From: a virus
Strand: one strand, 5' to 3'
IMG/VR virus record: IMGVR_UViG_3300008448_000504
Span: 1-27,059 of that record
Length of the DNA stretch: 27,059 nucleotides
Part shown: one piece after another, positions 1 through 27,059 of the stretch
Position numbering within the stretch: position 1 is the first letter of the stretch
Layout of the letters: each line of letters opens with the position of its first letter
Notes under the pieces: model-generated
The model's input: the letters and a program-made list of their open reading frames with translations, nothing else
Told to the model about the DNA's origin: nothing
Database searches by the model: none
Translations under genes and position numbers: made by a program

Positions 1-155
1 ATGCACTCAAAAATTTCATCTACTGTTATAGGATATCGTTGGGTTACCCATGTAATATCCTTGTACTCAGCAATAGCATCACAAACATCGATGATTTGTA
101 CACCCGTTCTGTCTAATACTAAAATGTTTCGAGGTCCTCGGTTTGAAATGGTCAT
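1..155 (-). CDS. Unknown small protein, 3' part cut by window edge
   Basis: An open frame begins with ATG at position 155 and runs without a stop to position 1, giving 51 codons; the C-terminus lies outside the window. Its start overlaps the stop of the upstream gene in an ATGA arrangement, which implies translational coupling and supports it as a real gene. The peptide begins MTISNRGPRNILVLDRTG and looks like a small mixed alpha/beta protein. I do not recognise a family. Confidence 0.6.
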   Translation of the reverse strand, partial: MTISNRGPRNILVLDRTGVQIIDVCDAIAEYKDITWVTQRYPITVDEIFEC

Positions 156-376
156 CGATATTTTCCTAGAAGCTTTGGCCCTGTGCTTTGAAATTCTAAC
201 CCGCTCATTGAGCCAATATAGATTTTGTATCGTTCGTTAAATTGCAGATTAACTCGTACTGTGTTCAATGCCACAGTTAGATACTTTCCTTCTACAAAAG
301 TAATTACATCTGCCTCAACGGTATTACCATTGTCGATGCACTCAACAACCGCTGTGCGATCAAATGAGCTGTACAT
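152..376 (-). CDS. Unknown 74-residue beta-rich protein
   Basis: This small frame starts immediately after the folE stop codon (ATG at 376, folE stop at 377-379) and ends in an ATGA overlap with the next gene, so it is the second member of a folE-led trio. The sequence alternates hydrophobic and polar residues (for example VEADVITFVEGKYLTVALN), which suggests a small beta-barrel. No signal peptide or membrane segment is visible. The pattern recalls small PilZ-like or OB-like barrels, but I cannot assign it. Function unknown. Confidence 0.65.
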   Translation of the reverse strand: MYSSFDRTAVVECIDNGNTVEADVITFVEGKYLTVALNTVRVNLQFNERYKIYIGSMSGLEFQSTGPKLLGKYR

Positions 377-1057
377 TTACTTACAGCCTTTGTTTACAAT
401 GTTCATAAACTCTGCACGAACCGCAGGGTCGCTCTTAAAGCAACCGCCTAGCTTGCTGGTAACTGTGCTAGAGCCAACATCTTCAACTCCTCTACTTTTT
501 ACGCAATAGTGTTGTGCGTCAATAACCACTGCTACATTTTCTGTTTCTAGAATGTAGCTTAGTGCATGATAAACCTGTTCAGTTAGGCGCTCTTGAATCT
601 GGGGACGCTTGCTGAAGTATTCAACGATACGATTGATCTTTGAAAGACCTAGTACCTTCTGTTTGGGGATATAACCTACTGTTGCAAGTCCATCGATAAT
701 AACAAAATGATGTTCGCAGTTGCTCTGTACATTAACATTGCGCTCTACAACCATCTCATCGTATTTCATTTTATTGTCAACGGTGGTACACTTGGGGAAA
801 GCATCGTAGTCTAGCCCCCAAAAGATTTCGTTGACATACATCTTAGCAACACGCTTTGGTGTGTCCATGAGACTGTCGTCTGATAGATCGAGACCCATGG
901 TCTTCATAATTTCGGTAAAGTGACGCTCGATAATTTCAATCTTATCTTTGCGGTCAACACCGTTATCTACTGTAGGGGTTTCAACACCCATCTGTACTAG
1001 GTGTTCGTGAACGCGACTGCCTAAATCAGGGTCGCACTTAGTTTTATTGAATGACAT
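377..1057 (-). CDS. folE: GTP cyclohydrolase I (FolE)
   Basis: The enzyme converts GTP to 7,8-dihydroneopterin triphosphate, the first step of folate and of 7-deazaguanine (queuosine-type) synthesis. Its 226 residues match the usual length of bacterial FolE. The zinc-site motifs are intact: CEHHF with Cys114, His116 and His117, and HYCVKSRG with His183 and Cys185. The stretches [15 protein letters not shown] (from 65) and [12 protein letters not shown] (from 137) are nearly the same as in E. coli FolE, so this copy is very bacteria-like and was probably taken from a host. A strong ribosome site (AAGGAAGGAG) precedes the ATG. With the queD-like and dpdA-like genes in the window, a role in DNA base modification is more likely than folate supply; that is inference. 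Confidence 0.95.
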
Positions 1058-1093
1058 ATACTTCTCCTTCCTTACACGGATATAATTTAAGTT

Positions 1094-1111
1094 TGCTACC
1101 TTTGTGTAGCA
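1094..1111 (-). other. Small leader hairpin before folE
   Basis: The 6-bp stem TGCTAC/GTAGCA closes a 6-nt loop (ACAAAG in mRNA sense) in the 99-base gap between the phosphoribosyltransferase and folE. It lies between the late-promoter-like box and the folE ribosome site. It has no run of T, so it is not an obvious terminator. It may only stabilise the leader. Confidence 0.35.
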
Positions 1112-1115
1112 TAAT

Positions 1116-1123
1116 TATTTATC
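1116..1123 (-). promoter_or_regulatory. Late-promoter-like box GATAAATA before folE
   Basis: Reading the minus strand, the box GATAAATA differs from the T4 late consensus TATAAATA at only the first base. The same octamer stands before two structural genes in this window, which supports its use. Here it sits about 60 bases upstream of the folE start. folE could also be reached by read-through from upstream promoters. Confidence 0.45.
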
Positions 1124-1156
1124 GAACTGCTTTTACAAGCTCTAGATTTCTTGTTT

Positions 1157-1624
1157 TTATCTTCGTTTCCACCAGTCTTCCCAGGGGAACACAAACCATT
1201 GGTCTTCTATGCTTCTAGATATTTCTCTGCCAGCATAGTCTATCTTAACCTTTGATTCAATATTCTCAATCGCCACAGCAACATAAAAGTCAACAAACTC
1301 TTGTGCTCGTATGACTTCAATCATCTCTGAAAGAGTTTTGCCCGAGTCGCAAATATCATCAACTAGGAACACAACATGCCCCCAGTATTTGTCTAAGATA
1401 GCTGTTAAAGATTGAATGTCCTTGTCCTCACCATCTCTGGTTTGCCATACTACAGGCACAAACGGAACATCAAAATAGTTACTTAGTTTAATGCCAAAGT
1501 CAGCACCTCCTCGCATAGGCGCGATGATTACTTCGGGTACTACTCCGTCTTTGGCAACTTGACGAATAACTTCACTATAGTAGTCATTCATTTCTTGGTG
1601 TGTTATATATTCGTATTTGGGCAT
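1157..1624 (-). CDS. Phosphoribosyltransferase, xanthine/hypoxanthine type
   Basis: This 155-residue protein has the type I phosphoribosyltransferase PRPP-binding motif at residues 84-98 (VVFLVDDICDSGKTL), with two acidic residues at 89-90 followed by the DSGKT loop. The segment APMRGGADFG near 35-44 fits the first conserved loop. The family transfers purine bases to PRPP, so the likely role is purine salvage during infection; the exact base is not decided by what I can see. The C-terminal aromatic cluster (FPWEDWW) is typical of the xanthine/hypoxanthine subgroup. A sigma70-like promoter lies directly in front of the start, with only 6 bases between the -10 box and the ATG and no Shine-Dalgarno, so the message may be leaderless. 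Confidence 0.85.
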   Translation of the reverse strand: MPKYEYITHQEMNDYYSEVIRQVAKDGVVPEVIIAPMRGGADFGIKLSNYFDVPFVPVVWQTRDGEDKDIQSLTAILDKYWGHVVFLVDDICDSGKTLSEMIEVIRAQEFVDFYVAVAIENIESKVKIDYAGREISRSIEDQWFVFPWEDWWKRR

Positions 1625-1630
1625 AATTTA

Positions 1631-1659
1631 ATAATAGCTTATCTTTGGTCTAAAGTCAA
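1631..1659 (-). promoter_or_regulatory. Sigma70-like promoter of the phosphoribosyltransferase gene
   Basis: On the minus strand TTGACT (1654-1659) is followed after 17 bases by TATTAT (1631-1636). The ATG at 1624 is only 6 bases beyond the -10 box, so the predicted transcription start falls on or beside the start codon. Confidence 0.6.
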
Positions 1660-2640
1660 TTACTTTTTGCGTTTCTTTTCCCATGCTACTGCATGAGCAA
1701 CAATATCTTCTAAACCGTAAACTGGTTCCCAACCAAGCACTTCCTTGGCTTTTGAAATGTCAGCCCACGTCTTTGCGGGATCACCCTGTCTTGCATTTTC
1801 TAAAAACATGCTAATAGTTTTACCGGTTTCTTTTTCTACTGCGTTGATAACTTCCTTAACTGAATAGGGCTTACCAGCGCCCAAGTTAAATGCAGCACTT
1901 TCGTTACCATCATCTAGATAGTTCATTGCATTAATATGTGCTCTAGCAATATCGTAAACATGCGTATAATCGCGTTCTGCTGTACCATCCTTAGTTGGAT
2001 AGTCGGTGCCAAATACAGGCACAGTTTCATCTGCTAACGCTCGCTGCACTACAATAGGAACTAGGTGCCCCGGAGGATCCTGTGTGTATCCGCACTGACT
2101 GTCTGGATCTGCACCTGCTGCATTAAAATATCTCAATGATACAAACTTCATATTACTGTATGCTTGCTCGTAGTCCTTGAGGATCATTTCAATCATTGTC
2201 TTACTGCGAGCATATGGGCTAATAGGCAGCATCGGATCTGTTTCTTTATTTGGATTGCCGCTAGTGCCACCATAGATTGAGCTTGAACTGCTGAAGATAA
2301 AGTTCTTTACACCTGCTGCTACAGCATGATTAAGCAGATTAATAGTATTAGCAACATTATTAGTGTAGTATCCTGCAGGGTCAATAAAACTTTCAGTTAC
2401 CTGATGAGTTGCAGCAAGATGAATAATAGTGTCGGGTTTAGTTAGTTGTAGAATGCCCTTGAGTTGATGATTGTCAATATCAAATGGATACTGATGTACC
2501 CCGGGTATTTCGCATTTCTTTCTATCAACATTAATAACATTATGCCCTGCTTGAACTAGCAGCCTACAAGTAAGGTTACCGATAAAGCCACTGCCTCCGG
2601 TTACTAATACTGTCTTTGGTTCTCGTTCAATGTTTTTCAT
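1660..2640 (-). CDS. galE: UDP-glucose 4-epimerase (GalE-like)
   Basis: This 326-residue protein is an extended short-chain dehydrogenase. The NAD-binding motif TGGSGFIG (Gly15, Gly18, Gly21) is at the N-terminus, a serine-rich SSSSSIYG segment is at 117-124, and the catalytic pair is Tyr143/Lys147 (YARSK). The motifs LRYFNAAGADP and DGTAERDYTHVYDIARAH are hallmarks of UDP-glucose/galactose 4-epimerases. Length is normal for the family. The start overlaps the stop of the glycosyltransferase gene as ATGA, so the two are translated together. The likely job is supplying a UDP-sugar for glycosylation of a surface or virion glycan. Confidence 0.9.
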   Translation of the reverse strand: MKNIEREPKTVLVTGGSGFIGNLTCRLLVQAGHNVINVDRKKCEIPGVHQYPFDIDNHQLKGILQLTKPDTIIHLAATHQVTESFIDPAGYYTNNVANTINLLNHAVAAGVKNFIFSSSSSIYGGTSGNPNKETDPMLPISPYARSKTMIEMILKDYEQAYSNMKFVSLRYFNAAGADPDSQCGYTQDPPGHLVPIVVQRALADETVPVFGTDYPTKDGTAERDYTHVYDIARAHINAMNYLDDGNESAAFNLGAGKPYSVKEVINAVEKETGKTISMFLENARQGDPAKTWADISKAKEVLGWEPVYGLEDIVAHAVAWEKKRKK

Positions 2641-3722
2641 GATATGTGTTTCCTAATTGTTTCGTATAAAATCTTGCCGCTGAAGAAATCTTGTTGTAAT
2701 ATGTTTACTTGTGCTTCTATTTGTTCCAGTCTAGCATCATAAGAATCTATGTGTTGCGCGATCAGCTGACACAATTGCTGGCGATTCGCCTCATATGCAG
2801 CATATGATTCAGTCCATTCACTGGGATATTTAAATGTGTCAAGCGCCATTTCACTGTAGCTAAGACGATCTGGTACAAGTGGTATCGCACCAACTGCTGC
2901 ACCTTCATACCAACTGATACCTAATGTTTCTTGTAGATTAGCACTGAATACCATCTTAGCCTCTCCCAAAAGATCATGATATTCTTGCTTGGTTAGATTT
3001 CGCTCTTGGCAAACAACAAAATCGTATTGCGGTAGATGCTTGGCTAAGTCTTTAAAAATATCTAGTTGTTTTTCAGGAGCGATGCGATGCGGGAACAATA
3101 TCAAATTACGCTTGCTTTTATTTTTGTGACCATACATCATATGCTCTAGGTATTCCATGGGCCATCCACATCGAACAATCTTACCCTCTTGACCATATCT
3201 TTGGCGAACAGTTTCTGGATCTATCCCTAGTAGGTTTAAGCTAAACAAATCAATATGAAAATCAGTGGCAAAGTAGTTATGATCGATTGCATAAAAAAGC
3301 GCCTTTTCGGTATGCCTTACCCAAGGAGCATTACCTATAAGCCGACCCAAGAAGTCTGCAGGGTCGTAACTGCCAGCATGCCACATACCACCAATTATAA
3401 TCTTAATACCTAGCAATTCTGCCATGTACTTTAGTTGTAGGATTGTTGGGTTCCATGCATCAGTATAAAGGAAATAGTCACCGTCTTTGATTTTACCAGC
3501 AGCAAACATTTGCGAAATAGTTTTTAGTTGTTCGCTTTTCCAATAGTTAGTACCACTAAAGTTTAGAAATGCTCCCGGGGTTGTATCCTGCGGAGCATCA
3601 CTTGGACCTTCAATTACTTCAACAGGAAGTCCTGCCATCAGCATCTGTGACGGCAGGAACTGCTTCCATTGTTTAGTATATCTAGTCTCTACCGGTTCTA
3701 GTTCAACGATATAAACTGTCAT
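2637..3722 (-). CDS. GT-B fold glycosyltransferase (group 1-like)
   Basis: The C-terminal half of this 361-residue protein looks like a retaining GT-B glycosyltransferase. A new domain begins around NLILFPHRIAPEKQLDIF (206-223), and an E-x7-E motif (Glu265 and Glu273) is followed by GAIPLVPDR, the usual nucleotide-sugar site. The N-terminal half (to about 195) is a divergent acceptor domain. No membrane segment is visible. It is coupled to galE by an ATGA overlap and follows the Bax-inhibitor gene by 3 bases, so it belongs to the same operon. Acceptor and sugar cannot be read from the sequence. Confidence 0.8.
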   Translation of the reverse strand: MTVYIVELEPVETRYTKQWKQFLPSQMLMAGLPVEVIEGPSDAPQDTTPGAFLNFSGTNYWKSEQLKTISQMFAAGKIKDGDYFLYTDAWNPTILQLKYMAELLGIKIIIGGMWHAGSYDPADFLGRLIGNAPWVRHTEKALFYAIDHNYFATDFHIDLFSLNLLGIDPETVRQRYGQEGKIVRCGWPMEYLEHMMYGHKNKSKRNLILFPHRIAPEKQLDIFKDLAKHLPQYDFVVCQERNLTKQEYHDLLGEAKMVFSANLQETLGISWYEGAAVGAIPLVPDRLSYSEMALDTFKYPSEWTESYAAYEANRQQLCQLIAQHIDSYDARLEQIEAQVNILQQDFFSGKILYETIRKHIS

Positions 3723-3725
3723 GTG

Positions 3726-4400
3726 TTATTTTCTATTACCAAAAAGTTGTAGCAAGTTTAAGAACAGGTTAATAAAGTCTAGATAAAGAGTTAATGCACC
3801 TGTAACTTCTGCATTACCTCTGTTATCAAACATAATCATTTCTCTGATCTTTTGTGTATCATAGGCTGTCAAACCTAAGAAAATAATTACAGCAAGAGCA
3901 CTGATTACCATTTGCATCAGTGTACTACCAATAAAGATATTGATAATACTTGCAATAATAATACCGATTAGACCTACAAACATAAATGACCCAACACTGG
4001 TTAGATCCTTTTTAGTTGTATAGCCGTATAGTGTCATTGCTAGGAACAAACATGCTGCTCCTAAAAATGCCTGTACAATACTTAGTGCAGTATATACAGC
4101 AAAGATAGTAGCAAAGCTCAGACCCATTAGTGCAGCAAAACCGTGCAGCATTAGTTGTGCAGTCTGTTTCGATGCTGTGGGCATCTTAAATGAAATAAAG
4201 AATACTGCGGCCAGCGGCGCAAAGATCACAATCCACTTGGTAATACCTGTAAAGAAGAAATTGAGTAATTCAGGACTATTACCAACAAAATAGCTTACTA
4301 GCATTGAATTAACTACAGCTAGAAACATATTTTGATAAACACGAGTCATTGCTGCGTTTACTTTAACTGCATCAGCTCTTACTGATTCTCTATAAAACAT
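3726..4400 (-). CDS. Bax inhibitor-1/YccA family membrane protein
   Basis: This 224-residue protein has about seven hydrophobic segments spread from residue 25 to the end. It carries the family signatures GLTAYDTQKIREM (176-188) and GALTLYLDFINLFLNL (201-216), which are very close to bacterial YccA/BI-1 proteins. Known members are integral membrane proteins linked to calcium leak and, in bacteria, to modulation of the FtsH protease. The phage copy is full length and looks recently bacterial. It has a good ribosome site (AGGAGA). A role in host membrane or protease control during infection is inference. Confidence 0.88.
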   Translation of the reverse strand: MFYRESVRADAVKVNAAMTRVYQNMFLAVVNSMLVSYFVGNSPELLNFFFTGITKWIVIFAPLAAVFFISFKMPTASKQTAQLMLHGFAALMGLSFATIFAVYTALSIVQAFLGAACLFLAMTLYGYTTKKDLTSVGSFMFVGLIGIIIASIINIFIGSTLMQMVISALAVIIFLGLTAYDTQKIREMIMFDNRGNAEVTGALTLYLDFINLFLNLLQLFGNRK

Positions 4401-4409
4401 TTTAATCTC

Positions 4410-5531
4410 CTATTCCCAACTAAATGGGCCTTTCTTTTTTACACCAAAGTTCTTATAAGTTAAAATCTTTTCTAAATCATTTCTATCCTTTAGTGATAAA
4501 AATTCATTTGCAAAGTGCAGTTCGACTTCGTTCTGTAGTGCTAAATTTAGTATCTTATTAGCAATTATAGCATCGTCCGGTAAGGAATGCAAGCTAAAAA
4601 GTACAATAGCGTCAGGCTTTTGAAAAATATAATCTTGTAAAATGGGTAACCATGGTAAGAATTCATTTTCAAATTGTACACCAGTGTGATTAATTTTGTG
4701 TTTAGCACAGTACGAATCAATAGTACCTCGCTGTATATACATAGGTATGTTAGAATCAAATTCTGTATTGTTGCTGGTATATGCAACTACAACCTTACCT
4801 GTATAATCTAGCGGTGTATCCTGTGCGTAATCCCCGGGTAGTCTAAAGAAACCGCCCGGCTGTCTTCGCCAATATTCTTCACCTTCGATTAGTATATGCC
4901 AGTCAATACTCATTCTCGTATAGCCTGTTTCATTATTAACATTGCCATGAATGTGTTCTTGATGAAACAGATGTGCTTGCCCGGGTATTATTTCTACCGG
5001 CTTAGAATATTTTACGCATTCTTCTTCAAATTTAGAAAGAGGCCATTGTTCAGCTATAACAGTTTTCGTAATGCGTTGACTATTATCAGTATCCATAATC
5101 CACATACTGTTAGTACCTTCGCACTTGGTGAGAGCCATCCAGATGGTCCGCTGGCCTCTTCCATTTGAATAGAAGATTCCCTGATGAAAGGGTAATCTTC
5201 TAGCTTTTTTTGCTTGATTAGGAAGTACTACATTTAGTGTAGCATTTCTTTTTATTAGATACTTCTTGTTACTGATTAGATTTTTTGCATATTCTTCAGC
5301 GAAAGAATCAAACCTCTGCATGAATTCTTTTCGGCCAAATGCTGCCTGAACATATGCTTGTATTTTCACAAGCTCAGGAACATCAACGACCTCATGAATT
5401 GTTTCCAAACTTTTTACATCTGGGCGGATCTCATTGATGATATCTAGCACCCATTTGTTCCATGGATACTTCTCTAGATTGTAATCTAGGGTTTTATTTT
5501 CCCATGCAGAGGTTGTATCTAAATCAAACAT
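4410..5531 (-). CDS. Fused 2OG-Fe(II) oxygenase-like and sporadic carbohydrate cluster protein
   Basis: This 373-residue protein appears to have two parts. Residues about 90-215 resemble the 2OG-Fe(II) oxygenase of 'sporadic carbohydrate cluster' loci: LPFHQGIFYSNGRGQRTIWM (113-132), then a distal HIHGN (His193/His195) and TRMSIDWHI (Arg206). Residues about 245-350 resemble the separate small 'sporadic carbohydrate cluster' family: PMYIQRGTIDSYC (263-275), DAIVLFSLHSLP (307-318) and ELHFANE (337-343). These assignments come from memory of the families. Where HxD is expected the protein has His116-Gln-Gly118. It lies between galE/glycosyltransferase and the pterin gene, which fits a role in sugar modification. 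It starts 2 bases after the previous stop and has no Shine-Dalgarno, so it is probably coupled. Confidence 0.65.
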   Translation of the reverse strand: MFDLDTTSAWENKTLDYNLEKYPWNKWVLDIINEIRPDVKSLETIHEVVDVPELVKIQAYVQAAFGRKEFMQRFDSFAEEYAKNLISNKKYLIKRNATLNVVLPNQAKKARRLPFHQGIFYSNGRGQRTIWMALTKCEGTNSMWIMDTDNSQRITKTVIAEQWPLSKFEEECVKYSKPVEIIPGQAHLFHQEHIHGNVNNETGYTRMSIDWHILIEGEEYWRRQPGGFFRLPGDYAQDTPLDYTGKVVVAYTSNNTEFDSNIPMYIQRGTIDSYCAKHKINHTGVQFENEFLPWLPILQDYIFQKPDAIVLFSLHSLPDDAIIANKILNLALQNEVELHFANEFLSLKDRNDLEKILTYKNFGVKKKGPFSWE

Positions 5532-5533
5532 GA

Positions 5534-5713
5534 TTATAGCGAGTTCTTCTTGTCCTGAATCTCAGCACGACGAGCCTTAGTTAACTTACCTAGTTCGCCT
5601 AGCGCCTTACGAGCACGAGCAGCCGCAGCCTTTACGCCCTTAACTTCAAACGCTTCTGATTCCTTTAGGTATTCATCGAATACTGCCTTAATCTTTAGAT
5701 GTGTCTCGGTCAT
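5534..5713 (-). CDS. Small histone H1-like (Hc1-type) basic protein
   Basis: A 59-codon frame starts at 5713 behind a clear AGGAGA ribosome site and ends at 5534. The peptide is rich in Lys, Ala and Arg. Its second half (GVKAAAARARKALGELGKL, then a basic tail ending IQDKKNSL) matches the pattern of the bacterial histone H1-like Hc1 family, in which a K-A-A-x-x-R-A-R-K-A-L core is typical. It is likely a DNA-binding, nucleoid-type helical protein. It sits between the queD-like gene and the fused oxygenase gene with spacings of 12 and 2 bases, so it is part of the operon. Confidence 0.75.
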   Translation of the reverse strand: MTETHLKIKAVFDEYLKESEAFEVKGVKAAAARARKALGELGKLTKARRAEIQDKKNSL

Positions 5714-5725
5714 ATGTTTCTCCTG

Positions 5726-6136
5726 TTATCTAAAATATGTTGGACCGTCTACTTGCCAATCATCTGATGGCTTTGGAAAGTCAATTTCGCAACCGTTTTC
5801 ATTATCTTCGGCTACGCTGATTTTTAGCCAACGATCAGGGAATCTACCCCTAATTGTTTTAGCTAAATCTTCTGCGATCATTTCGCAGCTCTTGTGATTC
5901 AGTTCTAGTACACCCTGACTGTACTGACGTTCCATCCAACGCTTGAACTGAATAAATTCAATGTCTCGATCATCGTGAAATACTTCGATCCAGACTTTGA
6001 AATGGAAAATGTGCCTGTGCGGCACACCTAGAAAACTTACATCGTCCCAGCCGCCTGTGGCTAACTTAGGATCAGTATCGGCACCCGGATACATATGGAT
6101 GCCTTCTTTTTGAAATGTGACCCAAATAGTTTTCAT
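5726..6136 (-). CDS. queD: QueD-like 6-pyruvoyl-tetrahydropterin / carboxytetrahydropterin synthase family protein
   Basis: This 136-residue protein can be laid on QueD/PTPS. His14, His40 and His42 (GVPHRHIFHFKVWIEV) match the zinc-binding F-x-A-A-H and L-H-G-H sites. DIEFIQFKRWM matches the substrate-side helix start. NHKSCEMIAEDLAKTI and SVAEDNENGCEI (Glu110) match the later conserved blocks. The Cys that normally stands a few residues before the H-x-H motif is absent; the only Cys residues are 84 and 116, so catalysis may differ. QueD makes 6-carboxy-tetrahydropterin from the FolE product, the second step to preQ0. It overlaps the membrane-protein gene by ATGA. The fold assignment is likely; the activity is uncertain. 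Confidence 0.62.
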   Translation of the reverse strand: MKTIWVTFQKEGIHMYPGADTDPKLATGGWDDVSFLGVPHRHIFHFKVWIEVFHDDRDIEFIQFKRWMERQYSQGVLELNHKSCEMIAEDLAKTIRGRFPDRWLKISVAEDNENGCEIDFPKPSDDWQVDGPTYFR

Positions 6137-6336
6137 TCTTTGTCCTTAGTCTCTTTTTCTCTTGCACGCCTTAACAGTTCTTCGTGGATTTCGTAATCGT
6201 AGTATTTGCCTGTTTCTTTTCTTAGACGATTGCGTTCAGAAATGTATTTGTTTGATTCAATGATAAACCAAGTTAGAATAGAAAAGAAAATAAATGCGGC
6301 TGTGCCTACCATTATATTAATAATAAGTTCAATCAT
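6133..6336 (-). CDS. Small single-pass membrane protein
   Basis: This 67-residue protein has one hydrophobic segment at about residues 3-27 (IIN...FFSILTWFII), followed by a highly charged, probably helical cytoplasmic tail rich in Arg, Lys and Glu. The start overlaps the stop of the preceding gene (ATGA) and the stop overlaps the start of the queD-like gene (ATGA), so it is locked into the operon. I recognise no family. Confidence 0.7.
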   Translation of the reverse strand: MIELIINIMVGTAAFIFFSILTWFIIESNKYISERNRLRKETGKYYDYEIHEELLRRAREKETKDKE

Positions 6337-6515
6337 TTCTTATACTCCTTTTCTATCTGTTCTAATTCTTCTGGAAACTTAGCGCCGCACTTTCTAACAA
6401 ATTTGATAAATTTGAGAAATACTTCTTGCAGATCCTGCTCAGTTTCTAGACTTTCAACCTCTATAGTTGTACTAACAATAACTCCATCATCATCACATTC
6501 TAATTTTATATTCAT
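6333..6515 (-). CDS. Unknown 60-residue acidic protein, possibly leaderless
   Basis: The frame encodes a small acidic protein (MNIKLECDDDGVIVSTTIEV...), with a beta-rich first half and a helical second half. There is no other Met, so the ATG at 6515 is the only good start. No Shine-Dalgarno precedes it; instead a sigma70-like -10 box ends 7 bases upstream. It is coupled to the next gene by ATGA. Function unknown. Confidence 0.6.
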   Translation of the reverse strand: MNIKLECDDDGVIVSTTIEVESLETEQDLQEVFLKFIKFVRKCGAKFPEELEQIEKEYKK

Positions 6516-6522
6516 ATATTTT

Positions 6523-6550
6523 ATAGTATTGCACTTTGGATAAAGGTCAA
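6523..6550 (-). promoter_or_regulatory. Sigma70-like promoter before the queD-like operon
   Basis: On the minus strand TTGACC (6545-6550) is followed after 16 bases by TACTAT (6523-6528). It overlaps the 3' end of the 172-residue gene and ends 7 bases before the ATG at 6515. Confidence 0.5.
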
Positions 6551-7065
6551 GTAATTACTTCATCCTTAGTGTATTTAGACCAATCCGTAAATTGTTCTCT
6601 GTTTTGTAGGCTGTGTAAGCTGTGACACCAAACACCCGGATTAGATTCTTTAAATCCTTTGTCGTCAATCTTAACTGTAGCATTATAATTGTATAATCTA
6701 ATATAGGGTAGCTTAACACTAATCATGGGGATGAAGTTATCATATTCATTCCAGCCATTATCGTGGAACCACGGATGATTAGCATATTTGCTGTCAAAAT
6801 CTAATGTAACCCAAATACCATCTTTTAGTAATCCGGTAACTAACTTATCCCAATTCTCCCATTCTTTCTCATTGGGCGCAAAACTTTGATTAGCACCTAG
6901 ATAGATATGTGGACATTTATTGTTTAACGCACGAGCTAAAATTTCTTCCTTGGGCTGTAGTCCTACAACAAACAGAGTTCTCTGTCCATATGCAGGTGTA
7001 TGCTCTACTTCAGTTCCAATAAAGAACTTTGTGCTATCGTCATGACCGTCTCTATTCTTCACCAA
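6547..7065 (-). CDS. Unknown 172-residue protein coupled to the dpdA-like gene
   Basis: The frame overlaps the 3' end of the dpdA-like gene by 14 bases, a strong sign of coupling. The protein starts with a polar segment and then shows FFIGTEVEHTPAYGQRTLFV (about 14-33), LFVVGLQPKEEI and WVTLDFDSKYA, alternating strands and helices that could be a small alpha/beta barrel fragment. There is no C-x3-C-x2-C cluster, so it is not a normal radical-SAM QueE. I do not recognise the family. Its position between the transglycosylase and the queD-like gene makes it a candidate extra component of a deazaguanine pathway; that is inference from context. Confidence 0.75.
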   Translation of the reverse strand: MVKNRDGHDDSTKFFIGTEVEHTPAYGQRTLFVVGLQPKEEILARALNNKCPHIYLGANQSFAPNEKEWENWDKLVTGLLKDGIWVTLDFDSKYANHPWFHDNGWNEYDNFIPMISVKLPYIRLYNYNATVKIDDKGFKESNPGVWCHSLHSLQNREQFTDWSKYTKDEVIT

Positions 7066-8608
7066 AGCCTCCCATCATTGCAGGATCAAGCATTTCTTCT
7101 TCTCTGCTAACAGTCTCGTCGTGTACTGCGGTTGACGCTTCTTCAAAGAAACTTGTATCGAGATGTGTTTCAGTAGCATAGCTACCAAAGCTAATTTCTT
7201 CTAGGAACTTGCTGTACTTGTCAATAAGTTCGTATGGGTTAGGACATGCTGGATCTAGCACTTCTTGTACGAAACTATCAAAGTATACCACACTATATGG
7301 AATATATGGGCTAAACTCGTTTGTTCCTTTATTGGTCTTGTCATTGATCCAATCACTGTAATGTACATTAGCGCGATACTTTTCCATATCAGCTAAACGA
7401 TTAGCTTCCTGAACCGCAGTGATATGATTGTACACGCTATGCGCCATATAGTAAAGGTAGCTCTGTGTATCCCAGCTTGTGCTTTCTTTAGTTTTTGCTT
7501 TATCGTTACGATCTAAATCACCCTCTTCCATGCAGCAGATATCACCTGCAACAAGGCGTTCCATAATCGGACCATTGAACGGCATAGGCAATGTGCTGCC
7601 CTTGAGCTTCTGATTATCAAATGCTCGGTTCATAAAGTAACCAAAACGCTTGGGCGAGAAGTAGTTGTAGCTGTAGCACTGACCGTATGCAGTATTCACA
7701 AACGGACTAGCTGCGTCAAAACTAATTGTAATATTAGGACTATCATGCTTACGAAGCATACGCTGAATGCTGGTAAGGTAGCAAGCCCAATTCAATTTAC
7801 CTGTACCAAGGAAGTGAATCCAACCCTTACCTTCTAAGAGACCATCTTCTCGTAACTTAAGAATACGCTTAAGGGCAATGGGCATATTACGCATGTTAAT
7901 ACCTGCGAAAGCATAGCCTTCTAGTGTGCGATCAGCATCACCATAATTGGCAGCAACAAACTTTGGATCACTAAAATGTTTTACACTTTCATACCAATCA
8001 TCTGCACTTTTTTGATCGGTACCTGAAAGAACATTAAGAAACTTAGTTTTTCCTGGTACACGATTGCGTACAAAATAATCTAAATTCAACATACTAATAT
8101 CAATGGTATCTTGAATCTTTGTAAGACCGGTTTTCTTATTGTATGGTGGAACGGCAGCAAAGCCTGGAATATCCAATGTCATTGCCCAGTCTGCTGTGTG
8201 TTCAAGCCAGCGTAGAATCTTTTCGCAAAGTTCTAAGCGACTTGGATCATTAGGATCTTTAGCGTTAGACCAATCAAGTTTTAGCACACCACTAGCAACC
8301 TGAAATCCACCGGAGTCGCCTAAGATAGTTGTTACATTTCGATCGCGCAATTGAACCATTGGCTCTTCGGTATCGCTGCGAGCAGGATCTAAGTGTGCGT
8401 GACCTGCCGAGTATAGTCCGTATGGATAATGGTAATAGGACTGATCCTTTTTAAGGAAATCAAGTCCTGCATTACCTAATTCAAACCCAGCTGGTGTACG
8501 CCAGTCACTAGGATTAGCTAGTGTCTTTTGTAGTTGCTTGGTATAGAAACTGCTGATAGCAGGCAAATATACCGCATAATCACTCTGACGCTTACCTAAA
8601 TCTTTCAT
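7052..8608 (-). CDS. dpdA: DpdA-like tRNA-guanine transglycosylase homologue (DNA deazaguanine insertion)
   Basis: This 518-residue protein has the transglycosylase core signatures. ILGDSGGFQVASG contains Asp98 and the DSGGFQ motif (98-103) that binds the base. ISFDAASPFVNTAYGQ contains Asp298 at the place of the nucleophilic Asp of tRNA-guanine transglycosylase. WAMTLDIPG (141-149), FAGINMR and IHFLGTGKLNW (264-274) fit other barrel strands. It is longer than bacterial Tgt and I see no C-x-C-x2-C zinc cluster, which suits the DpdA branch that puts 7-deazaguanines into DNA rather than tRNA. It lies 1 base after the clamp gene with AAAGGG as ribosome site, and folE and a queD-like gene are in the same operon region. 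The DNA rather than tRNA target is inferred from this context. Confidence 0.78.
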   Translation of the reverse strand: MKDLGKRQSDYAVYLPAISSFYTKQLQKTLANPSDWRTPAGFELGNAGLDFLKKDQSYYHYPYGLYSAGHAHLDPARSDTEEPMVQLRDRNVTTILGDSGGFQVASGVLKLDWSNAKDPNDPSRLELCEKILRWLEHTADWAMTLDIPGFAAVPPYNKKTGLTKIQDTIDISMLNLDYFVRNRVPGKTKFLNVLSGTDQKSADDWYESVKHFSDPKFVAANYGDADRTLEGYAFAGINMRNMPIALKRILKLREDGLLEGKGWIHFLGTGKLNWACYLTSIQRMLRKHDSPNITISFDAASPFVNTAYGQCYSYNYFSPKRFGYFMNRAFDNQKLKGSTLPMPFNGPIMERLVAGDICCMEEGDLDRNDKAKTKESTSWDTQSYLYYMAHSVYNHITAVQEANRLADMEKYRANVHYSDWINDKTNKGTNEFSPYIPYSVVYFDSFVQEVLDPACPNPYELIDKYSKFLEEISFGSYATETHLDTSFFEEASTAVHDETVSREEEMLDPAMMGGFGEE

Positions 8609-8609
8609 A

Positions 8610-9368
8610 TTAACCCTTTGCTGGTAGTAGGTATGTATACTCGCCTAGTCCGCTCAATACCTTAATCTGTAGCAAACCCTTGTTGTTGATGCTTAGTACG
8701 ATGTTTGCACTATCACCCAGGCGCAGGATCTTTAGCACGATGTCTAAAGGCCAGCGAAACTCGTGTGTGATATCGCCATCAACACCCTCTGCAATAAGAA
8801 TCTTTGTACGGTCACTTACACCATCACCAATGTGAAAGTACAGTTTGCCATCCTTGGTCTTTGGAGCAAAGTTAGCCTCATATGCACCAAGTACGCTGTT
8901 GAAGTAACCGAGATCCTTTAGGTTCTTTGCTGTTGGAATGATGTTAACATCAAACTCTGCACCCTTAAACTTGATTTCCTTTAACTGCTGATTAACAACA
9001 TCAGCGAGCATAAAGCGATAGTGTGCGTCAGTGCCGTCAGCAGCAACAAACTCAACTTCAACTGGAACATCTTCACCGTTACGATTCTGCGTTGTTACCT
9101 GAACAGTTGCACCTTCATCGTCAAACCCAGGATATTGCAAGTAGCCCTGCAACACGCCCATACGGCTTAGGCCGATAGTAGCGTCAACAAAGTCTGGTAC
9201 AGGGTTTACAGTCTTACCCTTAAAGATAACAGTCTTATCTCCGTCAACAGTTTCAACAGACGTTTCTTCCATTGTACCTGAGATTTTTACCATTTCAAAA
9301 ATACCCAAACTATGGGTATGCTTTAGCACATCCTTAAGGGTGTCTTTAATATAATTATTCTTAGCCAT
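8610..9368 (-). CDS. 45: Sliding clamp, T4 gp45-like
   Basis: At 252 residues this is slightly longer than T4 gp45. It shows the clamp pattern of two repeated beta/alpha/beta halves, starting with a helix (NNYIKDTLKDVLKHTHSLGI). DATIGLSRMGVLQGYL and FRWPLDIVLKILRLGDSANI are similar to phage clamps, and it ends in the strand-rich segment LLQIKVLSGLGEYTYLLP. The clamp encircles DNA and tethers the polymerase, and in T4 it also activates late transcription. It stands one small gene downstream of the polymerase and directly before the dpdA-like gene. Clamp loader genes 44 and 62 are not in the window. Confidence 0.85.
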   Translation of the reverse strand: MAKNNYIKDTLKDVLKHTHSLGIFEMVKISGTMEETSVETVDGDKTVIFKGKTVNPVPDFVDATIGLSRMGVLQGYLQYPGFDDEGATVQVTTQNRNGEDVPVEVEFVAADGTDAHYRFMLADVVNQQLKEIKFKGAEFDVNIIPTAKNLKDLGYFNSVLGAYEANFAPKTKDGKLYFHIGDGVSDRTKILIAEGVDGDITHEFRWPLDIVLKILRLGDSANIVLSINNKGLLQIKVLSGLGEYTYLLPAKG

Positions 9369-9370
9369 GT

Positions 9371-9571
9371 TTATTCGCGCTCCATTGCTGCTGCTTCTTT
9401 GATTAGTTCTACAAGTTCTTCAATTGAATTACAGGTAATTTTTGCTGTAGCCCAATCATCCTTTTTATTCTGTCCGCCAATTTCAAGCATGAAGCCATTG
9501 TCGTACATGTTAACACTAAAGTTGTCATTTACTTTTGCAAGTTTGTCTGCAATCTTAGTTACTTTTGCCAT
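9371..9571 (-). CDS. Unknown 66-residue protein between polymerase and clamp
   Basis: This small protein (MAKVTKIADKLAKVNDNFSV...) has a helix-strand-strand-helix pattern and an acidic C-terminal helix (IEELVELIKEAAAMERE). It has its own near-consensus promoter and a clear AGGAG ribosome site, so it is a genuine gene, and it is followed by the clamp after 2 bases. It may be co-expressed with the clamp for replication. I recognise no family. Confidence 0.75.
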   Translation of the reverse strand: MAKVTKIADKLAKVNDNFSVNMYDNGFMLEIGGQNKKDDWATAKITCNSIEELVELIKEAAAMERE

Positions 9572-9594
9572 AATGATTCTCCTAGATTTTGTTT

Positions 9595-9622
9595 AGTATA
9601 CATTAATATTTAGATCTGTCAA
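9595..9622 (-). promoter_or_regulatory. Sigma70 promoter before the clamp operon
   Basis: On the minus strand a perfect TTGACA (9617-9622) is followed after 16 bases by TATACT (9595-9600). The leader to the ATG at 9571 is about 18 bases and contains AGGAG. This should drive the small gene, the clamp and the dpdA-like gene. Confidence 0.75.
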
Positions 9623-9646
9623 GTGAAATCATACACTTTTCTTTGA

Positions 9647-12334
9647 CTAAAATTCAAAAAACTCACCAAATGCCTCACTCTCTTTGGTTCTATCCAAATC
9701 CCATCCCATTTGTCCTAGCACATTTTGTATCTTTTTGTCTAGTACAGCGGTCTCCATTTCTACTTCATCAAACGGTAGTTCTTTAAACCATTGAGGAAGA
9801 TTGGTCTCATCAGTGGGATATGCAATACTCTTATATCCCATTGGATTGCTTTTTAGTCTGCAAACAATTACTTTAGCACCATCCATAATAGTTGTACTGT
9901 ATGCGTCACTGTGTGCTTGTTTTAGCTGATTCCAATTGATACTTGCTCTAACATGACCTGGTATAGTACCATCTTCAATTTCTTCTGCAATTTCTCTTAG
10001 CCGCTGTAGACGAATGTTCTTTTCGTTTGCTTGTTTCTTTTCAATCTTCTTAGTATACTGCGTGAGGTTATTCACACGCTTGGGCATACCCTTCTTCCAA
10101 GGCTCAATACTTTGGAAATCCTTTTTGAACTGTTTGATATATTCAATAACTTCTTTTTCGCCCTTGCCACTAAGGGCATCAAACAATATCTTTTCTAGAA
10201 AGTCCTGTACAAATTCAGGTGTATCACTGCGCTTGATTTCCATGCCCATAACCTTGAGCTTGCCACCATCAGGTTGATAACCTTCGATGTCCCAACAGTT
10301 GATTGCATAACGCTTTTTAGTAATGAACAATCCGGCTCGCCCAACTACTTCTCGGCCAGCTTTTAATACTTCGCCGGCTATCAACGGAACATTAAAATCT
10401 TGTTTTAGAAATTCTGGAAATGTGTCGCTTACTGTGTCGCTAACATGGTCATATAGTTTTACTGCACTTTCTAGATCTAATTCTGTATCTTTTGGTAGTG
10501 CAGGAGTAGCGGTAAAGTATACCGAGTCAGTGTCACCATAAATAATGCATGGCCCTAAGTGATCGTACTCGCCTGTGAGCAGCTCGTTGGTTTTAGCAGC
10601 CATGTGTCGCGTAATACGTCGACCAGTTAGTGTCGTACTTTGACCAATACGCTTGTCAAAGAAGCGGCATCCTGGATTCAAAATAGCGCCATACAAGCTG
10701 TTCAAGTTAATCTTTTTAACTAGCTGACGCTTATCCCAGTAAGCCTTTTCCTCTGATGTAGTTGCTTCTTTCTTTTTCTTTTGTAGATCTTTACGCTCAC
10801 TGTACCAACGCTCTAGTAATCCGGGAACAATACCCTGTACATCTGTTTTAAAGATAGTGCCGTTGGCACTGATGTTCCATGGCTGGCCACTTTTAAATAC
10901 TAGATTGTAGATATCTGCACCGGTACATTCCAGTCGCTCACCACCCTCAAGTTCTAGTACTAGCGGATGATTGATGTCTTTGTCAATTACATATTCAAAT
11001 TCATTTGTACCAAATTTACCTGACCATGCATCAGCAAAACTCATCTTTTGCAAACGCATTTTACTTTGGATTTCTTCATCAGTGTATACGGGTTTAATTT
11101 GTCCTACAATAGTTTCAGGCGCCATGTTCAGCGCACGGAATACTGATGGATACAGTGAATTGATATCCATACTGCCTACCCACTCGTGATATCCTTTCTT
11201 TGGAAAGGCTACATATGCACCTGCTGCTTGTGTGTCAGCATTATCACTGCTACGAATTCTATCAGGTACGACGAAGCCTCGTCGATGTGCTTCGTTAATG
11301 ATGGCTTGTTCTGTGGTTGCTACGGCACCCATTGTTGTGGGCAGCAACACAGTATTATCGTGTGCAATTGTGTTTGCTAAGTCAATGAACTGTAGCTTCT
11401 TATCTAACTTATTAAGTAGCATAGTATCTTGAATGTTATAATCTAAAAACTTTTTAAAGTCGTGATTATATAAGCGATCTAAGCTGCCTTCATATGCAAC
11501 CTTGCGTTCACCAATCTCCATCTCACCGATGTAGTCTAGTCGATAACTGTGCCGCTCTTCGTAATTGTATTTGCGATATAGTTGCATATAGTCTAAATGC
11601 ACACGACCAATTAGATCATAGGTTTGGCGTTCACTACCAAACGCTTCATACATTCTTTCTTTTGGCAATTGGTCCCAAAGACATAAGCGCCTTGTATCGT
11701 TTCGACTCAATACCTTAACAATTCTATTAGTTGTGTAAGGAATATCGTAGCCTTCACTGTTCCAACCGCTTAGGATGTCTGCATCTTCAATCAACGATAA
11801 AAATACTTCGAGCATTTCTTTTTCTGTTTGAAAAAGCATTACCTCAGGTATATCTTTAGCAATATTCTGTGCCTGATCCCAACTAAGTGTTTTAGGAGGA
11901 ACTGCTAAACAGATCATTGCGTTGAGCCATTGTAGGTACACACCAATAGCAGTAATTGGCATGAATGCGTCATCAGGGCTTGCATAACCCCTCAGAGGAT
12001 CAAAGTCTACCTCAATGTCGAAAAATGCTGTTTGAAGTTTAGGCGGTTCAACACCATTGTAGTGTTTTGCGATTGTCTTATTAAGAGGTTTGATGTCGCT
12101 TTCAAATGTTCTGTTTGAACTATTGATTGCAACATTCTTACGAAAGTCCTTAAATGACTTGCACCTTAGTTCGGTAACGGGCTCGCCGTAAATACTACGG
12201 CGACTGCCTTTTGGATCTGCAACATAAAAATTATATTCGGGACGGTGTTCTACTAGAATTCGTTTACCGTTAACACGTTCTGCAACATGCACTGAATCTT
12301 TATTCTTATCGTAGAAGGCGTCTACGTAACTCAT
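9647..12334 (-). CDS. 43: Family B DNA polymerase, T4 gp43-like
   Basis: This is the replicative polymerase with 3'-5' proofreading. Its 895 residues are nearly the length of T4 gp43. Exonuclease motifs: FFDIEVD (Asp106/Glu108), GWNSEGYDIPY (Asn192, Asp197) and YNIQD (Tyr299, Asp303). Polymerase motifs: A, SMDINSLYPS with Asp390; B, KKINLNSLYG ending at 549; C, IIYGDTDSVYF with Asp601 and Asp603. All catalytic residues are present and no intein or intron interrupts the frame. The ATG follows AGGA at 7 bases and a fully consensus promoter. The product works with the clamp encoded just downstream. Confidence 0.97.
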   Translation of the reverse strand: MSYVDAFYDKNKDSVHVAERVNGKRILVEHRPEYNFYVADPKGSRRSIYGEPVTELRCKSFKDFRKNVAINSSNRTFESDIKPLNKTIAKHYNGVEPPKLQTAFFDIEVDFDPLRGYASPDDAFMPITAIGVYLQWLNAMICLAVPPKTLSWDQAQNIAKDIPEVMLFQTEKEMLEVFLSLIEDADILSGWNSEGYDIPYTTNRIVKVLSRNDTRRLCLWDQLPKERMYEAFGSERQTYDLIGRVHLDYMQLYRKYNYEERHSYRLDYIGEMEIGERKVAYEGSLDRLYNHDFKKFLDYNIQDTMLLNKLDKKLQFIDLANTIAHDNTVLLPTTMGAVATTEQAIINEAHRRGFVVPDRIRSSDNADTQAAGAYVAFPKKGYHEWVGSMDINSLYPSVFRALNMAPETIVGQIKPVYTDEEIQSKMRLQKMSFADAWSGKFGTNEFEYVIDKDINHPLVLELEGGERLECTGADIYNLVFKSGQPWNISANGTIFKTDVQGIVPGLLERWYSERKDLQKKKKEATTSEEKAYWDKRQLVKKINLNSLYGAILNPGCRFFDKRIGQSTTLTGRRITRHMAAKTNELLTGEYDHLGPCIIYGDTDSVYFTATPALPKDTELDLESAVKLYDHVSDTVSDTFPEFLKQDFNVPLIAGEVLKAGREVVGRAGLFITKKRYAINCWDIEGYQPDGGKLKVMGMEIKRSDTPEFVQDFLEKILFDALSGKGEKEVIEYIKQFKKDFQSIEPWKKGMPKRVNNLTQYTKKIEKKQANEKNIRLQRLREIAEEIEDGTIPGHVRASINWNQLKQAHSDAYSTTIMDGAKVIVCRLKSNPMGYKSIAYPTDETNLPQWFKELPFDEVEMETAVLDKKIQNVLGQMGWDLDRTKESEAFGEFFEF

Positions 12335-12360
12335 GTATGAATCCTATCTAATGATTTTAC

Positions 12361-12389
12361 ATTATACATAAGAATGCCAGTATTGTCAA
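12361..12389 (-). promoter_or_regulatory. Perfect-consensus sigma70 promoter of DNA polymerase
   Basis: On the minus strand TTGACA (12384-12389) is followed after exactly 17 bases by TATAAT (12361-12366), a full match to the bacterial housekeeping consensus. It lies in the gap between the SGNH-like gene and the polymerase start. Confidence 0.85.
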
Positions 12390-12397
12390 CTGAATCT

Positions 12398-13075
12398 TTA
12401 TGTTATTTCTTTATCTATGTAGCTGATGGCCCGCTCGGCCCAACTAACGCTTTGACTAATAGTTAGATGACAACTTCTATCTGCAACAGGAATCTGTCGT
12501 TCTATTATACCATCGTGGAGCGCATCAAATTTTGATTTAGGAAGGAAATCTTTTTCCTCCATTGCTGATGCTGGCCCATCAACAATATACTTTAACCTAT
12601 GAACATAATTGGTATTACGCCAAATTGGAAATATATTATTGAATATAATAAAAGGCTTGTTTACTGACTTGCATAGATTAATAATGTGTTCTATATATAC
12701 TTCATTCTTTTTTAAATTAATAGGTATGCTACTTAAAAAAGGTAACATATCATTGGTGATGTACTTTTTTCTATATAACGCTGTAAGAGTATTACTTTCT
12801 ATGCTTTCACGCATTAGATTATATGTAGCAGGCACTAACTCACTATTATCTCTATGATCTATTTCTAAGCGGTCTATAGTAGTTAAACATACAACTAGTA
12901 ATTTGTAATCCAACTGACTAACAGCATGTTCAACTTGACACATAATATCAAAATTACTTACTGCGTCTTTGCCTAAACTAACATAAGAATCCTTGTATTT
13001 TTTTGAAACTTGATGCATCCAGTTCCAAGGATAATCGTCAGGTTGGCAGAAACTATCTCCACAAAAAACAATCAT
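12398..13075 (-). CDS. SGNH/GDSL hydrolase-like protein
   Basis: This 225-residue protein opens with MIVFCGDSFC, matching block I of SGNH hydrolases (Gly-Asp-Ser at 6-8). A strand with VVCLTTIDRLE takes the place of block III, and near the C-terminus VADRSCHLTIS gives the Asp-x-x-x-His pair expected of block V. SGNH enzymes are esterases or lipases, often acting on acyl groups of glycans. The classic Asn of block III is not obvious, so activity is uncertain. The start overlaps the stop of the upstream oxygenase gene (ATGA). It may act on a surface polysaccharide with its neighbours; that is inference. Confidence 0.6.
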   Translation of the reverse strand: MIVFCGDSFCQPDDYPWNWMHQVSKKYKDSYVSLGKDAVSNFDIMCQVEHAVSQLDYKLLVVCLTTIDRLEIDHRDNSELVPATYNLMRESIESNTLTALYRKKYITNDMLPFLSSIPINLKKNEVYIEHIINLCKSVNKPFIIFNNIFPIWRNTNYVHRLKYIVDGPASAMEEKDFLPKSKFDALHDGIIERQIPVADRSCHLTISQSVSWAERAISYIDKEIT

Positions 13076-13626
13076 TGGTATGCCGGACCAAGAATCAGAG
13101 TAACTAAACTTTCGCGCTGACCAGCTGTGATGTTTGTTACTTCGTGGTGTACAATACTTGGAAAAATTATAACGTCACCTAAATTTAATTTAAATGCTTC
13201 TCTTGGTGTTATTGAATCTAAGTTCAACTGGTTAACATCATTGGTATAATGAAAAACAATATCTCCACCCTGATAAGAGTTTGAGTCATTAAGGCCTACC
13301 ACAACTGTTAATTTTCTAGCAGGACTTTTAAACAAATTAGTTGTGCAAACGTCGTTATGTAAAACTGCACCATGGCCGCTATGATAAATCCCATAGGTAA
13401 ACGACTCAAACACTATCGGGTCAAAGATTTCTAAATTAAAATGATTTTTTGATTCTTTTATAATTTTAGATAATTTTTTAATAATGAACCCTGGTATAGT
13501 GCTAACATTAGCATGTTTACGAACAAAAGTATCGTCATGCTGATCAACAGCAGAACCAACACTCTTTTTAACTAGCAGTATCTCATCAGCTGAAAATACC
13601 GAATCAAATTTCGCTACCAGGGACAT
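13072..13626 (-). CDS. 2OG-Fe(II) oxygenase, prolyl-hydroxylase-like
   Basis: This 184-residue double-stranded beta-helix protein has the iron triad: His90 and Asp92 (LHNDV), and a distal His at 160 or 161 (VHHEV), followed by Arg171 (GQRESL), which would hold 2-oxoglutarate. LTVVVGLNDSNSYQGGDIVF and LNLGDVIIFPS are usual surrounding strands. Such proteins hydroxylate proteins, sugars or lipids. Substrate unknown. It is coupled to the SGNH-like gene by a 4-base overlap. Confidence 0.8.
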   Translation of the reverse strand: MSLVAKFDSVFSADEILLVKKSVGSAVDQHDDTFVRKHANVSTIPGFIIKKLSKIIKESKNHFNLEIFDPIVFESFTYGIYHSGHGAVLHNDVCTTNLFKSPARKLTVVVGLNDSNSYQGGDIVFHYTNDVNQLNLDSITPREAFKLNLGDVIIFPSIVHHEVTNITAGQRESLVTLILGPAYQ

Positions 13627-13634
13627 TTTTAATC

Positions 13635-13898
13635 TTAGAGTGTCTTACCAACAGCTTCTAGGATAGTTTCAAGTTCATCAAACTTGTCACGCTCATCACC
13701 TAGTGATGCTTTGTGTGCTACCTTAATTGCCTTAGTTAGTGTAGCAGGCTTAAGATCCATTTCTTCTGCGATTGCTTTGACTGTGTCGCGAAGACCATCT
13801 TTTAGTGTTTCAATTTCGTAAGTAACCTGCATACCTTCTTCAATTAGTCTCTTAAGGCGTGCCTTTTCTTCTTCATTGAAAGTTCTGTTAAAAGCCAT
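13635..13898 (-). CDS. dsbA: DsbA-like dsDNA-binding protein (T4-type, late transcription)
   Basis: This 87-residue, fully helical, charged protein has the length of T4 DsbA (about 89 residues), a double-stranded-DNA binding protein associated with late promoters. It resembles the marine T4-like versions that I recall (FNEEEKARLK..., GLRDTVKAIAEEMDLK..., AHKASLGDERDKFDELETI). Its ribosome site (AGAGG) is formed by the last codons of the preceding sulfotransferase gene. It is not related to the disulfide oxidoreductase DsbA: there is no C-x-x-C. The assignment rests on pattern memory, not alignment. Confidence 0.55.
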   Translation of the reverse strand: MAFNRTFNEEEKARLKRLIEEGMQVTYEIETLKDGLRDTVKAIAEEMDLKPATLTKAIKVAHKASLGDERDKFDELETILEAVGKTL

Positions 13899-13901
13899 TT
13901 G

Positions 13902-13970
13902 TTACCTCTTCTGTGTTGTAGTGTTAGTATATATTTCTAGCTGATCATTCCCGCTAGGAATAGTGGCGTT
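13902..13970 (-). repeat. Direct repeat copy A: shared 3' gene tail plus ribosome site
   Basis: This 69-base segment forms the end of the sulfotransferase-like gene and includes the ribosome site of the next gene. It aligns without gaps with 15193-15261. By hand count about 53 of 69 bases match, with the strongest part next to the stop codon. Both copies encode the tail I-P-x4-Q-L-x-I-Y-T-N-x-T-T-Q-K-(K/R). Confidence 0.75.
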
Positions 13971-14603
13971 GCTAAAATTAACCATTTCTTGATAATCTTT
14001 GAATTTGGTATATCCAAAGCAATTAAAATCTTCACCTGCAATCTCGTTTACAAAATTTATTATTGTGTCATCGTAGTATTTCAAAACTGACTTAATTGTC
14101 TCTTGTTCTGATACTACAGATGTGTATCTAGTACCTAGACCAGTTCTATCTATTCTAGAAAAACTTTTCAAGTCAACTCTGTAAACTGCTTTAACGTCTT
14201 CGACTAAATTTTCAAATTTAATTATGTGAAGTCCCCCAGTGATGCCATCAATCCAATTTGTGCATGGAGAGGTTATCCATGTTGGTCGAAGTTGAATGTT
14301 TAACATGAATTTTTTAAATTGTGGAATTGTAAATGCTTCAGGACTTTTATTTTCTTGGGCAGAACAAAATTGATAAAACAGTGACACATATCGTGTGTAC
14401 GGACATCTCACACTTACCGCACACTCAGTATCCATCGGAAGATTATGAGATTCAAATGTTTGATGTAATTTTGTAATATCTAATAAAAGATCTTCAAGTT
14501 TTAAATCTTTTAATGTAATGATTTTACTTAGTACCAGCGCATTAAAAATAGACGATCCGCCAGTTTTAGGTGGATGTAGAAAAAGGGGTCCGTTAAAATG
14601 CAT
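13902..14603 (-). CDS. Sulfotransferase-like protein
   Basis: This 233-residue protein begins with LFLHPPKTGGSSIFNAL, the PAPS 5'-phosphosulfate loop of the sulfotransferase family (KTGGSS). A later VSVRCPYTRYVSLFYQF matches the 3'-phosphate site (R-x-P-x-x-R-x-x-S). Sulfotransferases of this kind move sulfate from PAPS to sugars or proteins. The middle (IIKFENLVEDV) also fits the family. The last about 20 residues (QLEIYTNTTTQKR end) are nearly the same as the end of the unrelated 69-residue gene at 15193, see the repeat features. Substrate unknown. Confidence 0.65.
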   Translation of the reverse strand: MHFNGPLFLHPPKTGGSSIFNALVLSKIITLKDLKLEDLLLDITKLHQTFESHNLPMDTECAVSVRCPYTRYVSLFYQFCSAQENKSPEAFTIPQFKKFMLNIQLRPTWITSPCTNWIDGITGGLHIIKFENLVEDVKAVYRVDLKSFSRIDRTGLGTRYTSVVSEQETIKSVLKYYDDTIINFVNEIAGEDFNCFGYTKFKDYQEMVNFSNATIPSGNDQLEIYTNTTTQKR

Positions 14604-14628
14604 TCTTATCCAATGAGACAGTAATATC

Positions 14629-15189
14629 TCAATATGCCCAGCTTACTAAACTATGACGCACACCTCGAGTAACCACCCCAACTTTATGGCGATAGGTACT
14701 TGGAAAAATAATACAAGTACCGGGACTAGGTCTATCAAACACTTTGTTTTCAAAACATAGTTGGCCGCCTTCGTAGTTGTTATCTAACAGTATAGACATG
14801 GATAATTGACGAACATAGTCGATGCTGCTATAGCTGACAGCATCGATGTGCCAATCGAAGTGTCCTAAATCCTGTTCTGTATAACGCATGATACTAACAG
14901 TGGTTCTATCCCTAGAGTATTCTTTATTGAATAACTGTTTAGCCTCATCGAATAATGTATGAACTTGTTCAAACACATCTGAATGCTCATTCACAGACAG
15001 CCGCGCTTCTCGACATCTACGGGTGTTTGATATCGTAACAGTACCCTTGTCGTCAACTACAACTTCAGCTTTTTTAAAATGTATGTCGCTATTAAGGAGA
15101 AGTTCGATCATAGAAGAATCGAGAGCATTCTCTTTAACAAAGACATGCATGCCTTGCGGTAGACATGCTTTTTCTTCATTGACAATCAT
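14629..15189 (-). CDS. 2OG-Fe(II) oxygenase, PKHD-type
   Basis: This 186-residue protein has an intact iron triad: His114 and Asp116 (FDWHIDAVSY) and His168 (YRHKVGVV), plus Arg178 for 2-oxoglutarate. RQLSMSILLDNNYEGGQLCF and SPGTCIIFPS are textbook PKHD-hydroxylase strands. It likely hydroxylates a protein, glycan or nucleic acid group; the substrate cannot be told. Together with the sulfotransferase gene it is enclosed by the two copies of the 69-base direct repeat. Confidence 0.82.
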   Translation of the reverse strand: MIVNEEKACLPQGMHVFVKENALDSSMIELLLNSDIHFKKAEVVVDDKGTVTISNTRRCREARLSVNEHSDVFEQVHTLFDEAKQLFNKEYSRDRTTVSIMRYTEQDLGHFDWHIDAVSYSSIDYVRQLSMSILLDNNYEGGQLCFENKVFDRPSPGTCIIFPSTYRHKVGVVTRGVRHSLVSWAY

Positions 15190-15192
15190 TTC

Positions 15193-15261
15193 TTACTTCT
15201 TCTGTGTAGTAATGTTAGTATATATGTTGAGCTGCTCAGGTTCTTCGGGAATATTGGCGTT
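15193..15261 (-). repeat. Direct repeat copy B: shared 3' gene tail plus ribosome site
   Basis: This is the end of the 69-residue gene and the start region of the oxygenase gene. It is equal in length and ungapped relative to copy A at 13902-13970, with its stop codon in the same place. The two copies bracket 1.22 kb containing the oxygenase and sulfotransferase genes. Confidence 0.75.
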
Positions 15262-15402
15262 CACATCTAAATAATAAGAAGTTTTGAAACCTGGAAATGG
15301 GTGAAAAGAAATTTGTTCTAAAATTGATCTATTAGTAATTCGTTGTCCATCGGGACCAAACGCAATAAAACTGTCGCCGGTAAAATGAACTTCAACTCTC
15401 AT
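15193..15402 (-). CDS. Unknown 69-residue protein with repeated C-terminal tail
   Basis: The gene follows directly on the structural gene (start at 15402, structural stop at 15403), so it is probably co-expressed with it late. The sequence (MRVEVHFTGDSFIAFGPDGQ...) looks beta-rich. The last residues (EQLNIYTNITTQKK) repeat the tail of the sulfotransferase-like protein. It may be an accessory structural protein or chaperone; I cannot identify it. Confidence 0.65.
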   Translation of the reverse strand: MRVEVHFTGDSFIAFGPDGQRITNRSILEQISFHPFPGFKTSYYLDVNANIPEEPEQLNIYTNITTQKK

Positions 15403-17010
15403 TTAGTAAATTTCACGCCACTGGACTGTTGCGCCCACTTGCGTACTTTGGCTATTACTTAAATTTGTAATTACAACGGCATAGATTTCACTGTCGGTGC
15501 TGTCGTAGTTTTGTACAATATAATTCTTCTTGGCATTGCTGGGCGTATCAATCGGAGTAGTGCTACCACTACCATTGGATGTGCCGGCAGGTGCATAACC
15601 AGATATTAAAATGTCGCCCCCAGAAAATGCTGTTGCTGTGGCATTGTACTGCACACCACTATCGGTGTCAAGGTCTACCCAAGTATTACCTGTTAATGCT
15701 GCCTGATTTGGTAGCTTAACAACTTTGAAATAAATGTTTTCAGATGTGGTAAACACACTTAGATTTTGTAATCTTGCAATGATTCGGTTATGGTCATAAC
15801 CTCTAAAAGTATTCTTGAGTCTTATAGCGAACACAGGGACAGTAGCATTAGAGGCTATAGTTCTTAGTGTACCATTGTTACCCATGGCCCAATCGATACC
15901 GGATTCATTATAACCACCTTCTGACATCACAGTTGTACAGATTTGGTCAAAGTAGCTACCTGTGGTTGTGCCAACGTTCTGTATTTCACATCGTACTGGA
16001 AGATTTGGATTGCTCATGTAAACAGTTGCTAAGTTATCGCTGTGGCGGAAAGTATGACATAAGATATATTCACTATCGTGGACGAAACCACAACGAACTT
16101 GACCTACTCCCAACCATTGGAAGTCACACCACCAAAGTTGTGTTTTGGTAATGTCTAAATCCCATCCGCTTGGACCACTACCATCAACTGGATCACCATT
16201 CCAACCAGTATCGCCTGGACCATACACACCACCTTCTTGGCTGATGCGTACATCAACAGGACTGCCAGTTACATAACTACGCACCACCAAAGCCAGTGTA
16301 CCATCGCCTGCTTGTTCGAGGAAAATACCATTACGGTCATCAAAATAACCTGTGCGTTTAGTAACATTGGATACAGCATTATAAAAATTAAATGATGCTA
16401 GTATCATCTGACTCTTACCGGGCATATAGTGATGATAGAATTTGGTTTGGTGTACTGCTCTACTTGAACTATTAGAAGTAGTGGATAGTCTTGCACAAGC
16501 CTGATTGTTTTGGAATGCAATATTGCCACCATTGACCATATAGTCAATGAAGTTAGGATCTAGGCCGTATAAGTGTTTATAGTCACCCAGTGTATAAGGT
16601 TCGCTAACACGCAATCTACCAAATGCATCATTGCCACCAAGTAGAGGTTGTGTTACAACATTTCCTGATACCACCCACGGACTTGTTGTTTGGCTAACAT
16701 TAATGTTACCACCAGTAACAGTTGCGTTTACATTACCAGTAACGCCAACATTACCGTCTACTGTAATACTATTGCCGCCATCTGTTATAATAACAGTACC
16801 GGTAACATTTGCATTAATACTACCGCTGTTAACTGTTACATTTACGGGATTGGTAGTTGGGTTATCAACGGTAACATTACTAACAATAACATCGCCTTCT
16901 AAGCTGATGCCGTCAACGTGAGTGCGTATAACGGGCTCACCGCTAGCATTGTATTTCATTGAGTTGTGTAAATCACGCAACTCTTTATCTAATGGATGGT
17001 TATAAGACAT
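15403..17010 (-). CDS. Virion structural / tail-fibre-type protein
   Basis: This 535-residue protein starts with a short helical segment (HPLDKELRDLHNSMKY). It continues with a Val/Thr/Asn/Gly repeat region (about 40-115, units such as GNVNATVTGGNINV) typical of a beta-helical fibre shaft. From about 120 there is a large aromatic-rich domain (QPLLGGNDAFGRLRVSEPYT; YYLYGL-type and LWWCDFQWLGVGQVRCGF segments) that resembles a virion protein domain found in several large marine phages. No signal peptide. The gene has its own GATAAATA late box and a hairpin over the ribosome site. Exact place in the virion unknown. Confidence 0.75.
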   Translation of the reverse strand: MSYNHPLDKELRDLHNSMKYNASGEPVIRTHVDGISLEGDVIVSNVTVDNPTTNPVNVTVNSGSINANVTGTVIITDGGNSITVDGNVGVTGNVNATVTGGNINVSQTTSPWVVSGNVVTQPLLGGNDAFGRLRVSEPYTLGDYKHLYGLDPNFIDYMVNGGNIAFQNNQACARLSTTSNSSSRAVHQTKFYHHYMPGKSQMILASFNFYNAVSNVTKRTGYFDDRNGIFLEQAGDGTLALVVRSYVTGSPVDVRISQEGGVYGPGDTGWNGDPVDGSGPSGWDLDITKTQLWWCDFQWLGVGQVRCGFVHDSEYILCHTFRHSDNLATVYMSNPNLPVRCEIQNVGTTTGSYFDQICTTVMSEGGYNESGIDWAMGNNGTLRTIASNATVPVFAIRLKNTFRGYDHNRIIARLQNLSVFTTSENIYFKVVKLPNQAALTGNTWVDLDTDSGVQYNATATAFSGGDILISGYAPAGTSNGSGSTTPIDTPSNAKKNYIVQNYDSTDSEIYAVVITNLSNSQSTQVGATVQWREIY

Positions 17011-17011
17011 A

Positions 17012-17041
17012 ATAGTAGTACCTCTCCCTGGGTACTACTAT
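17012..17041 (-). promoter_or_regulatory. 11-bp hairpin enclosing the ribosome site of the structural gene
   Basis: In mRNA sense the stem ATAGTAGTACC / GGTACTACTAT is a perfect 11-bp inverted repeat with the 8-nt loop CAGGGAGA, which contains the Shine-Dalgarno (AGGGAGA). The ATG follows at 17010. The stem would hide the ribosome site in read-through transcripts. Confidence 0.75.
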
Positions 17042-17046
17042 TTATC
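17039..17046 (-). promoter_or_regulatory. Late promoter box GATAAATA before the structural gene
   Basis: The octamer GATAAATA matches the T4 late consensus TATAAATA in seven of eight bases. By T4 spacing, transcription would begin near 17033, inside the 5' arm of the hairpin at 17012-17041. Confidence 0.65.
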
Positions 17047-17062
17047 TAAATTTAGAACTAAT

Positions 17063-17731
17063 TTAAGTGGCAATTTTTACGCGGTTAACCATTGTTTCCT
17101 TACCACCACTGTACTTACTAATTCCTTGGCTTTTTACATAGGCAGTAATATTAAGCTCGTCACCTATCTCTGCAATCCTTGTAGTGTTAAAGAATTTAAC
17201 AATATTCTTGTTTGATTCAGAACAGGTATACATGAAACTCATTGTGGATGGAATTTCTCGCACATGCTCAATCTTCAGATTAAACTCGCTGCGCTTGTTT
17301 AGTGTACCTACATAATCGCTGTTTTCAGACAGGGCTGCTTCTCGTTCAGTCCATTTATCTGCTTCTAGTTTACGACTATAGACATTTGGCAAACTAGCAG
17401 CAATACCTAACTTATCTTTGCCCACACGCTCAGCACCCACAAACTTTAGAACATTGGCTTCAAAGTCTGTCAACGCTCGTTCAAACGCTTTAAAGCTCAG
17501 CCCCCGCAGATAATCAATGATAGTTTCTGCAAGAACATAGTCCTTTTCATTTAGCTCAACCTTTTCATCGTTGAGAAAGTGATTGTACAAAATAGAGCTG
17601 TTAGGCGACTTAGGCTTTTCACCTTCAGCTAAGTTTTGATAAGAATCTCGTTTGATAAAGCCCTGTGCATCAAAAATTGCACAAGCAACGGCAACTACTT
17701 CCTTAGTAGGAAAATCAATTTCTGCACTCAT
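17063..17731 (-). CDS. Unknown 222-residue protein
   Basis: The protein has a helical N-terminal two-thirds (FPTKEVVAVACAIFDAQG; VLAETIIDYLRGLSFKAF) and a strand-rich C-terminus (LNITAYVKSQGISKYSGGKE, then a basic end) that might be a small OB-like domain. No membrane segment and no catalytic motif is visible. The start has a GAGAG ribosome site, and it follows the HAD gene by 12 bases in one transcription unit with the deaminase. Function not recognised. Confidence 0.7.
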   Translation of the reverse strand: MSAEIDFPTKEVVAVACAIFDAQGFIKRDSYQNLAEGEKPKSPNSSILYNHFLNDEKVELNEKDYVLAETIIDYLRGLSFKAFERALTDFEANVLKFVGAERVGKDKLGIAASLPNVYSRKLEADKWTEREAALSENSDYVGTLNKRSEFNLKIEHVREIPSTMSFMYTCSESNKNIVKFFNTTRIAEIGDELNITAYVKSQGISKYSGGKETMVNRVKIAT

Positions 17732-17743
17732 ATTAGTTCTCTC

Positions 17744-18337
17744 TTACTTAGTGATGATGTTATAAATTTCTTCCCAAGTCTTTACTACAGTAGCAGGACC
17801 CTTATAATCTAAATTATGTCCATGCTCAACCAGTAAAGTCTTGAAGCCACACCGGATACCGGCATCAGCATTTTCGGGCTTGTCTTCGATCCAATAGTTA
17901 CCCTTGTATACACGACCCAGCCGATCTAGTTCTTCGTCCTTGTCTGCACCTGTATCTAAACAAATCACATCAATAAAGATGTCACCAAACAGCTTCTTGA
18001 GATTTCGTATACGCAATTCTCGTGCGTACACATCCTTGCTCAAAGAAGTAACTGCTAGGAATTTGTATTTGTGTTTTTCTGCTAGTAGCCTTACATACTG
18101 TTGTGCATCTCGTACCGGAGGAAGGAAACCAATAGCAGCACTTTCGTTGAATAGTCGTACTAACTTATGTCCTTCATCCTTAGTAATACCATAACGGTCA
18201 CCGATGCTGTACAGCAGCTTATAACCATCAACAGGCTTATATCCGTGATGCTCCATCCACACCGAGAAGCCCTCTTCCCAGTCCAGCATAACTCCGTCAA
18301 TGTCTGTAAGGATAACCTTTTTCTTAAAGAATAACAA
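17744..18337 (-). CDS. HAD-superfamily phosphatase-like protein (TTG start)
   Basis: This 197-residue protein has the HAD motif I ILTDIDGVMLD (Asp12/Asp14), a motif II candidate LAVTSLSKDV near 94-103, and a motif III/IV-like segment NYWIEDKPENADAG near 157-170. It resembles phage and bacterial 5'-nucleotidase or polynucleotide-phosphatase type HAD proteins; the substrate is open. No ATG lies before motif I. The best start is TTG at 18337 with AGGGAG six bases upstream, so I accept the rare start. It sits behind a sigma70-like promoter and may belong to nucleotide metabolism with the deaminase next door. Confidence 0.75.
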   Translation of the reverse strand: MLFFKKKVILTDIDGVMLDWEEGFSVWMEHHGYKPVDGYKLLYSIGDRYGITKDEGHKLVRLFNESAAIGFLPPVRDAQQYVRLLAEKHKYKFLAVTSLSKDVYARELRIRNLKKLFGDIFIDVICLDTGADKDEELDRLGRVYKGNYWIEDKPENADAGIRCGFKTLLVEHGHNLDYKGPATVVKTWEEIYNIITK

Positions 18338-18362
18338 ACCAAACTCCCTAACTTATATTAGT

Positions 18363-18390
18363 ATTTTAGCATCATTAGCTACAATGTCAA
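18363..18390 (-). promoter_or_regulatory. Sigma70-like promoter before the HAD gene
   Basis: On the minus strand TTGACA (18385-18390) is followed after 16 bases by TAAAAT (18363-18368). The leader to the TTG start is about 19 bases and contains AGGGAG. Confidence 0.6.
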
Positions 18391-18396
18391 GTATAT

Positions 18397-18708
18397 TCAG
18401 GTATGTTCTATAATTTCAATGCCAGCAGATTCGATGGCACTCATACATACTGGACAGGGTTTGGCCAATGCAGGCCGACCTTTTTTGTCCCACCTAGATA
18501 CAAAGATTTTATGCGCTCTGCTAAGATCCTTGCATTTTACAATAGCATGAATCTCAGCATGAAGAAACTGTTTGTCAGGCATACCTGCTTTTGCAGCATG
18601 TAGTGCCTGTAACGGGTGCGTCTTAATATAACTGTTTTGTCCAACAGATATAACTTTACCACGCTTGTCATATATGACGGCAGTAAGAGCCTGTTTAGTA
18701 GTGGACAT
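18397..18708 (-). CDS. Cytidine/deoxycytidylate deaminase-family protein
   Basis: This 103-residue protein has the zinc deaminase motifs: His50-Ala-Glu52 (LHAEIHA) and Pro84-Cys85-x-x-Cys88 (KPCPVCMSA). The family deaminates cytosine or other bases in nucleosides or nucleotides. This copy is short but has all catalytic residues. The substrate (dCMP, cytidine or another base) cannot be fixed. It has its own promoter and lies just upstream of the HAD gene. Confidence 0.8.
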   Translation of the reverse strand: MSTTKQALTAVIYDKRGKVISVGQNSYIKTHPLQALHAAKAGMPDKQFLHAEIHAIVKCKDLSRAHKIFVSRWDKKGRPALAKPCPVCMSAIESAGIEIIEHT

Positions 18709-18739
18709 CAGATATGTTCTTCCCTAACACCTACTAGTA

Positions 18740-18745
18740 TATAAT
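18740..18745 (+). promoter_or_regulatory. Possible -10 box for the plus-strand gene
   Basis: TATAAT on the plus strand lies within the divergent promoter of the deaminase gene. The -35 region at 17-base spacing (TTCTTC) is poor, so this is tentative. Confidence 0.3.
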
Positions 18746-18768
18746 AACATCTTTAGGACGTTTGTCAA
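18741..18768 (-). promoter_or_regulatory. Sigma70-like promoter of the deaminase gene
   Basis: On the minus strand TTGACA (18763-18768) is followed after 16 bases by TATTAT (18741-18746); a TATACT at 18736-18741 is an alternative at 21 bases. The region is shared with the divergent plus-strand gene. Confidence 0.55.
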
Positions 18769-18817
18769 CCATTCCGTGAACTTTAGAAAAGTACTAGAAA
18801 AAGGGTTAAATAACTGT

Positions 18818-19405
18818 ATGAAAATGACCTCTAGTCTTCTTAGTTATCCCGTTTTTCCTGATTGGGTATTTGAGGGGGAATTACAAATAGATGATAATGT
18901 AGCTGATGCAATATTAAAAGAAGTTCAAGCCAGCAGAACATCACAGTATTTTCACAACGCAAACTTTGGTTGGATCACTAATAAAAATATTACCTTAGGA
19001 AAAAACATCGCCAAGTTAAATTCTCTAATTGGTAATATGTTTGTGGAAAATGCTGCTTCTCATTTTAGAATTAAAAAAGAAGATTGGACAGATATTGAAA
19101 TTTGCGAGACTTGGACCATGGGTATTAAACCAGGACATAATTTCCCGCAATCAGTACATAGACATCGCTGGTACCATTCTGTGCTTTTTCTAAAAGCAGA
19201 AGAAAACAGTACTAGTTTGTATCTCGATCAATACGGGCCTAAACTATATGCTTGCCCGCCCCGAATTCAAAGCAGTGAACATTTTGTTGCAGCAAAGACA
19301 AATAAGATTGTTTATTTTCCTGCCCACATACCTTGGGGCATAACATCAAACTCATCCGACCAAGACTGCATTATTTGTTGCAATAGTTTTGTGATAAAAC
19401 AATAA
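18818..19405 (+). CDS. Possible 2OG-Fe(II) oxygenase-like protein, only plus-strand gene
   Basis: The open frame starts with GTG at 18776, but the ATG at 18818 is the first start with a ribosome site (AAGGG about 12 bases upstream), so I place the start there (195 residues). The C-terminal half has the layout of the small 2OG-oxygenase/cupin fold. SVHRHRWYHSVLFLKAE would be the first iron-binding strand, with H-x-H rather than H-x-D. NKIVYFPAHIPWGITSNS would be the strand with the distal His. This is a weaker match than the other oxygenases here. It is transcribed against all neighbours and ends 3 bases before a hairpin terminator, so it looks like an inserted unit. Confidence 0.6.
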   Translation: MKMTSSLLSYPVFPDWVFEGELQIDDNVADAILKEVQASRTSQYFHNANFGWITNKNITLGKNIAKLNSLIGNMFVENAASHFRIKKEDWTDIEICETWTMGIKPGHNFPQSVHRHRWYHSVLFLKAEENSTSLYLDQYGPKLYACPPRIQSSEHFVAAKTNKIVYFPAHIPWGITSNSSDQDCIICCNSFVIKQ

Positions 19406-19407
19406 AA

Positions 19408-19433
19408 AGAAAGGGGCCTTTTGACCCCTTTCT
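19408..19433. terminator. Bidirectional hairpin terminator between convergent genes
   Basis: A perfect 9-bp stem AGAAAGGGG/CCCCTTTCT with an 8-nt loop lies between the plus-strand gene (stop at 19405) and the minus-strand fibre gene (stop at 19456). Read on the minus strand, the stem is followed by TTTTATTGTTTT, a good U-tract, so it mainly ends the fibre transcript. The plus-strand side has only a weak T run. Confidence 0.85.
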
Positions 19434-19455
19434 AAACTCCCCATCCCGAGAAGTG

Positions 19456-22400
19456 TTATACTACGTACTTGTAGTGTACAGTTGCTACTAAGCTACCGCC
19501 TGTTACAACAGAAGCTGTTGTACCATCGCTTTGCTTGAACTGTACTACAACACCTGCATTCTTTGTAAGTGTTGTATCACCATCTAGTTCAATAATATAT
19601 GTACCTGCTGTACCTGCATCAGCATCGTCAGCTGCAACTAGTGTTGTACCGCTACCACCATTTTCCTTAACTAGGATATGGTTGAAGCTACCACCACTGA
19701 ATGCTGTACCTACCTTGATTACAACCTTGTCAACATAGTATGTACGGTTGCTTACATTTGGTACTGTACCAACTGTGAAGCTGCTTGCGCTGCTGTTAGC
19801 AGTGAATGTACCACGAAGTAGTAAACCATCACCGCCGTTGTTAGTAACATAATCAACTACCGCTGCTGAAGTTGGAATTGTTGTATCATTGTCGTTGTTA
19901 GCAATGCCATCAGCTTCGTTAACAAACTTGGTAATTGAAATGCTGTTGCCAGTATCTGTTAGTGTACCAAATGCAACATCACCTGTTACAGCAAGGTTAC
20001 CGCTGATTGAACCACTGGCTGCTGTTAGATCACCTAGTGTTAAGTCTTCTGTACCCAGGCTCCATGTATTAGCAGGTGTATAAACAAGCTGCTTCATGCT
20101 GCCGCCAACATTAGCTTCAAAGCCTACGTTAGCACCAGTTGTACCGTTGCTGTTTACACGGAAGATTGCATCAGCAGTCTGAACAGTTGTTGAATCAACA
20201 ATTGTTTGTGTACCTTGAACGGTTAAGTTACCAGTAATAATTGCATCACCATTAACATTAACTGTAGCGGCTGTAATATCATTTGACAGCAATGAGCCTG
20301 TGATAGCTAAGTTGTTTGTAACAGTTAGGTTGTTACCAATTGTAACGTTAGCTGGTAAGCCAACGGTTATTGTTTGACCACTTACGCTGGTTTCAACTTC
20401 ATTAGCTGTACCAGCAACGGTTAATGTTTGACTGTCTAGGTCAACACTAGCTGTACCGGTGTCACCAGCAATGTCTAAGTTAGTTGCGCCTAGTTGTGCA
20501 TCAACATAACTCTTAACTGCGGCTGTTGTTGCGACTGAGGTGTTGTTTGGTGTAGCAAATGCACCGTCTGTTGACCAATCTGTGATTGTCACAGCACCGT
20601 CGTTTAAGCCACCAAATGCAACGTTACCGCTGAAGTTACCATTAACTGCGCCAGTTAGCGACCCACCTGATAATGTAGCTGTGCCATCTTTTAGCGCACC
20701 TGCTTGTACATTACCACTGAATGTGCCATGAACTGCACTTGTGATATTGCCATCAGTAATTGTTAGTACACCGTCAGTGAATGAATCAGCTGTCATTGAA
20801 CCGTTGATTGAAACATTAGGTGTTAGCGCAAATGTAACGCTGTTGTTTGCAATGGTTGTTTGAATTTGGTTTGTAGTACCAGCAAAGTCTAGTACCTCGC
20901 CTACATTAACTGTATCGTTAGCACCAACGTCACCACTGATATCAAAGCTGGTTGAAATTGTTACATTACTTGCGGCTGTTAGTCGACCTTGTGCATCAAC
21001 AGTAATTTGTGGAATTTGTGTTGCACTACCAAATACACCGGCAGTTACCGTTGTGTTATCTAGATCAACTGTTACGCTGTTATTAGCAATGGTTGTTGTT
21101 AAACCAACACCACCAGCAACAGTTAGTGTTTCACCACCGTTAACGGTATCTGTACCACCAACATCGCCCGCAATATTGAAGTTTGTTGCTACAGCAATGT
21201 TACTAGCAGCAGTAATACGACCCTGTGCATCTACAGTAAACTGTGGAATATCTGTTGAACTACCATATACACCTGCTGTTACAGCGGTATTATCTAAGTT
21301 AACTGTTACAGTATTAGCTGTTACTGCTGATGTTAGACCAACACCACCTGCAACAGTTAGTGTTTCAGTTAGCAAGTTAATGCCATCTGTACCACTATCA
21401 CCTGCAATGTTTAATGTTGTTGCAATATTAGCATTACTTGCGGCAGTTAAACGACCTTGTGCATCAACTGTGATGATTGGAATCTGTGATGTACTACCGT
21501 AAACACCTGCTGTTACCGCAGTATTGTCTAGATCAACTGTTACTGCATTGGCTGTAATTGTTGATGTTAAACCAACACCACCTAGTACGCTTAATGTTTC
21601 ACCACCATCAATTCTTGTTGCACTACCTGTATCACCTGCTAGATCAAAGAATGTTGAAATTGCAATGTTGCTGGCTGCTGTAACACGGCCTTTTGAGTCA
21701 ACTGTGAATTGTGGAATATGAGTTGCATCACCATATACACCAGCAGTTACCGCAGTATTAGCTAGTGTTAGGGATAGGTCAACGTTGGCGTTACCTTGGT
21801 AAGCTACTGCACTAGCAGTTGCATCGCCTGATGCGCTAAAATAAGTTGTTGTGCTTAGGAATGCAGCACCACCTGAGACATTACCAAAGATTGTATCTAC
21901 TTCAACGTTAGCTAGAGTAAATGTAGCATTGGCTGTATCAATGTATACACATGCATCTGGTTCTGGAACATACTTGTGGAAGAACTTAAAGCGGCCGTCA
22001 CTTGCATCGCGGAACAAACCAGCGTGAGCATATGTGCCATCATTATAGTTACCAACAAAGCCTAGATCTGGGTTAGCAACATTACTGTTAGCATTCAAGT
22101 AGATCATGTTATCATCTACTTCAAGTGTTGTTACATTAAGTGTTACAACATTACCGCCAACGGTTAAGTTACCATCAATTTGTAAATCACCATCAGCAGT
22201 GATACTACCATTAGCATGTAGGTTACCGCTGATGATCGGATTGTTTACTAGGCCAACTGTAACTGTATTATTTGTTACAGCGGTTTCAATTTCGTTTGCT
22301 GTACCGCTAACAGTTAATGTTTCACCAACATTAAATGTGTCTGTACCGGTATCACCTGCAATATCAAAGCTAGTTGAAATGCTTACATTGCTTGCGCTTG

Positions 22401-23577
22401 TAACACGACCTTGTGCATCAACAGTAATTTGTGGAATCTGTGAAGTGCTACCATATACACCTGCTGTTACAGCGGTATTATCTAAGTCAACTGTGATACT
22501 GTTGTTAGCAATGGTTGTTGTTAAACCAACACCACCGGAAACGGTAAGTGTTTCACCGCCATTAACTGTATCGTTAGTACCAACATCACCTGCAATACCA
22601 AAACTTGTTGAAATAGTAATGTTACTTGCTGCTGTAATACGACCTTGTGCATCAACAGTAAATTGTGGAATTTCTGATGTACTGCCATATACGCCTGCTG
22701 TTACCGCAGTATTGTCTAGGTTAACAGTTACAGTATTAGCTGTTACTGCTGATGTTAAACCTACACCACCAAGTACATTTAATGTATCAGTTAGTAGATC
22801 AATTCCATCTGTACCACTGTCACCTGCAACATTTAATGTTGTTGCAATTGAAATGTTACTTGCTGCTGTAATGCGACCCTTTGAGTCAACTGTAAACTGT
22901 GGAATATTTGTTGCGCTGCCATATGTACCTGCTGTAACTGCTGTATTAGCTAGTGTTAGCGATAGGTTAACGTTGGCATTGCCTTGATATGCAACTGCTG
23001 ATGCACTAGCATCGCCTGAAGCACTGAAATAAGTTGTTGTGGTTAGGAATGCAGCACCACCGGTGATGTTACCAATAAATCCTGAAGTTGCTTCAATCCA
23101 AGTACCTGTAACATTAGCTGCGCTAGATGCGCCAATAACTGTACCGTTAATTGCGCCGCCTGTGATTGCAACATTGTTGGCTGCTTGAGTAGCAAGGTTA
23201 CCAAGTCCTAGGTTAATTCGTGCATTAGCTGCATCGCCTGCACCAGTACCACCGTTAGTAAGTGGGAGAATACCACTAACGAAACTGGTATTAGCTAGGT
23301 CAATATTGCCAACGGATGCAACGCCACCGGTCCATTTTTGGACGCCTGTTGAGCTGCTAAAGTCCTGTCCAGTACCACCATAAGCAGCACCAATAATACT
23401 ACCGTTCCAAGTACCAGAAGTAAGAGTACCAACTCTTAAATCTTCTAGTGTTGTACCGTCGGATTGTGTTAGATCAAACCTACCGTTCGCGCTGTCGTAT
23501 TTTAAGCGTCCACCGCTCTTGCCCATTTGGACATCTGCTGCCAAACCCTTGATACCAAAATTCTTAATATCAGCCAT
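19456..23577 (-). CDS. Giant repetitive tail-fibre protein
   Basis: The protein has 1373 residues. It begins with a short virion-attachment-like segment (MADIKNFGIKGLAADVQMGK). Next is the phage-fibre motif GGTG...AR.NLGL at about 109-126. Seven copies of a 78-residue unit (T-A-V-T-A-G-V-Y-G ... T-V-D-A-Q-G-R) follow at residues 212, 290 and 368, then 608, 686, 764 and 842. Between the blocks is a globular insert (about 450-560). The C-terminal part has further beta repeats and a final domain of about 120 residues. It is rich in Gly, Thr, Asn, Val and Ala and nearly lacks Cys. It has its own late box and a GGGAG ribosome site. It is likely an adhesin or fibre shaft that reads host surface glycans. 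Confidence 0.85.
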   Translation of the reverse strand: MADIKNFGIKGLAADVQMGKSGGRLKYDSANGRFDLTQSDGTTLEDLRVGTLTSGTWNGSIIGAAYGGTGQDFSSSTGVQKWTGGVASVGNIDLANTSFVSGILPLTNGGTGAGDAANARINLGLGNLATQAANNVAITGGAINGTVIGASSAANVTGTWIEATSGFIGNITGGAAFLTTTTYFSASGDASASAVAYQGNANVNLSLTLANTAVTAGTYGSATNIPQFTVDSKGRITAASNISIATTLNVAGDSGTDGIDLLTDTLNVLGGVGLTSAVTANTVTVNLDNTAVTAGVYGSTSEIPQFTVDAQGRITAASNITISTSFGIAGDVGTNDTVNGGETLTVSGGVGLTTTIANNSITVDLDNTAVTAGVYGSTSQIPQITVDAQGRVTSASNVSISTSFDIAGDTGTDTFNVGETLTVSGTANEIETAVTNNTVTVGLVNNPIISGNLHANGSITADGDLQIDGNLTVGGNVVTLNVTTLEVDDNMIYLNANSNVANPDLGFVGNYNDGTYAHAGLFRDASDGRFKFFHKYVPEPDACVYIDTANATFTLANVEVDTIFGNVSGGAAFLSTTTYFSASGDATASAVAYQGNANVDLSLTLANTAVTAGVYGDATHIPQFTVDSKGRVTAASNIAISTFFDLAGDTGSATRIDGGETLSVLGGVGLTSTITANAVTVDLDNTAVTAGVYGSTSQIPIITVDAQGRLTAASNANIATTLNIAGDSGTDGINLLTETLTVAGGVGLTSAVTANTVTVNLDNTAVTAGVYGSSTDIPQFTVDAQGRITAASNIAVATNFNIAGDVGGTDTVNGGETLTVAGGVGLTTTIANNSVTVDLDNTTVTAGVFGSATQIPQITVDAQGRLTAASNVTISTSFDISGDVGANDTVNVGEVLDFAGTTNQIQTTIANNSVTFALTPNVSINGSMTADSFTDGVLTITDGNITSAVHGTFSGNVQAGALKDGTATLSGGSLTGAVNGNFSGNVAFGGLNDGAVTITDWSTDGAFATPNNTSVATTAAVKSYVDAQLGATNLDIAGDTGTASVDLDSQTLTVAGTANEVETSVSGQTITVGLPANVTIGNNLTVTNNLAITGSLLSNDITAATVNVNGDAIITGNLTVQGTQTIVDSTTVQTADAIFRVNSNGTTGANVGFEANVGGSMKQLVYTPANTWSLGTEDLTLGDLTAASGSISGNLAVTGDVAFGTLTDTGNSISITKFVNEADGIANNDNDTTIPTSAAVVDYVTNNGGDGLLLRGTFTANSSASSFTVGTVPNVSNRTYYVDKVVIKVGTAFSGGSFNHILVKENGGSGTTLVAADDADAGTAGTYIIELDGDTTLTKNAGVVVQFKQSDGTTASVVTGGSLVATVHYKYVV
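20821..21756 (-). repeat. Block 2 of the fibre repeat: four 234-bp units
   Basis: Residues 608-919 of the giant fibre contain four units starting at 608, 686, 764 and 842, exactly 78 residues (234 bp) apart. Units 5-7 match units 1-3 of block 1 one by one. The fourth unit of this block extends into unique sequence. Confidence 0.85.
22243..22944 (-). repeat. Block 1 of the fibre repeat: three 234-bp units
   Basis: Residues 212-445 of the giant fibre contain three units starting at 212, 290 and 368. The lead-in before the first unit (GGAAFLTTTTYFSASGDA, residues 173-190) is repeated before block 2 (residues 569-586). Confidence 0.85.
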
Positions 23578-23622
23578 TTTCAGACTCTCCCAGACTTGTT
23601 ATTGAATAGCTATTGCTTTGTT

Positions 23623-23630
23623 TATTTATC
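23623..23630 (-). promoter_or_regulatory. Late promoter box GATAAATA before the giant fibre
   Basis: The octamer is identical to those at 17039-17046 and 1116-1123 and seven of eight bases match the T4 late consensus. It stands 46 bases before the fibre ATG. A palindrome AATAGCTATT lies in the leader. Confidence 0.6.
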
Positions 23631-23635
23631 AATCT

Positions 23636-25666
23636 TTAGACATAGGTTAGCTTTACGGTCACGTTGCCTGCTGATGCTTGATAGTGATTGCAACGCACTC
23701 TAATTTGTAAATCTTGGCTGTTTGAAGCGGGGTAAACATATTCTGGATTTGAATAAAATTCGGTAGTTTCTGTCAAATCGTTTGCGTCTGAAGCTACAAA
23801 TAGCGCAGGTTGACCTAGTACGCCAACTTCGATGTTAGGTATAATGTTGCCTGAATAACCGCTAAATGCTGTATGAACTTCGAAACTTACGCTGGTAATT
23901 TTACGTCCTGGACTAATATTACCCAATGTATTTGTAGTACTATTACCAAAACCCACTGCTGGCATAGTAAATGTTGTGGTCATTGTTTTAGCATCAGTGG
24001 TAGCACTATCTGCGTTAGCTACCTGTACCCAAGCACTACCGTTATAAACATATAAGCCCCATTCACCTGTGCCTGCATTTAGAACATATGCTTGATCACC
24101 TGTTTGTGGGGTCAACGCATCTCTAGCAGCAATATTTGCTACCACAGTAGTTCCGGCACTTCTTAGGCCACGCTCAATGTTCATAGCCAACGGATACATT
24201 CCGTTGTGACCACTGGCTACACCTGTGCCTACACGGAAAAATTCTGTGCCTTCGTAGATTAAAATTTCGCCGCCATCGGATCTAGCCAGCACTAATTTTC
24301 TTGCACCTGTTGCGCTAGTTGAAGCAGGTAGTCCTGAAACATTACCAGCACCAACAAAACCATAGCCGTTAGTATCTGCATTACCGTTAGTGATAGTAAT
24401 CGCATTACCGTTTGCTTCAGACAATGTTAAAATTGTTGATGTTGATGTAGCGGTCAAATTTGCTATATTGGCTGCATTAATATCAGCGGCCATATCAACT
24501 GGAATGCCCACTGACAATCCATAAGCAGCTTGGCCTCCTGTATCAGTGGTAAAGTTAATTAGAGTATTTCCGCTACCGCTGTTTATGTAGGCACTAAAAG
24601 GGACAAAGCCGCCAACTAGGCCATAGATTGTATTGCCCGCATCACTGGAAATAACAGTTGGTGTTGGTACACTGGAAGCAGTTACATAATGATTACTGGT
24701 GTTTGAGTTTATGGTTGATACCATTTGATTAAGATTAGCATTAGCACCGCCGGTGCCTGCAAATGTAACAATGGTTCCGTTCAATGCAATTTGATGACCA
24801 TCAGGGACTGTTGGATTATTAACTGTGCCTACTATTTCTGTAGCAATAGCATCTTGTATCTTTAAGAAAACAATTTTACCTGTAGTGTCACTGGCAGTTA
24901 GATCACCATCGGTATCTAAATAAATGTAATCGCCTTGCGTACCAGGAATGCTAGGCTCAAAGTCAATGATACGATTGTTAGGCGATATCATAAAGAAGTT
25001 TGGTCCTGGACCTGTTTCAATAACAGTACCAATCATCTTATCCATAGTAATAGTATTAGCTACAGAAAAACCATTTGCTGTTACAGCAATAACATCACCT
25101 TTGCTGAACCCGTGACTGTCTTGTTCAAGTACATAGTTTAGCAGAGGATTTAAATATTGAAACCTACTCATTACAGTAGGATAAAAGTCTGTACTTACTG
25201 TACCTGGTAATGGATCAAGTAATGGCAATCCATTTTCATTTAGACTAAAAACTACTGCCGAGCCTGTATTAAAAATACCGTTACCAGTAGCACTCTTAAA
25301 AGTATTATAGCGTAACCAATCTTCAACAACACAAGTAACTGTGTTTGCAGTCTTTGATGTAATGCTTACAATTTTAAGACACTGGCCGCTGGTTGCGCCT
25401 GCGATCCAGTCACCTACAACAATATCTAAACCATTGTAAGTAAAATCATCTCGAGTTAAGTGGCTACCATGTGTTTGTGCTGTTACGCTAAAAGTAACAG
25501 TCCATCGGTAATATTTTTTTGTACCTACGCCCGAATACCATAGGTCGCCTGCGCCATTTGCATAATCCCAATAGCTTTCGCCTGCAAGACTGGATACAGA
25601 GACAGGCAGAACTTTGTTAGGAATGTTTAATCTAATCTGGCTAGATTTGTAATTAATTAACGCCAT
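23636..25666 (-). CDS. Structural protein, probable tail fibre or adhesin
   Basis: This 676-residue protein begins MALINYKSSQIRLNIPNKVL. Near 510-550 it has a small domain found in many phage fibres (ALTPQTGDQAYVLNAGTG then GLYVYNGSAWVQV). The last about 95 residues (TAFSGYSGN..., VASDANDL..., ending VKLTYV) resemble the end of the giant fibre. The middle is Asn/Thr/Gly-rich beta sequence. It lies between two fibre genes with an 8-base gap to the upstream one, so it is part of one late structural operon. Confidence 0.75.
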   Translation of the reverse strand: MALINYKSSQIRLNIPNKVLPVSVSSLAGESYWDYANGAGDLWYSGVGTKKYYRWTVTFSVTAQTHGSHLTRDDFTYNGLDIVVGDWIAGATSGQCLKIVSITSKTANTVTCVVEDWLRYNTFKSATGNGIFNTGSAVVFSLNENGLPLLDPLPGTVSTDFYPTVMSRFQYLNPLLNYVLEQDSHGFSKGDVIAVTANGFSVANTITMDKMIGTVIETGPGPNFFMISPNNRIIDFEPSIPGTQGDYIYLDTDGDLTASDTTGKIVFLKIQDAIATEIVGTVNNPTVPDGHQIALNGTIVTFAGTGGANANLNQMVSTINSNTSNHYVTASSVPTPTVISSDAGNTIYGLVGGFVPFSAYINSGSGNTLINFTTDTGGQAAYGLSVGIPVDMAADINAANIANLTATSTSTILTLSEANGNAITITNGNADTNGYGFVGAGNVSGLPASTSATGARKLVLARSDGGEILIYEGTEFFRVGTGVASGHNGMYPLAMNIERGLRSAGTTVVANIAARDALTPQTGDQAYVLNAGTGEWGLYVYNGSAWVQVANADSATTDAKTMTTTFTMPAVGFGNSTTNTLGNISPGRKITSVSFEVHTAFSGYSGNIIPNIEVGVLGQPALFVASDANDLTETTEFYSNPEYVYPASNSQDLQIRVRCNHYQASAGNVTVKLTYV

Positions 25667-25674
25667 GTTAATCC

Positions 25675-27059
25675 TTAATCATACATCACAAACTGGATCC
25701 ATGCATGAGTAGTAGTACCAAATGCACGACTGGCTCCTGTTTCAGCTTCTCTAAGTTTTAGTTTTACAACGGTATTGCTGGTCGCACCATCAAACGCTGT
25801 GGGAGATCCTGCCGAACCACCACCTGGAATTTCTCTTTGACCCATTGTAGTTTCTAAATGCGATATTAGATATTTGTTATTGGTTCTGTCGTAACCATAA
25901 AGCATAATTGAACCGGGTGGGTAATAGTAGCCTGTGAAGTTAATAGTACATTCACCACCGCTGGCGCTGTCAATTGTAACGGAACTTATACCAGATGATA
26001 AGTTGTCAGTATTAGCTAGTGTACCAGTTGTGCTATAATTTAACTTAAATCGTTGGATGGTAGCACCACCCCCGCCGCCGCCACCGCTTACCGAAACGTT
26101 GCTGACACTGGTTACACGACCATATGTGTCAACGGTAATTTGAGGAATTAATGTTGCACTACCATAAGTCTTAGCGCCGGTGCTAACAACACCGCTGGTT
26201 AACGCTATGTTATCTGCGTTTACAGTAATACCTGCACCCGCACCAACATTGAGTGTAACTGTACCGCTAGCACCGCCATCAATTAAACCGTTGCCTGCTG
26301 TTACGCCTTCAATATCTCCGGCACCACCTGCGCTAATTGTAATATTGCTTACGCCGGTGATTCTACCATAAGTGTCAACAGTAAACTGTGGCATTGTGGT
26401 AGCATTACCATAAGTGCCTGCTGTTACACCACTTGTACCTAAACTTAATGTGACAGCACCGCTGGCACCACCGCCGCTCAATCCTGTGCCTGCTGTAACA
26501 CCAGTAATATCACCGGTACCATCAGCACCACGAACATTACCTGCATCAATTGTTGCAGCATTGCTTAGTGTAATTATTAAATTACCGCTACCGTTAACTG
26601 TGGCAGTTGAAATATCCACACCGTTAATACCAGCATTACCCTGCGGACCTCGAATGTTACCAACGTCTTGGGTTGATGTATTACTGTAGTTAAGAACTAG
26701 GTTACTGCTTACTAGACTTACACTGGTAATGCCTACTCCGGCGTTACCTTGATCACCTTGCGGACCTTTAACATTACCAGCATTAATATATGTGCCGTTT
26801 ACAAGTCCAATAATTAGATTGTTATTGCCTGCTACAGTAGCATTAGCAATACCAGCATTACCGTCACCTGCTAGACCTTGTATACCTTGTGGACCACGAA
26901 CATTACCAGCATCAATAGTTGATGTGTTACTTAGAGTAATGATTAAATTATTTGTTGAGATAGATGCATTGCTTACAAACACACCATCAGGGCCACGAAC
27001 ATTACCTACATCATCTCGATTTAAAATAGTATAGGATACATTAGAGATACCAACGTAAT
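25675..27059 (-). CDS. Collagen-like tail-fibre protein, 5' end outside the window
   Basis: The frame stays open to the window edge, so the true start is beyond 27059; the GTG at 26982 is internal, because the residues before it continue the same repeat. The first part has about 40-residue modules ending in G-N-V-R-G-P-Q-G with short Gly-x-y collagen-like runs. After that come two copies of a T-V-D-T-Y-G-R motif like that of the giant fibre, a run of seven Gly (about 300-306, counting from 26982) and a C-terminal beta domain (about 307-435). Collagen-like and Gly-rich segments are common in phage fibres and form trimeric shafts. Confidence 0.85.
   Translation of the reverse strand, partial: YVGISNVSYTILNRDDVGNVRGPDGVFVSNASISTNNLIITLSNTSTIDAGNVRGPQGIQGLAGDGNAGIANATVAGNNNLIIGLVNGTYINAGNVKGPQGDQGNAGVGITSVSLVSSNLVLNYSNTSTQDVGNIRGPQGNAGINGVDISTATVNGSGNLIITLSNAATIDAGNVRGADGTGDITGVTAGTGLSGGGASGAVTLSLGTSGVTAGTYGNATTMPQFTVDTYGRITGVSNITISAGGAGDIEGVTAGNGLIDGGASGTVTLNVGAGAGITVNADNIALTSGVVSTGAKTYGSATLIPQITVDTYGRVTSVSNVSVSGGGGGGGATIQRFKLNYSTTGTLANTDNLSSGISSVTIDSASGGECTINFTGYYYPPGSIMLYGYDRTNNKYLISHLETTMGQREIPGGGSAGSPTAFDGATSNTVVKLKLREAETGASRAFGTTTHAWIQFVMYD
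26511..27059 (-). repeat. Collagen-like module repeat
   Basis: At least four complete modules plus a partial one at the edge carry the core G-N-(V/I)-(R/K)-G-(P/A)-(Q/D)-G, spaced about 39-43 residues apart (about 120-130 bp). They run to the window edge, so the total number is unknown. Confidence 0.75.

Follow-up and report, generated by a model that had tools for sequence, protein, structure and literature searches.

The locus considered here raises two questions: which base its genes would put in the place of guanine in phage DNA, and what part a 172-residue protein plays in this process. The window, i.e. the whole stretch of 27,059 nucleotides analysed (IMG/VR record IMGVR_UViG_3300008448_000504), was originally predicted to carry a 7-deazaguanine DNA-modification set of a dpdA-like, a queD-like and a folE gene, with the 172-residue protein (p172) as a candidate undescribed member partnering dpdA. 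All four open reading frames (ORFs) are present where predicted and all lie on the minus strand (Table 1); folE is located outside the interval 5726-8608 to which the prediction was assigned. The assignment to a 7-deazaguanine module is upheld, as are a DpdA/TGT-superfamily enzyme and a genuine FolE. A glycosyltransferase (GT), a purine phosphoribosyltransferase (PRTase) and a QueE beyond the window had been overlooked.

The predicted overlap of 14 bases between the p172 gene and dpdA holds for the listed TTG start. However, several orthologues have an ATG at the second codon and the real start is therefore probably the GTG at 7062, resulting in 171 amino acids and an overlap of 11 bases. The order dpdA, p172, queD-like stands as well, but two small ORFs (6333-6515 and 6133-6336) separate the p172 gene from the queD-like gene.

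Table 1 Features of the module in the window (aa amino acids)
Feature	Position	Strand	Remarks
Predicted dpdA-like DNA guanine transglycosylase	7052..8608	-	518 aa; Asp98 in DSGGFQ, Asp146 in LDIP, Asp298 in FDAASP (candidate nucleophile)
p172, 171/172-aa alpha/beta protein	6547..7065	-	TTG start as listed; apparent associate of the glycosyltransferase branch
QueD-like T-fold paralogue	5726..6136	-	136 aa; PHROG_17812; lacks QueD catalytic residues
Hc1 histone-H1-like small protein	5534..5713	-	PF07432, E=8e-10
GT4-like glycosyltransferase	2637..3722	-	361 aa; conserved module member
NAD-dependent sugar epimerase	1660..2640	-	PF01370, E=6e-56
Purine phosphoribosyltransferase	1157..1624	-	155 aa; frequent module member; PF00156, E=7e-16
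folE, GTP cyclohydrolase I (pathway step 1)	377..1057	-	226 aa; PF01227, E=1.8e-62, 210 bits

Conservation of the gene set and proposed pathway

The same gene set was found on many IMG/VR contigs, and searches started from p172, the GT or the queD-like gene each return the same module, with at least 480-590 loci for each of three families. Synteny was counted at 147 distinct IMG/VR module loci. The GT is present at all 147 spanned loci, p172 at 139 and the PRTase at 106; dpdA, p172, the queD-like gene and the GT stand together at 139, most commonly in the order clamp-dpdA-p172-queD-like-GT-PRTase-folE-queE. Furthermore, the occurrence is nested: p172 was seen only with the GT and the GT only with the queD-like gene. 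In Acidovorax phage ACP17 the same p172, GT and queD-like genes are joined to a DpdA of a different subfamily, and a preQ0-type phage has a relative of dpdA without any of the three. The genomic association of the module genes is strong. It could partly represent a stable block inherited in one clade, although ACP17, PA5oct, X1, BUCT-ZZ01 and Phosso are distant. Neither this module nor DNA with a glycosylated deazaguanine was found described in the literature searched, the coverage of which ended short of Cui et al. (2023), and a term search of the papers on MIJ3, Callisto and Paride returned no mention of deazaguanine.

With moderate confidence, the locus can be read as a module by which large T4-like phages modify their DNA after replication, i.e. 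a 7-deazaguanine pathway without QueC that is extended by a sugar branch. The observed basis comprises gene content, synteny, the predicted DpdA fold, the loss of QueD residues, the absence of QueC and the nested co-occurrence. FolE and QueE of the phage, together with a QueD from the host or from elsewhere in the genome, would convert GTP into 7-carboxy-7-deazaguanine (CDG); lacking QueC, the phage would make no preQ0, preQ1 or archaeosine. For all chemistry after CDG, the sugar and the roles of the PRTase and p172, we infer the following steps. The QueD-like protein, having lost QueD chemistry, would process CDG, a decarboxylation being most likely, the enzyme of the DpdA family would exchange DNA guanines for the resulting base and the PRTase would recycle the freed guanine. 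The GT would transfer a sugar onto the modified base, and p172 would act in, or partner, this final branch. A bolder and distinctly tentative proposal is that the product is a sugar-bearing 7-deazaguanine made without QueC by a repurposed QueD paralogue, a divergent DpdA, a dedicated GT4 enzyme and p172, the latter serving the last step as an enzyme of new fold or as a partner.

The proposed glycosyltransferase branch and p172

The module GT appears to have the C-terminal GT4-type region (PF00534) of known GT4 enzymes, but it represents a divergent subfamily which is phage-only here and fixed beside dpdA/queD-like. The window protein scores 20.4 bits, below the cut-off of 26.4 bits; 16 of 26 family members match PF00534, and the relative in phage X1 lies above the cut-off (E=8e-12). 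The C-terminus may resemble the tRNA-queuosine mannosyltransferase QTMAN; the Pfam search yielded no QTMAN-type match. The GT also occurs in ACP17, PA5oct, Phosso, X1 and BUCT-ZZ01. Sinorhizobium phage Phosso and Synechococcus phage BUCT-ZZ01 bear it without p172, whereas Pseudomonas phage Paride, a member of the PA5oct group that grows on strain PAO1, has both.

The GT and p172 might be mere neighbours which act elsewhere, e.g. on a virion or host glycan, while a plain CDG-derived base (dCDG or dDG) is inserted unglycosylated. This is possible but rather unlikely. T4-like phages often bear unrelated glycosyltransferases, the weak PF00534 score of the window GT and the CDG end point suggested by the missing QueC would both fit, and six of the 11 QueD-like named phages lack the GT and also p172. 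However, the GT stands at every spanned locus, and next to dpdA or the queD-like gene in five unrelated named phages with differing DpdA subfamilies; in addition, only four distant records of the GT family among 50,697 phage records fall outside the QueD-like phages. A distant relative (27 % identity) in Xanthomonas/Erwinia phages belongs to a different sugar cluster in the single one inspected.

The epimerase, which lies between the GT and the PRTase in most close relatives and is syntenic in the close clade, is a possible source of the sugar nucleotide. The Hc1 histone-H1-like protein is syntenic in the close clade only. It is hard to see which group of a CDG-derived base would accept a sugar: plain 7-deazaguanine offers no acceptor, and the CDG carboxylate would lead to an ester.

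The alignment of 35 p172 members contains 17 invariant columns. Structure prediction, one of the checks suggested originally, gave a confident AF2 model (pLDDT 90.4) with no PDB match below E=0.09, and comparison of the p172 profile with QueE, DpdA, DpdA2 and GT profiles yielded nothing. In spite of a weak Foldseek match to a QueE model (E=0.095), a degenerate QueE or DpdA half-barrel was rejected on account of the empty profile comparisons, and a nucleoside hydrolase on account of matches to BcmB and DNPH1 with E of 0.2 or worse. The 'glycosylase' of Phosso which occupies the slot of p172 is unrelated to it. A 143-residue ORF of phage X1, starting with IGIEVEG and adjoining the GT, is in register with p172 but only a lead as a remote homologue (P=0.099).

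As the original prediction implied, p172 could be a DpdA subunit for targeting or activation, the gene overlap serving coupled translation. Indeed, at many loci the p172 gene and dpdA overlap or adjoin each other, in ACP17 it is located directly upstream of the dpdA gene, and the family, far from occurring mostly without dpdA, has it at 176 of 176 spanned p172 loci and was never found without it. A dedicated subunit is nevertheless unlikely, given that p172 is missing beside the DpdA-like enzymes of Phosso and Vibrio phage 2.275 as well as at six module loci, and that it is combined with two different DpdA subfamilies, its strict companions being the GT and the queD-like gene. In PA5oct, p172 lies about 28 kb from dpdA. 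Because p172 follows the GT and the queD-like gene, is absent from genomes which have dpdA but not these two and accompanies a different DpdA in ACP17, a partnership specific to dpdA is not supported; p172 seems to track the glycosyltransferase branch and not the base-swapping enzyme alone. Thus, the prediction of an undescribed module member stands, that of a dpdA-specific one does not.

The probable route to the modified base

QueE and QueC are both absent from the window, as noted originally. In a near-identical 92-kb contig queE starts about 380 bp past the left end (L004 17443-18366). The radical-SAM cysteines, TGGEP and ETN of QueE are invariant in the alignment; it matches TIGR04508 (E=7e-11), and its NCBIfam QueE matches are below the cut-off yet the best of all families. 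A convincing QueC was found in no contig or complete relative bearing the module; the complete genomes of ACP17 and PA5oct have none, nor do seven further QueD-like phages, and X1 and D479 show a sub-cut-off and a partial match, respectively. The final base, which had been left open (preQ0, preQ1 or another), is thereby narrowed, since preQ0, preQ1 and G+ are unlikely with QueC missing.

The QueD-like protein retains T-fold similarity to QueD/6-carboxytetrahydropterin synthase (PF01242; P=1.6e-5) with the HxH zinc ligands and Glu110 aligned, and the zinc histidines H14, H40 and H42 as well as the pterin-site glutamate E110 are invariant. However, an invariant Leu36 takes the position of the catalytic Cys27 of QueD and the LDH motif (Asp70-His71 in QueD) is missing. 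A true QueD exists alongside it in 10 of 11 named phages. Judged by its sequence, the gene is not QueD and, with the catalytic residues gone and true QueD co-occurring, not the supplier of the QueD step; of the two first steps once ascribed to queD-like and folE, only that of folE remains. A working QueD with a rearranged active site, the host supplying QueC for preQ0-type DNA, would agree with the retained zinc histidines and glutamate and with the lack of canonical QueD in long contigs of the window's clade, but is improbable in view of the exchanged cysteine, the lost LDH motif and the canonical QueD in the named phages.

The QueD-like gene, accompanied by true QueD and no clear QueC, therefore marks a pathway that would stop at CDG and not at preQ0, and the phages with QueC matches 9g, KVP40, Vibrio 2.275 and Yut2 are devoid of it. 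It is a candidate CDG-processing enzyme, perhaps with decarboxylase activity. In 2023, Cui et al. reportedly described QueC-less phage 7-deazaguanine pathways which yield dCDG and dDG and involve DpdL. The module here likewise appears to have CDG, or a product of its decarboxylation, as the end point, and the QueD-like gene may be DpdL or DpdL-like in action. Neither a glycosyltransferase nor p172 is known to feature in those pathways. The PRTase profile has the purine phosphoribosyltransferase 1vdm as best PDB match (E=5e-26), making the enzyme a candidate for the salvage of guanine freed by DpdA.

The DpdA-like enzyme and known systems

PDB searches with single sequences or profiles returned nothing for the DpdA-like and QueD-like proteins, and profile-profile and structure comparisons were therefore used. 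The AF2 model of the 518-residue protein (pLDDT 84.6) has a TGT-type TIM-barrel fold, the best five PDB matches all being tRNA-guanine transglycosylases (TGT/QTRT; Foldseek, top E=4e-6, prob 1.0). The predicted DSGGFQ and FDAASP motifs are both there, and their aspartates Asp98 and Asp298 are invariant across 30 divergent homologues. In hhalign, the protein is linked to the phage DpdA2 profile (P=5.4e-7, prob 92) with the motifs in register. The TGT zinc motif CxCxxC is absent from it, and no member genome contains a match to PF01702 (Pfam TGT). Fold, invariant aspartates and profile link thus bear out a dpdA-like protein: by sequence and model it is a divergent lineage of the DpdA/TGT superfamily, predicted to act on DNA. 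A queuosine-type modification of tRNA by this protein and its set is most improbable, since against the shared TGT fold and the tRNA enzymes among the top PDB matches stand the missing PF01702 match and zinc motif, the absence of later queuosine steps among the module genes and the best profile link to DpdA2, a family tied to DNA modification in Vibrio phage nt-1 (PMC6884629).

The preQ0/archaeosine systems of Enterobacteria phage 9g and Vibrio phage nt-1 (DpdA2) share with the module the cluster of FolE, QueE and a DpdA/TGT-superfamily enzyme and the presumed replacement of guanine; however, the module lacks QueC and the amidotransferase, has a divergent DpdA lineage and adds the QueD-like paralogue, the GT, the purine PRTase and p172 (PMC6884629). 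The glucosylation of hydroxymethylcytosine in T4 is an analogy of working only, a sugar being added to phage DNA after replication; base, pathway and enzymes all differ (PMC13216743).

In the 7-deazaguanine modifications known from phages, the ring bears small groups. With a glycosylated base, two separate DNA-shielding strategies, the replacement of guanine and the coating with sugar, would be joined, and resistance to a different set of host nucleases would be expected. In addition, a hypothesis of function is gained for two families, the QueD paralogues and p172, the latter without a structural relative. The module is common and is carried by cultured phages of laboratory hosts.

Gene order and source phage

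The gene run described here is very probably a 7-deazaguanine DNA module. The complete 27,059-bp IMG/VR viral record is itself a fragment of a virus genome, with a T4-type DNA polymerase nearest to those of jumbo phages including Phosso, Vibrio phage 2.275 and Atu_ph07 (42-46 % identity). The ORFs and motifs of the original prediction, a dpdA/queD/folE set with a 172-residue partner (p172), are all confirmed in the window sequence. After the sliding clamp, the minus-strand order is dpdA-like, p172, two small ORFs, queD-like, Hc1-like, weakly PhyH-like, Bax1-I, a glycosyltransferase-like protein (GT), an epimerase, a purine phosphoribosyltransferase (PRT) and folE. Conservation of the Hc1-like protein is limited to a close clade.

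Selected features of the window
Feature	Position	Strand	Remark
PRT	1157-1624	minus
GT, 361 aa	2637-3722	minus
Bax1-I (Bax inhibitor-1) membrane protein	3726-4400	minus	phage-encoded; E=4.5e-55
Hc1 histone-H1-like, 59 aa	5534-5713	minus	PF07432 E=8e-10; directly after queD-like
Sliding clamp	8610-9368	minus	starts gene run to left edge
2OG-Fe(II) oxygenase	13072-13626		PF13640
Sulfotransferase-like	13902-14603		weak; between the oxygenase genes
2OG-Fe(II) oxygenase	14629-15189		PF13640

The DpdA-like enzyme

The 518-aa DpdA-like protein had no match in Pfam, NCBIfam, PHROGs or PDB sequence searches. The top five PDB matches of its AlphaFold2 model (pLDDT 84.6) are tRNA-guanine transglycosylases (best E=4e-6), whose fold it shares but whose zinc motif is absent. 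In addition, its profile aligned with phage DpdA2-type proteins (ACP17, pf16, KVP40, Yut2) at P=5.4e-7, with the motifs DSGGF/LQ, LD-IP, HFLGT and SFD in register; the ACP17 enzyme matches the tgt superfamily model under the cut-off of that model. Therefore, the protein is a divergent enzyme of the DpdA lineage, and judged by its family the substrate would be DNA. In the closest contig, which is near-identical and 92 kb long, a single in-frame stop splits dpdA (8458-10014) into ORFs of 448 and 69 aa; the gene is intact in other near-identical contigs.

The QueD-like paralogue and QueC

The 136-aa QueD-like family (PHROG_17812, function listed there as unknown) is related to QueD (profile comparison, P=1.6e-5). 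The family strictly conserves three histidines of the zinc-binding type and the Glu110 position, but at the catalytic cysteine position it always has leucine, and it lacks the Asp-His motif. True QueD occurs alongside in 10 of 11 named phages carrying the family, so the queD step assigned earlier is not supported for this gene. The search for queE and queC had a divided outcome: queE lies beyond the left edge in the 92-kb contig, behind ORFs of 74 and 184 aa, while QueC had no match in nine of the 11 phages, X1 giving a sub-cut-off and D479 a partial match. Conversely, QueC matches were obtained in the four phages used for comparison, namely 9g, KVP40, Vibrio 2.275 and, at a weak level, Yut2, and in none of these was the QueD-like gene found. 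The family would thus mark pathways stopping at 7-carboxy-7-deazaguanine (CDG). The product is probably not derived from preQ0, and we lean towards an action of the QueD-like protein on CDG or its product, possibly as a decarboxylase; a CDG decarboxylase was reportedly named DpdL in a 2023 paper.

Radical-SAM genes are numerous in several module-bearing long contigs (up to 12 matches in one of 250 kb), far above what QueE alone would account for.

The glycosyltransferase-like protein, p172 and a possible pathway

The X1 member of the GT family clears the Pfam GT4 cut-off (8e-12) and 16/26 members match PF00534. Each of the 147 distinct loci spanning the module carries GT. The named phages that have it are Phosso, PA5oct, ACP17, X1 and BUCT-ZZ01, every one a QueD-like phage; it was found neither in the other six QueD-like phages nor in the four QueC phages. 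Their DpdA enzymes are of the DpdA2 type in X1, BUCT-ZZ01 and ACP17 but of the window type in PA5oct and Phosso, so GT and QueD-like genes are common to different DpdA subfamilies. Tentatively, the modified base would be the substrate of GT. PRT most resembles purine phosphoribosyltransferases (5e-26), and its strongest phage tblastn matches include BUCT-ZZ01 and the Cellulophaga phiST group, QueD-like phages in both cases; a plausible task for it would be to salvage the guanine that DpdA sets free. A distant GT relative lies in Xanthomonas phage PhiXhv-12 (locus L125, 7800-8903), in a cluster annotated with glucosamine aminotransferase and deacetylase, possibly another hypermodification cluster.

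The p172 family has 17 invariant columns (including E19, W72, P120, N128, D135, N142 and Y165) and a confident structure model (pLDDT 90.4), with no PDB relative under E=0.09 and only the ACP17 orthologue matched in BFVD. Among dpdA-containing loci whose downstream sequence reaches 700 bp or more, 28 out of 29 carry it. The family does not occur mostly apart from dpdA: dpdA, GT and queD-like accompany it in 176/176 spanned loci, among which contigs recur between seeds (139/147 with all four genes after deduplication). However, the proposed partnership with dpdA fits less well, as dpdA-like genes occur without p172 in Phosso, in Vibrio 2.275 and in six loci of the module. Gene occurrence is nested (core pathway > queD-like > GT > p172). 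This pattern suggests consecutive steps, p172 being the last or a partner of GT, and speaks against p172 as an obligate DpdA subunit; its place in the GT branch is possible, though slightly doubtful.

FolE, QueD (host or elsewhere) and QueE would convert GTP to CDG, the QueD-like enzyme would process CDG, DpdA would exchange guanine in DNA, GT would add a sugar and p172 would finish or support this step. This scheme is weakest at the sugar acceptor, since plain 7-deazaguanine has none to offer. DpdA-based 7-deazaguanine DNA is a known kind of system (PMC6884629); the module here has no QueC and adds QueD-like, GT, PRT and p172, a combination for which no description was found in the literature searched, the most relevant 2023 paper not included.

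In phage X1, an orphan 143-aa protein (locus L117, 5027-5458) adjoins GT and begins with IGIEVEG, as p172 does; it is a possible remote relative (hhalign P=0.099).
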